Of a DNA stretch of 64,000 nt, positions 1-64,000 are shown one piece after another; position 1 is the stretch's first letter, and each line of letters begins with the position of its first letter. The stretch spans positions 29,782-93,781 of the forward strand of contig JAGFNJ010000012.1 in NCBI GenBank assembly GCA_017592775.1, written 5' to 3'. The position numbers and the translations under genes are program-made. The stretch is from Candidatus Accumulibacter conexus (GTDB taxonomy: Bacteria; Pseudomonadota; Gammaproteobacteria; Burkholderiales; Rhodocyclaceae). Under the pieces are notes generated by a model, which did not search any database, had not been told where the DNA came from, and was given only the letters and a program-made list of their open reading frames with translations.

Positions 1-122
1 CGCTGCGGACTGGCGCCAGCCGTGGCTGCAGCGCCGCGTTGCGCAGCGAGTCGGCGTCGACAGCCCGGCCACGGGGGTCGGCGGGTCTGCGGACAGCCGG
101 CGACGCGCAGGTCCGGGCGGGC

Positions 123-539
123 TCAGCCGCGGGCTGTCCTGCTCGCCGCCGGCTTGCATTCGTTGGCCAGCGGACGCCCGCTGTGGGCATCCATCAGCAC
201 GCTTTTCCACGGCAGGTCGATCCACAGCAGACCGTTCTGCCGGTCTTCGTAGCGTGGCAGGCCGGACGACGAAGCCTGCCGCTGCAACGTGTGCTGCTTG
301 CCCTCCCAGCGTACCGCGATCGCCCGGTCACCGCGCGCTTGCCGCTCGACCTCGACGCTCTGCCCCAGTTCGCAGCGATAGGTGCCGCTGGCGAGCCGGA
401 AATCGAGCTGTTTGCGTTCCGATCTCGCGCGCGTATCCTTCCTGTCGCTGCTTTCCGACGACGACTGCGGGCCGCTGGTGGCGCAGGCGGCGAGCAGTAT
501 GGCAAGGCAGGGCAATGAAATCCGCACAGGCAACTGCAT
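123..539 (-). CDS. putative MliC-like lipoprotein (lysozyme inhibitor family)
   Basis: A 138-residue lipoprotein. The N-terminus is a short hydrophobic signal ending in a lipobox (LLAAC, Cys about residue 17), followed by a charged, serine-rich linker. The C-terminal half resembles the MliC fold (membrane-bound inhibitor of c-type lysozyme): YRCELG, a G..HTL.R strand, an SSSGLPRY stretch like the family's SGxRY inhibitory loop, and a final conserved Cys. MliC proteins sit in the outer membrane facing the periplasm and block host or predator lysozyme. I chose the ATG at 539 because it places the signal peptide at the N-terminus; the frame stays open upstream to 707. The match is from motifs only, and the inhibitory loop has one extra residue. 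No operon partner is visible. Confidence 0.6.
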   Translation of the reverse strand: MQLPVRISLPCLAILLAACATSGPQSSSESSDRKDTRARSERKQLDFRLASGTYRCELGQSVEVERQARGDRAIAVRWEGKQHTLQRQASSSGLPRYEDRQNGLLWIDLPWKSVLMDAHSGRPLANECKPAASRTARG

Positions 540-730
540 GGGTATGGTCCTCCCGTCGATGACAGAGAACGATACCATGTCCCGCCGCCGGCTGACCAGA
601 TTGCGGGCGTCGTGGCGGGTCGCCATCCGCTTGCCCACGACAGGCCGCGTTGCCGATGCGCCCCGGTCACCGACCCCGCCGGCTGCGATGCGTCTCGCCG
701 CTGGCACCGCAGCCCGTCGAGGTCTCGCCG

Positions 731-1660
731 ATGAGTGCTGACGATCATCCGGGTTTCCGGGAATTGACCGGTTGCTACGAACCGTCGGGAATCTTCCAAC
801 TGGCCGATGGCCGCTTCATCGTCGTCGAGGATGAGGCTCAGTGTCCACTGAGCCTGCTGCACTTCGACGACAGCGGCCCGGTCGACTGCACCCCGCTGCG
901 ACTGCCGTCCCCACACCGCGACGATGATGATCACTGGCGGCTCGATGACCTCGAGGCGGTCACCGGCGATCACGCCGGCTGCGTCTACGCAATCACCTCG
1001 CACTCGCGCGACAACGCCGGCGACGAGAGGTCGGCGCGGGAAAAGCTGCTGCGTTTTCGCGTTGCCGGTGGCGAGATGGTCGAGGCGCGGCTGGTGGTCG
1101 ATCTGAAGCGGGCACTGACCGCTGCCCACCCTCTGCTGGCAGAGGCTGCCGCCATTCGCCACGTGAAGAAGGACGGCGGCCTGAACATCGAAGGGCTGGC
1201 GATGCGGGCAGACCGGCGTGCACTGATGCTGGGTTTTCGCAGCCCGCTGGTCGATGGGCGGGCCATCATCGCCTGCATCGACAATCCCGATGCCATGTTC
1301 GACGCCGGGCGGGCGCCGCAGATTGCCAGCGAGCTGTTCCGCCTCGACCTGCAGGGACACGGCATCCGCGCCGTGGCGCATGTGCCGTTGCTCGACGGTT
1401 ATCTCGTCGTCGCCGGTCCGGTCGGTCGCGAGCGAACGCAGTTTGCCCTCTGGTTCTGGCGTGGCGGGCACGAGGATCTGCCGCAGCGGGTGAGCATGCA
1501 CGGACTGCCGGGCTTCGCGCACGCCGAGGGGGTCGGCGCGGCGCTGATTGGTGGCCGCCAGTGGATCATCATCGTCAGCGATGACGGCAGTCGTTCGGAT
1601 GGCCGATGCGCGAGCTATCTGCTCCTTGACCCGTGGCAACTGCAGATCGGGCCAGGCTGA
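731..1660 (+). CDS. DUF3616 family protein
   Basis: A 309-residue soluble protein with features of the DUF3616 family: an N-terminal G.YEPSGI segment, acidic DDLEAVT, and the later NIEGLAM motif that resembles beta-propeller blades. These proteins are probably propeller-like; no reaction is known. There is no signal peptide or membrane segment. The start at 731 (MSADDHPG) is preferred over the open frame upstream because conservation-like sequence begins only there. It is a single gene pointing toward the flavin oxidoreductase. The family assignment is from pattern recognition; the function is unknown. Confidence 0.6.
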   Translation: MSADDHPGFRELTGCYEPSGIFQLADGRFIVVEDEAQCPLSLLHFDDSGPVDCTPLRLPSPHRDDDDHWRLDDLEAVTGDHAGCVYAITSHSRDNAGDERSAREKLLRFRVAGGEMVEARLVVDLKRALTAAHPLLAEAAAIRHVKKDGGLNIEGLAMRADRRALMLGFRSPLVDGRAIIACIDNPDAMFDAGRAPQIASELFRLDLQGHGIRAVAHVPLLDGYLVVAGPVGRERTQFALWFWRGGHEDLPQRVSMHGLPGFAHAEGVGAALIGGRQWIIIVSDDGSRSDGRCASYLLLDPWQLQIGPG

Positions 1661-1781
1661 GCAGCCGGTCAGCGGGCAGGCGGCGCTTGCCGCCGTATCG
1701 CCAGGCCGGTACAGCGATGGTCGCCCGCAGCGATCGTCCGTTGCGCTAGTATGCAGCCTTGTTTCTCCGGAGATCGCCAGC

Positions 1782-2855
1782 ATGCCTTCCCTTTTCAGCC
1801 CACTCGAGATCGGCGCCGTGAGCGCGGCGAACCGCATCTTCATGGCGCCGCTGACGCGCTGTCGGGCCGACGCCGAACACGTTCCGACCGCATTGATGGC
1901 CGAGTACTACGCGCAGCGAGCGAGTGCCGGGCTGCTGATTGCCGAAGCGACCATGGCCATGGCGGGACACTCCTCGTTCTGGACCGAACCCGGAATCCAC
2001 TCGCCTGCCCAGATCGCCGGCTGGCGGCGCGTCACCGCCGCCGTGCACGCGGCCGGCGGCCGGATCTTCCTGCAGATCTGGCACGGCGGCCGTGCCTGCC
2101 ACCCGTTGCTCAACAACGGTGCCCAGCCCGTGGCCCCGAGCGCGATCCCGATCACGGGCGATGAGGTGCGCACGCCGGAGGGCAAGAAACCCTACGTCAC
2201 GCCACGCGAGCTGCGCGACGACGAATTGCCGGCGATCGTTGCCGGCTTCCGGCAAGCCGCCGCCAACGCGCGGGCGGCCGGTTTCGACGGCGTCGAGGTA
2301 CACGCCGCCAACGGCTACCTTCTGGACGAGTTCCTGCGTGATGGCGCCAACAAGCGTACAGGTCCCTATGGCGGCCCGTTCGCCCATCGTGCCCGTCTCC
2401 TGTGTGAAGTGCTCGAGGAAGTCTGCGCCGCCTGGGGCAGCGATCGCGTCGGGGTGCGCCTGTCGCCCCTCAACAGTTACAACAGCATGATCGACAGCGA
2501 CCCGATCGGGCTGGCGACCTGGCTTGCCGTCCGGCTCAATGACTTCAACCTTGCCTACCTGCACCTGATGCGCGGCGATTTCTTCCAGCAGCAGAGCGGC
2601 GATGTGCTGACGCCGGTGCGAGCCAGCTACAAAGGCACGCTGATCGGCAACATGGGTTTTTCGGCTGACGAAGCGGACCAGGCCATCGCCGCCGGCCGGC
2701 TCGACGCCGTCGCCTTTGGCACGGCCTTCCTGGCCAATCCGGACCTGCCGGCGCGCATCAGGATGGGTGCGCCGCTGAACAAGCCCAATCCGGCGACCTT
2801 CTACACGCGCGGAGCGGTCGGCTATACGGATTATCCAGTCTGGGTGCCTGCGTGA
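1782..2855 (+). CDS. Old Yellow Enzyme family alkene reductase (NemA-like)
   Basis: A 357-residue FMN-dependent NAD(P)H oxidoreductase of the Old Yellow Enzyme family. It follows the family layout: MAPLTRCRA near residue 20, QIWHGGR near 100, the substrate-binding HAANGYLLDEFL near 180, RTGPYGG, and the C-terminal flavin phosphate-binding GxFAFGTAFLANPDL-like segment (here AVAFGTAFLANP). The family reduces activated C=C bonds in enones, maleimides and nitro-esters in the cytoplasm, often for detoxification. Length matches NemA (about 365). The ATG at 1782 gives the classic LFSPLEIG N-terminus. The frame is open upstream to 1548, but that part overlaps the preceding gene. It is monocistronic as far as visible. 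Confidence 0.9.
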   Translation: MPSLFSPLEIGAVSAANRIFMAPLTRCRADAEHVPTALMAEYYAQRASAGLLIAEATMAMAGHSSFWTEPGIHSPAQIAGWRRVTAAVHAAGGRIFLQIWHGGRACHPLLNNGAQPVAPSAIPITGDEVRTPEGKKPYVTPRELRDDELPAIVAGFRQAAANARAAGFDGVEVHAANGYLLDEFLRDGANKRTGPYGGPFAHRARLLCEVLEEVCAAWGSDRVGVRLSPLNSYNSMIDSDPIGLATWLAVRLNDFNLAYLHLMRGDFFQQQSGDVLTPVRASYKGTLIGNMGFSADEADQAIAAGRLDAVAFGTAFLANPDLPARIRMGAPLNKPNPATFYTRGAVGYTDYPVWVPA

Positions 2856-2989
2856 TCGTCGCGCCGGGCCGGGCTTCGGTACCCTTGCAGCAGTGATTCC
2901 ATCGCTTCGATGCGTGTCTCCTGCGGCCAGCGCGGTTCATCTCATCCAACCCCACACTCGGGATCCGTCATTTCAGGCAGAGAGGACAC

Positions 2990-3391
2990 ATGAAAGATAT
3001 TGTTTGGGACCAGATACTGAGCGTCGGGGTCGACGAAATCGACGAAGATCACCGCAAGTTGGTGAATATTTTCAATATCCTCAATCATGCCGTGGTCGAC
3101 GAGGAGTCGCCGCAATATCTGGCGGCGATATTGGCAGAGCTGATCAACTGTACGGTCTGGCATTTCAGCCACGAGGAGCGGTTGATGCTGAAGCATCGTT
3201 ATGATGCGATCGAGGAACACAAGGCGGAGCACCAGGAGTTGATCAAGAGCGCTCAGGAACTGCAGCAGGAGATCCTGCGGGCGAACAAGCCCATGGTGGA
3301 TGAGCACATCGAGTTCCTCGAGCGCTGGCTGACCGAGCACATACTCACTGCCGACTTGCGACTGGGTTCCCATCTTTCCCAGGTGATGTAG
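2990..3391 (+). CDS. bacteriohemerythrin
   Basis: A 133-residue single-domain hemerythrin, the usual length for bacterial forms. All di-iron ligands can be read: H in DEDH near residue 21, H and E in HFSHEERL near 60, the H...H pair in EEHKAEH near 78, H in TEHI near 113 and D in TADLRL. Such proteins bind O2 reversibly in the cytoplasm and may store oxygen, supply it to oxidases, or sense it. The ribosome site AGAGGA lies seven bases before the ATG. The gene is free-standing. A second hemerythrin domain occurs in this window as the tail of a chemoreceptor (22469-24637). Confidence 0.93.
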   Translation: MKDIVWDQILSVGVDEIDEDHRKLVNIFNILNHAVVDEESPQYLAAILAELINCTVWHFSHEERLMLKHRYDAIEEHKAEHQELIKSAQELQQEILRANKPMVDEHIEFLERWLTEHILTADLRLGSHLSQVM

Positions 3392-3415
3392 CGTTCATGC
3401 GGATTCGCGTCGCTG

Positions 3416-3856
3416 TCATCGCGCGACACCGAAGCTGACTGCGGCCCTTGGGTCGATGGCGGAAACGACCGTCTGGCCCTCGGCATGGTTCAGCCTGACG
3501 AGTTTGAGGGTCATCATCCGCCTGGCGCCAATGAGCGGGCTGTTCCGTTCGGTGAACGCGACCGGATCGTCGCTGGTCGGCCGGCACCAGGCCAGGAACA
3601 CGTCGGCGGAGGGGCTGGCGGTCAGCCGGGGGCACGCCGTGCCCGACACGGGCACGGCGGCCGCTTTGCCGCTGGCGACCGCCACCGCTCGGTAATGTCC
3701 TTCGCTGTCCGCCACCACGACCGTTTCGCCACCGTTCACAATGACTGGTTGCCAGCCGAGGGCGAGGAGCGTCTCGCTGCCCGTCTGAAGATCGAGCACG
3801 AACACTGCGGGCACCTTGCTCCAGTTCCGGAACGCCGTCGCGAAGGGGCCGTCCAC
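3416..3856 (-). CDS. hypothetical protein, possibly a 3' gene remnant
   Basis: A 146-residue frame starting at GTG 3856; upstream the frame continues only 11 codons to a stop near 3887. The residues look like real protein (FVLDLQTGSETLLALGWQPVIVNGGETVVVADSEG, two beta-propeller-like strand pairs) but there is no signal peptide, no convincing ribosome site, and the sequence begins as if inside a repeat. I do not recognise a family. The pattern VLDLQTG...L resembles TolB/WD-type propeller blades, so this may be the last part of a truncated propeller gene. The + strand frame over the same bases is less protein-like. Confidence 0.4.
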   Translation of the reverse strand: MDGPFATAFRNWSKVPAVFVLDLQTGSETLLALGWQPVIVNGGETVVVADSEGHYRAVAVASGKAAAVPVSGTACPRLTASPSADVFLAWCRPTSDDPVAFTERNSPLIGARRMMTLKLVRLNHAEGQTVVSAIDPRAAVSFGVAR

Positions 3857-4071
3857 TACCGCGGAACCGCCAACGTCCCGAGGCTTTCAATGCAATGTTG
3901 AAAATCAGGAGTGTGTGCCGACCGTCGCCAGATGACTGGTCGTTGTTCTGCGCGAGCATCTTCGCAACTGCCCCGCCAGTTGGATGGCTGTCATCCGGAG
4001 CCCTGCAGACTGATCATGGCAGGGGTGCAGGTACCGCGTCGGCTACCGCCGACCTGCGCGCAGGCGGCGGG

Positions 4072-4647
4072 TCAATCGAGCCAGCGGATCGGCGACGCCA
4101 GTGCCGGGTGCCTGCCCGGACGGTCGACATAGTGGCGGGCGATGGCAGCGATGTCGACGGCGGGATCACCGGTCAGCGTGAGGTAGGCAAGAATCCCCGC
4201 CTCCCGTCGCGCGTAGTCCACGAAGCCCAACGCCAGCGGAACGTTCGCCGCCAGCGCGATGCGGTAGAAGCCGCTTTTCCAGCCCTCGGTCAGCCGGCGC
4301 GTTCCTTCCGGAGCGAGCACCAGCAGCAGCCTGGGCTGCGCGGCGAATAGCGCCGTCATCTCGGCGACGAGTCCGTTGCGCGTGCGGCGATTGACCGGGA
4401 TGCCGCCCATTCTGATCAGCAATCCAGCGAACGGCCAGCGAAAGAGGGACTCCTTCGCCACCCAGTGCGCATCGAGGCCAAGGCCGAGCTTGCCGAGCAA
4501 CGCATACAGCGCATCCCAGTTGGAGGTGTGCGGGTAGGCGATGAGGACGGCGCGCGCCGGCCGATCCGGTGGTTCGCTCAGGGTCCAGCCGTGCAGTGCG
4601 AGCAGACGAGAGGCCATGTTCTGCAACATTTGCGCACTGTAGCGCAT
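4072..4647 (-). CDS. PlsC-type 1-acylglycerol-3-phosphate acyltransferase-like protein
   Basis: A 191-residue acyltransferase of the PlsC superfamily. Block I is HTSNWD near residue 40 (the H-x4-D catalytic pair) and block III is EGTR near 114; between them lies GGIPVNRR, block II. Members move acyl chains to glycerol phosphates or related acceptors at the inner membrane. At 191 residues it lacks the N-terminal membrane helix of full PlsC (about 245) and resembles the short 'lysophospholipid acyltransferase' group often found near lipid or glycolipid genes. No partner is adjacent here. The exact substrate cannot be told from sequence. Confidence 0.85.
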   Translation of the reverse strand: MRYSAQMLQNMASRLLALHGWTLSEPPDRPARAVLIAYPHTSNWDALYALLGKLGLGLDAHWVAKESLFRWPFAGLLIRMGGIPVNRRTRNGLVAEMTALFAAQPRLLLVLAPEGTRRLTEGWKSGFYRIALAANVPLALGFVDYARREAGILAYLTLTGDPAVDIAAIARHYVDRPGRHPALASPIRWLD

Positions 4648-4922
4648 CGTGCGACCAATGACATGCTGGCGGCGAAAAACCGCCAGGCCCGCGAAGCACC
4701 ATGGTGATGCTATGCTCCGCCCAGCTCCCGCGTGCGCTGGCGTTGGTCGGCCGCCATGGTCCTCATCAACCGGAGTGCCAGACCAGGCCGACGGCGCAGG
4801 GGTACGACCGTGCCGCTACGGCTCGCCAGTCGCGAGCGGGCGCGCGGAAGGGCATCGGCAAGGCTTGGAACGGGGTTTGCGCCTGGCCGAGGCGATTCTT
4901 CATGGTGACCGTCGAGGTATGC

Positions 4923-5312
4923 ATGCCTGCCCTGGGCCTCAATCATTACAACCTGCGCGCGCCGCGCCGACTCATGGAGGAGTTGCGCAGCTTCTACTGC
5001 GATGTCGTTGGCCTGATCCCTGGCGCGCGACCACCTTTCGGCAGCTTTGGCTACTGGTTGTACGCCGGTGGCCAGCCGATCCTGCATCTCTCGGAGGCCC
5101 GGCCCGGCACGCCACCCGGGGCGGGTGCGGTATCGACCTTTGACCACGCGGCCTTCACCTGCAGCGGGCGCGCCGACTTCGAGCACAAGCTGACTGGCTT
5201 GGGCATCGCCTTCACGACGGCGCGTGTGCCGGGCACGACGCAGGTGCAGCTCTTCATCAGCGACCCTGCAGGCAATGGTGTCGAACTCAACTTCGCCACC
5301 GAAGACGCCTGA
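4923..5312 (+). CDS. VOC family (glyoxalase/dioxygenase fold) protein
   Basis: A 129-residue protein with two beta-alpha-beta-beta-beta modules typical of the vicinal oxygen chelate fold. Likely metal ligands are the His in LNHYNL (residue 6), the His in FDHAAF near 71, and the Glu in GVELNF near 123. Known members are glyoxalases, epimerases, extradiol dioxygenases and fosfomycin-type transferases; none can be singled out. GAGG five bases before ATG 4923 decides this start over ATG 4902. The preceding 275 bases (4648-4922) contain no gene I can support. Confidence 0.8.
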   Translation: MPALGLNHYNLRAPRRLMEELRSFYCDVVGLIPGARPPFGSFGYWLYAGGQPILHLSEARPGTPPGAGAVSTFDHAAFTCSGRADFEHKLTGLGIAFTTARVPGTTQVQLFISDPAGNGVELNFATEDA

Positions 5313-5421
5313 CGGGGGCTCGCCAGCGATTCCTTGCTCCGCGGCACGCTGTGCGTGTTGCACGGGGCGGGTTTCGAGTCGGCAACGCCGCTCGGCGGGA
5401 ACCTCGCGGCGACTGCGGCGC

Positions 5422-5823
5422 TCAGCCGCCGTTGGCTTGCCGCCGGGTGCCGCTCGCCCGACCGGCCGGAGCAAGGCAGCACAAGCATTGGCGGAGGGCC
5501 TGCAGGTCGCTCTTCTTGTCGTAGAAGGCATGGGCTCCTGCTTCCAGGCACCGCCTGCGGTACACGTCCTCCGCGTAGTTGGTGAAGACCAGCACTTTCG
5601 TGTCCGGATGGTTCGTGCCCACCGCGCGCAGAACCTCCAGCCCGCTGCCATTGACGAGCTGGATATCGAGCACGACGACATCCGGCGGGTTGCTGCGAAT
5701 GCTTGCGATCGCCGGACCCGGACTGGCAAATTCACCCACCACATCCGCACCCTCGACGTTCGCGAGCATCTCGCGCAGCATCTGTCGGACAACGGCTGAA
5801 TCATCGACGATCAGGATTGACAT
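5422..5823 (-). CDS. stand-alone receiver-domain response regulator
   Basis: A 133-residue protein that is a single CheY-like receiver with a short Arg/Gly-rich tail. The acidic pocket (VDD, residues 6-8), phospho-acceptor Asp53 in VVLDIQL, the Thr in VFTNY and the Lys in YDKKSD are all present, so it should be phosphorylated. It has no output domain and so must signal by protein contact. It is the last gene of a minus-strand signalling block: histidine kinase, NarL-type regulator, pseudo-receiver, this gene. It may accept phosphate from the kinase at 7280-9772. A GTG nine bases upstream (5832) is an alternative start; neither has a strong ribosome site. Confidence 0.88.
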   Translation of the reverse strand: MSILIVDDSAVVRQMLREMLANVEGADVVGEFASPGPAIASIRSNPPDVVVLDIQLVNGSGLEVLRAVGTNHPDTKVLVFTNYAEDVYRRRCLEAGAHAFYDKKSDLQALRQCLCCLAPAGRASGTRRQANGG

Positions 5824-5949
5824 CACGGTCACAGGAAGAAGTCAGCAGCGGTCTCGCGAGATGAGTGTCGTCGGAGTGCCTTGCGTCGGCCAGCCCGGCA
5901 GGGGCCGCATCGCGACGGTCGGCAGGAGCTTGCACCGGCGACGGCAGTG

Positions 5950-6369
5950 TCAGTGCGGCAGCGCGCGGGATTCCGCAGACGCGTGCCGGAGCAGCAGCTT
6001 TTCGACCTGGTCATGCACCACCAGTGCGACGTTCGGCAGCAGGCTGAGCGAGGTCAGCCCCGGAACGTTGGTGATTCCCCGACGCAGCACGATGACGACC
6101 AGCGGATCGGGCACGCCGGCGGATCGGCCGGCCAGGGTGGCATGGACAAAAGCTCGCGACGCCGCGCCCCAGCCAATGACGATCACATCGGGGGTGTGCC
6201 TTGCCGCGCAGTCGTAGGCATCTTCGATCGAACGAGCGGTCGCTACGACCACAAGTCCTTCATTCGCGCGCAGAGCACCGCCGACGTCGGCCAGAAACAG
6301 GTCGTCGGTATCTACCAGCAGGAGACGGGTGCAGTCTGGTTGCAGGGGGGGCGACGCGCAGGCGTTCAT
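5950..6369 (-). CDS. degenerate (pseudo-)receiver protein
   Basis: A 139-residue protein with receiver-fold spacing: RLLLVDTDD (residues 15-23) gives the acidic pocket, and DVIVIGWG (61-68) is strand 3. The Asp that should be phosphorylated is Gly66, and the switch Thr/Ser and Lys positions are also replaced (VIVLRRG; LVVHDQV). It therefore cannot work as a conventional phospho-receiver. Such pseudo-receivers act through constitutive contacts or bind another signal. Start at 6369 places the fold correctly; the frame is open to 6444. It sits between two functional receivers with the same orientation, 118 bases from one and 262 from the other, suggesting a modulating role in the same circuit. 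Confidence 0.72.
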   Translation of the reverse strand: MNACASPPLQPDCTRLLLVDTDDLFLADVGGALRANEGLVVVATARSIEDAYDCAARHTPDVIVIGWGAASRAFVHATLAGRSAGVPDPLVVIVLRRGITNVPGLTSLSLLPNVALVVHDQVEKLLLRHASAESRALPH

Positions 6370-6631
6370 GCTGATCTCCACAGGCACCGGTCCGCGTGAA
6401 GAACGGGCTCCTTCGTGCGCGGTACGATGTGCAGACCGCATCATCCCGCAGCCGCCGGAAATTGACCATCGGTGCCGGATGTATTCTTGCTGTAGGTGTT
6501 GGACGACACGGCGGCAGCAGGGAAATCCCTACATCCCGCGTCTGCCGGCGCTGCCGCTGGTCAGACGGTGACAAGCGCGCTGCCGCGACGGCTCACCGAC
6601 AGCCCGGTTGTCGTCTTCGGGCGTGCCCGTC

Positions 6632-7273
6632 TCAGGAGAGCATCCCCTTCTCGAGCGCGTGCCGCGCCAGTTCCGCGTTGCTCTGCAGCCCGGTCTTCTC
6701 GACGATTCGGGCACGATAGGTGGTCACCGTCTTCGGGCTGAGATGCAGCGCCTCGGCGATATGGTTCAAGCTCTCGCCAGCGGCAATCCGCCGCAGCACC
6801 TCAATTTCCCGGTCAGACAGTGCATCGGCCCCAGATTTCCTGCCCTGCCCCACCTCGAACGCCAACTGGTCCAGCAGCGCCGGGCTCACATGTTTGCCGC
6901 CCCCGGCGACCTTCAGGATCGCCGCCAGGAGCGTCGCTGGTGCGCTGTTCTTCGTCAGGTAGCCGGCAGCGCCGGCTTTCAGCGCGCGCACGGCATAGAC
7001 CTCCTCGGCGTACATGCTCAGCATGAGCACGGCGAGCCTGGGGCGCTCCGTCCTGATCTGCTTCAACAGCTCGAGGCCGCCTTTGCCCGGCAGGCCGATA
7101 TCGACCAGGGCGACATCGAATTCGGTCTGGCGGATCATGCTGATGGCTTGCTCGGCGCTCTCGGCCTCGCCCGCCACTTCCATGTCGCCACTCTGCGCCA
7201 GCAGCAGCCGCAAGCCCCCACGAACGACGGCGTGGTCATCCACCAGCAGGATCTGCAGCTTGCGTCCGCTCAT
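6632..7273 (-). CDS. NarL/FixJ-family response regulator
   Basis: A 213-residue two-domain regulator. The receiver (residues 5-120) has DD12-13, phospho-acceptor Asp58 in VALVDIGLPG, Ser/Thr in MLSMY and Lys in LTKNS. The C-terminal LuxR-type helix-turn-helix (about 150-210) contains LSDREIEVLRRIAAGESLNHIAEALHLSPKTV-like sequence, the standard DNA-binding block. Phosphorylation should promote dimerisation and DNA binding. The gene begins only six bases after the histidine kinase stop, so the two form a cognate pair. The targets are unknown. Confidence 0.95.
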   Translation of the reverse strand: MSGRKLQILLVDDHAVVRGGLRLLLAQSGDMEVAGEAESAEQAISMIRQTEFDVALVDIGLPGKGGLELLKQIRTERPRLAVLMLSMYAEEVYAVRALKAGAAGYLTKNSAPATLLAAILKVAGGGKHVSPALLDQLAFEVGQGRKSGADALSDREIEVLRRIAAGESLNHIAEALHLSPKTVTTYRARIVEKTGLQSNAELARHALEKGMLS

Positions 7274-7279
7274 CGTTCC

Positions 7280-9772
7280 TCAAAACGGCATGCGCAGGGC
7301 CAGGATGGTGCCCCCTGTGGCGCCGCACGAAAGCTTGATCTCGCCATCGAAGCGGGCGGCGCGTTCCTGCATTCCCAGCAGGCCCCAGGACTCCGTCTTC
7401 GTCAGGGCGCCGTCGTCAGTGCCCACACCGTCGTCCTCGACCGCAATCATAACGGCACCGGCGTCGCAACGGACACGAATCTCGGCGCGCGACGCGCGGG
7501 CGTGGCGAACGACGTTGTTCAACGCCTCCTGGACGATGCGAAACATTGCGGTTGCTCGCTCGGGGTCGACCTCGAGTGCGACAACCTCTGGCGAAAGGGT
7601 GACGTCGCATCGCAGACCGGTCCGCTCGCCAATCTGACCGGCGTACCACTCGATCGCCGTCCATACCCCGAGGTGGTCGAGTACGCTTGGTCGCAGATCG
7701 CTGATGATGCGACGCATCGTATCCACCGCCGAATCGAGCAACTGCGACGCGTGCGCAAGCTGTGCGTCGCCGGGCAGAGCCGCCTCCTGCGCACGCTCGA
7801 TTGCCATCGCGATTGCCCATTTGACCGCCGTCAGAGTGCTGCCGAGGTCATCGTGCAGTTCGCGTGCGATCCGCACCCGTTCCTCCTCTCGCACCCGCTC
7901 CAGGTACCGGGAAAGCTGTCGCAGTTCTTCGTTCGACGCCAGGAGCGCATCCTGGCTGCGCTTCAGTGTCGTCATGTCGACCACGTTCACCAGGACGCCG
8001 TCGATGTCGCCATTGACGTTCCGATGTGGCGCGTACGAGGACAAGGTCCAGAAGAGACGCGGATCGTCGCGTCGCTCCGCCACACTCTCCGCGGCAAGGA
8101 GTTTGGTCGTGCCGCGCAGGCGCGGCACGAACTCGTCGGCGACGACCACTTCGCCCGCCAGCGCACGTTGCAGGTGAGCGTCTATGCCGAGCCGCCGCGC
8201 GTCGGGGAACAATTCATCGAGGTGCCTGCCGATCGCCGCCTCGCGCGGCAGGCCGATGGTGCGCTCGAGGAAGCGGTTCCAGACGATCACCCGCAGCGCC
8301 CGATCATAGACGACGAAGCCTTGATTGACATTGTCCAGAAGTTCCTGGGCGAAACCTTCGGCCTGCAGCCTTGCCGTGATGTCCTGCACCGTTGCGACGA
8401 AGAAGTCCACGCGGCCATCCTCGTGCCGCACCGTCCTGACATCGGCCGTGACGTTGATGACCCTGCCATCCTTGCGCAGGAAGCGCTTGTCGGTTTGAAA
8501 GCCGTTGCTCGCGCCGCTCAGCAGACGCTCGAACTGGATCCGTTCGCCTGCGAGGTCGTCGCGGTGGGTGAGCTCGATCCAGCTCAGCTCGAGCAGTTCC
8601 TCGCGCGGGTAACCGAGGATCTCGCAGAGACGATCGTTGAAACGCAGCCAGCGCCTGCTGTCGGCCGCGAGGGTCGTCATGCCGACGAAGGGCAGATCGA
8701 AAAACAAGCGGACCAGGCGGTCCTTCTCCAGGCTCTGGGTTGCCAGTTCGAGCTGGTGCGTTCGCAGTTGCTGGCGCCACAGCAGGACGATCAGGAGAGA
8801 GACGACCAGGATGGCGCAGGTGGCGACCAGGCTGACCCAGAACACCAGGTTGCGCAGTGGCGCGAGAACTTCGTCGCGATCGACCTTCGCCACCAGGTGC
8901 CACGGCGTACCGCTGACCGGGCGCGTCGCGGCGAGCACGTCAACCCCGCGGTAGTCCTTGCCCGCAATGACCTGTGGCGTGCCGGCGAGGACGGCACGGG
9001 CGGCCGGCAGATCGGGATCATCGAGAGGCTGGCTGAAAAGCAGTGCGGTGGCGGTGCGATGACGCAGTTCGTTGAGGTACAGGACGGCGTCTCCGTGCCG
9101 GCGAACGAGCAGTGTCTCGGCACTCGGGCTCGGCGTCGGCCAGCTCTGGATCAGCGGGAAGACGACCCGTTCCACGGGCGTATCGAGGATGACCGCGCCC
9201 ACCGCGCGCCGCCGGCCATCGATTTCCCGCACCAGCGGTGCAACCCAGTCGAGGTGGACACGGCCCGAATCGCTCCGATAGAGATCCGTTGTCGCCACCT
9301 GGGTGGTGTCGAAGGCCGTCTGCAGGGCTCTGCGGACCGGCGCTGCGGCGCTGGCTTCGTCCGCCCCGATGGCGACGATTGGTTGCGCACTGCCGTCCAC
9401 CAGCAGGAAGCCGTCGTAGGAGTACGCCCGTTGCAGCGTTGCCAGTCGCTCCACGATGCGCTGTCGTGCACCCTGCTCGTCGCCATGTGCCGTCGCCCGC
9501 ACGGCATCCTCAATGAGACCGGGGCTGGCACCGAGGACCACGGCGTCGCCACGTCTCTCGTCCAGCCAGGCTTCGATCTGGCCTGCCTTGAGGATGGCGA
9601 TCGCCTGCAGATCAGAGAAGGCCTGCTCCTTCAGGCGCGGGGCTTCCAGGTGGTAGATACCCACGGCAAGCAGCGGCACGATCGACAACAAGCCCAGGAT
9701 GACGGCGGCGACGGCACGCAAGCGTGACTGGGGAGGCAGATGGGCTGCAGGGGAGTGGAAGTTCGCTGGCAC
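7280..9772 (-). CDS. membrane PAS-domain sensor histidine kinase (HisKA_3 type)
   Basis: An 830-residue sensor kinase. Transmembrane helix about 18-40, a large periplasmic sensor of Cache type to about 310, a second helix about 312-336, then two PAS domains (about 360-470 and 480-600). The dimerisation domain has RELHDDLGSTLTAVKW with the phospho-His near 640, typical of the NarX/DegS class, followed by an HATPase_c domain with EALNNVVRHA (N box) and GLLGMQERA. It senses a periplasmic ligand plus possibly cytosolic cofactors bound by PAS. It is upstream of, and probably co-transcribed with, the NarL-type regulator. The signal cannot be inferred. Confidence 0.95.
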   Translation of the reverse strand: MPANFHSPAAHLPPQSRLRAVAAVILGLLSIVPLLAVGIYHLEAPRLKEQAFSDLQAIAILKAGQIEAWLDERRGDAVVLGASPGLIEDAVRATAHGDEQGARQRIVERLATLQRAYSYDGFLLVDGSAQPIVAIGADEASAAAPVRRALQTAFDTTQVATTDLYRSDSGRVHLDWVAPLVREIDGRRRAVGAVILDTPVERVVFPLIQSWPTPSPSAETLLVRRHGDAVLYLNELRHRTATALLFSQPLDDPDLPAARAVLAGTPQVIAGKDYRGVDVLAATRPVSGTPWHLVAKVDRDEVLAPLRNLVFWVSLVATCAILVVSLLIVLLWRQQLRTHQLELATQSLEKDRLVRLFFDLPFVGMTTLAADSRRWLRFNDRLCEILGYPREELLELSWIELTHRDDLAGERIQFERLLSGASNGFQTDKRFLRKDGRVINVTADVRTVRHEDGRVDFFVATVQDITARLQAEGFAQELLDNVNQGFVVYDRALRVIVWNRFLERTIGLPREAAIGRHLDELFPDARRLGIDAHLQRALAGEVVVADEFVPRLRGTTKLLAAESVAERRDDPRLFWTLSSYAPHRNVNGDIDGVLVNVVDMTTLKRSQDALLASNEELRQLSRYLERVREEERVRIARELHDDLGSTLTAVKWAIAMAIERAQEAALPGDAQLAHASQLLDSAVDTMRRIISDLRPSVLDHLGVWTAIEWYAGQIGERTGLRCDVTLSPEVVALEVDPERATAMFRIVQEALNNVVRHARASRAEIRVRCDAGAVMIAVEDDGVGTDDGALTKTESWGLLGMQERAARFDGEIKLSCGATGGTILALRMPF

Positions 9773-9947
9773 CGGTCGAGGATAACCAGCCCCTCAGCGG
9801 CGGTCAATCCAGCTCTCGGCTCTCAGATGTCTTCGGAGGCGGATGACGGGGATTTGTGCGGATTGATCCGGATGCTTCGAATCCGCTCACGGGCCGGCCG
9901 GGAAACACTGCCCGGACCCTGCGGGCGGGGCGGAGTGCCGGGGTTTC

Positions 9948-10024
9948 TGGTGGTGATGGGTGGAATCGAACCACCGACCTAAGGGTTATGAATCCTTCGC
10001 TCTAACCGACTGAGCTACATCACC
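9948..10024 (-). tRNA. tRNA with CAU anticodon, probably elongator tRNA-Met
   Basis: A 77-base cloverleaf: acceptor GGTGATG/CATCACC, D arm GCTC/GAGC, anticodon loop TTCATAA, T arm GGTGG/CCACC with TTCGATT loop, discriminator A and an encoded CCA end. The anticodon CAU fits elongator Met. A lysidine-modified tRNA-Ile cannot be fully excluded, but the body resembles Met. The last anticodon-stem pair is an A-C mismatch (AAGGA with CCCTT), which is unusual. It stands alone with its own promoter. Confidence 0.93.
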
Positions 10025-10036
10025 AGCGGGCGCCGG

Positions 10037-10066
10037 ATTATAGGGTTCTCTCGACTTGCCGGTCAA
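10037..10066 (-). promoter_or_regulatory. sigma-70 promoter of the tRNA gene
   Basis: Read on the minus strand: -35 TTGACC (10066-10061), an 18-base spacer, and a perfect -10 TATAAT (10042-10037). The start point would fall near 10030, a few bases before the mature tRNA 5' end at 10024. Confidence 0.8.
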
Positions 10067-10417
10067 CACGTGGGCGATCGGGTCTCCCGGGCAACGGCTG
10101 TCGCGATCCCCGGCCGGCTCCGACTTCGGCGGTATGCCGGCGGGGGAGTGGCCCGCTCTGGTTTCGATCAGTTAGTATTCCGCCTTCAGGGCAACTGCCG
10201 CCGCTTGCCGCGCGCCAGGGTGGCGCGGTGAGGGGTGCGAGCGGAATCTCGGGCCGGGCGCGCTGGTCTGGGCGGGATCCGGCACAAGCTGGTGCGCGAG
10301 CGGTCGCCCTGCGATTCCTGCAGTCACTCGGAGCTGCGCGCAGGGCCGTGACTGTCGTCAACAACCCAACCCTTCGGGGTGAAGGCCAGGCGGCCGGCGC
10401 GGCCGGGGTGAGGTCAG
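10067..10417. other. gene-free stretch before the SWIM gene
   Basis: About 350 bases between the tRNA promoter and the SWIM zinc-finger gene. Open frames here lack protein-like composition. I see no convincing promoter, terminator or repeat, only a ribosome site (GAGG at 10409-10412) near its right end for the next gene. Confidence 0.5.
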
Positions 10418-11779
10418 ATGTCGGCAGCGGCTGTCAGTTATACCTATCGCTATCCCTGGGCATCGGGTGTCGTGGCGTCGCCACGGGCCCGCATCCTGCA
10501 GCTCGCCACCTGCTCGACCGGCGCCGGGCATCCAAATTTCTTCCACGGCCGCATCGAACAACCACGGTGCGTCGCCGACATGCTGCTGGCGCTGCTCGAG
10601 ATTGTCCGCAGCCATTACTTCCTGCCGCGGCTGCCGCAGATGGATCCGGTGGTGACGAGCAACGACGCGATGCTGCGCTTCGAGGGCTTCAGTGGCTGCT
10701 GCGGCGTCTACGTGCGGGTAGATCTCGCCACGGCGGGGATCGAGTGCGAGCGGGCCGGCCGTGGCACGACCAACGTCGATTTCAACATGCCGATGCGCGC
10801 CGCCCTGATGCGGCTGAGCGACCAGGAGCGAGTCGAATTCTCGGTCGGCCGCGAGGCGTTCACCCTTGCCAGTGGCGAATCCCGCGTCGTCGAGAAGAAG
10901 GTCCGCCTGCCGCTGCGCTGGATCAAGGGCTTCAGTGAAGTGCAGGCCTACCTGCCCCGCTTGCGCGCCGTGGCCGAGGTGAATGGGGCCGAGGCGAGGC
11001 GCTTCGCGCGCAGCCTGCCGGCGGGAAGCGTGCCGCGGCAGCCCTCGTTCGCAGTGCAGTCGGCTGGCGGCCTGCGTCTCAGCCAGCGACCGGCCGCCGA
11101 GTGCGCGCAGGTGCATGGCCTGCACCGCCTGCGTACACTGGTTGGCCTGGTGCAGCGCGCCGTCGGGCTGCGCATCTGGAGCGATCCGCTCTCTGGCGCT
11201 TCCGCGTGGGAAGTCATCCTGCCACCGGGGCGGGTGACGCTGTTGCTCAGTCCGGCAACCGAGCGCGGTTTCTCGGGCGAAGGACAGGTACTGGCGACTC
11301 TGGCCGGGGGCGTCGGTGAACCGGCACTGGCGAGCGTGCGCGCGCAATTGTGCTGGCAGAATGAGCTGCATCTCGGGCAGGTGGCGGCCGTGACCGGGCT
11401 GCGCGAGGACGAGGTCGCTGCGGCGCTGGCAGCACTCGGCGCCCGTGGCCTTGCCGGTTACGACTGCAGCAGCGGTCGTTACTTCCATCGCGAACTGCCT
11501 TTCGACCACGATCTGGTCGAAGCGCTGCAGCCGCGCCTGCTCGCTGCACGCGAGCTGTTGCAGCAGAACAAGCTGCGACCGCTCGCCGCCGTCGCCGGCG
11601 GAGGTCACGATGTCGCCGTCGTCGGCAGCGACGTGCTGCACCATGTGCGCTTGCGGATTGACCGCGATCGCTGTTCATGCCCATGGTTCAGCAAGCACCA
11701 GGGTGAGCGCGGGCCGTGCAAGCACATCCTCGCGGCGCGCCTGTTTCTCGGCGAGACCGCCGAGGATGCCGGTGCGTGA
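10418..11779 (+). CDS. SWIM zinc-finger protein
   Basis: A 453-residue cytoplasmic protein. Near the C-terminus, residues about 418-436 carry the SWIM zinc motif: C-x-C (CSC), then after about a dozen residues CKH. SWIM domains bind DNA or protein partners. The rest (residues 1-400) is not recognisable by family, apart from a winged-helix-like stretch near 320-355 (LHLGQVAAVTGLREDEV). E. coli YehQ is a known SWIM protein in a MoxR/vWA-associated gene set, and this protein may be related. Its stop overlaps the start of the giant gene (TGATG), so the two are translationally coupled. No MoxR ATPase or vWA gene is nearby. Confidence 0.8.
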   Translation: MSAAAVSYTYRYPWASGVVASPRARILQLATCSTGAGHPNFFHGRIEQPRCVADMLLALLEIVRSHYFLPRLPQMDPVVTSNDAMLRFEGFSGCCGVYVRVDLATAGIECERAGRGTTNVDFNMPMRAALMRLSDQERVEFSVGREAFTLASGESRVVEKKVRLPLRWIKGFSEVQAYLPRLRAVAEVNGAEARRFARSLPAGSVPRQPSFAVQSAGGLRLSQRPAAECAQVHGLHRLRTLVGLVQRAVGLRIWSDPLSGASAWEVILPPGRVTLLLSPATERGFSGEGQVLATLAGGVGEPALASVRAQLCWQNELHLGQVAAVTGLREDEVAAALAALGARGLAGYDCSSGRYFHRELPFDHDLVEALQPRLLAARELLQQNKLRPLAAVAGGGHDVAVVGSDVLHHVRLRIDRDRCSCPWFSKHQGERGPCKHILAARLFLGETAEDAGA

Positions 11780-14700
11780 TGGATGAGCGGGGACTTGCGG
11801 CGCTGGTCGCGCGCCATTCGCCGTCCGAGGTCGTCGATGCGCTGCTCGCCCTGCCAGTCGACCAGCGCCGCGCGCTGGCGCCGATCGCCGCCAGGCTCTG
11901 GCGCGCGGTGCAAGGCGGGCGGGTACTCAATGACTGGCTGCTGCTGGTCCCGGGAGTCGGGACGACCAAGGAAAGCAGCAGCTTCGGTCGCCGCTGGCGT
12001 GCGCAGCAGGCCCGGCTCTCGCTCGCCGTTCTCTGCCTGTGCCCGGTCGACCAGGCGCGCCGGGTGGGGTGGTTCGGTGCCGGTGTCAGCGATGACCTGC
12101 TGCGCCGGGTCCTGCTGGCACGCGATCAGGCCTGGCGCGATGCCTGGCTGCGGCACCGGCTGCGTGAGGATTTTTCCGGCCTGTCCTGGGCGACGGTGCG
12201 CGGCCTGATTCGCGACGGGATCTGCGTCCGTCCCTCTGACGAAGCGGCCTTCGCCGGCTATCTGCGCCTGCTGGTCGATCAACTGAGCCCGGGCGTGCCA
12301 CGCCAGGGGAACCCCTACCGGCCGCCCAGCGCCGGCCTGCTGGCCGACCCGGACCTGCTCGAGGACGAGGTCTGGCGCCTTTTCGATACCGACACCAGAG
12401 CCTTCGACGACTCCTGGCTGCGCCGCTCGCCGCGTTGCCCGGCGGACTACGAGAGCTGGAGCGAGGCGCTGCTCCGACTGGCGGGGGACGGCCGCCTCGA
12501 CCGCCAGCGGCTGCTTGATGCCAGTCTCGCCGGCCTCTGGAAGAGCGCCGACAACGGCGTCGTCGCCGGCTATCACCGTCTGCATGCCCGCCTGTCGCCC
12601 GCCGCCGCCGAAGTCGACGTCCGCGAAGCTGCGTACCGCGAACTGCTCGGACACCGCAGCGGACAGGTCGTCGTCTTCGCACTCCGTCAGATGACGCAGA
12701 TCGCCAACCGACGATCGCTGCTGTCCGTGCCGATGCTGGCGGCAATGCAGCCCGTCTTCGGCCTGCCCGCGAAGACGCCGGCGCTGGCGGCGCTGCGGCT
12801 CCTGCGCCGACTGTTGCGAAGCGAATGGTCCGCCGATCAGGACCCGGCGACGCGCGACGCGACGCATGCCGTCCTGGTCGCGGCGCTGCGGCATCGTGCG
12901 AGCGAGGTGCAGCGGGTGGCGGCGGAACTGCTCGGCGAGCACGCGGCTGCCGGCGGTGGCGTACCAGCGGCGGCCGTCGACGAACTGGCAGGCGAGGTGT
13001 CGCCGCCGGCGCAGCAGCTGCTGGCCGCCCTCGTTGCCGAGCGCGCGCCCTGCGCACCCCTGTCGCGAGCCGCTGTCGCGGCAGATGCCATCGCGCCGCC
13101 TGCCGGCGACGCCGCTGCCGTGTCGACGGCGGCCGCCGAACCGTCGGCGCTCGGCCTGGGCTCGCTGCCGCAGCGGCTGCGCGCACTGGGTGGCATTGCC
13201 GCTGCGGTTGACCTCGCAGCGCCACCGCCACCGCTCGCCTTTCGTCTCAGCGACCTGCCGCAGCTGGCGGCGCTGCCGTGCCTGCAGCCGATCGCCAGCG
13301 TCGACGAACTGATCGATTGCGTCGCGCATGCGGTCGAGACGATCGCTTCGGCCGATGAGGTCGAGCGCATCGTGGACGGTGTCGCCCGCTTCTTCGACGA
13401 GCGCCCGGATGATTTCGCGGCCCGGACGCAGGCTCTGGCGTGGCGGATTCATCGCGGCGCGTCGGCCGATGCACGCGGGCTGGTGCTCCCGGGCAGCCCG
13501 CTGGCGTTGCGGGATCTCGTCCTGACCTGGCTCGAAGGCGGTCTGCAGCAGAGCAGCCTGCCTTTGCACCTGCGGCTGCGCGGTGCGATGCGCTTCATCG
13601 ACAGGCGCCTGCGCGAGTTGGCCCGCCACCTCGACCGCCACGGGGCGCTGGTGCCGCTGGCAACGCCGACGCACGCCCGTGGCTGGCTCGATGCCCGGGT
13701 CTTTGTCCAACGGCTGGCTGGCTATCAGTCGCCGGCGCGACAGCCGCTCTTCACCGACCTGCTGCAGGCGCTGCTGCGGCTGGCGCCCGATGGGCGGCAG
13801 GAGGCGCTGGCGACGGCCACCACCCTGCAGGGCGCTTGGGCCCCCGCGGTGCGCTGGGCGCTTGGTGGCGACACCGGGCCCGGTGCTGCCGACGGCAGGC
13901 ATGCCGCGATCTGGATCGCTGCCGGTCGCGCCCGTTGCCCGGACGGCGATCTCAGTGCTGCCCTGGCGCCGCTCGGTCTGCGCATCGGCTGGCCCGACGT
14001 GCTGCAGAACGCCGAGTATCGATGGCGCGCGCTGACGCGCACCGTTCGCCAGCAGCGGCGCGAGATCCGCTTTGCTGCCCTCGAGGTGCAGGTGTCGCCG
14101 CCGTGGGCGGCAGGGCGATCGGCCGCGCGGAATGCGCGGCATGACGACAGCCACGGCGGTGGCGCATCCATTCTGCCGGCGGTCGGGCGGTGGCTGCGGA
14201 CTGCCGGGGCGGCGGTCCGGCTGCGCCATCTGAACCCGCTCCTGGCGCTACCGACCTGCCTGCCGCACGAAGCGATGCCGCATCGCTCGCTGACGGTTGG
14301 TACCAGCGCGGCGTGGATGATCGAATGGTCGCTGTCGCTCTGGCCGCTCAACGTAGACGCAGCGCTGGCAGCCGCTGCCCGGCTGATGGTCGAGCGGATC
14401 GACCAGGGGGCGAGCGCCGCCGAACCGCTGCACCCTTTCCTCGAACCCCTTTTCGAGGCGGATCGGCCGTGGTCGGAGATGGGCCGCCTGCTGCTGTCGG
14501 TGGCCCTCGCCAGCCGGGACGGCGACCTGCGTCGACTGGCTGTCGACCTGTTGATCGAAGGCGTCCACGATGGCCGCGCGCAGCCGCAGGAACTGGCCGA
14601 TGTCTGGCAGCGGCTGCACGCTGGCGGCTGGCTGAAGGCGAACCGGCTGACGTCGGCGCTCGCCGAGGTGGCATGCGTGTCACCGCTGCATCGCTGGGCG

Positions 14701-15003
14701 GTCGCGAGCCTGATCGAAAGCGCGATCGAGGTCTTCCTCGCGCAAGGCGGCAGGGCTGGCGCGGCGCTCGAACTGTTGCACGAGTCGCTGATCACGCTGC
14801 AATGTGGGCCGCTGCCGGCGACCGCCGACAGGCTGGCCGTGTTCGGCAGCGGCAAGGCGGGCAGCGCCGCACGGGCGATCCGCAGCCTGGTTGAGCACAC
14901 ACCGCTGGCGCGTTCGCCGGTGGCGCTCGAACTTGCGTGGCAGGCGCGCTACCGCAGGCTGCAGCGCTGGGCCTTGGGCGAGGCGCCGGCAGCGACCGGT
15001 TGA
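11779..15003 (+). CDS. giant helical-repeat-like protein, DUF6493-like (tentative)
   Basis: A 1,074-residue protein with no signal peptide or membrane helix. It is rich in Ala, Leu and Arg and made of many short amphipathic helices. One example is near residue 310, where RSGQVVVFALRQMTQIANRR is followed by repeated LLRRLL segments, suggesting HEAT/ARM-type repeats. The N-terminus (LVARHSPSEVVDALLALPVDQRRALAP) resembles DUF6493 proteins, which in other bacteria neighbour SWIM genes; that match is from memory and unverified. It overlaps the SWIM gene by one base and ends the unit. A scaffold role is a guess. A long minus-strand frame over it is a coding shadow. Confidence 0.72.
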   Translation: MDERGLAALVARHSPSEVVDALLALPVDQRRALAPIAARLWRAVQGGRVLNDWLLLVPGVGTTKESSSFGRRWRAQQARLSLAVLCLCPVDQARRVGWFGAGVSDDLLRRVLLARDQAWRDAWLRHRLREDFSGLSWATVRGLIRDGICVRPSDEAAFAGYLRLLVDQLSPGVPRQGNPYRPPSAGLLADPDLLEDEVWRLFDTDTRAFDDSWLRRSPRCPADYESWSEALLRLAGDGRLDRQRLLDASLAGLWKSADNGVVAGYHRLHARLSPAAAEVDVREAAYRELLGHRSGQVVVFALRQMTQIANRRSLLSVPMLAAMQPVFGLPAKTPALAALRLLRRLLRSEWSADQDPATRDATHAVLVAALRHRASEVQRVAAELLGEHAAAGGGVPAAAVDELAGEVSPPAQQLLAALVAERAPCAPLSRAAVAADAIAPPAGDAAAVSTAAAEPSALGLGSLPQRLRALGGIAAAVDLAAPPPPLAFRLSDLPQLAALPCLQPIASVDELIDCVAHAVETIASADEVERIVDGVARFFDERPDDFAARTQALAWRIHRGASADARGLVLPGSPLALRDLVLTWLEGGLQQSSLPLHLRLRGAMRFIDRRLRELARHLDRHGALVPLATPTHARGWLDARVFVQRLAGYQSPARQPLFTDLLQALLRLAPDGRQEALATATTLQGAWAPAVRWALGGDTGPGAADGRHAAIWIAAGRARCPDGDLSAALAPLGLRIGWPDVLQNAEYRWRALTRTVRQQRREIRFAALEVQVSPPWAAGRSAARNARHDDSHGGGASILPAVGRWLRTAGAAVRLRHLNPLLALPTCLPHEAMPHRSLTVGTSAAWMIEWSLSLWPLNVDAALAAAARLMVERIDQGASAAEPLHPFLEPLFEADRPWSEMGRLLLSVALASRDGDLRRLAVDLLIEGVHDGRAQPQELADVWQRLHAGGWLKANRLTSALAEVACVSPLHRWAVASLIESAIEVFLAQGGRAGAALELLHESLITLQCGPLPATADRLAVFGSGKAGSAARAIRSLVEHTPLARSPVALELAWQARYRRLQRWALGEAPAATG

Positions 15004-15027
15004 TCACCTAGTGTTCATGATATGTCC

Positions 15028-15056
15028 TGGACAAAACGGATTGGTCTGGCTACAAT
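15028..15056 (+). promoter_or_regulatory. sigma-70 promoter of the MerR/B12 regulator
   Basis: -35 TGGACA (15028-15033), exactly 17 bases, -10 TACAAT (15051-15056), each one base from consensus. The predicted start near 15063 gives a leader of about 46 bases before ATG 15109. The region is markedly more AT-rich than its surroundings. Confidence 0.75.
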
Positions 15057-15108
15057 TGCGAGGAATCGTCCTCTGGGACTCGAATTTCCTTATTTTGCTC
15101 AAGACAAT

Positions 15109-16026
15109 ATGACTACTCGTCCCGCGATGAACATCAGCGCCGTCGAGCGCGACACCGGTCTCGGCAAGGACACCCTGCGTGTCTGGGAGCGGCGTTACGG
15201 GTTCCCGAGCCCGGCGCGCGACGATAACGGCGAGCGCGTGTACCCTGCCGAGCAGGTCGAACGGCTGCGGCTGATGAAGCGCCTGATCGATCAGGGACAC
15301 CGTCCCGGGCGGTTGTTTGCCAGGAGCGACGCGGAGCTTGCCGAACTCTGTTCTTCCCGTCGGCCGTCCGCTGTCGCCAGCGACGACCCGGCGGCGTGCC
15401 TGGTGGACCACACCATGCAACTGATCAGGCGGCACGATGTGGCAGCGCTGCGGCAGAGCCTCAATCAGGCGATGATGCGGCTCGGCCTGCAGCGCTTCAT
15501 CGTCGAGATCGTCGCGCCGATGAATCATGCCGTTGGCGAGGCGTGGATGAACGGCGAGTTCGAGGTTTTCGAGGAACACCTTTATACCGAACAGATCAAG
15601 GCGCTGCTGCGGCAGGTGATCGGCAACCTGCCGGCGGGCAGCGGGCGACCGCGCGTCCTGCTGACCACCGTTCCCGAAGAACTGCACGTCCTCGGCCTGC
15701 TGATGGTCGAGGTACTGCTCACGCTCGATGGTGCAAGCTGCATCTCGCTCGGGACGCAGACTCCGGTCTTCGACATCGAACGGGCTGCGACGGCGCACCA
15801 GGCCGACATCGTCGCGCTGTCCTTTTCCGCCGCTTTTCCTGGCCGGCAGCTTGCCGGTGTCAGCAGCCAGTTGCGGCAGTTGTTGCCGGCGTCGATCGAT
15901 CTGTGGCTGGGAGGCAGCGGCGTTCAGCGCCTGCCAGCGCAGACCGGTGTCGTCCTCCTGTCGTCGCTGCAAGAAGTGGTCGACGCGCTCGCCGGCTGGC
16001 GCAGCGAGCGGGCCGCGAGCAACTGA
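15109..16026 (+). CDS. MerR-family regulator with cobalamin-binding domain (CarH/LitR-like)
   Basis: A 305-residue regulator. An N-terminal MerR helix-turn-helix (ISAVERDTGLGKDTLRVWERRYG) is followed by a helical bundle and a B12-binding Rossmann domain. The diagnostic W-x9-EH motif of CarH-type photoreceptors is intact (WMNGEFEVFEEH), and the cobalamin-ligating segment reads ELHVLG, i.e. E-x-H-x-x-G where D-x-H-x-x-G is usual, so the axial His is kept. Known relatives bind adenosylcobalamin and release DNA on illumination. Light or B12 sensing is therefore inferred. ATG 15109 is used; ATG 15127 is also possible. Its targets are not obvious, but the B12 enzyme icmF lies 3 kb away. Confidence 0.88.
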   Translation: MTTRPAMNISAVERDTGLGKDTLRVWERRYGFPSPARDDNGERVYPAEQVERLRLMKRLIDQGHRPGRLFARSDAELAELCSSRRPSAVASDDPAACLVDHTMQLIRRHDVAALRQSLNQAMMRLGLQRFIVEIVAPMNHAVGEAWMNGEFEVFEEHLYTEQIKALLRQVIGNLPAGSGRPRVLLTTVPEELHVLGLLMVEVLLTLDGASCISLGTQTPVFDIERAATAHQADIVALSFSAAFPGRQLAGVSSQLRQLLPASIDLWLGGSGVQRLPAQTGVVLLSSLQEVVDALAGWRSERAASN

Positions 16027-16232
16027 ACAGGTGACGTTGCCCGCGGGGTCACCGCCCGGCGCTGCTGCGCGGCTGATCGTTCGCGGGGCATGACAACTGT
16101 CACGGCAGATGCGCGTACCGCTGCGGCAAGGCGCGCCATCCGGCAACTCCGCGTCCACGTCTGCAGCCGCAATCCTTCGGGACAGCGCGTCGCCCGCGCG
16201 CCGAATGTAAAAACATCGTGCATTTTTGTTGT

Positions 16233-16275
16233 GACGGTCCTCCCAGGGCATAGGATATGCGTCCTGGCGACCGTC
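16233..16275 (+). repeat. inverted repeat / hairpin 1 in the leader of the acyltransferase-PilZ gene
   Basis: Arms GACGGTC...CCAGG (16233-16247) and CCTGG C GACCGTC (16263-16275) pair with one small bulge; GCAT/ATGC continues the pairing within the loop. No T-run follows on either strand, so a classic terminator is unlikely. Confidence 0.55.
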
Positions 16276-16280
16276 GTCTT

Positions 16281-16333
16281 GCGGCTCGCGGCACGTTGAC
16301 TGCCCTCACGGGCGTGCCGTAGAGGAGAGCCGC
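16281..16333 (+). other. nested hairpin 2 (possible structured leader RNA)
   Basis: Three stacked stems: GCGGCT/AGCCGC (16281-16286 with 16328-16333), GGCAC/GTGCC (16290-16294 with 16314-16318), and GCCC/GGGC (16302-16305 with 16310-16313) closing a TCAC tetraloop. It lies 5 bases after hairpin 1 and about 80 bases before the gene. It matches no riboswitch class I recognise. Confidence 0.45.
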
Positions 16334-16411
16334 GTCCGTAGCGGCACCGGCCGGCGATGGCGGTCGATGGCAAGCGACAGGTGCCTTGCTTCTTGCGGAC
16401 GGGGGTGGGAG

Positions 16412-17722
16412 ATGGTCAATCGAATGGACTTACCGGCAACCAGGCTGCTGCGCCGGACGATGCGCAGCGCGTTCAACGCTCTGCCGCGCGATGGCCGGCT
16501 GGCCGTCTATCGCAACTTCGTCGATTGCGACCCGGCGCCGAGCGACCGGCTGGTGCTCAAGATCGCCGAAACGCGTGAGGAACTCGAGGCCTGCTTCCGC
16601 CTGCTGCACGATGCGTATGTCAGCAGCGGACTGATGCAGCCGCAACCTTCCGGCATGCGTGTGACCATCTATCATGCCTTGCCGACGACGACGACGCTCT
16701 GCGCGAAGTATGACGGAGAGGTGGTGGGTACCCTGTCGCTGATCAGGGAAAGCGTGCTGGGCTTTCCGCTGCAGCGAATCTTCGACCTCAACGCGCTGCG
16801 CGAGAAGAGGGGCAACCTCGCCGAGGTATCGGCGCTGGCGATCGCCCGCCGCTTCCGGCAGACGGGAGGCAGTATCCTGTTCCCGTTGATGAAGTTCATG
16901 TACGAGTACTGTACGACCTTCTTCGATACCCGGCATCTCGTGATCGCGGTCAATCCCGACCACATCGAAATGTACGAGTCGCTACTGTTCTTTCAGCGGC
17001 TGAGCCAGAACGTCGTCGAGAACTACGACTTCGTCAATGGTGCCCCGGCGGTCGGCGCCACCCTCGACCTCGGCACGGCGCCCGAGATCTTTCGCGAGCA
17101 TTACGGATCGAAACCGCCGAAGCGCAACCTGCATGCCTTTTTCACCGAAATCCGGCTGCCCAACATCCAGCTTCCGGCACGGCGTTTCTACACCACCAAC
17201 GACCCGGTGCTGACGCCGGAACTGCTGGACTACTTCTTCAACGTGCGCACGCCGGTCTTCAAGCTGTTGAGCGAGCGCAAGAAGGAACTGCTGCACGCGA
17301 TCTACGACCTGCCCGCCTACCGTGCCGTTCTGCCGCCGATCGCGCGCGCGGCAGCCGATGGCGGCGAGCGCCGGCGGCATCGGCGTTTCTCCGTCCGCTG
17401 CCCGGCCGAGTTGTCGCTGCGCCGCGGGGCCGGCGACGCGAGCCGGGTCAGCCTCGAGATCGTCCAGCTCTCGCGCTACGGATTCCAGGCGCATGCGCCG
17501 ATCGCGGTCCCGATCGATGTTTGGGGCGAAGTGACCGTCCAGCTCGGGCCGGCTGAAGTGTCGCGCATCCAGGTGGCTGCCTCACGGGACTCGGGAACGG
17601 GATTCTACGGCTTTCGTCTCGGCGAGCCCGACCTCGTCTGGCGCAAGTTCGTCACCGCGCTGTACGGCAGCAGCACGCAGGCCGACCTGCAGAACGCGAC
17701 CGCTTTCCTCAACGACCGCTAG
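16412..17722 (+). CDS. FeeM-like N-acyltransferase fused to a PilZ domain
   Basis: A 436-residue fusion. Residues about 45-230 form a GNAT-fold domain resembling FeeM N-acyl amino acid synthases and exosortase-associated acyltransferases: LRLLHDAYV-type start, LGTLSLIRES strand, NLAEVSALAIARRFR and a VNPDHIEMYESL segment. Residues about 317-430 are PilZ-like: the arginine cluster RRRHRR is followed by VQLSRYG, in which Q replaces the usual D/N of the (D/N)xSxxG c-di-GMP motif. Inference: c-di-GMP or a related cue controls synthesis of an N-acylated signal or lipid. The start at 16412 is uncertain; ATGs at 16367 and 16424 are in frame. Confidence 0.78.
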   Translation: MVNRMDLPATRLLRRTMRSAFNALPRDGRLAVYRNFVDCDPAPSDRLVLKIAETREELEACFRLLHDAYVSSGLMQPQPSGMRVTIYHALPTTTTLCAKYDGEVVGTLSLIRESVLGFPLQRIFDLNALREKRGNLAEVSALAIARRFRQTGGSILFPLMKFMYEYCTTFFDTRHLVIAVNPDHIEMYESLLFFQRLSQNVVENYDFVNGAPAVGATLDLGTAPEIFREHYGSKPPKRNLHAFFTEIRLPNIQLPARRFYTTNDPVLTPELLDYFFNVRTPVFKLLSERKKELLHAIYDLPAYRAVLPPIARAAADGGERRRHRRFSVRCPAELSLRRGAGDASRVSLEIVQLSRYGFQAHAPIAVPIDVWGEVTVQLGPAEVSRIQVAASRDSGTGFYGFRLGEPDLVWRKFVTALYGSSTQADLQNATAFLNDR

Positions 17723-17764
17723 CGCCGGCTTCTTGCGGCAGCGCCGGGCGACCGCCGGCCGACG

Positions 17765-18874
17765 TCATTGCGTCGCTGCCGCCGCGGCGCGCCGTCGGTC
17801 AGCCGCGTCGCCAGCGGCCAGCAATCGGCGGCGGTACTGCGCCGGCGCGACACCGGTCCAGCGCAGGAAGGCGCGATAGAAAGCCGCCGTGTCGGCAAAG
17901 CCGAGTTCGGCGGCGAGCTGCGCCAGGCCCTGGCGGCTTTTCGCCAGGCGGTCGATCGCCAAGTCGCGCCGCAGCGCATCCTTGATCGCCTGGAAGCTCG
18001 ACCCCTCTTCCTGCAGCCGGCGGTGCAGCGTCCGCGGCGACAGGTGCAGCGAACGAGCGACGGTGGCCAGCGAAGCGGAATGTGGCAGCGCGTCGCGCAG
18101 CGCATTGCGGACGCGCAGGACCATCTCCCGGTCACGGCGGTAGAGTGTCGTCAACTTGCCCGGCGCGCCGTCGAGAAAGGCAAGCAGCGCAGCTTCATCG
18201 CGGCGGATTGGCAGGTCGAGCAGGTTGGCGGCAAAGCCGGCGGCGAGTTCAGTGGCGTCGAAGCTCGACTGTGCGGTATAGATCAGCGCGTAGTCGGCTG
18301 CGTGCTGCGGCCGCGGATAGGGGAAGGCGACCGAATCGAAGACGATGCTGCGGCCGACGAGCCAGGAGAACAGGCCATGCAGCAGGCGCAACAGCCACTC
18401 GAAGGCGAAAACCCGGCCGATGGCCAGCGGTCGGGTTTCGCCGATGCGCAGGCAGGCCTGGTCGTCGCGGCAATCGAGGCGAACGGCGAGATCGGGCAGC
18501 ACCAGACGCAGGAAACGGGCACTGCGGTCGATCGCCGCCGCCAGTGTCGGTGCGGTGATGACGCTGCGGCAGAGGAACTCGAAAGTGCCGATCCGGATCG
18601 GCTGTGAGAACAGAGCAAAACCCTCGTCATCGAGTTCGCGGTTGACCAGGTTGTACAGCGCGGCGTACCGTTCGATGGGCACGCGCGCTTCCGGGTCGTC
18701 CAGCATCTGGCTCGGGATATGGGCCTGCTCGAGCAGCGGCGCCGTATCGCGGCCGGCGTACACGAGACCGGCGAGCATGCCCCGCACGAAGGCGATCGCC
18801 ACGGTCGCGCGCGCCGGTCCGGCGGCAGCCGCGCTGCGGCGGCCGGGTTTGGCGGTCTTCTCAGGGTATGGCAT
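17765..18874 (-). CDS. AraC-family transcriptional regulator
   Basis: A 369-residue regulator with an N-terminal 'Arabinose_bd'-type effector domain (about 30-230) and a C-terminal AraC double helix-turn-helix (about 255-350) ending in the signature LAAELGFADTAAFYRAFLRWTGVAPAQYRR. This architecture (OruR/ArgR-like) is common next to acyl-CoA or amino acid catabolic genes. It diverges from icmF across about 170 bases, so it may control that gene. ATG 18874 has GGGAAG just upstream and is preferred to 18913, which would run into the shared promoter region. Confidence 0.9.
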   Translation of the reverse strand: MPYPEKTAKPGRRSAAAAGPARATVAIAFVRGMLAGLVYAGRDTAPLLEQAHIPSQMLDDPEARVPIERYAALYNLVNRELDDEGFALFSQPIRIGTFEFLCRSVITAPTLAAAIDRSARFLRLVLPDLAVRLDCRDDQACLRIGETRPLAIGRVFAFEWLLRLLHGLFSWLVGRSIVFDSVAFPYPRPQHAADYALIYTAQSSFDATELAAGFAANLLDLPIRRDEAALLAFLDGAPGKLTTLYRRDREMVLRVRNALRDALPHSASLATVARSLHLSPRTLHRRLQEEGSSFQAIKDALRRDLAIDRLAKSRQGLAQLAAELGFADTAAFYRAFLRWTGVAPAQYRRRLLAAGDAADRRRAAAAATQ

Positions 18875-19042
18875 TGGCTTCCCGCAAGGCTGTGTATTGA
18901 CAGGATATTTCAAGTTGGCAAGATTTACATTGTTGGCGGCATCTTGGGTAATGGCTTTCCCGGCGTCAACTTCCTACCATGTGGGTCCCTGTACGGCAGC
19001 CGCTGACCTCTGCCATTCCGATCATCCTGGAGCGCGAACGAC
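18875..19042. promoter_or_regulatory. divergent araC-type regulator / icmF control region
   Basis: An AT-rich 168-base gap. TTGACA occurs at 18897-18902 on the + strand, but without a good -10 at the right distance. A perfect inverted repeat CAAGAT (18919-18924) / ATCTTG (18941-18946), with 16 bases between, could be an operator for the AraC regulator. CTGGAGCGCG-type sequence supplies the icmF ribosome site (GGAG near 19030). Confidence 0.45.
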
Positions 19043-22000
19043 ATGACCGATCTTTCCATTGCCAAGAAGCTTCTACCCTACAAGCCCAAGCACAAGGTGC
19101 GTTTCGTCACCGCCGCTTCGCTGTTCGACGGGCACGATGCATCGATCAACATCATGCGCCGCATCCTGCAGTCGACCGGCGCCGAGGTGATCCACCTCGG
19201 CCACAACCGTTCGGTACAGGAGATCGTCAACGCGGCGCTGCAGGAAGATGTGCAGGGAATCGCCATCACCTCCTACCAGGGCGGCCACGTCGAGTTCTTC
19301 AAGTACATGATCGACCTGTTGCGGGCGGGCGGCGGCGAGAACATCAAGGTCTTCGGCGGCGGCGGCGGCGTCATCGTGCCGAGCGAGATCGAGGAACTGC
19401 ACGCCTATGGCGTGACGCGCGTCTATTCGCCCGAGGACGGCCAGGCCCTGGGTCTGCAGGGAATGATCAACGAGGTCGTCGCGAAATCCGACAACGACCT
19501 GTCGTCGCTGGCACCGCAGGACACCGACGCCGTCCTCGCTGCCCTGAAGAGCGGCAGCCGGCGGCAACTGGCACAGATCATCACGGCGCTCGAGAACGGT
19601 GCCTATCCGGAGGCGTTGCGCAAGAAGCTGCTGCATGCCGCTGCCGGGCTCAAGGTGCCGGCGCTCGGCATCACCGGCACCGGTGGCGCCGGCAAGTCGT
19701 CACTGACCGACGAGCTGGTGCGGCGCTTCCGGCTCGATCAGGGCGACGGTATCAAGCTGGCGATCATCTCCATCGACCCGTCGCGCAAGCGTACGGGTGG
19801 GGCACTGCTGGGTGACCGCATCCGGATGAACGCCATCGAGCATCCGCACATCTTCATGCGCTCGCTGGCGACACGCGACACCGGGTCGGAACTCTCCGCC
19901 GCGCTGCCGGAAGTGGTCGCAGCCTGCAAGCTGGCGGGCTTCGACCTGGTCATCGTCGAAACCTCGGGGATCGGCCAGGGCAACGCCGCCATCGTGCCAC
20001 TGGTCGACGTCTCGCTGTATGTCATGACCCCCGAGTTCGGCGCCGCATCGCAGCTCGAGAAGATCGACATGCTCGATTTCGCCGATTTCGTGGCGATCAA
20101 CAAGTTTGACCGCAAGGGTGCCGACGATGCGCTGCGCGACGTCCGCAAGCAGTATCAGCGCAACCACGAGGCCTTCAGCCAGAGTCCCGACGAGATGCCG
20201 GTGTTCGGCACCATGGCCGCGCGCTTCAACGACGACGGCGTCACCGCGCTGTACCAGGCGATCGTTCCCAAGCTGCACGGCTGCGGGCTGAAGCTGAAGA
20301 AGGGCCGGCTGCCGCTGGTGGGCGTGCGGCAGTCGTCGAACCAGCGTGCCATCGTGCCGCCGCAACGGGTCCGTTACCTTGCCGAGATCGCCGACACGGT
20401 CCGTGCCTACCACGCGCACACCGCCGAACAAGCCGAGATCGCACGCCAGCGGCAGTCGCTGCGGACCGCCGAGGCACTGTTCGAAAGCTGCGGCAAGCCG
20501 GCAGCGGATTTCGCCGAGTTGATCGCCTGGAAGGATGCGCAGCTCGACCCGCGCTCGCGCAAGCTGCTCGACATGTGGCCGAAGACGGTCGAACTCTACG
20601 CGCAGGACGAGTACGTGGTGAAGATCCGCGACCGCGAGATCCGCACCCGCCTCACCGGCACCTCGCTCTCCGGGTCGCGCATCCGCAAGGTCGCGCTGCC
20701 GACCTACAAGGATGAGGGCGAAGTGCTGCGCTTTCTGCTGCGCGAGAACGTCCCGGGTTCCTTCCCCTTCACCGCCGGCGTCTTCGCCTTCAAGCGCGAA
20801 AACGAGGATCCGACGCGGATGTTTGCCGGCGAAGGCGACGCCTTCCGCACCAATCGGCGTTTCAAGCGGGTCTCCGAGGGAATGCCCGCCAAGCGCCTGT
20901 CGACTGCATTCGACTCGGTCACCCTCTATGGCTGCGACCCCGACGCACGCCCGGACATCTACGGCAAGGTCGGCAACTCCGGCGTTTCGATCGCGACTCT
21001 CGACGACATGAAGGTCCTCTTCGACGGTTTCGAACTCTGCGCACCGACGACCTCGGTATCGCTGACGATCAATGGCCCGGCGCCGATCATCCTGTCGATG
21101 TTCTTCAACACCGCGATCGACCAGCAGGTCGACAAGTTCCGCGTCGACAACGGCCGCGACCCGACCGAGGACGAGATCGCCAAGATTCGCGTCTGGGTGC
21201 TGGCCAACGTCCGCGGCACGGTGCAGGCGGACATCCTGAAGGAGGACCAGGGACAGAACACCTGCATCTTCTCGACCGAGTTCGCGCTGAAGATGATGGG
21301 TGACATCCAGGAGTTCTTCGTCCACAACCAGATCGGCAACTTCTACTCGGTATCGATCTCCGGCTACCACATCGCCGAAGCCGGCGCGAACCCGATCTCG
21401 CAACTGGCCTTCACGCTCGCCAACGGCTTCACCTACGTCGAAACCTATCTCGCGCGCGGCATGCACATCGACGACTTCGCGCCCAACCTGTCGTTCTTCT
21501 TCAGCAACGGCATGGATCCCGAATACTCGGTGATCGGGCGCGTCGCCCGCCGCATCTGGGCGGTGGCGATGAAGAACAGGTACGGCGGCAACGAGCGCAG
21601 CCAGAAGCTGAAGTACCACATCCAGACATCCGGCCGCTCGCTGCATGCGCAGGAGATGGCGTTCAACGACATCCGCACGACGCTGCAGGCGCTGATCGCC
21701 ATCTACGACAACTGCAACTCGCTGCACACCAACGCCTACGACGAGGCGATCACGACCCCGACCGAGGAATCGGTCCGCCGGGCGATGGCGATCCAGTTGA
21801 TCATCAACCGCGAGTGGGGCCTGGCGATGAACGAAAACCCGAACCAGGGATCGTTCATCATCGACGAGCTGACCGATCTCGTCGAAGAGGCCGTGTTGCG
21901 CGAGTTCGAGGCGATCGCTTCACGCGGCGGGGTCCTCGGCGCCATGGAAACCGGTTACCAGCGCGGCAAGATCCAGGAGGAATCGCTCTACTACGAGCAC

Positions 22001-22309
22001 AAGAAGCACGATGGCTCGTTCCCGATCGTCGGCGTCAACACCTTCCGCAACCCGCATGGGGATGCCCAGATCGAGATCGAACTGGCGCGCTCGACGGAGG
22101 AGGAGAAGCAGTCGCAATTGCAGCGCCTGCAGGCCTTCCAGGGTTGCAATGCCGCCGCCGCCGCCGCCATGCTCGAGCGCCTGCAGCGCGTCGTCATCGA
22201 CAACGGCAACGTCTTCGCGGTGCTGATGGACGCTGTTCGCGTCTGCTCGCTGGGTCAGATCACCAACGCACTCTACGAGGTCGGCGGTCAGTACCGCCGC
22301 AGCATGTAG
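19043..22309 (+). CDS. icmF: fused isobutyryl-CoA mutase IcmF
   Basis: A 1,088-residue fusion, the expected length. An N-terminal B12-binding domain has D29-G-H31-D-A-S with the axial His31. It is followed by a MeaB-type G-protein chaperone domain with Walker [10 protein letters not shown] (about 212-220) and NKFD (about 352), then the acyl-CoA mutase TIM barrel from about 560. IcmF interconverts isobutyryl-CoA and n-butyryl-CoA (some versions accept isovaleryl-/pivalyl-CoA) using adenosylcobalamin, with the built-in GTPase protecting and reloading the cofactor. This serves branched-chain or short-chain acyl-CoA metabolism. It is a single transcription unit with a strong hairpin after the stop. 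Its neighbour on the left is a likely AraC regulator. Confidence 0.95.
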
Positions 22310-22317
22310 CAACTGCC

Positions 22318-22345
22318 GCCGGGTCGTGCCCAGGCACGACCCGGC
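22318..22345 (+). terminator. hairpin after icmF
   Basis: A perfect 12-base stem (GCCGGGTCGTGC / GCACGACCCGGC) with a four-base loop starts nine bases after the icmF stop. No T-run follows, so it may act as a weak or Rho-assisted terminator, or protect the 3' end. Confidence 0.6.
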
Positions 22346-22468
22346 CGATCAGTCCAGCGCGCCGGCTGGCCGCAAGCTTTGCCCGCTGACCTCGCTGCAC
22401 GCGCCGCTGTTGCAAGTTCTTTCCGATTGGTCCAGCATGGCCGTCTGGCAGAAAACGGGGGGAGTGAC

Positions 22469-24637
22469 ATGATTGCAGCGCTGCGTCGTCTCAGTCTGAT
22501 GAACCGGCTTTCGCTGACCGCGATCCTGGCCCTGCTGGCCATGCTGCTGATCGTCTGGGAGAGCCTCTGGTCCTTGCACGGCCTGCTCTACAGCGATCGC
22601 CAGGTGAAGACCCGGCACCTGGTCGAAACGGTCGTCGGCGTTCTCGAGCATTACCACGACCTGCAGAAGGCCGGCACGCTGGGCGACGAAGAGGCCCGAC
22701 AACAGGCGATCAGGGCCGTCAAGCGGCTGCGCTACGAAAAGACCGAGTACTTCTGGATCAACGACCTCGGCAAGCCGGTGCCGCGCATGGTGATGCATCC
22801 GACGGTACCGGCACTCGACGGCAAGGTGCTCGATGAAGCCCGCTTCAACAAGGCGATCTCGATGCAGGCCGGTGTCAGTGGCGACAGGCGTCCGATCGAC
22901 GGCAAGAACCTGTTCGTCAGTTTCAACGAGGTGGTCGAGCTGGCAGGGGAGGGCTTCGTCGAGTACCTGTGGCCGAAACCGCTTGCCGGCGGCGGCGTCA
23001 GCAGCGAGTTGTACACCAAGCTGTCCTACGTCAGGAAGTTCGAGCCCTGGGGCTGGGTGGTCGGTTCGGGAATCTACATCGACGACGTGGACCGGATCTT
23101 CCGCGAAGAGGCGCTCCACAGCGTGCTGTTCGCGGTTGCAGCGACGCTCGTGCTGCTGCTCGGCGGCTGGCTGGTGAGAAAGAGCATCGTCACTGAGTTT
23201 GGCGGCGAGCCGCGCGCTGCCCTCGCCGCGACGAGCCGCATTGCCGACGGCGACCTGACACACGAGATTCCCTTGCAAGCGGGCGACCGGAGCAGCGTCC
23301 TCTTCGTCCTGGCACACATGCAGAGCAGTCTGCGCGAGATGCTGCGCGCCATCTTCGGTAACGCCAGCCGGGTGCAGGCGAGCATCGAACGCCTTTCGGC
23401 GGAGTCAAACCAGATCAACCTGGCGACGCAGGTACAGGCCAGCGCCGTCACTGAAACGCGGGCGGCGATCAGCGACGTCTCGGCGAGTGTCGATGTCGTC
23501 AACGGTCTGGTGCGGGCCACCGAAGATGGCGCGCATGAAGTTGCCCGCCGCGCCCACGACGGTGCCGACGTCGCGGCGCGGGTGGCGCGCGAGATGCAGG
23601 CGATTGCCGACACCGTTGCCGTTTCGTCCGAGCAGGTTTCGCGGCTGGTGGCGAGCACCGGCGAAATCGGCCAGATGGCCCGGGTCATCAAGGAAATCGC
23701 CGATCAGACCAATCTGCTGGCGCTGAACGCCGCCATCGAGGCGGCTCGTGCTGGCGAGCAGGGACGCGGTTTTGCCGTCGTTGCCGATGAGGTGCGCAAG
23801 CTTGCCGAGCGCACGAGCAAGGCGACGACGGAGATCGGCGGTGTCCTGCAGGGTATTCGCGCCGACACGGAAAGCGCCGTCACCGGCATGCACGCGGCGG
23901 CACCAGTGATCGCCAGCGGCGTCGAGCAGGCCAATTCTGCCGCCGAAACCCTGCACGCCATCGAGCAGCAGGCGCAGGACACGTTGCAGAAGATGCAGGC
24001 GCTGTCGCAGGCGACGCGGGCGCAGACGCAGCGGATCGAGGACATCGTCGGCAATGTCGACGCGGTGATGAAAGCTTCCGGCCAGACCGAGAGCGTGATC
24101 AGGCAGTCGTTGCAGTCTGCGGCCGATCTCGAGCAGGCGTCGAGCGAGATGTTCACGATGGTGCAGCGCTTCCGCATCGGCGACATGCCCGGTGGCAGTT
24201 CGCCGGCGGCTCGCAGTGGCGAGGCGGCGGTGAAGCCGCTGATGGAATGGTCGAGCGCGCTGGCCGTCGGCCACGCCGAGATCGACCGCCAGCATCAGGT
24301 GCTGATCGGCATCGCCAACCGGCTGAACGCCGCGATGCGCTCCGGTGCCGGGCGCCCCGCCTGTGGCGCGATCCTCGACGAACTGGTGAACTACACCGTG
24401 AACCACTTTGCCTTCGAGCAGAAACTCATGGAACAACATCAGTATGGCGATCGCGACGCGCACCTGGCGGCGCACCGCAAGCTGATCGAGGAGGTTTCAC
24501 GTTTCAAGCGCGAGTACGACGCCGGCGGTACGATCTCGGTCGAGCTGATGGGTTTCATCCGCGACTGGCTGGTGAACCATTTCCTCAAGGTCGACCGCGC
24601 CCTCGCCCGTGATCTCGCGAGCCGCGGGCTGGCCTGA
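22469..24637 (+). CDS. methyl-accepting chemotaxis protein with Cache sensor and hemerythrin tail
   Basis: A 722-residue chemoreceptor. Transmembrane helix about 13-32, periplasmic single Cache-2 domain about 40-190 ([20 protein letters not shown]), second helix about 213-232, HAMP, then the signalling coiled coil with the conserved hairpin tip [20 protein letters not shown]. The last ~125 residues are a complete hemerythrin domain: H in DRQH, H and E in NHFAFEQ, the H..H pair in HLAAH, H in VNHF and D in KVDRA. It should couple a small extracellular ligand and intracellular oxygen or redox state to CheA. ATG 22469 follows GGGGGGAG, deciding the start. No che genes are nearby. Confidence 0.93.
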
Positions 24638-24681
24638 GTGCCGTCCGCTCGGCGGCCGCCAAACGTCGAGCGGAGCGGCCG

Positions 24682-25983
24682 GTGCGTAGTGCGGGCGGTC
24701 CGCCGACGGGACGGCGCCGGCTGGCCCTCGCCGTCGTCGTCGCGGCGTATGTCCTGTCCTTCTTCCAGCGTTTCGCACCAGCGGGAATCGCCCCGGACCT
24801 GGTTGCTGCGTTCAACACCACGGCGTCGTCGCTGGGTGTCCTCGCGGCGACCTACTTCTACGTCTATACGGTGATGCAGGTGCCGACCGGAATTCTCGTC
24901 GACACCCTCGGGCCGCGCCTGATCCTGCTCCTCGGCGGGCTCGTCGGTGGCGCCGGCAGTCTGCTGTTCGGCCTTGCCGCCACCTTTGACCAGGCGCTGC
25001 TGGGACGGACGCTGATCGGGCTCGGGGTGTCGGTGACCTTCATCGCCATGCTCAAGATCATCGCCGTTTCCTTCGACGAGAGACGCTTTGCCAGCCTCGT
25101 CGGAGTCGCCATGCTGATCGGCAACCTCGGCTCGGTACTCGCCGGCGCGCCCTTGTCGTGGCTGGCGCAGCTCACCGGCTGGCGGGGCGTTTTCGTCGGA
25201 CTGGCGGCGGTCTCGCTGGTGCTCGGACTGGCCTGCTGGTGGCTGCTGCGCGAAACGGCACCGGGCAGCGCTGGCGCGGCGTCGTCGCCGTCCGGCAGCA
25301 GGCCGCGTTTCGACCGCACGGTGGTCCTCTCGGGCCTGCTGCTGGTACTCAGGAACCGCGATACGTGGCCTGTCGTCTGCGTCAACTTCGGCATCTGCGG
25401 CAGTTTCTTTGCCTTTGCGGGCCTCTGGGCGACGCCCTTCCTGACGCAGGCTCAGCAGATGACGCGCAGCGTCGCAGCCAATCATGTCAGCCTGTATTTC
25501 GCCGGCTTTGCGTTGGGTTGCGTCGTCGTCGGCACGCTGTCCGACCGGCTCGGCCGGCGCAAGCCGGTACTGCTGGCCAGCAGCCACCTGTACGCGGCGA
25601 TCTGGCTCGTCTGGCTGTCGGGAACCACTTTGCCGCTGGCCTTCAGCTATGCCTTGTTCGCCTTGATGGGCCTGCTGACCGCCAGTTTCACCCTCACCTG
25701 GGCCTGCGCCAAGGAAGTCAATCCACCACTGCTTTCGGGAATGTCGACCAGCGTCACCAACATGGGAGGCTTTCTCGCCGCAGCCATCCTGCAACCGCTG
25801 GTCGGCTGGGTGATGGACCTGCGCTGGCAGGGGGGGCTGAGCGATGGCGGTGCGCGGCTGTACAGCCCCGCCGATTTTCAGGCCGGTGTGCTGCTGCTCG
25901 CCGCGACGGCGGGTTTTGGTGCCCTGGCGGCCTGGCGAATCCGCGAGACCAACTGCCGCAACGTCTGGCAACCGCCGGCCTGA
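24682..25983 (+). CDS. MFS transporter
   Basis: A 433-residue major facilitator with 12 predicted helices. The N-terminal half has VLSFFQRFAPAGIAPDL and GxLVDTLGPR (motif A-like loop); the second half has GTLSDRLGRRKPV. The sequence resembles the small-molecule/anion MFS group with an FQR motif in helix 1 that includes sugar-phosphate and nitrate/nitrite-like porters; the substrate is not determined. It begins at GTG 24682, with GGAG seven bases upstream, 44 bases after the chemoreceptor stop, so the two may be co-transcribed. Confidence 0.85.
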   Translation: MRSAGGPPTGRRRLALAVVVAAYVLSFFQRFAPAGIAPDLVAAFNTTASSLGVLAATYFYVYTVMQVPTGILVDTLGPRLILLLGGLVGGAGSLLFGLAATFDQALLGRTLIGLGVSVTFIAMLKIIAVSFDERRFASLVGVAMLIGNLGSVLAGAPLSWLAQLTGWRGVFVGLAAVSLVLGLACWWLLRETAPGSAGAASSPSGSRPRFDRTVVLSGLLLVLRNRDTWPVVCVNFGICGSFFAFAGLWATPFLTQAQQMTRSVAANHVSLYFAGFALGCVVVGTLSDRLGRRKPVLLASSHLYAAIWLVWLSGTTLPLAFSYALFALMGLLTASFTLTWACAKEVNPPLLSGMSTSVTNMGGFLAAAILQPLVGWVMDLRWQGGLSDGGARLYSPADFQAGVLLLAATAGFGALAAWRIRETNCRNVWQPPA

Positions 25984-26017
25984 TCGACCGGCGCTGCTGG
26001 CGCGGCGGCGACGGGAC

Positions 26018-26548
26018 TCAGCGCCTTTCGTACACCAGGTCGACGCGGCGCATGCTGCGCCGGCACGCTTCGCTGTCGCACTTCTGTTTGCTGCTTTCCT
26101 CGCTGCCGCGCGGCAGGCGACGGATCTGGCTGCGGGGCACGCCGAGCGAGCGCAGCCGCTCGCTCACCGCTTCCGTTCGCCGGTCGGCGACAGCCAGGTT
26201 GTAGGCGGCGCTGCCGAGGTTGTCGGTGTGGCCGACGAGAACGACGATCAACTGCGAATCTTCCTTGAGTTTCTGGGCGTTCTGCCGCAGGACCTCGGCG
26301 CCCTGGCTATCGATCGTCACCTCGCCGGAAGCGAAATAGACGGTTCTCGCCGCCTCGTCGTCGGCGAAGGGCATCGGCTTTCCGGCGCCGGGTCGGCCGG
26401 TGGACAGCGGCGCGCGGGCGGGCTTCTGTTGTTCCGCACCGGGCTTTGCCGCATCCGCCGCGACGGGCGGTCTGTCGGCGGTCGCGCAGGCGGCGAGCAG
26501 GAGGGCGGTGGCCAGACAGAAGGACAGCGAGTGGTGTGGCGACGACAT
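26018..26548 (-). CDS. OmpA-family lipoprotein
   Basis: A 176-residue lipoprotein: signal ending in LLAAC (Cys about 21), a proline/alanine linker, and a C-terminal OmpA-like peptidoglycan-binding domain (about 70-176) with VVLVGHTDNLGSAAYNLAVADRRTEAV, the usual TD.xG...N..LS.xRA pattern. It would tether the outer membrane to the cell wall. The last Cys pair (KCDSEAC) may form a disulfide. It converges with the MFS gene and is 82 bases downstream of nasA on the same strand. Confidence 0.9.
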   Translation of the reverse strand: MSSPHHSLSFCLATALLLAACATADRPPVAADAAKPGAEQQKPARAPLSTGRPGAGKPMPFADDEAARTVYFASGEVTIDSQGAEVLRQNAQKLKEDSQLIVVLVGHTDNLGSAAYNLAVADRRTEAVSERLRSLGVPRSQIRRLPRGSEESSKQKCDSEACRRSMRRVDLVYERR

Positions 26549-26629
26549 GGGCGATCTACCGGCAGGTCGAGAAGTGGACGACTGCCTTGCTCCGGCGATG
26601 ATGGGCGTCGGGCGCTCGGCCCCGAAACG

Positions 26630-29365
26630 TCAGGCGGCTTTGGCGCCGGGCGTCTCCGACGCGTGCGCGGCGACCATCTGGCGGAGTTCCGGCAGGCAGG
26701 AGCCACAGAAGGTACCGCAGCCGCGCCTTTCCTGCAAGGCCGCCAGACTCGCACCGCTGGCGAGGTCGGCAGTGATCTCGGCCGCCGTCACGTCGGCACA
26801 ACGGCAGACGACCGGGCTGCGCTGCGGCAGTTTCCCCGGTCGCCGGCCGATCGGTGCCACTGCCCAGCGAACGAGTTCGGCGTCGAGTGAGTCGTCGGCC
26901 ATCACTTCCTTGAGCCAGCTCTGGGCGAGCGTTTCACCTGCGAGCCGGACGCCGATCAGGCGGCCGTCGGGGGCGATCGCACGCTTGCTGACCTGGCGCT
27001 GCCGGTCGGCATAGACGATCGCTGCCGCATCGTCAGCGAGACCGAACAGCCGGTCGATCTCACGCAGGCGGTCGTCCGGCAACGGCTGGCGGTGGGCTGC
27101 GCGCAGGATGACCAATGGCCGGCGGCGGCCGTACAGCCCGACGGTTGCGAAATCAAAGTCGCCGAGCAGGCGCCGGCCGGCCTCGAGCAGCCCGGGTGTG
27201 TCGGTTTCGCCGCCATCCGCCAGGCGCAGGACGACCAGTTGCCAGGGCAAGTCTGCCTTGTCGACGGCGACAGCGGCATGCTTCAGTTCCGGTTGCTGCG
27301 AAAAGGGGTCGCGCGCCGGGGTCGTCAGCGCGTTGACGCCGGCACTGTTCATGTATCGGCTGCCCCAGTGCATCGGCAGCCAGGCACTGCCGCGCGGCAG
27401 TCCGTCATCGGCGGCGACGCGAACGACGATGCTGCCGCGCGCGTTGCGCGCGGTGACCAGGTCGCCGCCGTGCAGGTCGCGTTGGCGCAGATCGGCCGGG
27501 TGCATCGTCAGCAACGGTTCATCGTCGAGATTGAACAGACGGGCGACGGTTCCGGTGCGGCTCATGCCGTGCCACTGGTCGCGCAGCCGCCCGGAGAGAA
27601 GGCTGATCGGGAACGAGGCGTCGGTGACTTCGGCCGTCGGCCGATGTTCGGCGACGACGAAACGGGCGCGCCCGTTCGCCGTCGGGAATATGCCGTCCTC
27701 GTACAGGCGCTGCCGGCCACTGCTCGCGCCGGCCGGAAAGGGCCACTGCTGCGGGCCGAGCGTGTCGAGCAGCGAATAGCTCAGACCGCCGATGTCGAGG
27801 TCACGCCCCAAGGTGCTCTGCCGGTGCTCTGCGAAGATCTGCTCCGGGTGCTCGTAGGGAAACAGGTTCGCGGCCAATGGCGGCGCCAGTCGCCGGCCGA
27901 GGCGGCGTGCGAAGTCGACGGCGATCCGCCAGTCATGACGCGCCTCGCCCGGCGGTGCGACGGCCGGAACGAGATGGGTGATCCGCCGTTCCGAGTTGGT
28001 GACCGTTCCCTCCTTTTCGCCCCAGGTCGTTGCCGGCAGCAGGAGGTCGGCAAAGCTTGCGGTATCGGTGTCGGCGTAGGCTTCCTGGAGGACGACGAAG
28101 GCTGCCTCGCGCAGGGCGGCGCGAACCTCCGCCTGCGCCGGCAGCGATTGCGCCGGGTTGGTGCAGGCGATCCAGACCGCCTTGACCTCGCCGGTCCGGA
28201 GGGCGGCAAACAGCTCGATGGCGGTTTTCCCCGGTCGCTCGGGCACGGACGGCACGCCCCAGAGACGGGCGACCTCGGCGCGGTGCTCCGGGTTGGCCAG
28301 GTCGCGGTGCGCCGAGAGCAGGTTGGCGAGGCCGCCGACCTCGCGGCCACCCATGGCGTTCGGCTGACCGGTCAGCGAGAACGGGCCGGCGCCGGGGCGG
28401 CCGATCTGCCCGGTTGCCAGATGCAGGTGGATCAACGCCGCGTTGTTGTGCGTGCCGTGGGCTGACTGGTTGAGCCCCTGGCAGTACAGGGAGAGGGCGG
28501 CAGCGGCGCTGCCGAACCAGCGTCCGGCGCGGATGATGTCGGCCTTGGGCAGACCGCAGAGGCGTGCGACGACATCCGGCGTGTAGGCGGCGACGGTCTT
28601 CTCGAGCGCCTCGAAGCCTTCCGTGTGGCGCGCGATGTAGTCGCGGTTCACCAGCCCCTCGGCCAGCAGGACGTGCAGCAGGCCGTTGTAGAGCGCGATG
28701 TCGCTGCCCGGGGCCAGCGGCAGGTGGAGATCGGCGATGGCCGCGGTCTCGCTGCGCCGCGGATCGACGACGATGATGCGCAGCGCGGGATTGGCTGCAC
28801 GCGCATCCTCGATGCGCCGGAAGACGATCGGGTGGGCGATCGCCGGGTTGGCGCCGGCGATCAGCAGGCAGTCGGCGAGCGCGATGTCCTCGTAGGAGCA
28901 CGGTGGCGCGTCGGCACCGAGAGTCTGCTTGTAGCCCGCCACCGCCGACGACATGCAGAGACGCGAGTTGGTATCGACGTTGTTGGTGCCGATCAGTCCT
29001 TTGGCCAGCTTGTTGAAGACGTAATAGTCCTCGGTCAGCAACTGACCGGAGATGTAGAAGGCGACACTGTCCGGACCGTGCGCGGCGATGATCCCGGCAA
29101 AGCGGTCGGCGGCGTGGTCGAGCGCCTCGTCCCAACCGACACGCTGGCGCGCGGCGTCGCGTTGCCGCCGCAGTTGCGGATGCAGCAGGCGGTACTCCGG
29201 GCGGGTGCTCAGGTGCAGCGACGCGCCCTTGCTGCACAGGCGGCCGTGGTTGGCAGGATGCGCCGGGTCGCCGCGGACGCCGACGATGCCGCCGTTGTCG
29301 GTTTCGATCAGCAGCCCGCAGCCGACGCCGCAGTAGCAACAGGTCGATCGGACGATCTCGTTCAT
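26630..29365 (-). CDS. nasA: assimilatory nitrate reductase, molybdopterin catalytic subunit
   Basis: A 911-residue molybdoenzyme that reduces nitrate to nitrite in the cytoplasm. The N-terminal [4Fe-4S] site is CCYCGVGC with a fourth Cys in LCSKG; the bis-MGD binding domains follow with the Mo-ligand Cys in SRLCMSSAV near 140. A C-terminal BFD-type [2Fe-2S] domain (from about 854: VCRCADV...CGTFCGSC) marks the NasA assimilatory class rather than periplasmic NapA; there is no Tat signal. ATG 29365, preceded by AGGAG, gives the correct start; the frame is open to 29554. It is transcribed away from nirBD from its own sigma-54 promoter. Confidence 0.95.
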   Translation of the reverse strand: MNEIVRSTCCYCGVGCGLLIETDNGGIVGVRGDPAHPANHGRLCSKGASLHLSTRPEYRLLHPQLRRQRDAARQRVGWDEALDHAADRFAGIIAAHGPDSVAFYISGQLLTEDYYVFNKLAKGLIGTNNVDTNSRLCMSSAVAGYKQTLGADAPPCSYEDIALADCLLIAGANPAIAHPIVFRRIEDARAANPALRIIVVDPRRSETAAIADLHLPLAPGSDIALYNGLLHVLLAEGLVNRDYIARHTEGFEALEKTVAAYTPDVVARLCGLPKADIIRAGRWFGSAAAALSLYCQGLNQSAHGTHNNAALIHLHLATGQIGRPGAGPFSLTGQPNAMGGREVGGLANLLSAHRDLANPEHRAEVARLWGVPSVPERPGKTAIELFAALRTGEVKAVWIACTNPAQSLPAQAEVRAALREAAFVVLQEAYADTDTASFADLLLPATTWGEKEGTVTNSERRITHLVPAVAPPGEARHDWRIAVDFARRLGRRLAPPLAANLFPYEHPEQIFAEHRQSTLGRDLDIGGLSYSLLDTLGPQQWPFPAGASSGRQRLYEDGIFPTANGRARFVVAEHRPTAEVTDASFPISLLSGRLRDQWHGMSRTGTVARLFNLDDEPLLTMHPADLRQRDLHGGDLVTARNARGSIVVRVAADDGLPRGSAWLPMHWGSRYMNSAGVNALTTPARDPFSQQPELKHAAVAVDKADLPWQLVVLRLADGGETDTPGLLEAGRRLLGDFDFATVGLYGRRRPLVILRAAHRQPLPDDRLREIDRLFGLADDAAAIVYADRQRQVSKRAIAPDGRLIGVRLAGETLAQSWLKEVMADDSLDAELVRWAVAPIGRRPGKLPQRSPVVCRCADVTAAEITADLASGASLAALQERRGCGTFCGSCLPELRQMVAAHASETPGAKAA

Positions 29366-29390
29366 GATTTTCACTCCTGGGAGCGTCCCA

Positions 29391-29406
29391 AGCAACTCTC
29401 GTGCCA
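29391..29406 (-). promoter_or_regulatory. sigma-54 promoter of nasA
   Basis: Minus-strand TGGCACGAGAGTTGCT matches the -24/-12 consensus TGGCAC-N5-TTGC, with GG and GC exactly 10 bases apart. The start would lie near 29380, giving a very short leader with the ribosome site CAGGAG. Confidence 0.85.
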
Positions 29407-29593
29407 TGACCGGCTGCGGGCACGAGGAGCCAGCGCAGGAGGCACTGCGGATGCCGTCGCGCTCGCTGCCGGTCGCTGCGCGCACCAGTTGCTTGCGCCT
29501 GTCCACGGGTGTGCCCCGCAATGGTGCGCTGCAGCAGTCGTCGCGTGCCGGCATGAACGCGAATGTGGCGGCAGATCAGGGCTGCGGGAGTAC

Positions 29594-29609
29594 TGGCACG
29601 CTGCTTGCT
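29594..29609 (+). promoter_or_regulatory. sigma-54 promoter of nirB
   Basis: TGGCACGCTGCTTGCT matches the -24/-12 consensus exactly, GG-N10-GC. The start falls near 29621, about 30 bases before ATG 29652. The 187 bases separating it from the nasA promoter contain a perfect 8-base inverted repeat GCGCACCA (29480-29487) / TGGTGCGC (29522-29529), which could be NtrC-type half sites. Confidence 0.88.
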
Positions 29610-29651
29610 AGGAGACTGGCATCGAGGTTCTTTGGCAGGAGCAAGAGACGA

Positions 29652-32081
29652 ATGGGCAGGAAAAGACTCGTCATGGTTGGCAACGGCATGGCCGGTGTGC
29701 GTACGCTCGAGGAACTGCTGAAGCTGGCTCCCGACGAGTACGGGATCACCGTCTTCGGTGCCGAGCCGCACCCCAACTACAACCGCATCCTGCTGTCGCC
29801 AGTGCTCGCCGGCGAGATGAGTATCCAGGACATCATCCTCAACGACCACGCCTGGTACGCGCAGCACGGCATCACGCTGCACCTAGGGAAGAAGGTCGAG
29901 CGGATCGATCGCCTGCGGCGGCGGGTCATCGCCGACGATGGCACCGGCGCCGACTACGACCGCCTGCTGCTGGCGACCGGTTCGAATCCCTTCATGCTGC
30001 CCGTTCCCGGCAACGACCTGCCGGGGGTGATCTCCTACCGCGACATCGCCGATACCGACGCGATGATCGATGCCGCGCAGCGCTACCGCCATGCGGTGGT
30101 CATTGGTGGCGGTCTGCTCGGACTCGAGGCGGCGAACGGCCTCAGGCTGCGTGGCATGGACGTGACGGTGGTCCATCTTGCCGACTGGCTGCTCGAACGC
30201 CAGCTCGACGAGACCGCCGGCAGGATGCTGCAGAGATCGCTCGAAGAGCGCGGCCTGAAGTTCCTGCTCGGCAAGCAGACCGAGATGCTGATCGCCGGCG
30301 CGAGTGGCCGCGTTGCCGCCGTGCGGCTGAAGGACGGACTGGAACTGCCGGCCGAACTGGTGGTGATGGCGGTCGGCATTCGCCCGAACACGGCGCTTGC
30401 CGAGGCGGCCGGGATCCACTGCCAGCGCGGCATCGTCGTCAACGACACGATGCAGACCTACGATCCCAAGATCTACGCCGTCGGCGAGTGCGTTGCCCAT
30501 CGCGGCATCGCCTACGGTCTGGTGGCGCCGCTCTTCGAGCAGGGCAAGGTGGCGGCGAACCACCTGGCCAACTTCGGCATCGGTCGCTACACCGGTTCGG
30601 TGACCTCGACCAAGCTCAAGGTGACCGGCATCGATCTCTTTTCGGCCGGCGATTTCTTTGGCGGCAAGGATACCGAGGAGATCACCCTCAACGATGCCGC
30701 TGGCGGGGTGTACAAGAAGCTGGTGATTCGCGACAACCGCCTGGTTGGCGGCGTCCTCTATGGTGATACGGCCGACGGCCCGTGGTACTTCCAGTTGCTG
30801 CGCGACAGCCAGGACATTCACGAGATCCGTGACCACCTGCTTTTTGGCCAGTCGCATGTCGGCGATGTCGGCCACCAGGGCCACAGCAAGGCGGCGGCGA
30901 TGGCCGACAGCGCCGAGGTCTGCGGCTGCAACGGCGTCAGCAAGGGCGTCATCGTCAAGGCGATCAAGGAGAAAGGCCTGTTCAGCCTCGATGACATCAA
31001 GCAGCACACCAAGGCGGCATCGTCGTGCGGTTCGTGCGCCGGCCTCTGCGAGCAGATCCTGTCGGCGACGATTGGTGGCGCGTACACGCCCGCTGCCTCG
31101 AACCGCAAGCCGGTGTGTGGCTGCACCGACCATTCGCACCAGGAAGTGCGCGACGCGATCCGGGCGCAGCACCTCGTCAGCATCGACAGCGTCATGCGCT
31201 TCCTCGAGTGGCGGACCGACGACGGTTGCGAGAAGTGCCGTCCGGCGCTCAACTACTACCTGATCTCGACTTGGCCCGGCGAGGCCAGGGATGATCCGCG
31301 CTCGCGCCTGATCAACGAACGTGCCCATGCCAACATCCAGAAGGACGGAACCTACTCGGTCGTGCCACGGATGTGGGGTGGGCTGACCAGTGCGGCCGAG
31401 CTGCGGCGCATCGCCGACGTCGCCGAGAAGTACCAGGTGCCGACGATCAAGCTGACCGGCGGGCAACGGATCGACCTGCTCGGCATCCGCAAGGAAGACC
31501 TGATCGGCGTCTGGCAGGATCTCGGCATGCCATCCGGGCACGCCTACGGCAAGTCGATCCGTACCGTAAAGACCTGCGTCGGCGCCGAGCATTGCCGCTT
31601 TGGCACGCAACTGGCGATGGACATGGGCGTCAAGCTCGAACGGATGCTGTTCGACATGTACTCGCCGCACAAGGTCAAGCTGGCCGTTTCGGGTTCTCCG
31701 CGCAACTGCGCCGAGGCCGGCATCAAGGATGTCGGGGTGATCGGCGTCGATTCCGGCTACGAGCTGTACGTCGGCGGCAACGGCGGCATCAAGACCGAGG
31801 TGGCGCAGTTCCTCGTCAAGGTGAAGAGTGACGAGGAGGTCCTGGAGTATGCCGGTGCCTTCCTGCAGCTCTACCGCGAGGAGGGTTTCTATCTCGAGCG
31901 GACCTGCCACTGGCTGGAGCGCGTCGGCCTCGAGCACGCGAAGAACCGCGTCGTCGAAGACGAGGAGAACCGCAAGGCATTGCACGCGCGTCTGCTGGCC
32001 GAGCTGCAGGATGCCCCCGATCCCTGGGCCGAGCGCGTCGCCGGTGCCGAGCGCAGCGAATACGAGGCGATCATCGTTTGA
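29652..32081 (+). CDS. nirB: NADH-dependent nitrite reductase, large subunit
   Basis: An 809-residue cytoplasmic siroheme enzyme that reduces nitrite to ammonium. N-terminal FAD/NAD domains (VMVGNGMAG near 8) are followed by two BFD-like [2Fe-2S] segments (CGCN near 422 with CGSC; CGCTDH near 487 with CEKC), then the nitrite/sulfite reductase ferredoxin-like and siroheme domains with TCVGAEHC (C-x5-C) near 639. The second cluster motif reads SGSPRNC: Ser682 stands where many relatives have the third Cys ligand. ATG 29652 lies ten bases after AGGAG and just downstream of the sigma-54 promoter. It begins the nirB-nirD-nitrate transporter-kinase operon. Confidence 0.95.
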   Translation: MGRKRLVMVGNGMAGVRTLEELLKLAPDEYGITVFGAEPHPNYNRILLSPVLAGEMSIQDIILNDHAWYAQHGITLHLGKKVERIDRLRRRVIADDGTGADYDRLLLATGSNPFMLPVPGNDLPGVISYRDIADTDAMIDAAQRYRHAVVIGGGLLGLEAANGLRLRGMDVTVVHLADWLLERQLDETAGRMLQRSLEERGLKFLLGKQTEMLIAGASGRVAAVRLKDGLELPAELVVMAVGIRPNTALAEAAGIHCQRGIVVNDTMQTYDPKIYAVGECVAHRGIAYGLVAPLFEQGKVAANHLANFGIGRYTGSVTSTKLKVTGIDLFSAGDFFGGKDTEEITLNDAAGGVYKKLVIRDNRLVGGVLYGDTADGPWYFQLLRDSQDIHEIRDHLLFGQSHVGDVGHQGHSKAAAMADSAEVCGCNGVSKGVIVKAIKEKGLFSLDDIKQHTKAASSCGSCAGLCEQILSATIGGAYTPAASNRKPVCGCTDHSHQEVRDAIRAQHLVSIDSVMRFLEWRTDDGCEKCRPALNYYLISTWPGEARDDPRSRLINERAHANIQKDGTYSVVPRMWGGLTSAAELRRIADVAEKYQVPTIKLTGGQRIDLLGIRKEDLIGVWQDLGMPSGHAYGKSIRTVKTCVGAEHCRFGTQLAMDMGVKLERMLFDMYSPHKVKLAVSGSPRNCAEAGIKDVGVIGVDSGYELYVGGNGGIKTEVAQFLVKVKSDEEVLEYAGAFLQLYREEGFYLERTCHWLERVGLEHAKNRVVEDEENRKALHARLLAELQDAPDPWAERVAGAERSEYEAIIV

Positions 32082-32111
32082 ACGCCCGCCTGACTGGAGA
32101 AGGAATGAGCA

Positions 32112-32420
32112 ATGGGTGAATGGAAATCGATCTGCATGCTGGAAGACATCCCACGGCTGGGTAGCCGCGTCGTCCGTTCGACGGGCGGCGACATCGCCGT
32201 CTTCCGCACTTCGGCCAACGCGGTGTTCGCCTTGCGCGACCAGTGTCCGCACAAGGGCGGGCCGTTGTCGCAGGGGCTGGTGCATGGCAACCAGGTGACC
32301 TGCCCGCTGCATGGCTGGAAGCTGCGACTCGACTCGGGCGAGGCGGTGGCTCCCGACGAAGGCTGCTCGCGCCGTTACCCGGTGCGGGTCGAGAGCGGCA
32401 CCGTCTTCCTGCAACTCTGA
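32112..32420 (+). CDS. nirD: nitrite reductase small subunit
   Basis: A 102-residue Rieske-type [2Fe-2S] protein, the usual NirD length. The cluster motifs C-x-H (CPHKGGPLS) near 43 and C-x2-H (CPLHGWKL) near 62 are intact; many NirD proteins have lost these ligands, so this one probably binds a true cluster. It partners NirB in electron transfer. It starts 30 bases after nirB and 21 bases before the transporter. Confidence 0.95.
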   Translation: MGEWKSICMLEDIPRLGSRVVRSTGGDIAVFRTSANAVFALRDQCPHKGGPLSQGLVHGNQVTCPLHGWKLRLDSGEAVAPDEGCSRRYPVRVESGTVFLQL

Positions 32421-32441
32421 CACGAAAGGAAACACGACATC

Positions 32442-33653
32442 ATGAACAGTTCATTCTGGAAGGCCGGTCATCGACCGACGCTGCTGGCAGCTTTTCTCTA
32501 TTTCGACCTCGCCTTCATGGTCTGGGTGATCCTCGGCCCGCTGGGCGTGCAGATCGCCAAGGATCTCGGCCTGACGCACGCGCAGAAGGGAATGATGGTC
32601 GCCACGCCCGTACTTGCGGGTGCCATCCTGCGCATCTTCATGGGCATCCTGGTTGACCACCTGAAGCCGAAGATGGCCGGCGCCATCGGCCAGGTGATCG
32701 TCATCGCCTCGCTGTTCTTCGCCTGGTACTTCGGCATCGACAGCTACGAGCAGACGCTGATCCTCGGCATCTTCCTCGGCGTCGCCGGGGCGTCCTTCGC
32801 CGTCGCCCTGCCGTTGGCCTCGCGCTGGTATCCACCCGAGCATCAGGGTACCGCTCTCGGTATCGCCGGTGCCGGCAATTCGGGAACGGCGCTGGCGGCG
32901 CTGATCGCGCCGAGTCTGGCGATGGCGTTCGGTTGGGGCAACGTCTTCGGGCTGGCGCTGATTCCGCTCGTTCTGGTCTTCGTCTTCTACCTCGTCGCCG
33001 CCAGGGACGCGCCGGAATGCCCGCCGCCGAAGGCGCTGCCGGAATACCTCAAGGTGCTCCGGGACAGCGACGCGTGGTGGTTCATGTTCTTCTATGCGGT
33101 GACCTTCGGTGGTTTTGTCGGTCTCGCTTCGTCGCTGACGATCTACTTCAACATCCAGTACGGGCTCGACGCCAAGACGGCCGGCTTCTTCACCGCTGCC
33201 TGCGTCTTCGCGGGCTCGCTGGTGCGGCCGATCGGCGGCAACGTCGCCGACCGCATCGGCGGCATCAAGAGCCTGTCGGTGATGTACGTCCTGGCGGCGA
33301 TCTTTCTCGGCGTTGCCAGCATCGGCCTGCCGGCGGCGTGGATGGCGCTGCTCGCCTTCGTCGGGGCGATGCTCGCCCTTGGCATGGGCAATGGTGCCGT
33401 CTTCCAGCTCGTGCCGCAGCGTTTCCGCAAGGAGATCGGTGTCATGACCGGGCTGGTCGGCATGGCCGGTGGCGTCGGTGGTTTCTACCTGGCCTCGTCG
33501 CTGGGCTATGCGAAGCAGATCACCGGCAGCTACCAGATCGGTTTCCTGATCTTCGCCTGCCTCGCCCTGCTGGCGCTGGCCGGCCTGTCCGCCGTCAAGA
33601 CCCGCTGGCGGACGACCTGGGGTGCGGCCCACCTGACCGCAGCCCGCATCTGA
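32442..33653 (+). CDS. nitrate/nitrite transporter of the NNP (NarK/NasA) MFS family
   Basis: A 403-residue, 12-helix inner-membrane transporter. The nitrate signature is visible in helix 5 (GIAGAGNSGTALAAL) and the substrate Arg helices are in place; a cytoplasmic GGNVADRIGG loop is typical. In this position, between nirD and a kinase gene, it should import nitrate (and perhaps export nitrite) for assimilation. It begins 21 bases after nirD with AAGGA upstream. Some databases name such assimilation-linked members nasA or narK; I leave the symbol open. Confidence 0.93.
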   Translation: MNSSFWKAGHRPTLLAAFLYFDLAFMVWVILGPLGVQIAKDLGLTHAQKGMMVATPVLAGAILRIFMGILVDHLKPKMAGAIGQVIVIASLFFAWYFGIDSYEQTLILGIFLGVAGASFAVALPLASRWYPPEHQGTALGIAGAGNSGTALAALIAPSLAMAFGWGNVFGLALIPLVLVFVFYLVAARDAPECPPPKALPEYLKVLRDSDAWWFMFFYAVTFGGFVGLASSLTIYFNIQYGLDAKTAGFFTAACVFAGSLVRPIGGNVADRIGGIKSLSVMYVLAAIFLGVASIGLPAAWMALLAFVGAMLALGMGNGAVFQLVPQRFRKEIGVMTGLVGMAGGVGGFYLASSLGYAKQITGSYQIGFLIFACLALLALAGLSAVKTRWRTTWGAAHLTAARI

Positions 33654-33729
33654 GCCACCGATTGAACGCCCCGGGGCGGCAGGTTAGAGTGCGAGCTGCC
33701 GTCCCCTTCCCTTCCGGAGCACTGCCCGC

Positions 33730-35412
33730 ATGCCGTTGCGCGTCGATGTCGGCTACTCGTCCCTGACCGGTCCGCGTGATCGCAACGAGGACTTCTGCGG
33801 CATGGTCACGCCACAGGGGTCCGAACTCGAGAACAAGGGGCTGCTGGCAGCGGTCGCCGACGGTATCGGTGGTCATCTCGGAGGGCGTGAGGCTGCCGAG
33901 TATACGGTCCGCGGGCTGCTCTCGGACTACTACGCGACGCCCGATACCTGGAGCGTGCCGCACGCGCTCGACAAGGTGGTCGGCGCCCTCAATCGCTGGG
34001 TGGTGGCCGAAGCGGCGCGCCAGGCCGAACTGGCCGGCATGGCGACGACGCTCACCGCGCTCGTTCTCCGCGGCCGTCGCTACGTCTGTGCGCATGTCGG
34101 CGACAGCCGGCTCTACCTGTTGCGCGGCGGCGTCTGCAGCCGCCTGACCAGCGACCACGTCTGGGAACATCCGGAGCTGAGCAACGTGCTGTCGCGTGCG
34201 GTCGGCCTCGATCGTCACTTGCAGCTCGATTTCTTTGATGGCGACCTGCAGGCCGGCGACTGCTTCGTGCTCTGTTCCGACGGCGTCTGGGTGCCGCTCG
34301 GCACGACGCGGTTGCAGGCCGCGCTGCTGGCGCACCCGGATGCGCAGCAGGCGGCGGCGTCGCTGACCAGCCTGGCACTCGCCTGCGACGGCCGCGACAA
34401 CGCCACTGCCGTCGTGCTGCGGGTGAACGAGGTGCCGGCGGAGAACCTGCGCGATGCCCTGGCCGACAGCGCCCGGCTGCCGCTGCCGCCGCGCCTGAAG
34501 CCTGGCCAGGAGCTGGACGGGCTGACGATCGAGGAGCAGTTGCACGATTCGCGGGCGACACTGCTGTATCGCGTGCGCGATCGAATCTCCGGGCAGCAAC
34601 TGGTGCTGAAGACCCTGCTCCCGGAACTCGCCGACGACGCCGACGAGATGCGTGCGTTGATCATGGAGGAGTGGCGCGCGCGGCGGATCGTCTCACCCTT
34701 CTTCCCGCAAGTGGTGCCGGCCGAGCGGCGAAGCTGCCTCTACTACCTGCAGACCTGGCATGAGGGCGCGACGCTGCAACGCATGCTCGATGCCGGCCTG
34801 CACTTCAGCGTCGGCGAAGCGGTGCAGCACGGCATCCGGCTGCTGAAGGGTCTCGCCGCATTGCACCGGCTGCAGGTGGCGCATCGCGACATCAAGCCGG
34901 CCAACGTCCACCTGGGGCGTGACGGGCGCCTGCGCATCCTCGACCTCGGCGTCGCCGTCAGTGGGGCGGAAGACGATGCGTCGGCGGGCAGTCCGGGAAC
35001 TCCCAGTTACCGGGCGCCAGAGCTGTTCGCCGGCGAGCAGGCCGTACCAGCACACGACCTCTACGCCGCCGGCGTCACGCTCTACCACCTGCTCACGCGT
35101 AAGTACCCGTATGGCGAAATCGAGCCTTTTCAGCATCCGAAGTTCGTCGTGCCGCTGCCGCCGACCCGCTACCGCCCGGACATCCCGGGCTGGCTCGAGA
35201 ACGTCCTGCTCAAGGCCGTTGCCAGAGACCCCGTGCAGCGCTTCGAAACGCCGGAGGAGTTCCTCCTGGCGCTCGAACGGGGCGCCACCCGGCCACTCGG
35301 TCGGCCGCCGGCGACGCCACTGGCGATGCGCAACCCGTTGTTGACCTGGCGCCTGGTCGCCGCACTGTCGCTGTTGTTCAACCTGCTCCTGCTGATGCTG
35401 CTGGCGCGCTGA
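33730..35412 (+). CDS. bifunctional PP2C phosphatase / Ser-Thr protein kinase
   Basis: A 560-residue fusion. Residues 1-235 are a PP2C phosphatase with all metal motifs ([36 protein letters not shown]). Residues about 260-515 are an eukaryotic-like kinase: Lys in VLKTLLPE, catalytic HRDIKPAN near 385, DLG in place of DFG, and [12 protein letters not shown]-terminal membrane helix (about 537-558) ends it, so the catalytic domains face the cytoplasm. It lies 76 bases after the nitrate transporter, an arrangement repeated in other betaproteobacteria. Likely role: post-translational control of nitrate uptake or assimilation; the target is unknown. Both activities in one chain suggest self-limiting phosphorylation. 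Confidence 0.93.
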
Positions 35413-35513
35413 CCGTCCGCACCGGGGGGGGACGACCGAGTGCGGGGGTACGTCGTCCTCACGCTGCCCTGCAGGCTGCTAGAATTCGTCCTCATCCTTG
35501 CGCAGGGGCGATC

Positions 35514-36548
35514 ATGCAGATCACCATCACCCGTCCTGACGACTGGCATCTCCACCTGCGGGATGGCGCGGCCATGGCGGCAGTGCTGCCGCACTCGGCA
35601 CGCCAGTTTGCCCGCGCCATCGTCATGCCGAACCTTCGGCCGCCGGTCACCACGGTCGCCGCTGCCGGCGAGTATCGCGCGCGCATTCTCGCCGCGCTGC
35701 CGGTGGGCATGTCGTTTGCGCCGCTGATGACGCTGTACCTCACCGACGAGACGCCGCCGGAGGAGATCCAGCGCGCGGCAGCAAGCGGTTTCGTGCAGGC
35801 GGTCAAGCTCTATCCGGCCGGTGCGACGACGAACTCGGACTCGGGGGTGACCGATATCGGCAGGTGTACCGCCGCCCTGGCGGCGATGGAAGAGTGCGGG
35901 CTGCCGTTGCTCGTCCATGGCGAGGTGACCGATCCGGACGTGGACGTCTTCGATCGCGAGAAGGTGTTCATCGAGCGCGTCCTGCAGCCGTTGTTGCTGC
36001 GGCATCCCCGTATCCGGCTGGTGTTCGAGCACATCACCACCAGCGATGCGGCAGATTTCGTTCGCGGCTGCGGCGACAACGTCGCCGCGACGATTACCGC
36101 GCACCATCTGCTGTACAACCGGAACGCGATCTTCGCCGGCGGCATTCGCCCGCATCATTACTGCCTGCCGGTGCTCAAGCGGGAGCAGCACCGGCAGGCC
36201 CTGCTCGACGCGGCCACTTCCGGCAGCCCGAAGTTCTTCCTCGGAACCGATTCGGCGCCCCACTCGCAGGCGAGCAAGGAAGCCGCTTGCGGGTGCGCGG
36301 GCTGCTATACGGCGGCGGCGGCACTTGAACTCTATGCCGAGGCCTTCGAGTCGATGGCAGCCCTTGATCGGCTGGAAGCATTCGCCAGCTTCCACGGCCC
36401 CGACTTCCATCGTCTGCCGCGCAACGCGGGCAAGATCACGCTGCGGCAGGAAGAGTGGCTGTTGCCGACCGCCTTTGCCTACGCGGACGGCGAGGTCCTG
36501 GTGCCGCTGCGTGCCGGCGAGCGGTTGCGCTGGCGGCTGCTCGACTGA
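35514..36548 (+). CDS. pyrC: dihydroorotase (class II, PyrC)
   Basis: A 344-residue zinc enzyme that closes carbamoyl-aspartate to dihydroorotate in pyrimidine synthesis. Metal ligands are readable: HLHLRDG (residues 14-20), the carboxylated Lys in [13 protein letters not shown] near 100, HGE near 137, EHITT near 175 and the catalytic Asp in TDSAPH near 247. Length equals E. coli PyrC (348). A TAGAAT -10-like box is at 35480-35485. The stop overlaps the following ATG (TGATG), coupling it to the lipoprotein. Confidence 0.96.
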
Positions 36549-37039
36549 TGCCGGCGCCCGCTCGCCGTGCCTTCCTGGGGCGCCTGCCCGTGTTCTCCGG
36601 CAGAATGCTGCTGTCGCTGCTGCCGTTGTTGGTTGCCTGTTCGGACCAGCGCGCGGCGTTCGAAATCGAGGGCTCGCGCCAGCATACGCTGACGCTGATT
36701 CGCGTCCAGACCCTGCCGTGGGACAAGACCGCCAGATACTCGATCGTCGCCGCGCGCATGCCGGACTGCCAGCGGCGGCACGACATCGGTGCCGGTGGCG
36801 CCGACAGCCGGCTCGAGGTGTATGCTCCCGGCAACGACGCCTGGATTCTCAAGCAAGGCAAGCGCATGTACGTGGTCGAGACGCGTAGCTGCGAGGGATT
36901 TGCCCGGCTTGAAGCGGAACCGGAAGGTGGCTTGGGCCCGCAGCAGGGAAGCTTCCAGATGCGCAGTGGAACGCTCGCCTGGGTGCCGGTGCCGGCTGGC
37001 GAGCCGGCGGCGGCTGGTGGCGGCCCTGCCGCCCAGTGA
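36548..37039 (+). CDS. putative lipoprotein of unknown function
   Basis: A 163-residue protein with a signal (MLLSLLPLLVAC; lipobox Cys about residue 33) preceded by an Arg-rich segment, then a small beta-rich domain with two Cys (CQRR, SCEGF) that could bond. I do not recognise a family. It overlaps pyrC by one base and the next gene by four (GTGA), forming a three-gene unit pyrC - lipoprotein - DUF3025. Confidence 0.65.
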   Translation: MPAPARRAFLGRLPVFSGRMLLSLLPLLVACSDQRAAFEIEGSRQHTLTLIRVQTLPWDKTARYSIVAARMPDCQRRHDIGAGGADSRLEVYAPGNDAWILKQGKRMYVVETRSCEGFARLEAEPEGGLGPQQGSFQMRSGTLAWVPVPAGEPAAAGGGPAAQ

Positions 37040-37818
37040 GTCCTGCCCGGCTGCCGTCGGCGGGTGGCCTGTTTGCCCCGCTGCGGCCACTCTTCGATCG
37101 GCGACCGCTGGCGCCGGACCTCGCGGCGCTGGCTGCCCTTGCCGCGGCACGCGAGCCGCGCAACGCTGCCGGGCAGCGAATCGCCTTCGTGGCGCCACCG
37201 GCCGACGGCCTGGATTACGAGACGCGCATCTGGCTGACGGGTGAGGTCGCCACACGCCCGGACAACTGGCACGACTTCTTCAACGCCCTGGTCTGGTTGG
37301 CCTTCCCGCTCACCAAGGCGGCGATCAACGCGCGGCACGCCGAGTTGCTGCGGCAAGCGCCTGCAGTTCGCTGTCGCGAGCGCGACACCTTGACGCATTT
37401 CGACGAGTGTGGCGTCGCTGTCGTTGCCTGCAACCCGGAACTGCTCGACCTCGTGCGCGGCTTTCAGTGGCGCAGGCTGTTCTGGGAACGGCGAGCTGAA
37501 TTGTCACACGGGTTGCGCTGCCTGGTCTTCGGCCACGCGACCTACGAGCAACTGCTGCGACCGTTTCGTGGTCTGACGGCCAAGGCCGTCCTCTATCAGG
37601 TGGGTCCGGACTGGCTCGGCCAGCCGCTGGCGGCGCAGGTCGCCGATATCGACCGCCGCCTGGCTGCCGAATTCGCCGCCGGTCGCTACCAGGCGCCGCG
37701 TGTCTGGCAGCCGCTGCCTCTGCTCGGGTTGCCCGGGGTCACGCCGGAGAACGAAAGTGCCGCCTACTATGACGATCCGTGGCAGTTCCGGCCCGGTCGC
37801 AGCCGCTGCCCGGTATAA
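37036..37818 (+). CDS. DUF3025 family protein
   Basis: A 260-residue soluble protein matching the DUF3025 family: a DYETRIWLTGEVATRPDNWHDFFNALVWLAFPLTKAA-type core with the hallmark 'NWHDxFNALVWLxFP', then a conserved FDECGVAVVA and GHATYE segment. The family is widespread in beta/gammaproteobacteria without known function. GTG 37036 overlaps the upstream stop. The TAA stop (37816-37818) lies inside the -10 box of rnpB. Confidence 0.82.
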   Translation: MSPARLPSAGGLFAPLRPLFDRRPLAPDLAALAALAAAREPRNAAGQRIAFVAPPADGLDYETRIWLTGEVATRPDNWHDFFNALVWLAFPLTKAAINARHAELLRQAPAVRCRERDTLTHFDECGVAVVACNPELLDLVRGFQWRRLFWERRAELSHGLRCLVFGHATYEQLLRPFRGLTAKAVLYQVGPDWLGQPLAAQVADIDRRLAAEFAAGRYQAPRVWQPLPLLGLPGVTPENESAAYYDDPWQFRPGRSRCPV

Positions 37819-37819
37819 T
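37814..37819 (+). promoter_or_regulatory. -10 box of the rnpB promoter
   Basis: A perfect TATAAT seven bases before the first paired base of RNase P RNA (37826). The -35 region is poor. The box contains the stop codon of the upstream gene. Confidence 0.75.
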
Positions 37820-37821
37820 CG

Positions 37822-38195
37822 GTGCGGGAAGTCGGTCAGGCAGCCGCTGGGCAAGAGGTGCAAACCTGGCGCCGAGAGGAAAGTCCGGGCTCCACAGAGC
37901 AAGATGCCGGTTAACGACCGGGCACCGCGAGGTGACGGAAAGTGCAACAGAAAACAAACCGCCGATGTCCCGGCGCAGGCCGGGGCAGGTAAGGGTGAAA
38001 CGGTGAGGTAAGAGCTCACCGCGGACGTGGCAACACGGACGGCACGGCAAACCCCATCCGGAGCAAGGCCAAATAGGGAAGCATGGGCGTGGCTCGCGCT
38101 GCTTCCGGGTAGGCCGCTTGAGCGTGCTGGTGACAGTACGCCTAGATGAATGGCTGTCCACGACAGAACCCGGCTTATCGACCGGCTTCCCACCC
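37822..38195 (+). ncRNA. rnpB: RNase P RNA component, type A
   Basis: The catalytic RNA of RNase P, about 370 bases. The universal core segments are present: GAGGAAAGTCCGGGCTCCAC near 37875-37895 and ACAGAACCCGGCTTA near 38164-38178. Terminal helix P1 forms from GGGAAGTCGGTC (37826-37837) and GACCGGCTTCCC (38180-38191). Ends are estimates. A location between a DUF3025 gene and mraZ is common in betaproteobacteria. Confidence 0.96.
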
Positions 38196-38433
38196 TTCTG
38201 ACGATGCTGGTCCGCGATCGCTGGCCACCTTCGCTGCTTCACGCTGCAGCAATCGCTACCGGTGGCAACCGGTAGCCGCTGCGCACGCTCTGCGGACGCT
38301 CGCTCGCGAGGCGCAGGCCATTCTTCATAAATCACTTTAAGTACGACTCTTTCGGCATTGTTTTATCAGCCGTATCGGATTTCCTGTGCAGGTTCAGGAG
38401 TCGCCGATAAGTGCTTGTCGCCATTGAGAAAAG
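38192..38433. other. gene-free spacer between rnpB and the mraZ control region
   Basis: No gene is visible. A perfect 9-base hairpin GCTACCGGT / ACCGGTAGC (38255-38276, loop GGCA) lies about 65 bases after rnpB but lacks a T-run. From about 38320 onward base composition turns AT-rich, as expected of a promoter region. Confidence 0.5.
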
Positions 38434-38499
38434 TGGTACATGACCCTTGCTTTGAAAGAATCTTTGCCTTAAAGTGGGAGCAAGTGGTAGAAAGTGGGA
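38434..38499 (+). promoter_or_regulatory. mraZ promoter and MraZ operator repeats
   Basis: Three pentamers TGGGA, TGGTA, TGGGA at 38475, 38485 and 38495 repeat with an exact 10-base period, the layout bound by the MraZ ring. A fourth copy TGGTA lies at 38434. A possible promoter (TTGCTT 38447-38452, 17 bases, TAAAGT 38470-38475) abuts the repeats, so MraZ binding would block it and autoregulate the cluster. Confidence 0.82.
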
Positions 38500-38543
38500 A
38501 GTTTTCCGCTTCGGCGGCCTGCAGGCAAGGGAAGAGCGGTTCG

Positions 38544-38990
38544 ATGTTTCAGGGTGCGGCGGCGTTGAATCTTGATGTCAAGGGGAGGTTTGCCATTCCG
38601 GCACGCCACCGGGAGGCGCTCGCATCCGCCGCCAGTGGCCGCCTGGTCCTGACCGCACATCCCCACCGCTGTCTCCTCCTCTATCCCGAGCCGGCCTGGG
38701 AGCCGATTCGCGACAAGGTGCTGGCTGCTTCCAGCTTCAATCCACAGGCTGCCGCCATCAAGCGGCTGCTGGTCGGCAACGCCCGCGAAGAGGAAATGGA
38801 TGCCGCCGGCCGGCTGCTGGTGGCGCCCGAGTTGCGTCAGTTCGCCCAACTCGACAAGCAGATCTGGCTCGTTGGCCAGGGCAGCCATTTCGAGATCTGG
38901 TCCGACGCCGGCTGGCAGCAGCAACAGGAGGCCGTCTTCGCACTGGGTGAGCAGTTCCTGCCTGCCGGACTGGAAGACCTGGCGCTGTGA
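38544..38990 (+). CDS. mraZ: transcriptional regulator MraZ
   Basis: A 148-residue AbrB-fold DNA-binding protein with two repeats; each has the DxKGR signature ([14 protein letters not shown] near 10 and [14 protein letters not shown] near 87, the second as DAAGR). It binds the pentamer repeats just upstream and represses the dcw operon. ATG 38544 gives the normal N-terminus. Its stop overlaps the rsmH GTG by four bases. Confidence 0.95.
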
Positions 38991-39937
38991 GCGCACCGCT
39001 GCAGCATCAGACCGTCCTGTTGCGGGAGGCGGTCGAGGCGCTGAAAATCCAGTCCGCAGGCAGCTACATCGACGGCACTTTCGGTCGTGGTGGGCACTCG
39101 CTGGCGATCCTCGAGCGGCTCGGGCCGGCGGGCCGCCTGTTGGCGATCGACCGCGATCCGCAGGCGGTGGCTGCCGCATCCGCCATCGCCGACAAGCGCC
39201 TGCTGGTCCGGCACCAGCGCTTCGGCGATCTGCTCGAAGCCCTGCGACAGGGGGGGTTTCCCGTGGACGAAGGCGTCGACGGGGTTCTGCTCGACATCGG
39301 TGTGTCGTCACCGCAACTCGACGAGGCGGAGCGCGGATTCAGTTTCCGCCACGACGCGCCGCTCGACATGCGGATGGACACGACACAGGGCGAGACGGCG
39401 GCACAGTGGCTCCTGCGGGCCAGCGTGCAGGAGATCACGGAGGTAATCAGGAACTATGGTGAAGAACGGTTTGCTTTCCAGATTGCAAAGAAGATTGTGG
39501 CTGCTCGGGGAGAGCGGCCTCTTGCAACCACGGGGGAGCTGGCCGCGCTTGTACGCGCGACCGTGCGCACCCGTGAGCCCGGCCAGGATGCGGCGACGCG
39601 TACCTTTCAAGCTCTACGGATTCATATCAATCAAGAGCTCGAGCAACTCGCGCTAGTCCTGCCGCAGGCGCTGGCTGTCCTCAAGAGCGGCGGGCGTCTG
39701 GTGGTGATCAGCTTCCACTCGCTGGAAGACCGTATCGTCAAGCGCTTCATGCGTTCGCAGGCGGAGCCGGACGAGGCCCCGAAGCGGTTGCCGCTGCGCG
39801 CCGCCGAGCTACCGCAGCCGCGGCTGCGCCTGCTCGGCAAGCCGGTGCGGGCGAGCGCCGCCGAGGTGGCCAGCAATCCGCGGGCGCGCAGCGCCGTCAT
39901 GCGGGTGGCGGAAAAGCTTGCCTTGAAGGCCGCCTGA
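38987..39937 (+). CDS. rsmH: 16S rRNA (cytosine-1402-N4) methyltransferase RsmH (MraW)
   Basis: A 316-residue SAM-dependent enzyme that methylates C1402 in the ribosomal decoding site. The SAM loop [12 protein letters not shown] (residues 24-35), [13 protein letters not shown] near 104 and the C-terminal [17 protein letters not shown] near 240 are all hallmarks. It starts at GTG 38987, overlapping mraZ, and ends one base before ftsL. Second gene of the dcw operon. Confidence 0.97.
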
Positions 39938-39938
39938 A

Positions 39939-40217
39939 ATGGTCCGTCTGAACGTTGTCCTGTTGCTCGTCCTGGTGCTCTGCAGTCTCGGCGTGGTCAC
40001 TTCGCAGCACAAGGCACGCAGGATTTTTCAGGCGCTCGAGGTCGAGCAGGAGCACGCGCGGCAACTCGAGGTCGAGCACGGCCAGTTGCAGCTGGAACTG
40101 TCGACCTGGGGCGCCGCGCCGCGGATCGAGAAGATTGCGCGCGAGAAACTCAGGATGAGCACGCCCGAGTCGCCCCGGGTCATCACCGCCGCGCCGGCCG
40201 GAGGATCCTCCAGATGA
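39939..40217 (+). CDS. ftsL: cell division protein FtsL
   Basis: A 92-residue bitopic membrane protein: a helix at about 3-22 then a heptad-patterned coiled coil (ALEVEQEHARQLEVEHGQLQLELS) and the conserved ARxKLxM segment (AREKLRMSTPE). FtsL joins FtsB and FtsQ in the periplasm to activate FtsWI. It overlaps ftsI by four bases. Confidence 0.93.
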   Translation: MVRLNVVLLLVLVLCSLGVVTSQHKARRIFQALEVEQEHARQLEVEHGQLQLELSTWGAAPRIEKIAREKLRMSTPESPRVITAAPAGGSSR

Positions 40218-41971
40218 TGCGTTTCAAGGGAAAGGTGGCGCACAAGTTCGCCGAGAATCCGCTGTTGCAGATGCGTCTGCCAACCTGGCGTTCACGCCTC
40301 CTCGGCCTGCTGATCATCGGCTCATTCGTCGTGCTGATCGGCCGCGCTTTCTACCTGCAGGTGCTCAACAACGATTTCCTGCAGGAAAAGGGCGAATCCC
40401 GCTATCGGCGGGACATCGAGATCAGCGCCTCGCGCGGACGCATCGCCGACCGGCATGGCGACGTGCTGGCGATATCGACGCCGATGAAGTCGGTCTGGGC
40501 CGTGCCGCAGGTTGCGAGGCTGACTCCGGAACAGGTCGTCCAGCTGGCGTCGGTACTCGAGATGAATCCGCGCCAGCTGGCGCAGAAGCTCGACACCGAG
40601 AAGACCTTCGTCTTCCTGCGGCGGCAGATTCCGCCGGCAGTGGCCGAGCGTGTGGCAGAGCTGAAACTGCCCGGCATCGGCCAGGACAAGGAGTACCGCC
40701 GCTTCTATCCGACCGGCGAGATGACCGCGCACATGGTCGGCTTCACCGGCGTCGATGACCGGGGGCTGGAGGGCGTCGAACTGGCGTTTCACGGCCAGTT
40801 GCTCGGTCAGCCGGGAAGCCGCAGCGTCATCAAGGATCGCCGTGGCCAGATCGTCGAGGATGTCGGCTCGATCAAGCTCAAGCAGCCGCAGGATGGCAAG
40901 GAAGTCCGCCTGGCGCTCGACTCGAAAATCCAGTACCTGGCATACAGCCATCTCAAGCAGGCAATCAGCGAACACAACGCGAAGGCCGGTGGCGTGGTGG
41001 TGATCGACGCGCGCACGGGTGAGATCGTCGCCCTGGCCAACTGGCCGACCTACAACCCGAACAATCGTGATTCGCTGTCCGGCGCGCAGTTGCGCAATCG
41101 CGCGCTGACCGACACCTTCGAGCCCGGGTCGACGCTCAAGCCCTTCACGATCGCCCTCGGTATGGAGAGTGGCAAGGTCCGTTCGGAGACGATCATCAAC
41201 TGTGCTCCAGGCCGATTGACGATCGGCAACGCGACGATCTCCGACGCGCACCCGCATGGCGCGCTGAGCGTCGCACAGGTGATCCAGAAATCGTCCAACG
41301 TCGGTGCCGCCAAGATCGCGGCGATGCTGCCGTCGCAGACGATGTGGCAGATGTTCGACGACGTCGGCTTCGGCCAGGCGCCGCGCCTTGGTTTCCCGGG
41401 GGAAGTCACCGGGCGCGTTCGTCCGTGGAAAACCTGGAAGCCGATCGAGCAGGCCACCATGTCGTATGGGCATGGCATTTCAGTGTCGTTGATCCAGCTG
41501 GCGCGTGCCTATTCGGTCTTCGCTCGTGACGGTGACCTGGTCCCACTCTCGCTGACCCGTGTCGATGCGCCGGTGACCAGCGGCGCCACGGTGTTCAGCG
41601 CCAGGACTGCGCGCGAGGTCCGCATGATGCTCGAGATGGCGGTGCAGCCGGGCGGCACCGCGCCGAAGGCACAGATTCCTGGTTATCGCGTGGCTGGCAA
41701 GACCGGCACGGCGCACAAACTGGAGGGCGGACGCTATGCCAACAAGTATGTCTCGTCCTTCGTCGGCTTTGCGCCGGTATCCGATCCGCGCCTGATCATC
41801 GCCGTCATGATCGACGAGCCGAGTGCCGGCAAGCATTATGGCGGAGCGGTGGCGGCGCCGGTGTTTGCCTCGGTGATGGGCAGTTCGCTGCGCACCCTGG
41901 GAATTCCACCGGACGCACCACTGGTCGTCGCCGAGACGCCCAAGGCGCCGCTGGCAAAGGCCCGCCTGTGA
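40214..41971 (+). CDS. ftsI: peptidoglycan transpeptidase FtsI (PBP3)
   Basis: A 585-residue division-specific penicillin-binding protein. One N-terminal membrane helix (about 29-50), the PBP dimer domain with SASRGRIADRHG near 75, and the transpeptidase domain: active-site SxxK as STLKPF near 310, SxN as SSNVG near 362, and KTG near 497. It cross-links septal wall with FtsW. It overlaps murE by four bases (GTGA). Confidence 0.97.
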   Translation: MMRFKGKVAHKFAENPLLQMRLPTWRSRLLGLLIIGSFVVLIGRAFYLQVLNNDFLQEKGESRYRRDIEISASRGRIADRHGDVLAISTPMKSVWAVPQVARLTPEQVVQLASVLEMNPRQLAQKLDTEKTFVFLRRQIPPAVAERVAELKLPGIGQDKEYRRFYPTGEMTAHMVGFTGVDDRGLEGVELAFHGQLLGQPGSRSVIKDRRGQIVEDVGSIKLKQPQDGKEVRLALDSKIQYLAYSHLKQAISEHNAKAGGVVVIDARTGEIVALANWPTYNPNNRDSLSGAQLRNRALTDTFEPGSTLKPFTIALGMESGKVRSETIINCAPGRLTIGNATISDAHPHGALSVAQVIQKSSNVGAAKIAAMLPSQTMWQMFDDVGFGQAPRLGFPGEVTGRVRPWKTWKPIEQATMSYGHGISVSLIQLARAYSVFARDGDLVPLSLTRVDAPVTSGATVFSARTAREVRMMLEMAVQPGGTAPKAQIPGYRVAGKTGTAHKLEGGRYANKYVSSFVGFAPVSDPRLIIAVMIDEPSAGKHYGGAVAAPVFASVMGSSLRTLGIPPDAPLVVAETPKAPLAKARL

Positions 41972-43476
41972 GCTCTCCGGCAACCCTTCAGACGGCCGAC
42001 ACGGTCGCGGACATCCTGCGGCGGCTGGCGCTGCTCGGCGTCGTTCCGCCTGGGGCGACCGACGACAGCCGTCAGGTCAGGCCGGGCGACCTGTTCCTCG
42101 CCTGCGTCGGCGACTTGGTCGATGGCCGTCGCTTCATCGTCGATGCCATCGCCCGCGGCGCCGAGGCAGTCCTCTGGGAGGCGGGTGACGATCGGGTGAA
42201 CGCGTTCGGCTGGCGTGCCGACTGGCAGGTCGCCAATCTGCCGGTCAGCAACCTGCGCCAGCTGCGCGGACCGCTGGCGCACGCGGTGCACGGCCGCCCG
42301 AGCGAGCGTCTGTCGCTGATCGCCGTCACCGGAACCAACGGCAAGACCAGCGTCACGCAGTGGATCGGCGCTACCCATCCCCGTTCGTGCGCGATCATCG
42401 GGACGCTCGGCGCCGGTCTCCCGGGCAATCTGGCAGACACCGGCTTCACCACTCCCGAGGCGACGACACTGGCGCGCTGTCTCGCCGACTACGCCAATGC
42501 CGAGGTGCAGGCCTGCGCGCTCGAGGCGAGTTCGATCGGCATTGCCGAAGGGCGTCTCGACGGTGTGCGGGTCGACGCGGCGGTGTTCACCAACTTCACC
42601 CGCGATCATCTCGACTATCACGAAAGCATGGCGGCCTATGGGGCCGCCAAGGCCAAACTGTTCACCTGGCCGCGTCTGCGCCTGGCGGTCTGCAACGTCG
42701 ACGACCCCTTCGGGCGTCAGCTGGCCGACATGACGACCGCCAGCAAGGTCGTTGCCTACACGCAGGAGGGTCGCTGCAGCGACCGTCAGGGAACGATCAG
42801 CGCCGAAAACGTCGAGGAGACGATCACCGGACTGCGCTTCCGCCTGTGTGCACCAGGCGGACGTGCGCTGGTCGAGACGCCGCTGCTTGGTCGTTACAAC
42901 GTCGCCAATCTGCTGGCCGTGGCCGCGGTCCTGCTCGACGCCGGCCTGACGCCGCGCGCGGTTGCCGAGCGCTTCGCTGGCGTGCAGCCACCACCCGGGC
43001 GCCTCGAGAAGGTGGGTGGCGACGCGCAGCCACTGGTCGTGGTCGACTACGCGCACACGCCGGATGCACTGGAGAATGCGTTGCGCGCGTTGCGGCCGGT
43101 GGCCAGTGCGCGCGGCGCCGGGCTGACCGCCGTCTTCGGCTGCGGTGGCGATCGCGATCCCGGCAAGCGGCCGCTGATGGGTGAGGTCGCCAGCCGCTGC
43201 GCCGATCGCGTCGTCCTGACCAGCGACAATCCCCGCAGCGAGGATCCGCAGGCGATTCTCGACCAGATCCAGGTCGCTGCGCCGGCGGCCGAGGTGATTG
43301 CCGACCGCGGTGAAGCGATCCGGCGCACGATTCTCTCGGCTCACCCGGCGGAAGTGGTGCTGATCGCGGGCAAGGGGCACGAGCCGTATCAGGAGATCGG
43401 CGGCGTGCGGCGGCCGTTCTCCGATACCGCGCAGGCGCGTGCGGCGCTGGTCGCTCGCCAGGAGTTGCCGCAATGA
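41968..43476 (+). CDS. murE: UDP-MurNAc-Ala-Glu:diaminopimelate ligase MurE
   Basis: A 502-residue Mur ligase that adds meso-diaminopimelate to the stem peptide. ATP loop TGTNGKTSV near 112, the DHLDYH segment near 215, and the C-terminal DNPRSEDP near 420, the motif that selects diaminopimelate rather than lysine. GTG start overlaps ftsI, and the stop overlaps murF by four bases. Confidence 0.96.
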   Translation: MSSPATLQTADTVADILRRLALLGVVPPGATDDSRQVRPGDLFLACVGDLVDGRRFIVDAIARGAEAVLWEAGDDRVNAFGWRADWQVANLPVSNLRQLRGPLAHAVHGRPSERLSLIAVTGTNGKTSVTQWIGATHPRSCAIIGTLGAGLPGNLADTGFTTPEATTLARCLADYANAEVQACALEASSIGIAEGRLDGVRVDAAVFTNFTRDHLDYHESMAAYGAAKAKLFTWPRLRLAVCNVDDPFGRQLADMTTASKVVAYTQEGRCSDRQGTISAENVEETITGLRFRLCAPGGRALVETPLLGRYNVANLLAVAAVLLDAGLTPRAVAERFAGVQPPPGRLEKVGGDAQPLVVVDYAHTPDALENALRALRPVASARGAGLTAVFGCGGDRDPGKRPLMGEVASRCADRVVLTSDNPRSEDPQAILDQIQVAAPAAEVIADRGEAIRRTILSAHPAEVVLIAGKGHEPYQEIGGVRRPFSDTAQARAALVARQELPQ

Positions 43477-44852
43477 GTGCCATGATGGACTTGCTGGAGG
43501 CTGCGCGGGCGACTGCCGCTGGCCTCGTCGGCGACAACTGCACCTTCAGCGGCGTGTCGACCGACAGTCGAACGATCGCTCCCGGTGAGCTCTTCGTCGC
43601 CCTGCGCGGGGAGCATTTCGATGGTCACCACTATGTCGCGGCAGCTCAGGCGCGCGGCGCAGCCGCGGCAGTGGTTGCCAGCGACGCCGTTGACAGGCTG
43701 CGGCCGACCGGGCTGCCGCTGATCGTCGTCGCCGAGACCAGGCTGTCGCTGGGGGCGCTGGCGGCGGACTGGCGCAGCCGGTTCACGTTGCCGCTGATCG
43801 CCGTCACCGGCAGCAACGGCAAGACGACGACGAAGGAAATGATCGCCAGCATCCTGCGCGCGGCCCATGGCGACACCGTACTGTCGACCCAGGGCAACTA
43901 CAACAACGACATCGGCCTGCCGCTGACCCTGTTGCGCCTGCATGCCGGCCATCGCGCGGCGATCATCGAGATGGGAATGAATCACCCGGGCGAGATCGCC
44001 TACCTGGCGGGCATCGCCCGCCCTGGCGTGGCCGTCGTGACCAACGCGCAGCGGGCGCATCTCGCCGGCATGGGAACGGTCGAAGCGATCGCGCGCGAGA
44101 AGGGCAGCATCTACTCCGGGCTGGACGAGAACGGCGTCGCCGTGTTCTGCGCCGACGATCCATGGGCCGACCTCTGGCGGCAGCAGAGCCAGGGCCTGCG
44201 CCGGATGAGCTTCGGCTTCGCGCAGGCAGCCGACGTCAGTGGCAGGGTGACGCTGCATGGCCTCGAGAATCGCCTGCTTCTGGCCTGCGGCGGCGACGAG
44301 ACCGAGGTCGTGCTCGCGTTGCCGGGCCGGCACAACGCGCGCAACGCGCTCGCCGCGGCCGCTGCTGCCCTGGCTGCCGGGATCCCGCTGGCAACCGTGC
44401 AGGTCGGCCTGAACAGTTTTCGCGGTCTCAAGGGGCGGCTGCAACTGCGCCAGGCGACGCACGGCGCGCAATTGCTGGACGACAGCTACAACGCCAACCC
44501 CGACTCGGTGCGCGCCGGCATCGATGTTCTCGCCGCGACCGTCGGCAGGAAGATCCTCGTCCTTGGTGACATGGGTGAGATCGGCGAGATGAGCGCGCAG
44601 TTTCACGACGAGATCGGCGGTTACGCCAAGAGTCAGGGGATCGACCGCCTGCTGGCCCTGGGTGAGGCGAGCGCCCTGGCCGCGCACAACTTCGGTGCCG
44701 GTGGCGAATACTTCACGCATCTCGCGCAGCTCATCGACGTGTTGCGCGGCGAGCTTGGCGCGGATACCACGGTGCTCGTCAAGGGCTCGCGCTTCATGCG
44801 CATGGAACGTGTCGTCGAAGCGCTCTGTGTGCCAGCCGGGGAGGATGCCTGA
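43473..44852 (+). CDS. murF: UDP-MurNAc-tripeptide:D-Ala-D-Ala ligase MurF
   Basis: A 459-residue Mur ligase that completes the pentapeptide with D-Ala-D-Ala. ATP loop [13 protein letters not shown] near 110, [12 protein letters not shown] near 166 and [11 protein letters not shown] near 335 are diagnostic. It ends on the first base of mraY's ATG. Confidence 0.96.
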
Positions 44853-45940
44853 TGCTGCTCTGGCTGTCCCAGTGGCTGGCCCAGGACGTGCGCGCCTTCA
44901 ACGTCTTCGGCTACATCACCCTGCGCACGGTGCTGGCGGCGATGACCGCGCTGATCATCTCCTTCGTTGCCGGTCCGCGACTGATTCGCTGGCTGGCAGC
45001 GAAGAAGATCGGTCAGGCGGTACGCAACGATGGGCCGCAGACGCACCTGATGAAATCGGGAACGCCGACCATGGGCGGTGCCCTGATCCTGATCGCGATC
45101 ATCATCACGACGTTGCTCTGGGGTGACCTCGGCAACCGCTACGTATGGGTGGTGCTGATCGTCACCGTCGGCTTCGGCGGCATCGGCTGGTACGATGACT
45201 GGCAGAAGGTGGTCCACCGCAACCCGCGCGGCCTGGCCGCACGCTGGAAATATTTCTGGCAGTCGGCGCTCGGGCTGATGGTCGCCCTGTACCTCGGTCT
45301 GACGGCGAGCGGGCCGGCGCAGCTCGAACTCATCGTTCCCTTCTTCAAGACCGTCGCCTATCCGCTCGGGCTGATCGGCTTCGTCGTGCTCAGTTATCTC
45401 GTCGTCGTCGGCACCAGCAACGCCGTGAACCTGACCGACGGCCTCGACGGCCTGGCGATCATGCCGACGGTGATGATCGCCGCCGCGCTGGCGATCTTCG
45501 CCTACGTTGCCGGCAATGCCGTCTATGCCCGGTATCTGCTCCTGCCCTATGTCCCGGGCGCCGGTGAGCTGGCGATCCTGCTCGGCGCGATGGCCGGGGC
45601 AGGACTCGGCTTTCTCTGGTTCAACGCCTATCCGGCCGAGGTCTTCATGGGTGACGTCGGTGCGCTGGCGCTCGGCGCCGCGCTCGGCACGGTGGCCATC
45701 ATCGTTCGCCAGGAAATCGTCCTGGCGATCATGGGCGGTGTTTTCGTTGCCGAGACCCTGTCGGTCGCGGCGCAGGTGCTGTTCTACAAGATGACCGGTG
45801 GCCGCCGCATCTTCCGCATGGCCCCGCTGCATCATCACTTCGAGCTTGGCGGCTGGAAGGAGACACAGGTTGTCGTTCGTTTCTGGATCATCACCATCAT
45901 GCTGGTGCTGGTCGGTCTGTCCACCCTGAAACTCCGTTGA
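44852..45940 (+). CDS. mraY: phospho-MurNAc-pentapeptide transferase MraY
   Basis: A 362-residue, ten-helix inner-membrane enzyme that attaches phospho-MurNAc-pentapeptide to undecaprenyl phosphate (lipid I). Motifs: TPTMGGALI near 72, the DDWQK segment near 115, [10 protein letters not shown] near 193, and the cytoplasmic MAPLHHHFE near 325. Length equals E. coli MraY (360). It overlaps murF by one base. Confidence 0.97.
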
Positions 45941-45944
45941 GACG

Positions 45945-47324
45945 GTGCTGAAGATGGAACTGCGGGGGAAGCCGACACTGGTCGTTGGTCTCGGTGAGAG
46001 CGGCCTGGCGATGATCAGGTGGCTGGTGCGCGCGGGTGCTTGCCTGCGCGTCGCCGATACCCGTCGCGCACCGCCACAGGTGGACCTGCTGCGGGCAATG
46101 CTGCCCGAAGCCCCGCTGTTCGCCGGCCCGCTGCAGCCCGAAGCGCTCGCCGGCATCGAGCTGATCGCGCTCTCGCCCGGCGTTCCCGTTGCCGAGCCAC
46201 TGATCGCCGAAGCGATGGCGCGCGGCGTGCCGGTGGTATCGGAGATCGAGCTCTTCGCCTGTGGTCTGCGCCAGCTCAGCCCACAGGCGCAGCTGATCGC
46301 GATCACTGGCAGCAACGGCAAGACCACCACCACCGCGCTCACCGGCGCCCTCTGTCGTGCCGCCGGCCGCGCCACGGCGGTCGCCGGGAATATCGGACCG
46401 GCGGCGCTGACGGCGCTGCTCGCAGCCGTCGACTGCCGGCGGATGCCGGATACCTGGGTTCTCGAGCTGTCGAGCTTTCAGCTCGAAACCACCTACACGC
46501 TCGATGCCGACGCGGCCAGCGTGCTCAACGTCAGCGAGGATCATCTCGACCGCTACGGCGGCAGCATGGCGAGCTACGCCGCGAGCAAGGCGCGCATCTT
46601 TCAGGGACGGGGCACGGCGGTGCTCAATCGCGACGATCCGCTGAGCCTGGCAGCATTGCCGCCGGGGCGAACGGCGGTCACCTTCGGCTTCGGCCCGCCG
46701 CCCGGTTCCACCGACTATGGTGTCGAGGATGGCTGGATCGTGCGCGGCAGCGAGCGGCTGATCGCCACCACCGATCTGCGGCTGGCCGGCAGGCACAACG
46801 TCGCCAACGCGATGGCGGCGTTGGCGCTGTGCGCGGCGATCGGCATCGATCCGCGTCTGCCGCTGCCGGCGCTGGCCGCTTTCAGCGGCCTCGCCCACCG
46901 TCTCGAGTGGGTTGCCGAAATCAGGGGCGTCGGCTACTACGACGATTCCAAGGGTACCAACGTCGGTGCGACCCTGGCGGCCGTCGAAGGGCTCGGTCGT
47001 CCGGTGGCGATCATTCTCGGTGGTGACGGCAAGGGGCAGGACTTCAGTCCGCTGCGCGCCGCCATCGCCCGCCATGCCCGTGCCGTGGCGCTGATCGGTC
47101 GTGATGCCGGAGCCATTGCCGCGGTCCTGCAAGGCTGTCAGTTGCCGTTGCGTCACTGTGCCGACATGTCGGAGGCGGTGCACTGGTGTGCCAGCCAGGC
47201 GCAGGCCGGCGATGCGGTGCTGCTCTCACCCGCCTGCGCCAGCATGGACATGTATCGTGACTACGCACACCGGGCGAGCGTGTTCGTGGATGCCGTTCGC
47301 GGCATCGAAAGGGAGGCTGCCTGA
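45945..47324 (+). CDS. murD: UDP-MurNAc-L-Ala:D-Glu ligase MurD
   Basis: A 459-residue ligase that adds D-glutamate. N-terminal Rossmann [14 protein letters not shown] loop [13 protein letters not shown] near 119, [10 protein letters not shown] near 172, and [12 protein letters not shown] near 328. The GTG at 45945 is used; ATG 45954 nine bases on is equally possible. It overlaps ftsW by one base. Confidence 0.96.
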
Positions 47325-48484
47325 TGTTGCGTACCCTCGACCAACCGCGCCGTCTGCCGTCAGAAATCGATCTGGCGCTCCTCTGGAGCACGCTCGTCCT
47401 GCTGGTGATCGGCATGGTCATGGTCTATTCGGCATCGATGGCGACTGCCGAGGCGGCCCGCCAGACCGGCAACCAGTCAAGCTACTTCCTGATCCGCCAT
47501 GGCGTCTTCCTGATCGTCGCCCTGGTCGCAGCCGGAATGGCTTTCCAGGTGTCGATGGCGACCTGGCAGCGCTGGTCACCGTGGCTCTTCGTCATTGGTT
47601 TCGTCTTGCTGGCACTGGTGCTGATTCCCGGCATCGGCCGCGAAGTGAACGGTGCGCGCCGCTGGCTCTCGCTCGGGCTGGTCAACCTGCAACCCTCCGA
47701 ACTGATGAAGCTGTTCGCCGTTCTCTATGCCGCCGACTACACGGCGCGCAAAATGCCCTACATGCATGATCTCAAGAAAGCGTTTCTGCCTCTGGCGAGC
47801 GCCATGGTCGCGGTCGGTGTGCTCCTGCTCAAGGAGCCGGACTTCGGCGCCTTTGTCGTCATCATCTCGATCGCCATGGCGATCCTCTTCCTTGGCGGCA
47901 TGCGGGCACGTCTCTTCGTCATCCTGATCGTCGTCCTGGCGGTTGCCTTTGCCGCCCTGATCATCATTTCCCCCTATCGTCGCGACCGCATCTTCGGCTT
48001 CATGGATCCGTGGGCCGACGCTTTCGGCCGCGGCTACCAGTTGTCGCATGCGCTGATCGCCTTTGGTCGCGGCGAGCTTTTCGGGGTCGGGCTCGGCGCG
48101 AGCGTCGAGAAGCTGTTCTACCTGCCGGAGGCACATACGGACTTCCTGCTCGCCGTCATCGCCGAGGAGCTTGGCTTTGTCGGCGTGCTGGTCGTCATCC
48201 TGCTCTTCAGCCTGCTGATCCAGCGCGCCTTTGCCATCGGCCGCCAGGCGGTGGCGCTCGAGCGCTTCTACTCGGCGCTGGTGGCGCAGGGGGTCGGCGT
48301 CTGGCTGGGTGTGCAGGCTTTCATCAACATGGGCGTCAACATGGGTGTGCTGCCGACCAAGGGTCTGACCCTGCCGCTGATGAGCTTCGGTGGCTCCGGC
48401 ATCCTTGCCAACTGCATCGCGCTGGCAGTGCTCCTGCGGATCGATTGGGAAAACCGTCAGTTGATGCGGGGAGCGAAGCTGTGA
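47324..48484 (+). CDS. ftsW: lipid II polymerase FtsW
   Basis: A 386-residue SEDS-family membrane glycosyltransferase with about ten helices. [10 protein letters not shown] near 109, QPSELMKL near 125 and the essential Asp loop ([24 protein letters not shown]) near 227 are present, as is the C-terminal [16 protein letters not shown]. It polymerises glycan strands with FtsI. Overlaps murG by four bases. Confidence 0.97.
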
Positions 48485-49536
48485 GAACGCTGTTGGTCAT
48501 GGCTGGCGGCACCGGTGGCCATGTCTTTCCCGGGCTGGCAGTGGCGGACCTGCTGCGCCAGCGTGACTGGCGTGTCGTCTGGATGGGCGCTCCGGATGGC
48601 ATGGAAGCAAAGCTGGTGCCGGCGCGCGGTTACGAGATGGCCTGGGTCCGATTCGCTGCGCTGCGCGGCAAGGGACTGCTGCGCAAGCTGATGTTGCCCT
48701 TCCACCTGTTCGCCGCCTGCTGGCAGGCGCGCCGGGAGATCAGCCGCCTGCGGCCGGACGTGGTGCTCGGCCTGGGTGGTTACGTCAGTTTCCCGGGTGG
48801 ACTGATGGCCGCGCTGTTCGGCTGGCCGTTGATCATTCACGAACAGAACTCGATCGCTGGTCTGGCCAACAGGGTTCTTGCCCGCTGGGCGAAACGGGTT
48901 GCCTGTGGCTTTCCGGATGCCTTGCCGCGTGGCGTCTGGGTGGGCAACCCGCTGCGCCCGGAAGTGACCGGCCTGCCGACACCGGCCGAGCGCCTTGCGG
49001 GGCGTGCCGACGCGCTGCACTGGTTGGTGCTCGGCGGCAGCCAGGGGGCAGCGGCGCTCAACGACGTGGTGCCACGCGGGCTCGCCATGCTCGACGCCGA
49101 CCAGCGACCGCAGGTGGTCCATCAGGCCGGTGCGAGGCATCTCGAACAACTGCAGCGGAACTACGAGGCGGCCGGTGTCCAGGCACACTGTGTGGCATTC
49201 ATCGAAGACATGGCTGGTGCCTACGAGTGGGCAGACCTGGTGATCTGCCGTGCCGGTGCGCTGACCGTCGCCGAACTGGCGGCAGTTGGCGTTGCCAGCG
49301 TGCTGGTGCCGTTTCCGCATGCAGTTGACGACCATCAGACGCGCAACGCCCGCTTTCTGTCGGCAGCCGGAGCAGCCCGTCTGCTGCCACAGGATGATCT
49401 GAGCCCGCAGGCGATCGCCGAACTGCGTCAGTTGACGCGCGCGCAACTGCAGTCGATGGCCGAGGAGGCCCGTGCGCTGGCGAGACCGGAAGCGACGGCC
49501 GCACTGGCCCGGATGTGTGAGGAGCTTGTCGAGTGA
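48481..49536 (+). CDS. murG: UDP-GlcNAc transferase MurG
   Basis: A 351-residue GT-B glycosyltransferase that turns lipid I into lipid II at the inner face of the membrane. G-loops [14 protein letters not shown] near 8 and [11 protein letters not shown] near 180, plus [15 protein letters not shown] near 258, which binds UDP-GlcNAc. GTG 48481 overlapping ftsW is the natural start; the frame is open far upstream within ftsW and that extension is spurious. Confidence 0.96.
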
Positions 49537-50921
49537 AGCACAAGGTCAAAAGCATTCATTTCGTCGGCATCGGCGGTGCCGGCATGAGCGGCATCGCCGA
49601 GGTTCTGGCGAATCTCGGTTTCACGGTCAGTGGTTCCGATCTCGCCGACAGCTCGACGACCCGGCGGCTGGCCGGGCTCGGTGTCCGCACCGTCGTCGGT
49701 CACGCCGCCGAAAACGTCAGTACGGCGGACGCCGTGGTGATTTCGTCGGCGGTCAGGTCCGACAATCCGGAGGTGATCGCTGCCCGTGCCCGCAAGGTAC
49801 CGGTGGTGCCACGGGCACAGATGCTCGCCGAGCTGATGCGGCTCAAGCAGGGAATCGCCGTTGCCGGCACACATGGCAAGACGACGACGACCAGTCTGGT
49901 GGCTTCGATCCTCGCCGCTGGTGGCATGGACCCGACCTTCGTCATTGGCGGTCGGCTCAACGCGGCCGGCGCCAATGCCCGCCTCGGGTCGGGTGACTTC
50001 CTCGTCGCCGAGGCCGACGAGTCCGATGCGTCGTTCCTCCTGCTGTCGCCGGTGCTGTCGATCGTCACCAACATCGACAGCGACCATATGGAAACCTACG
50101 GCCATGACTTCAGCCGGCTGAAGCAGGCCTTCGTGGACTTCATCCAGCGCCTGCCCTTCTACGGCGTGGCTGTGCTCTGCGCCGACGACGCCAACGTGCG
50201 CGAGATCATGCCGCTTGTCAGCAAGCAGATCGTCACCTACGGCCTCGATCCGGCTGCCAACATCCATGCCGAGAACGTCGCCGCAGTCGGTGGCCAGATG
50301 CACTTCGACTGTGTCCGCGTCAACGGCAGCGTCAGCCGGTTGCCGATCCGACTCAATCTGCCGGGCCGCCACAACGTTCTCAACGCGCTGGCAGCGATCG
50401 CCGTCGCCAGCGAACTGGGCGTCGCCGATGCCGCCATCACCAAGGCTCTGGCCGAGTTCCACGGCGTCGGCCGGCGCTTTCAGCGCTATGGCGAGCTGCC
50501 GCTGCCGCACGGCGGCAGCGTCACGCTGGTTGACGATTATGGCCATCACCCGGTCGAGATGCGCGCGACGCTCGCCGCCGCTCGCGGTGCCTTTCCCGGG
50601 CGGCGCCTGCTGCTGGCCTTCCAGCCGCACCGCTACACCCGCACGCGCGATTGCTTCGATGATTTCGTCAAGGTTCTCAGTGGCGTCGACGCACTGGTAC
50701 TCGGTGAGGTCTACGCGGCCGGCGAACAGCCGATCATCGCTGCCGATGGCCGCGCACTCGCCCGTGCACTGCGCGTCGTCGGCAAGGTCGAGCCGGTCTT
50801 CGTCGAGAACGTCGCCGATCTGCCGCAAGCGATTCGCGATGCCGCCCGCGACGGCGACGTCGTGATGACGATGGGCGCCGGTTCGATCGGCACGGTTCCC
50901 GGCAAGCTGCTGGCCGGCTAG
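49533..50921 (+). CDS. murC: UDP-MurNAc:L-Ala ligase MurC
   Basis: A 462-residue ligase for the first stem-peptide residue. [17 protein letters not shown] near 10, ATP loop [13 protein letters not shown] near 110, and [11 protein letters not shown] near 332 are diagnostic. GTG start overlaps murG by four bases; ten bases separate it from ddl. Confidence 0.96.
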
Positions 50922-50931
50922 GGAGGAAATG

Positions 50932-51849
50932 ATGAGTCGCCCGGATTTCGGCAAGGTTGCAGTGCTCTTCGGTGGCCGCTCGGCCGAGCGGGAGGTCTCG
51001 TTGAACAGCGGTGCGCGCGTTCTCGCAGCCCTGCAGCGCCAGGGAGTCGACGCCCATCCGTTTGATCCGGCGACACGTCGCCTCGACGAACTTGCCGCCT
51101 TCGACCGTGCGTTCATCGCGCTGCACGGACGTCATGGCGAGGATGGAACGATCCAGGGTGCGCTCGAGCTGATGGGCGTCCCGTATACCGGCAGCGGGGT
51201 GATGGCTTCCGCACTGGGGATGGACAAGTGGCGCAGCAAGCTGCTGTGGCAGGCGGCAGGCCTGCCCATCCCCGACTATGCGGTTCTCGAAGCCGGCAGC
51301 GACTTTGCCCGTGTCGAGGCGGAACTCGGTCTGCCGCTCTTCGTGAAGCCGGCCTGCGAGGGCTCCTCGATCGGCATCACCAAGGTCACGCAGCCCGGCG
51401 AGCTGGGCGCCGCCCATGCAGCCGCTGCCCGCCACGACCCGCTGGTGCTCGCCGAGCGGGCGATTCTCGGCGGCGAGTACACGGCCGCGATCCTCGGCGA
51501 CGAGGTGCTGCCGATCATCAAGATCGAGCCGGGCACCGACTTCTACGATTACGAGGCCAAGTACCTGCGTGACGACACGGTCTATCGCTGCCCCTGCGGG
51601 CTGCCGGAGGAGCGCGAGCGTGAGCTGCGGGCACTGGCGCTGGAAGCCTTTCGCGTGCTCGGCGGTCGTGGCTGGGGGCGGGTCGACTTCCTGATGGACG
51701 CGGCCTGCGGTGGTCGCGCCTATCTGCTCGAGGTGAACACATCGCCGGGAATGACCGACCATTCACTGGTACCGATGGCTGCCCGCGTCGCCGGCATCGA
51801 TTACGACGAGCTGGTGGTCCGCGTGCTCGCGCTTGCCACCCTGGGATGA
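50932..51849 (+). CDS. ddl: D-alanine:D-alanine ligase
   Basis: A 305-residue ATP-grasp enzyme making the D-Ala-D-Ala dipeptide used by Mur[18 protein letters not shown] near 10, [12 protein letters not shown] near 65 and [14 protein letters not shown] near 269 are family marks; it is the short DdlB type. Two ATGs stand side by side (50929, 50932). The ribosome site GGGAGG favours 50932, five bases away, over 50929, only two away. Confidence 0.95.
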
Positions 51850-51852
51850 ACG

Positions 51853-52605
51853 ATGTGGCACAAACCACACCTGCTGAAAGCCATTGCCGACCTGCTCTTT
51901 CTCGCCGCTGGGGCAGCCTTGCTGGCGGCTGCGGTCGTCTGGGGTTCGTCGCGTCTGCGGCTGTTTCCCCTCGCCGAAGTGCAGGTGATCGGCGAGTTGC
52001 GTGTCGTGCAGCGACAGGAGATGGAGCAAGCACTGGCCGACCGGTTGCGCGGCAACTTCTTCACCGTCGATCTCGAGGCGCTGCGGCGGGCACTCGAAGA
52101 CCTGCCGTGGGTGCGCCGCGCCGAGTTGTGGCGCCGGTGGCCATCGCGCATCGAAGTGCGCGTCGAGGAGCAGAAGGCTGCGGCCCAATGGGGAGACGGG
52201 CATGGCGAGCTGGTCAACACCTACGGCGAGGTCTTTGCTGCCTCGCTGCGCGACGAGCAGTGGCTTCCCCGCCTGAGTGGACCGAGCGGTTCCTCGCGCG
52301 AGGTCCTGCGTCGCCATGGCGAGTTCGCCGAGTTGCTCAAACCGGCCAGCCTGCGGCCAGCGCAGCTGAGCCTGTCGCCACGCCTGGCCTGGGCGGTGAA
52401 GCTGGAGGACGGAATGCTGGTTGAACTGGGCCGCGAGCAGGTGAAGGCGCCGATTCGCATGCGCCTGCAACGCTTCGTCGAGTACTACCCGAACATGCTG
52501 GACGCCCACCATGGGCGGCCAGTCGCGGTGGACATGCGGTATCCAAACGGTTTCGCATTGCGCTTCGCGGCCAGTGCGGTTCAAGAAGTCAAAGGAAAGA
52601 AATGA
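51853..52605 (+). CDS. ftsQ: cell division protein FtsQ
   Basis: A 250-residue bitopic protein: short cytoplasmic end, helix about 13-32, POTRA domain (FPLAEVQVIGELRVV...) and beta domain (LPWVRRAELWRRWPSRIEVRVEEQKAAAQWG). FtsQ links the early ring to FtsB/FtsL. It begins three bases after ddl and overlaps ftsA by four. Confidence 0.94.
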   Translation: MWHKPHLLKAIADLLFLAAGAALLAAAVVWGSSRLRLFPLAEVQVIGELRVVQRQEMEQALADRLRGNFFTVDLEALRRALEDLPWVRRAELWRRWPSRIEVRVEEQKAAAQWGDGHGELVNTYGEVFAASLRDEQWLPRLSGPSGSSREVLRRHGEFAELLKPASLRPAQLSLSPRLAWAVKLEDGMLVELGREQVKAPIRMRLQRFVEYYPNMLDAHHGRPVAVDMRYPNGFALRFAASAVQEVKGKK

Positions 52606-53831
52606 GCAGGGATAGCAAGGATCTGATCGTTGGACTCGACATCGGCACGTCGAAGATTGTTGCCCTGGTTGCCGAGCTCACTCCCGAGGGACGGCTCAAC
52701 GTCATCGGCATGGGCTCGCAGGAATCGCGAGGCCTGAAGAAGGGTGTCGTGGTAAACATCGAGGAGACCGTTGCCACCATCTCGCGCGTCCTGCAGGAAG
52801 TCGAGCTGATGGCCGACTGCAAGGTGCGCGATGTGTACACAGGGATTGCCGGCAGCCACATCCGCAGCTTCAACTCGAACGGCATGGTCGCGATCAAGGA
52901 CAAGGAAGTCACGCCGATGGATGTCGAGCGCGTGATCGAGACGGCACGGGCGATGCCGATCCCGGCCGACCAGGAGATCCTCCACATCCTGACGCAGGAG
53001 TTCATCATCGACGACCAGGACGGCATCCGCGAGCCGATCGGCATGAGCGGCTTCCGCCTCGAAGTGAAGGTGCACATCGTCACCGGAGCGGTCTCCGCGG
53101 CCCAGAACATCGTCAAGTGCGTGCGCCGCTGCGGCCTCGAAGTCAATGATCTGGTGCTGCAGCCCCTGGCTTCGAGTTGCGCGGTGCTGTCGGATGACGA
53201 GAAGGATCTCGGCATCTGCCTGATCGACATCGGTGGCGGCACGACCGATCTGGCGGTGTGGACCCAGGGAGCGATCCGCCACACCTCGGTGATTCCGATT
53301 GCCGGCGACCAGGTGACCAACGACATCGCCATGGCGCTGCGGACGCCGACGCGCGAGGCGGAAGACATCAAGCGCAAGTACGGTTGCGCGCTGGCGCATC
53401 TCGCGGATCCCGAAGATGTCCTCGACGTTGCCGGTGTCGACGACCGTCCTTCGCGCAAGCTGTCGCGACGGGCGCTGGCCGACGTCATCCAGCCGCGGGT
53501 TGAGGAACTCTATGAACTGATCCAGGCGGAACTGCGGCGTTCGGGGTTCGAGGATGTTCTGTCATCGGGAATCGTCCTTACCGGCGGTGCCTCGGTGATG
53601 CCCGGGATGATCGAGCTGGGCGAGGAGATCTTCCACATGCCGGTGCGGCTGGGCGTGCCGAAGTATCAGGGGGCGCTCGCCGATGTGGTCCAGAGTCCGC
53701 GTTTCGCGACTGCCTGCGGCTTGCTGCTCGAAGCCCACACGCAACGCAAACGCGGCCTCAAGGTGCGTGAGACGCGCGATGTCAAGCAGGTCTTTGGTCG
53801 TATGAAGTCGTGGTTCGAAAAGAACTTCTAA
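52602..53831 (+). CDS. ftsA: cell division protein FtsA
   Basis: A 409-residue actin-like ATPase that anchors the FtsZ ring. Phosphate loops VGLDIGTSKIVALV near 9 and IDIGGGTTDLAVW near 207, the 1C domain segment around 85-160, and the C-terminal amphipathic helix FGRMKSWFEKNF that binds the membrane are all present. Length is close to E. coli FtsA (420). Confidence 0.97.
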   Translation: MSRDSKDLIVGLDIGTSKIVALVAELTPEGRLNVIGMGSQESRGLKKGVVVNIEETVATISRVLQEVELMADCKVRDVYTGIAGSHIRSFNSNGMVAIKDKEVTPMDVERVIETARAMPIPADQEILHILTQEFIIDDQDGIREPIGMSGFRLEVKVHIVTGAVSAAQNIVKCVRRCGLEVNDLVLQPLASSCAVLSDDEKDLGICLIDIGGGTTDLAVWTQGAIRHTSVIPIAGDQVTNDIAMALRTPTREAEDIKRKYGCALAHLADPEDVLDVAGVDDRPSRKLSRRALADVIQPRVEELYELIQAELRRSGFEDVLSSGIVLTGGASVMPGMIELGEEIFHMPVRLGVPKYQGALADVVQSPRFATACGLLLEAHTQRKRGLKVRETRDVKQVFGRMKSWFEKNF

Positions 53832-53893
53832 GCCTGTCAGCGATGACGAGAGGCATTTACTGGTGTTGGTGAATTTTTGCAGAGGAGGCGACA

Positions 53894-55060
53894 ATGTTTG
53901 AAATCATCGAGAAGGAACAGAGCGAGCGGGATACCGTGATCAAGGTGATCGGCATCGGTGGAGCCGGCGGCAACGCCGTCGACCACATGATTCGCGAGGG
54001 TGTCAACGGCGTGGATTTCATCACCGCCAATACCGACTCGCAGGCGCTTGGCCGCAGCATTGCCCTGCAGAAGCTGCAGCTCGGCAAGACCGGTCTCGGC
54101 GCTGGCGCCAAGCCGGAAGCCGGCAAGAGTGCGGCGATCGAGGAGCGTGAGGCGATTGCCGCTTCGCTGCAGGGCGCGCACATGGTGTTCATCACCGCCG
54201 GCATGGGTGGCGGCACGGGTACCGGCGCCGCGCCGATCGTTGCCGAGGTGGCGCGTGAACTCGGCGTGCTGACCGTTGCCGTCGTGACCAAGCCGTTCGC
54301 CTTCGAGGGCAAGCGACTGAAAGTGGCCGAGGTCGGGATTTCCGAGCTGCAGAAGCACGTCGACTCGCTGATCGTCATCCTCAACGACCGGTTGATGGAC
54401 GTTCTCGGTGAAGACGTCTCGATGGATGAAGCCTTCCGCGCGGCCGACAACGTGCTGCGCAACGCGGTCGGCGGCATTGCCGAAATCATCAACTTCCCCG
54501 GCCTCGTCAACGTCGACTTCGAGGACGTGCGGACCGTGATGGGCGAGATGGGGATGGCGATGATGGGTTCGGCCAACGCCGCCGGTGTGGACCGGGCGCG
54601 GATCGCCGCCGAACGCGCGGTATCGTCACCGCTGCTCGAAGGCGTGAACCTCTCCGGCGCCAAGGGCGTGCTGGTCAATATCACCGCCTCCAAGTCGCTG
54701 AAGATGAAGGAAGTGAACGAAGTGATGAACACCGTCCGCGCGTTCGCCGCCGACGATGCGCACATCATCTTCGGTGCCGTCTACGACGAGCAGATGGGCG
54801 AGGAGATTCGCGTTACGGTGGTCGCCACCGGCCTCGGCCAGGCACAGGCGAAGCAGCGGCCCTTTGAGGTGATTCGCAACATCGACCGTCAGGCAACCGG
54901 GACCGATGGACCGTTCGGCGCCGGCGCAATCGACTACGCCTCGCTCGATCAGGTGCCGGCGATCGTTCGCAAGGGGCGCAGCGCGACCGTCGAAGCGCTG
55001 GCCAACAGCGGCGTCGACCGCTACGATATCCCGGCGTTCCTGCGCAAGCAGGCCGACTGA
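53894..55060 (+). CDS. ftsZ: cell division GTPase FtsZ
   Basis: A 388-residue tubulin homologue that forms the division ring. GGAGGNAVDHM near 18 and the tubulin signature GGGTGTGAAP near 105 bind GTP; NLDFADV-type loop T7 reads NVDFEDVRTVM near 208; the C-terminal peptide DIPAFLRKQAD binds FtsA and other partners. A strong AGGAGG ribosome site precedes it. It is separated from ftsA by 62 bases, an AT-richer gap that could hold an extra promoter. Confidence 0.97.
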   Translation: MFEIIEKEQSERDTVIKVIGIGGAGGNAVDHMIREGVNGVDFITANTDSQALGRSIALQKLQLGKTGLGAGAKPEAGKSAAIEEREAIAASLQGAHMVFITAGMGGGTGTGAAPIVAEVARELGVLTVAVVTKPFAFEGKRLKVAEVGISELQKHVDSLIVILNDRLMDVLGEDVSMDEAFRAADNVLRNAVGGIAEIINFPGLVNVDFEDVRTVMGEMGMAMMGSANAAGVDRARIAAERAVSSPLLEGVNLSGAKGVLVNITASKSLKMKEVNEVMNTVRAFAADDAHIIFGAVYDEQMGEEIRVTVVATGLGQAQAKQRPFEVIRNIDRQATGTDGPFGAGAIDYASLDQVPAIVRKGRSATVEALANSGVDRYDIPAFLRKQAD

Positions 55061-55085
55061 GCCGGGACCCCAACCACTCCTCTGC

Positions 55086-55148
55086 GGGAATCGGCGTCTG
55101 TCCGGGCCACCCAGCCTGTGCTAGAATCCGCCGATTCCCTATTTTTTC
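55086..55148 (+). terminator. terminator-like hairpin between ftsZ and lpxC
   Basis: A perfect 11-base inverted repeat GGGAATCGGCG (55086-55096) / CGCCGATTCCC (55129-55139), with a 32-base loop, followed by TATTTTTTC. The T-run is canonical. The long loop contains TAGAAT (55122-55127), a good -10 box for lpxC. Confidence 0.7.
55122..55127 (+). promoter_or_regulatory. possible -10 box for lpxC
   Basis: TAGAAT within the loop of the ftsZ hairpin; transcription would start near 55134. No clear -35 is visible. Confidence 0.45.
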
Positions 55149-55154
55149 AGACAC

Positions 55155-56084
55155 ATGTTGAAGCAACGAACACTCAAGGCAGTCGTCAGCGCGGCTGGTG
55201 TCGGTCTCCATTCCGGTGTCAAGGTGAACATGAGCCTGCGCCCGGCGGCGCCGGGAACCGGCATTGTCTTTCGTCGCGTCGATCTCGAGCCGCCGGTTGA
55301 GCTGCCGGCATCGGCATTGCTCGTCACCGACACCCGCATGTGCTCGTGCGTCGAACGCGACGGCGCCAAGGTCGGTACGATCGAACACCTGATGTCGGCG
55401 TTCGCCGGTCTCGGGATCGACAACGCCTTCGTCGACATCGATGCTGCCGAACTGCCGATCTTCGACGGGTCGGCTTCGCCCTTCGTCTTCCTCATTCAGT
55501 CGGTCGGCATCGAGGAACAGCCGGTAGCAAAGCGGTTCATCCGCATCAAGAGTCCGGTCGAAGTGCGCGAGGATGACCCCGCTGGCGCCAAGTGGGCCCG
55601 CCTCGATCCGCATGACGGCTTCCGGCTGTCGTTCTCGATCGGTTTCAATCACCCGGCGATCGACCGCACGGGGCAGCAGGTGAGCATTGATTTTGCCGCC
55701 AATTCCTATGTCCGCGAGGTGGCGCGGGCGCGTACCTTCGGTTTCATGCAGGAAGTCGAGTGGTTGCACGAGAATGGCCTGGCACAGGGGGGCGGGCTCG
55801 ACAACGCGGTCGTCCTCGACGAGTATCGCGTGCTCAACGCCGATGGCCTGCGCTACAGCGACGAATTCGTCAAACACAAGGTACTCGACGCGATCGGCGA
55901 CCTGTACCTGCTTGGCCATCCGTTGCTGGCGGCCTTCAGCGCGCACAAGTCCGGGCATGCGTTGAACAACCAGCTTGCCCGCCGGCTGTTGGCCAGCCCG
56001 GAGGCCTGGGAGTACGTCAGTTTCGAGAACAGCGACCTCGCGCCGCAGGCCGTGGCGCGCTGGCTGGAATCGCCGGCTTTCTGA
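55155..56084 (+). CDS. lpxC: UDP-3-O-acyl-GlcNAc deacetylase LpxC
   Basis: A 309-residue zinc deacetylase, the committed step of lipid A synthesis. N-terminal [18 protein letters not shown], metal His in TIEHLMSAF near 80, FDGSASPF near 107, and [18 protein letters not shown] near 238 holding His and Asp ligands. The ATG has no Shine-Dalgarno; a U-rich TATTTTTTCAGACAC leader precedes it, suggesting S1-dependent initiation. Usual last gene of the dcw region. Confidence 0.96.
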
Positions 56085-56088
56085 GCCG

Positions 56089-56277
56089 ATGTGGCTGCTG
56101 CGCCTGCTCGCCGTCCTGACGGTGCTGGCAGTGGCCGCCGGGGTCGTGCTCTTCGTGTTCACCCGCGACCGGCGCTATCTGAACTTCGCTTGGCGGCTCT
56201 TTCGCTACTCGCTGCTCGTCGCGCTGCTGGTCTTCGCGCTGATGATCATCGAACGCGTCGCCGTCATTCCTGTCTAG
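56089..56277 (+). CDS. small two-helix membrane protein
   Basis: A 62-residue protein with two hydrophobic helices (about 4-24 and 41-56) separated by TRDRRYLNFAWRLFR, a basic loop. I do not recognise a family, though small proteins of this shape follow lpxC in several betaproteobacteria. It starts four bases after lpxC and its end overlaps the convergent dciA-like gene by 14 bases. Confidence 0.7.
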   Translation: MWLLRLLAVLTVLAVAAGVVLFVFTRDRRYLNFAWRLFRYSLLVALLVFALMIIERVAVIPV

Positions 56278-56734
56278 CCGAACGCGCCAGCAAACGCTCG
56301 ACGGCCTGGCGCAGGGGCGACGCCGGGAGCGATTCGCGCAGCGCTGCCAGCCGTTCGCAACTGCCGGCGCTGAGCGGCCTGGGTTGCGGATTCCTTGCCG
56401 GCGTCGGCGGCTGCACGGCATGCACCCGGATCTGCAGGCCGCGACAGTCGATACCCCGCTGCGTGAGTTCGTTCGCCAGCGTCGGCGCCAGTTGCCGCAG
56501 TTTTGCCGCCACCGCGCCGTTGTGCGCGTGAATGACCAGGATGCCCGACTTGAAGTTCGCCACGGTGCTTGCCGGGACGAGCTGCGCGGGCGCGACGAGG
56601 CGGAAGATTTCTTCCAGCCGCAGCAGGAGTTGTGCGTGCGCCATGACCTTTGCCGCACCGTCGGGGGCGGCGAGGAAGCGATCCAGGGTGTCGGCCATTC
56701 GTTGCGGCTTCGTCGTAAAGAAGGGTGTGCGCAT
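56264..56734 (-). CDS. DciA/DUF721 family protein
   Basis: A 156-residue protein with a DUF721 core (about 30-105): LRLEEIFRLVAPAQLVPASTVANFKSGILVIHAHNGAVAAKLRQLAPTLANEL-type sequence ending in IRVHAVQ. DciA proteins help load the replicative helicase DnaB in bacteria lacking DnaC. Position opposite lpxC is the usual betaproteobacterial place. ATG 56734 is used; an internal start at MADTLD is possible. Confidence 0.8.
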   Translation of the reverse strand: MRTPFFTTKPQRMADTLDRFLAAPDGAAKVMAHAQLLLRLEEIFRLVAPAQLVPASTVANFKSGILVIHAHNGAVAAKLRQLAPTLANELTQRGIDCRGLQIRVHAVQPPTPARNPQPRPLSAGSCERLAALRESLPASPLRQAVERLLARSARQE

Positions 56735-56788
56735 GCTATCCTGCCTGCCGTGGGCTTGGCAATCGCCGCCCGCGACCGCCACCGCGGG

Positions 56789-57328
56789 TCATGACGCCGG
56801 TGGCAGCGATGGTTGCAGGCGCGCTCGTTCGTAGACGACGAAGTCGAAATCGGGTGTGGCGCGATCCGCGGCGGCAAGTGGCGAACCGGCCCGGCCGGCG
56901 CGGCGCGAAACTTCCTGCCATTGCCCCGGCGGCAGCTCGGGGAAGAAGGCATCACCGCTGGCTTCGGCGGCGACCTCGGTCAGGTAAAGGCGCTCCGCCA
57001 TCGGCAGGGTCTGCCGGTACAGCTCCTCGCCGCCAATGACGAACACCTCGCCAGCGTCGCCCGCGATGCGCAATGCTTCAGCGATCGAGGCTGCCCGGCT
57101 GGCTCCGTGCGGGTGGTAGCCCGGATTCCGGCTGAGGACGATGTTGTGTCGGCCCGGCAGCGGACGGAAGGCCTCGGGTAGCGATTCCCAGGTCTTCCTG
57201 CCCATGATCACCGGCTTGCCGCCGGTCGTCGCACGAAAATGACGCAGGTCCTCAGGCAGACGCCAGAGCAACTGCTGGCTCCTGCCGATCGCGAGGTTTT
57301 TGGACACGACGGCAATCAGCGAGATCAT
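56789..57328 (-). CDS. folA: dihydrofolate reductase
   Basis: A 179-residue NADPH-dependent enzyme regenerating tetrahydrofolate. ISLIAVVSKNLAIGR, the substrate-binding LLWRLPEDLRHFR with the acidic residue near 28, VIMGRKTWESLP, and GGEELYRQTLP are classical. It starts nine bases after thyA and shares its operon, pairing dTMP synthesis with folate recycling. Confidence 0.96.
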   Translation of the reverse strand: MISLIAVVSKNLAIGRSQQLLWRLPEDLRHFRATTGGKPVIMGRKTWESLPEAFRPLPGRHNIVLSRNPGYHPHGASRAASIAEALRIAGDAGEVFVIGGEELYRQTLPMAERLYLTEVAAEASGDAFFPELPPGQWQEVSRRAGRAGSPLAAADRATPDFDFVVYERARLQPSLPPAS

Positions 57329-57337
57329 CGCCCGGGC

Positions 57338-58159
57338 CTAGACGGCAATCGGCGCCGCAATGTGCGGATGCGGATCATAGCCCTCGAGTTCGAAATCCTC
57401 GAAGCGGAAGCCGAACAGGTCACTGACCGCCGGGTTCAGCCGCATTCGCGGCAGGCTGCGCGGTTCGCGCGTCAGTTGCAGCCGTGCCTGTTCGAAATGG
57501 TTGCTGTAGAGGTGCGCATCACCGAAGGTGTGCACAAAGTCGCCCGCGCGATAGCCGCAGACCTGTGCCAGCATCAGTGTCAGGAGGGCGTAGGAGGCGA
57601 TGTTGAAGGGTACACCGAGAAAGATGTCGGCGCTGCGCTGGTACAACTGACACGACAGCCGGGATCGCTGGTCGGCGTCGCCAGCCTGCGCCGGAGCGAC
57701 GTAGAGCTGAAAGAACGCATGGCAGGGCGGCAGCGCCATCCGTTCGACGTCGCCCGGGTTCCAGGCGGTGACCAAGTGGCGGCGCGAGTCGGGATGGCGC
57801 CTGAGCCCGTCGACGAGCTGCACCATCTGGTCGATCTGCCGGCCGTTGGCAGTCTGCCAATGACGCCACTGATGGCCGTAGACGGGTCCGAGATCACCGT
57901 TCGCGTCGGCCCAGTCATCCCAGATGCGCACGCCGTTCTCCTGCAGGTAGCGGATGTTCGTCTCGCCGCGCAGAAACCACAGCAGCTCGTGGATGATCGA
58001 GCGCAGGTGGAGTCGTTTGGTGGTCAGGAGCGGGAAGCCGGCGTCGAGCGCAAATCGCATCTGCCAGCCGAACACCGACCGCGTCCCGGTACCCGTGCGG
58101 TCTCCCTTGATGGAGCCATTGTCCAGCACGTGCTGCATCAGATCCAGATACTGTTTCAT
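57338..58159 (-). CDS. thyA: thymidylate synthase
   Basis: A 273-residue Thy[19 protein letters not shown] near 20 binds the nucleotide phosphate with Arg, and the catalytic Cys is in [13 protein letters not shown] near 155. ThyA methylates dUMP using methylene-tetrahydrofolate, producing dihydrofolate for FolA downstream. ATG 58159 (MKQYLDLM) is the standard start; the frame is open a little further. Confidence 0.96.
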
Positions 58160-58325
58160 CCCGTGTGCCAGCGGTCCGCCAGCCGCCATTGTAAGCCATA
58201 GTCAGGCGTCGGCTTCCCCTGGCAGCTCCGTCGCGACGTTTCTGGGTGTGCCTGAGGCGCCGATCGTCAGCATGCATTACAATTGCCGCCTGCACTTGGC
58301 GACCCGTGACGAGGCCGGCTTACCG

Positions 58326-59858
58326 ATGATCCTGAACCTGTTTCCGCAGCGTCCCGACCATCCGCTGGCTGATGGCAAGGAGTTGAAGCGGATCATTGCC
58401 GAGCTGTTGGTAGAGCGGCCGGGCAACGCCGTGGACGAAGTGACGAGCTGGTTCGAGTCGCTCAAGCATGCCCGCAACTTCCGTGTCGATCACTACTTCG
58501 ATGTCCTGCGCCAGCTCGATGAGGCGGCACAGCCGCATCTGCGTCGCCTGGCGCGGGACTACATCCAGTCGCCGCACCTGTCGCCGGCCGAGCAGAGCCG
58601 CATCTGGACTCGCTGCCACGGTTTCTGGAACGAAGTCGCAGCGAGTTATTCCCTGTGCACGACGCGGGCGCGACTCGACCCACGCAGCAAGGGCAGCGAA
58701 GCGCTGAAAGCTGTACTGCCTCTGGCTGAGGCACGCCAGCTTGCAGCTCGCCGCTGTCAGCTCAAGTGGCTCGCCTACCGCTATGCAGCCGCCGGCGCGG
58801 AACTCTGGCAGGCGCTGGGTGCGAGCTACCTGGCAGCCGAACAGGCTGGCTATGCGCAGAAGTCGGTGCAGCTCTATCCGGGACAGCACGGATTGAGCAC
58901 CGTCCAGCAGCAATACACGCATGCATTGGTCTTCTGCTCGTCGTCGATGGACGGCCTGCTTCCGGAACAGATCGAACTCGCTGATCGGCTCATTGCCCAC
59001 TTCCTCTCCGCTTTCGTTCTCTTGCCGGCGCCGCGTACGGACAGCGTGTATTGGGTCGACGCCGCCGGCGGCGAGCCGCCGGCACGACTGAGCCGGCGGC
59101 CCGCCGTGGTCCGCGCCAGCTTGCGCTACCTTTCGCCCGCGCCGGCATTGACGGCGCTCAACGAGCTGACCCACCGCCTCGAGCATGGGGATCTGCCGGC
59201 GGACCTCAATCTCGGCGGCGAGTACCCGCCGAAGCTGGTGCTCGCGGTATTGCGCCACCTGCGTCCCTACTGGGCACTGCAACCACCACAGCGGCAGCAC
59301 CGGCGACACGCCATCAGGACGCAGATGACCGTGATCGAGGGCTTCGAGCAGTGCTACATGGTCTTCGCCGGGGCGACGCTGCAGTTGCAGGGGGATCCAG
59401 CGCGGCAGCAGTGGCTGGTGGACAACATCAGCCTCGGTGGCTTCCGGGCGCTCCTCGACCGTTCGTCGGAAGCGAAGGTGCGGCTGGGCGCCCTGCTCTG
59501 CATGCAGGCGGAAGGGAGCGACAACTGGCTTCTCGGCGTTGTCAGGCGACTGGGCGCGTTGGCGGATGGTGTTGCCACTGTTGGCGTGCAGGTGCTGTCC
59601 CGGCGGGCAAGGAGCGTCGATCTGCGGCCACGGCGCAGCGGCTTCGCAGCCGCCGTCGCCATCCCCGGCATCTACTTCGGTGAGGAACACGGCGCAGCCG
59701 ACGTGCTGCGCATTCTTCTGCCGCTGGGTGGATTCCAGGTCCGCGAAAACCTCGACCTGACCCTCGATGGTGGGCTCAGCGTGCTGGTGCCACTGGAGGT
59801 CGAGGAGAGCGGCGGCGATTTCGAGATTGCCCGCTTCCGTCAGGAGCGGGTCGGCTGA
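58326..59858 (+). CDS. PilZ-like protein of unknown function
   Basis: A 510-residue soluble protein. Residues 1-300 are alpha-helical. The C-terminal part holds a PilZ-type signature: an Arg cluster (RQHRRHAIR near 320) followed about 40 residues later by NISLGG, a perfect NxSxxG c-di-GMP motif. Similar proteins are widespread in Rhodocyclales; the role is unknown. ATG 58326 (MILNLFPQRP) is used; ATG 58272 is in frame. It diverges from thyA across about 165 bases and converges on mogA with ten bases between stops. Confidence 0.72.
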   Translation: MILNLFPQRPDHPLADGKELKRIIAELLVERPGNAVDEVTSWFESLKHARNFRVDHYFDVLRQLDEAAQPHLRRLARDYIQSPHLSPAEQSRIWTRCHGFWNEVAASYSLCTTRARLDPRSKGSEALKAVLPLAEARQLAARRCQLKWLAYRYAAAGAELWQALGASYLAAEQAGYAQKSVQLYPGQHGLSTVQQQYTHALVFCSSSMDGLLPEQIELADRLIAHFLSAFVLLPAPRTDSVYWVDAAGGEPPARLSRRPAVVRASLRYLSPAPALTALNELTHRLEHGDLPADLNLGGEYPPKLVLAVLRHLRPYWALQPPQRQHRRHAIRTQMTVIEGFEQCYMVFAGATLQLQGDPARQQWLVDNISLGGFRALLDRSSEAKVRLGALLCMQAEGSDNWLLGVVRRLGALADGVATVGVQVLSRRARSVDLRPRRSGFAAAVAIPGIYFGEEHGAADVLRILLPLGGFQVRENLDLTLDGGLSVLVPLEVEESGGDFEIARFRQERVG

Positions 59859-59868
59859 GAGGCTGTGA

Positions 59869-60468
59869 TCAGGCGGGCTGCGATCGCTGCGCGGATTTCG
59901 GCCGAAACGCCTTGACGACCTCTTCCCGCGTCTCGACGTAAGGACCGCCGAGGAGGTCGATGCAGTAGGGGATGGCGGCGAAGATGCCGCTGACCCGCAG
60001 GCTGCCATCGGCGCCCCTGAGCCCTTCGAGCGTCTCGCGGATTGCTTTCGGCTGCCCGGGGAGGTTGACGATCAGCGCCTGGCGACGAATCACCGCCACT
60101 TGGCGCGAAAGGATCGCCGTCGGCACGAAGTTCAGGCTGATGCGCCGCATCTCCTCGCCGAAACCGGGCATCAGCTTGTCGGCAACGGCCATCGTCGCCT
60201 CCGGAGTCAGGTCGCGGGCGGCTGGTCCCGTGCCGCCGGTGGTCAGGACGAGATGACAGCCGCTGCGATCGACGAGGTCGATCAGCGTCTGCTCGATCGT
60301 CGCACGATCATCGGCGATCAGGCGCGCCTCGCTGCGCCACGGGCTGCTGACGGCAAGCCGCAGCCAGTCTGCGAGCGCCGGCAGCCCTTGATCCTGGTAG
60401 ACGCCCTGCGCAGCGCGATCGCTGATCGACACCAGGCCGACCAGCAATTCCTCATTGCCGCTCATCAT
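59869..60468 (-). CDS. mog: molybdopterin adenylyltransferase MogA/MoaB
   Basis: A 199-residue enzyme that adenylates molybdopterin before molybdenum insertion. VSISDRA near 12 and the signature TTGGTGPAARDLTPEAT near 73 are the family's active-site loops; NLPGQPKA near 140 follows. The molybdoenzyme NasA encoded in this window would be one client. The start (two ATGs, 60468/60465) lies inside darP's 3' end by 17 bases, so the pair is coupled. Confidence 0.93.
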   Translation of the reverse strand: MMSGNEELLVGLVSISDRAAQGVYQDQGLPALADWLRLAVSSPWRSEARLIADDRATIEQTLIDLVDRSGCHLVLTTGGTGPAARDLTPEATMAVADKLMPGFGEEMRRISLNFVPTAILSRQVAVIRRQALIVNLPGQPKAIRETLEGLRGADGSLRVSGIFAAIPYCIDLLGGPYVETREEVVKAFRPKSAQRSQPA

Positions 60469-61009
60469 CCTCTTCCCTGTCCGCTGTTGCCGTTTTCTGC
60501 TCGATGTCCCGCAACAGTCGAAACAGCGCACGATAGTTGCGTGGCGGTTTGCCCTGCGCCTGCTCGGCGAGTGCTGCTCGCCGCAGCGAGCGCAGTTGCT
60601 GCAGGTCGACCGACGGCGAGCGACTGGCGATCGTGAACAGAAGCTTCTCGTCGGCGAGAAGCTCGCTGCGCAGGCGCTCGGTGCGGTGCAGCATCGCCGT
60701 TTCGTCGGCGGAGTCGCCGCGAGCCGCGGCCAGAGCCGCGCGGATTGGCTGCGGGTCGACGGTCCGCATCAGGCGGCCAATGTACTGCATCTGCCGGCGC
60801 CGTGCGTTGTCCTGACGCGCCATGCCGCGCGCCTGATCGACGGCAAGCCGCAGATCCTCAGCCAGCTCGACCTGGCGCAGGCGATCGGCGGGCAGTGCCA
60901 CGAGTTCCTCGCCCAGTTCCTGCAGTTCCACCATCGCGCGCTTGCGCTTCGTCTTCGATGGCGGTTGCGGATCTTCCTGGCCTTCGGCTGCTGCGGGGGG
61001 GCTGTTCAT
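60452..61009 (-). CDS. darP: DarP (YjgA/DUF615) 50S ribosome assembly factor
   Basis: A 185-residue helical protein with the DUF615 pattern KRAMVELQELGEELVALPADRLRQVELAEDLRLAV and the RRRQMQYIGRLMR signature near 70. DarP associates with late 50S particles near the peptidyl transferase centre. It overlaps mogA and diverges from pmbA, a neighbour arrangement seen in many proteobacteria. Confidence 0.93.
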   Translation of the reverse strand: MNSPPAAAEGQEDPQPPSKTKRKRAMVELQELGEELVALPADRLRQVELAEDLRLAVDQARGMARQDNARRRQMQYIGRLMRTVDPQPIRAALAAARGDSADETAMLHRTERLRSELLADEKLLFTIASRSPSVDLQQLRSLRRAALAEQAQGKPPRNYRALFRLLRDIEQKTATADREEDDERQ

Positions 61010-61103
61010 GGGCACTGTGCGTTGGTTGTCTTCGGCGACCGGTCGGCCAGGTGGCGGCGCCGGGAGCTGCTATGATAGCGGCTTTTGTCGCCGGCCAGAC
61101 CCC

Positions 61104-62477
61104 ATGTCCCGCTCAGCCCCGCCCGTCAGCAGCGAATCACGCTTCAGTCACAGCCTCGACACGCTGCGGGAGCTGGCGAGCGATGTCCTCGCCCACGCTG
61201 CCAGACAGGGAGCGAGCGCTTGCGAGGTCGATGTGTCGACGGGTTTCGGGCAGTCGGTGAGCGTGCGCTGCGGCGAGGTGGAAACCATCGAGTACAACCG
61301 GGACAAGGGCGTCTCGGTGTCGGTCTACCTCGGCCAGCGCAAGGGACACGCCAACACCTCCGACTTCTCGCCCAAGGCCGTTCGCGAGACCGTCGAGGCG
61401 GCGCTGAACATCGCCCGCTTCACCGCCGAGGATCCCTGCGCCGGTCTGGCTGACGCCGCCCTGCTGGCAACCGACGTCGGCAGCCAGCCGGACCTCGAAC
61501 TCTACCACCCATGGCTGCTTTCGGTCGACGATGCGGTCATCCTCGCCCGTCGCTGTGAGCAGGCTGGCTTCGCCGTCAGCCCCGAGATCAGCAATTCCGA
61601 AGGCGCGACGGTGTCGATCCAGGAGGGGCAGTTCGTTGCCGCCAACAGTCTGGGCTTCATGGCCGGCTACCCGAGTTCACGCCACTACCTGTCGTGCTCG
61701 TTGATCGCCGGCCGCAACGACGCCATGCAGCGGGACGACTGGTACGAGGTTGCCCGCGACCCGCTGGCGCTTGCTCCGGCCGAGGTGATCGGCGCGCGCG
61801 CCGCGCAGCGTGCGCTGTCCCGCCTTGGCGCGCGCAAGATCAGGACCTGCAAGGTGCCGGTGCTGTTCGAGGCGCCGCTGGCGGCATCGCTGATTGGCCA
61901 CTTCGTGCACGCGGCGAGTGGTGGCAGCCTCTATCGCCGTACCTCCTTCCTCCTCGACAGCCTCGGCAAGCGCGTCTTCTCGCGCAAGCTGCGCATCAGT
62001 GAGCGGCCGCATTTGCCAGGCGCCCTCGCCAGCAGCTATTTCGACAACGACGGTGTTGCCACGCAGGACCGCGAAGTGGTCGACGACGGTCGCCTGCAGG
62101 GCTATTTTCTCAGCGCCTACAGCGCCCGCAAGCTGGGGTTGCAGACCACCGGCAACGCCGGCGGCTGCCACAACCTGATCGTCCGACCGGGCAAACGCGA
62201 TCTGCCGGGGCTGCTGCGCAAGATGGGACGTGGGCTGCTGGTGACCGAACTGCTCGGCCATGGCGTCAATTACGTCACCGGCGACTATTCGCGCGGCGCT
62301 GCCGGCTATTGGGTCGAAGGGGGTGCCATCGTGCACCCGGTGGAAGGCGTCACCATTGCCGGCAACCTGCGCGACATGTTCCGCAACATCGCTGCCGTGG
62401 GCGCGGACGTCGTCGTCCGTGGCTCGAAGCAGGTCGGTTCAATCCTGATCGAACAGATGAAGGTTGCTGGCGACTGA
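61104..62477 (+). CDS. pmbA: metalloprotease PmbA/TldE
   Basis: A 457-residue subunit of the TldD/TldE protease, which matures ribosomally made peptides and degrades unfolded ones. ISNSEGATVS, TGNAGGCHNL and MGRGLLVTELLGHGVNYVTGDYSRGAAGYWVE are characteristic; as in other TldE proteins the zinc HExxxH is absent, since it resides in TldD. TATGAT at 61071-61076 is a possible -10. No TldD gene is in the window. Confidence 0.95.
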   Translation: MSRSAPPVSSESRFSHSLDTLRELASDVLAHAARQGASACEVDVSTGFGQSVSVRCGEVETIEYNRDKGVSVSVYLGQRKGHANTSDFSPKAVRETVEAALNIARFTAEDPCAGLADAALLATDVGSQPDLELYHPWLLSVDDAVILARRCEQAGFAVSPEISNSEGATVSIQEGQFVAANSLGFMAGYPSSRHYLSCSLIAGRNDAMQRDDWYEVARDPLALAPAEVIGARAAQRALSRLGARKIRTCKVPVLFEAPLAASLIGHFVHAASGGSLYRRTSFLLDSLGKRVFSRKLRISERPHLPGALASSYFDNDGVATQDREVVDDGRLQGYFLSAYSARKLGLQTTGNAGGCHNLIVRPGKRDLPGLLRKMGRGLLVTELLGHGVNYVTGDYSRGAAGYWVEGGAIVHPVEGVTIAGNLRDMFRNIAAVGADVVVRGSKQVGSILIEQMKVAGD

Positions 62478-62551
62478 TTCGCGGCGATGACGGTGGATCA
62501 CCGCCGGTAGCGGCCGCAGCAAGTCCTTGTTCCACCCACGGCCGCTTTGGC

Positions 62552-62557
62552 TATAAT
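62552..62557 (+). promoter_or_regulatory. -10 box for the TRAP binding-protein gene
   Basis: TATAAT, with TTGTTC at 62527-62532 as a weak -35 (19-base spacer). The start near 62564 leaves a leader of about 38 bases with AGGAG before the GTG start. Confidence 0.55.
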
Positions 62558-62601
62558 CGCCGGGCAACTCGCTGACAACAAACCTTACAGGAGACAAGAA
62601 A

Positions 62602-63681
62602 GTGGAAAGACGTTCCTTCTTGAAGAATGCTGGTGTCGGTCTTGCCGCCGGCACCATGGCCATGCCCGCAATCGCCCAGAACGCGCCGACGATCAAGTGG
62701 CGGCTGGCGTCGAGCTTCCCGAAGAGCCTCGACACCATCTACGGTGGTGCCGAAGTCATGGCCAAACGGGTGGCCGAGGCGACCGGCGGCAAGTTCCAGA
62801 TCCAGGTCTTCGCCGGTGGCGAGATCGTTCCCGGGCCGGCGGTCTTCGATGCGGTCAAGGACGGCACGGTGGAGATGGGGCACACCGTCTCCTACTACTT
62901 CTTCGGCAAGGATCCCACCTACGCGCTCGAAACTGCGGTTCCCTTCGGCATGACCAATCGCCAGATGGACGCCTGGATGCGTTACGGCAATGGCGGCAAG
63001 CTGCTCGGCGAGTTCTTTGCCAAGTCGAACATCATGACCATCCCCTGCGGCAACACGACGACGCAGATGGGTGGCTGGTACCGCAAGGAGATCAAGACCG
63101 CGGCCGACCTCAAGGGGCTGAAGATCCGTATCGGCGGCTTCGCCGGCGCCGTCCTCAGCAAGCTCGGTGCGGTGCCGCAGCAGATCCCGGGTGGCGACAT
63201 CTATCCGGCGCTTGAGAAGGGAACGATCGATGCCGCCGAGTGGATCGGCCCCTACGATGATCAGAAGCTCGGTTTCAACAAGGTGGCCAAGTTCTACTAC
63301 TACCCCGGATGGTGGGAGGGCGGCCCGCAGGTGTCGGCCTACGTCAACCTGAAGAAGTGGGCCGAGTTGCCGAAGGAGTACCAGACCATTCTGCAGCTCG
63401 CCTGTGCCGATGCGCATGTGGACATGGTCGCCAAGTACGATGCCAAGAATCCGACGGCGCTGAAGCAGCTCGTCGGCTCGGGAACGCAACTGAAGCAGTT
63501 CCCGAAGGAAGTCATGGACGCCTGCTACAAGGCGGCGATGGAACTCTACGCCGAGACATCGGCGAAGAACGCCGAGTTCAAGAAGGTCTACGACGACTAC
63601 AAGAAATTCATGGATGACCAGAACCTCTGGATGCGCATCGCCGAAGGAGCGTACACCAACTACATGTACAGCAAGCGCTAG
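62602..63681 (+). CDS. TRAP transporter substrate-binding protein (DctP family)
   Basis: A 359-residue periplasmic solute receptor. The N-terminus is a Tat signal (RRSFLKNAG, cut after AIA near 25), followed by the DctP fold: KWRLASSFPKSLDTIYGGAEVMAKRV, the carboxylate-binding Arg in LKIRIGGFAG near 173, and EWIGPYDDQKLGFNKVAKFYYYPGWWEGG. The KWRLASSFPKSL start and PGWWEGG suggest the 2-oxo acid / C4-dicarboxylate branch. It starts at GTG 62602. The membrane subunits DctQM are not in this window, and a strong terminator follows at once, so it is expressed alone. Confidence 0.93.
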   Translation: MERRSFLKNAGVGLAAGTMAMPAIAQNAPTIKWRLASSFPKSLDTIYGGAEVMAKRVAEATGGKFQIQVFAGGEIVPGPAVFDAVKDGTVEMGHTVSYYFFGKDPTYALETAVPFGMTNRQMDAWMRYGNGGKLLGEFFAKSNIMTIPCGNTTTQMGGWYRKEIKTAADLKGLKIRIGGFAGAVLSKLGAVPQQIPGGDIYPALEKGTIDAAEWIGPYDDQKLGFNKVAKFYYYPGWWEGGPQVSAYVNLKKWAELPKEYQTILQLACADAHVDMVAKYDAKNPTALKQLVGSGTQLKQFPKEVMDACYKAAMELYAETSAKNAEFKKVYDDYKKFMDDQNLWMRIAEGAYTNYMYSKR

Positions 63682-63740
63682 GATCTGCTCCGCACGCAGC
63701 GGTTGCAGGTTGCCCGTTGCGTTTCCGGATAGGACAGAAA

Positions 63741-63773
63741 GGGGACCGGGGCAGACGCCCCGGTCCCCTTTTT
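63741..63773 (+). terminator. intrinsic terminator of the TRAP binding-protein gene
   Basis: A perfect 12-base stem GGGGACCGGGGC / GCCCCGGTCCCC (63741-63752, 63757-63768) with loop AGAC, then T5. One of the strongest terminators in the window. Confidence 0.95.
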
Positions 63774-63777
63774 CTTG

Positions 63778-64000
63778 GTGCGCCCAGCATGGGCGCACTC
63801 TTGCGGGTGCAAGTCCCGCCGTAAGTTGATCACAGCGAACGAAGCGAAGCGCAACTGCCTGAGGGCGACCGATGGTGGGAAGGAAGCGTGGAGCGAAACT
63901 GCGAGCCGATGAACAAGAACCGGATAGAAGGCGCTGCCGAGCAGGGCGAGCGGGCCAGAGACCGCGAAGCTCTCGTGATCAAGGCGAAGTGGCGTAGATT
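63778..64000 (+). mobile_element. 5' end of a group II intron (cut by the window edge)
   Basis: From GTGCGCCC at 63778 the sequence matches the start of bacterial group II intron RNA: the GUGYG 5' end, a hairpin GTGCGCCC/GGGCGCAC, then GCGGGTGCAAGTCCCGC and further domain I sequence with GAGCCGATG-type conserved stretches. The intron-encoded reverse transcriptase would lie beyond 64000. Insertion is four bases after the terminator T-run, the target preference known for class C introns; the class itself is not resolved here. Confidence 0.8.

Follow-up and report, generated by a model that had tools for sequence, protein, structure and literature searches.

Two overlapping genes

We analysed a stretch of 64,000 nucleotides from Candidatus Accumulibacter conexus, referred to here as the window, in which a gene for a SWIM zinc-finger protein is directly followed by a gene for a giant partner protein. 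The features of the two genes are listed below.

10418..11779, + strand: SWIM gene, 453 amino acids (open reading frame and overlap; Pfam SWIM; PADLOC SWIM_XIII, E = 2.6e-49); predicted parts are a PCNA-like clamp, a winged helix and a SWIM zinc finger (AlphaFold2 pLDDT 90.4; Foldseek PCNA)
10535..11248, + strand: predicted two-domain sliding-clamp fold, residues 40-277 (secondary structure of the model, Foldseek, helix charge)
11318..11488, + strand: predicted winged helix, residues 301-357 (model; winged-helix regulators of the PDB matched by profile, though not significantly, E = 0.15-0.95)
11642..11737, + strand: SWIM zinc finger, residues 409-440 (Pfam PF04434, E = 2.3e-6)
11779..15003, + strand: large partner gene, 1,074 amino acids (DUF6493/DUF7824/DUF7825; predicted helical solenoid, AlphaFold2 pLDDT 87.0)
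11812..12759, + strand: DUF6493 domain, residues 12-327 (Pfam, E = 2.2e-20)
13585..13947, + strand: DUF7824 match, residues 603-723 (Pfam, E = 9.1e-16)
14014..14097, + strand: predicted beta hairpin, residues 746-773 (model; the sole strands of at least 3 residues)
14320..14730, + strand: DUF7825 match, residues 848-984 (Pfam, E = 2e-13)

As originally predicted, the two genes encode proteins of 453 and 1,074 residues and overlap, sharing the single base A of a TGATG in which the SWIM stop codon TGA meets the ATG of the large gene; the list of open reading frames also offers a longer alternative GTG start for the large gene at 11716. The finger residues C419, C421, C434 and H436 fall in nearly invariant alignment columns, and the DUF6493 match scores 73.5 bits against a curated Pfam cut-off of 25. 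NCBIfam provided no name for either protein. Within the genus both genes evolve as real proteins, with dN/dS values (Nei-Gojobori; 10 pairs per gene among 5 genomes, the large gene being contig-truncated in two) of 0.17-0.27 for the SWIM gene and 0.30-0.37 for the large gene.

The pair had also been described as isolated from other genes. This holds for its upstream side, where approximately 390 bases separate it from a tRNA-Met gene, but not for its downstream side, where a CarH-like regulator gene (MerR and B12-binding domains, 15022-16026) follows the large gene after 18 bases on the same strand. Moreover, in four relatives from the genus other genes directly adjoin the pair. Pfam searches, which covered L016, L017 and L018, place the pair beside two trypsin-TPR genes in L016 and L017, and in L018 and L019 the pair lies beside a type II secretion/pilus-like operon and a metallophosphatase gene. 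The two trypsin-like peptidase and TPR genes of L016 (3546-7714) stand in tandem directly upstream of the SWIM gene; L017 has one such gene (5771-7993), with an equal-sized gene between it and the SWIM gene. Elsewhere in the window, positions 19043-22309 encode a single protein with B12-binding, MeaB GTPase and methylmalonyl-CoA mutase domains, and ARAGORN called a tRNA-Cys (8111-8201), probably falsely, inside a histidine kinase gene (7280-9772).

Recurrence and coevolution of the pair

Co-occurrence across genomes had been named beforehand as a check on the pair. To this end, ten SWIM queries were searched against genome_contigs (one genome per species, 84,980 species). At least 597 stretches matched, at least 577 of them encoding a relative, and the best 80 were taken; one of these (L040) duplicated a genus relative in the set, which leaves 79 loci. 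A DUF6493-type partner adjoins the SWIM gene in 77 of the 79, as determined with a large-family profile to which most of these loci contributed members. In the two exceptions the contig stops early, about 200 bases past the SWIM gene in L091 and within that gene in L097. An earlier profile, for which the window, one Asticcacaulis plasmid and two genus relatives (one being the genome of L040) supplied the sequences, had found the partner in 77 of 80 loci and missed L100 as well. Because the loci are the nearest relatives, this frequency should not be extended to more distant SWIM proteins. The loci represent ten phylum-level groups, led by Pseudomonadota, Actinomycetota and Planctomycetota, according to record titles that include many metagenome bins. 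One bin with the pair (L050) is titled Klebsiella pneumoniae and is possibly mislabelled.

The SWIM gene precedes its partner on one strand in 75 loci, and in L085 and L099 the partner lies upstream on the opposite strand. Measured with the most upstream in-frame start, the intergenic gap is at most 20 bases in 67 of the 75 same-strand loci, and a four-base overlap occurs in 39. The large gene occurs twice in six loci, the extra copy encoding at least 767 amino acids, and also twice on a Diaphorobacter plasmid. Nine plasmid records matched SWIM: six carry a DUF6493-type partner, with the SWIM gene appearing in two frames in one of them, and one carries a retron; the remaining two, a lone SWIM gene (L038) and a SWIM fragment (L128), have neither. 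A SWIM gene without a partner was seen in Streptomyces cadmiisoli. RefSeq records from Asticcacaulis, Diaphorobacter and one Streptomyces plasmid contain the same pair as 'SWIM zinc finger family protein' and 'DUF6493 family protein'; those examined give these names alone, without a function, a clamp fold or a link to retrons.

The two proteins coevolve, at unequal rates. Across 66 shared loci, the identity matrices of the SWIM proteins and their partners correlate with r = 0.89, a value that includes common host ancestry, and the maximum over 1,000 permutations was 0.09. Mean identity over these loci is 44% for the SWIM protein and 23% for the partner.

When the genes of 89 loci were clustered by similarity, these two families alone recurred widely. 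One candidate third cluster (283 open reading frames in 76 of the 89 loci) was rejected as shadow frames, 269 of the 283 being antisense to SWIM or partner matches; the next cluster, exemplified by a histidine-kinase ATPase, is present in 11 of 89 loci. About one half of the neighbours are co-directional with the pair (43 of 74 upstream, 32 of 67 downstream). The immediate neighbours were picked by an open-reading-frame rule rather than by a gene caller, with 5 of 141 omitted for length, and the commonest Pfam families among the remaining 136 occur four times each and include ordinary metabolic genes. Among the 25 of 103 matched families listed, single neighbours match PtuA, PtuB, AbiEi, PD-T4-6 and mad6 models. 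An enrichment in defence islands was set aside, since the neighbourhoods are varied and these single matches stand without a control set. Recurrence of the pair and the lack of a widely recurring third gene in these loci bear out the proposal of an independent two-gene module.

The other version of the original prediction, a reduced MoxR ATPase/vWA set, fared differently. The E. coli yehILMPQ genes (MoxR ATPase, vWA, SWIM, DUF4132) also combine a SWIM protein with a giant protein, and the SWIM finger common to YehQ and the window protein speaks for such an origin; however, no homology beyond that motif was found. The SWIM family profile did not match YehQ (hhalign probability 2.5%), nor did the large family profile match YehI or YehM (0.1 and 0.2%), the hhalign comparisons being made with single Yeh sequences. 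Phmmer searches with YehI, YehL, YehM, YehP and YehQ, run without a positive control, gave no match in the window, the 79 pair loci, four genus relatives or the two other SWIM loci of the genome. The window thus gave no match to the ATPase and vWA partners, whose absence had been noted, and because no Yeh protein matched at any of the 79 loci the comparison fails. We regard a reduced set of this kind as largely refuted and very improbable.

Predicted structures of the two proteins

The order of strands and helices in residues 40-277 of the SWIM protein pointed to a sliding clamp ahead of any fold search. The AlphaFold2 model, computed from a 76-sequence alignment that left out 4 of the 79 loci, has a mean pLDDT of 90.4, and its best Foldseek match, an unexpected one in view of the original prediction, is human PCNA (6hvo_A, E = 5.9e-10, probability 1.00). 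In total, 488 chains pass an E-value of 0.001. Every one of the 50 rows listed is an entry for PCNA, 9-1-1 or DnaN; in four cases the entry is a clamp-loader complex in which the length of the matched chain suits the clamp. For the PCNA rows, TM-scores normalised by target length are 0.60-0.68 and those normalised by query length only 0.35-0.39, with rmsd values of 4.6-8.1. The range 40-277 was taken from the secondary structure of the model and not from the Foldseek alignment. By sequence, neither Pfam nor a profile search against solved chains detected the similarity. The charge of the four clamp helices was also evaluated: it is net positive in all 76 sequences (+1 to +7, mean +4.62), and the rest of the clamp region has a mean charge of +0.74 and is positive in 40 of 76. 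The inward orientation of these helices comes from the fold match rather than from coordinates. At position 237 all 76 sequences have Lys or Arg. These data strongly predict that the SWIM protein consists of a clamp, a winged helix and a SWIM finger.

Sliding clamps such as PCNA, 9-1-1 and DnaN share with the predicted structure the repeated beta-alpha-beta-beta-beta units and the positive helices. In the window protein, by contrast, the clamp part is followed by a winged helix and then the SWIM finger, and among the neighbours of the pair neither a clamp-loader nor a polymerase family recurs. Beyond the zinc finger, many of the best-conserved residues lie in 76-123 (10643-10786) and 283-289 (11264-11284). 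They include the invariant polar residues D76, R87, E89, N119, D121, N123 and E159, and an RGFSGEG motif is located just after the clamp. The polar residues conserved in strands 78-120 and this motif exceed what a passive clamp explains and leave room for a further activity.

The large partner is predicted to be a helical solenoid. Its AlphaFold2 model (73 sequences, pLDDT 87.0) is nearly all helix with one long hairpin, and its best profile match among solved chains, the AP-1 beta subunit (E = 0.01), is not significant alone. That the large gene might prove to be a known enzyme had been named as a finding that would speak against the pair; profile searches of Pfam, NCBIfam and PADLOC matched no known enzyme family. 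The proposed division into a scaffold and a nucleic-acid-binding subunit is consistent with both models, the partner being nearly all helix and the predicted parts of the SWIM protein being suited to nucleic acid.

Kinship to type XIII retrons

The nearest relative found for the SWIM protein is, by profile comparison, the SWIM protein of type XIII retrons (retron class names follow the PADLOC profiles), a kinship that was unexpected and absent from the original prediction. The PADLOC profile SWIM_XIII (PDLC02972) matches the window protein at the E-value listed above, and residues 74-447 are homologous to the retron protein (hhalign 99.9%, 365 columns), which makes the kinship well supported at the level of sequence. 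Residues D76, P77, T80, E89, F91, S92, G116, N119, D121, E159, W168 and R237 are identical in all four retron SWIM proteins compared, two of which are near-copies. In contrast, the columns R87, C94, N123, Q176, R283 and E288 of the pair family are not conserved in the retron proteins, and the RGFSGEG motif is not kept. In a quick, unrooted tree the four retron proteins group together at the end of a long stem of their own, and the SWIM_XIII match of the window is best described as a remote subfamily.

In type XIII retrons, as in the window pair, the SWIM protein is homologous and a giant is encoded in the adjacent gene. There, however, the SWIM gene lies between a gene for a WGR/HEAT giant and one for a reverse transcriptase (RT), in the order giant, SWIM, RT (L029, L030, L031 and L039), whereas the pair has the order SWIM, giant and is without an RT. 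None of the 79 pair loci contains a match to an RT or to WGR_XIII, with L029, L030, L031 and L039 detected as positives, and none of the seven RVT_1 matches of the genome is located on the contig of the window. PADLOC gave no match to the large protein even at E = 10, WGR_XIII and HEAT-ARM_XIII included, and the DUF6493 partner has no significant similarity to the WGR_XIII giant (hhalign 4.5%, the WGR_XIII alignment comprising 3 sequences). Sequence comparison accordingly detected no homology between the DUF6493 giant and the WGR_XIII giant, YehI or YehM. In an Rfam scan of 9700-16400 only the tRNA reached the gathering score, although Rfam may not hold a type XIII RNA. Membership in the type XIII retrons proper was rejected, as neither an RT nor a WGR partner was matched.

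The SWIM_XIII profile matched 5 of 398 genomes of a phylum sample (the genome of the window counted), with three strong matches. Each of these three has an RT within approximately 1 kb and a giant partner; PADLOC assigned both giants scanned to WGR_XIII and the single RT scanned to RT_XIII. In a class sample, 8 of 369 genomes contain 9 SWIM loci, of which four are partnered by DUF6493 without an RT match (two of these lie on contigs shorter than 8 kb, one such contig being apparently identical to that of L046) and the other five are retron-like. Three of the retron-like loci include an RT, and L141 reaches a contig edge. The fifth, L139, contains a WGR_XIII and SWIM_XIII pair (5030-10101) with no RT match in 19 kb and represents a second kind of RT-free pair; the genes after it resemble those for lipoate ligase and lipoyl synthase. 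L140 (28-11825) and L142 (1258-12957) show a four-gene retron XIII layout of giant (2,149 or 2,117 amino acids, respectively), smaller protein (738 or 742), SWIM and RT. In the L140 giant, matches to HEAT repeats and to WD40-type propellers were recognised, and the smaller protein of L140 has a marginal BRCT match. Because no RT match was found at any of the 79 pair loci or beside the L139 pair, the SWIM protein and a giant partner look like the core, with the RT as an option.

Retron effectors are often toxins kept under restraint, and it is conceivable that the pair resembles a toxin-antitoxin system in which one protein is harmful, the other restrains it, and an imbalance on infection halts growth. 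The overlapping or abutting genes, their fixed order and the different evolutionary speeds of the two proteins would suit such an arrangement. However, Pfam, NCBIfam and PADLOC revealed no known toxin domain in either protein, the usual antitoxins are far smaller than the large partner, and the SWIM gene of S. cadmiisoli stands without a partner. On balance we consider this explanation improbable.

Distribution and decay

DUF6493 was found in 5 of 101 genomes (the genome of the window counted), all five in its genus, which contributes 28 genomes to the set. In the phylum sample it was found in 2 of 398 genomes, again with the genome of the window counted; the second (G199) has a 501-amino-acid DUF6493 frame and no SWIM match within 20 kb. 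Relatives also allowed inspection of the site between the tRNA-Met gene and the gene for the CarH-like regulator. In the one-contig genome G016 both flanks are kept and scattered remnants of both genes are present, with six stretches missing. In G024 one large deletion near a contig end removes most of the pair. The CarH-like regulator gene is retained in both. G003, G014 and G027 have no pair at this site, and G014 and G027 carry it elsewhere. ARAGORN confirmed the tRNA-Met in G016, G003 and G014, and not in the stretches of G024 or G027. In relatives the locus is thus accessory: it is sporadic and, in two cases, decayed in place. Carriage by phages received no support from 50,697 phage records, which gave no match, and none of 15 pattern matches in viral contigs was confirmed.

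These observations bear on the alternative that the pair is a resident accessory of DNA repair or replication, in which a specialised clamp and a scaffold aid a host polymerase or nuclease and have no role in defence. The predicted clamp fold, purifying selection as seen in dN/dS, and the ordinary genes among the neighbours are all compatible with this alternative. Within Actinoplanes the neighbours of the pair are common to several species, which suits a resident gene equally with a defence gene. On the other hand, the sporadic presence (5 of 101 genomes) and the decay in G016 and G024 imply that the pair is dispensable, and the homologous SWIM protein works in type XIII retrons. A resident accessory therefore seems rather unlikely to us.

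Proposed function

Taken broadly, the pair is probably a defence or genome-maintenance module. More specifically, we would give about an even chance to a two-gene DNA-surveillance module, most likely defensive, that is an RT-free cousin of the effector pair of type XIII retrons. We prefer a defensive role on three grounds: the SWIM protein is related to that of a retron, the pair occurs sporadically, and it has decayed in two relatives. In such a module the clamp portion of the SWIM protein, as an oligomer that may form a ring, would encircle or dock on DNA, and the winged helix and the C-terminal SWIM finger would contact or read DNA or RNA. The faster-evolving DUF6493 solenoid would bind the SWIM protein so as to hold, load or gate the clamp, and may recognise the trigger. 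Since neither protein has a known catalytic domain, the output would be a blocking, recruiting or harmful interaction rather than cutting. In type XIII retrons, the WGR/HEAT giant would replace the DUF6493 partner, with the RT added beside it.

A more tentative extension, which we hold to be possible rather than probable, is that the pair is an immune module built on a PCNA-like clamp, the clamp, winged helix and SWIM finger being loaded on or scanning DNA together with the giant solenoid, and that such a pair was the ancestral core to which an RT was later added, giving rise to the type XIII retrons. We know of no study of the mechanism of this retron class. None of the titles and abstract openings that we surveyed, with few subscription papers among them, concerned the pair or a clamp fold in retron SWIM proteins, and the main text of PMC13092281 mentions neither SWIM nor DUF6493.

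If the ancestral-core reading is true, type XIII retrons would be a clamp-based system in which msDNA controls clamp loading, and the sliding-clamp fold of replication and checkpoint proteins would have been recruited into a bacterial two-gene system and a retron class. Type XIII retrons thereby gain a concrete hypothesis, with a clamp on DNA, a HEAT giant as its gate and msDNA as the trigger, and the pair represents an RT-free version in which this hypothesis can be tested. For the DUF6493 families, the predicted solenoid beside a clamp would provide a first structural meaning.
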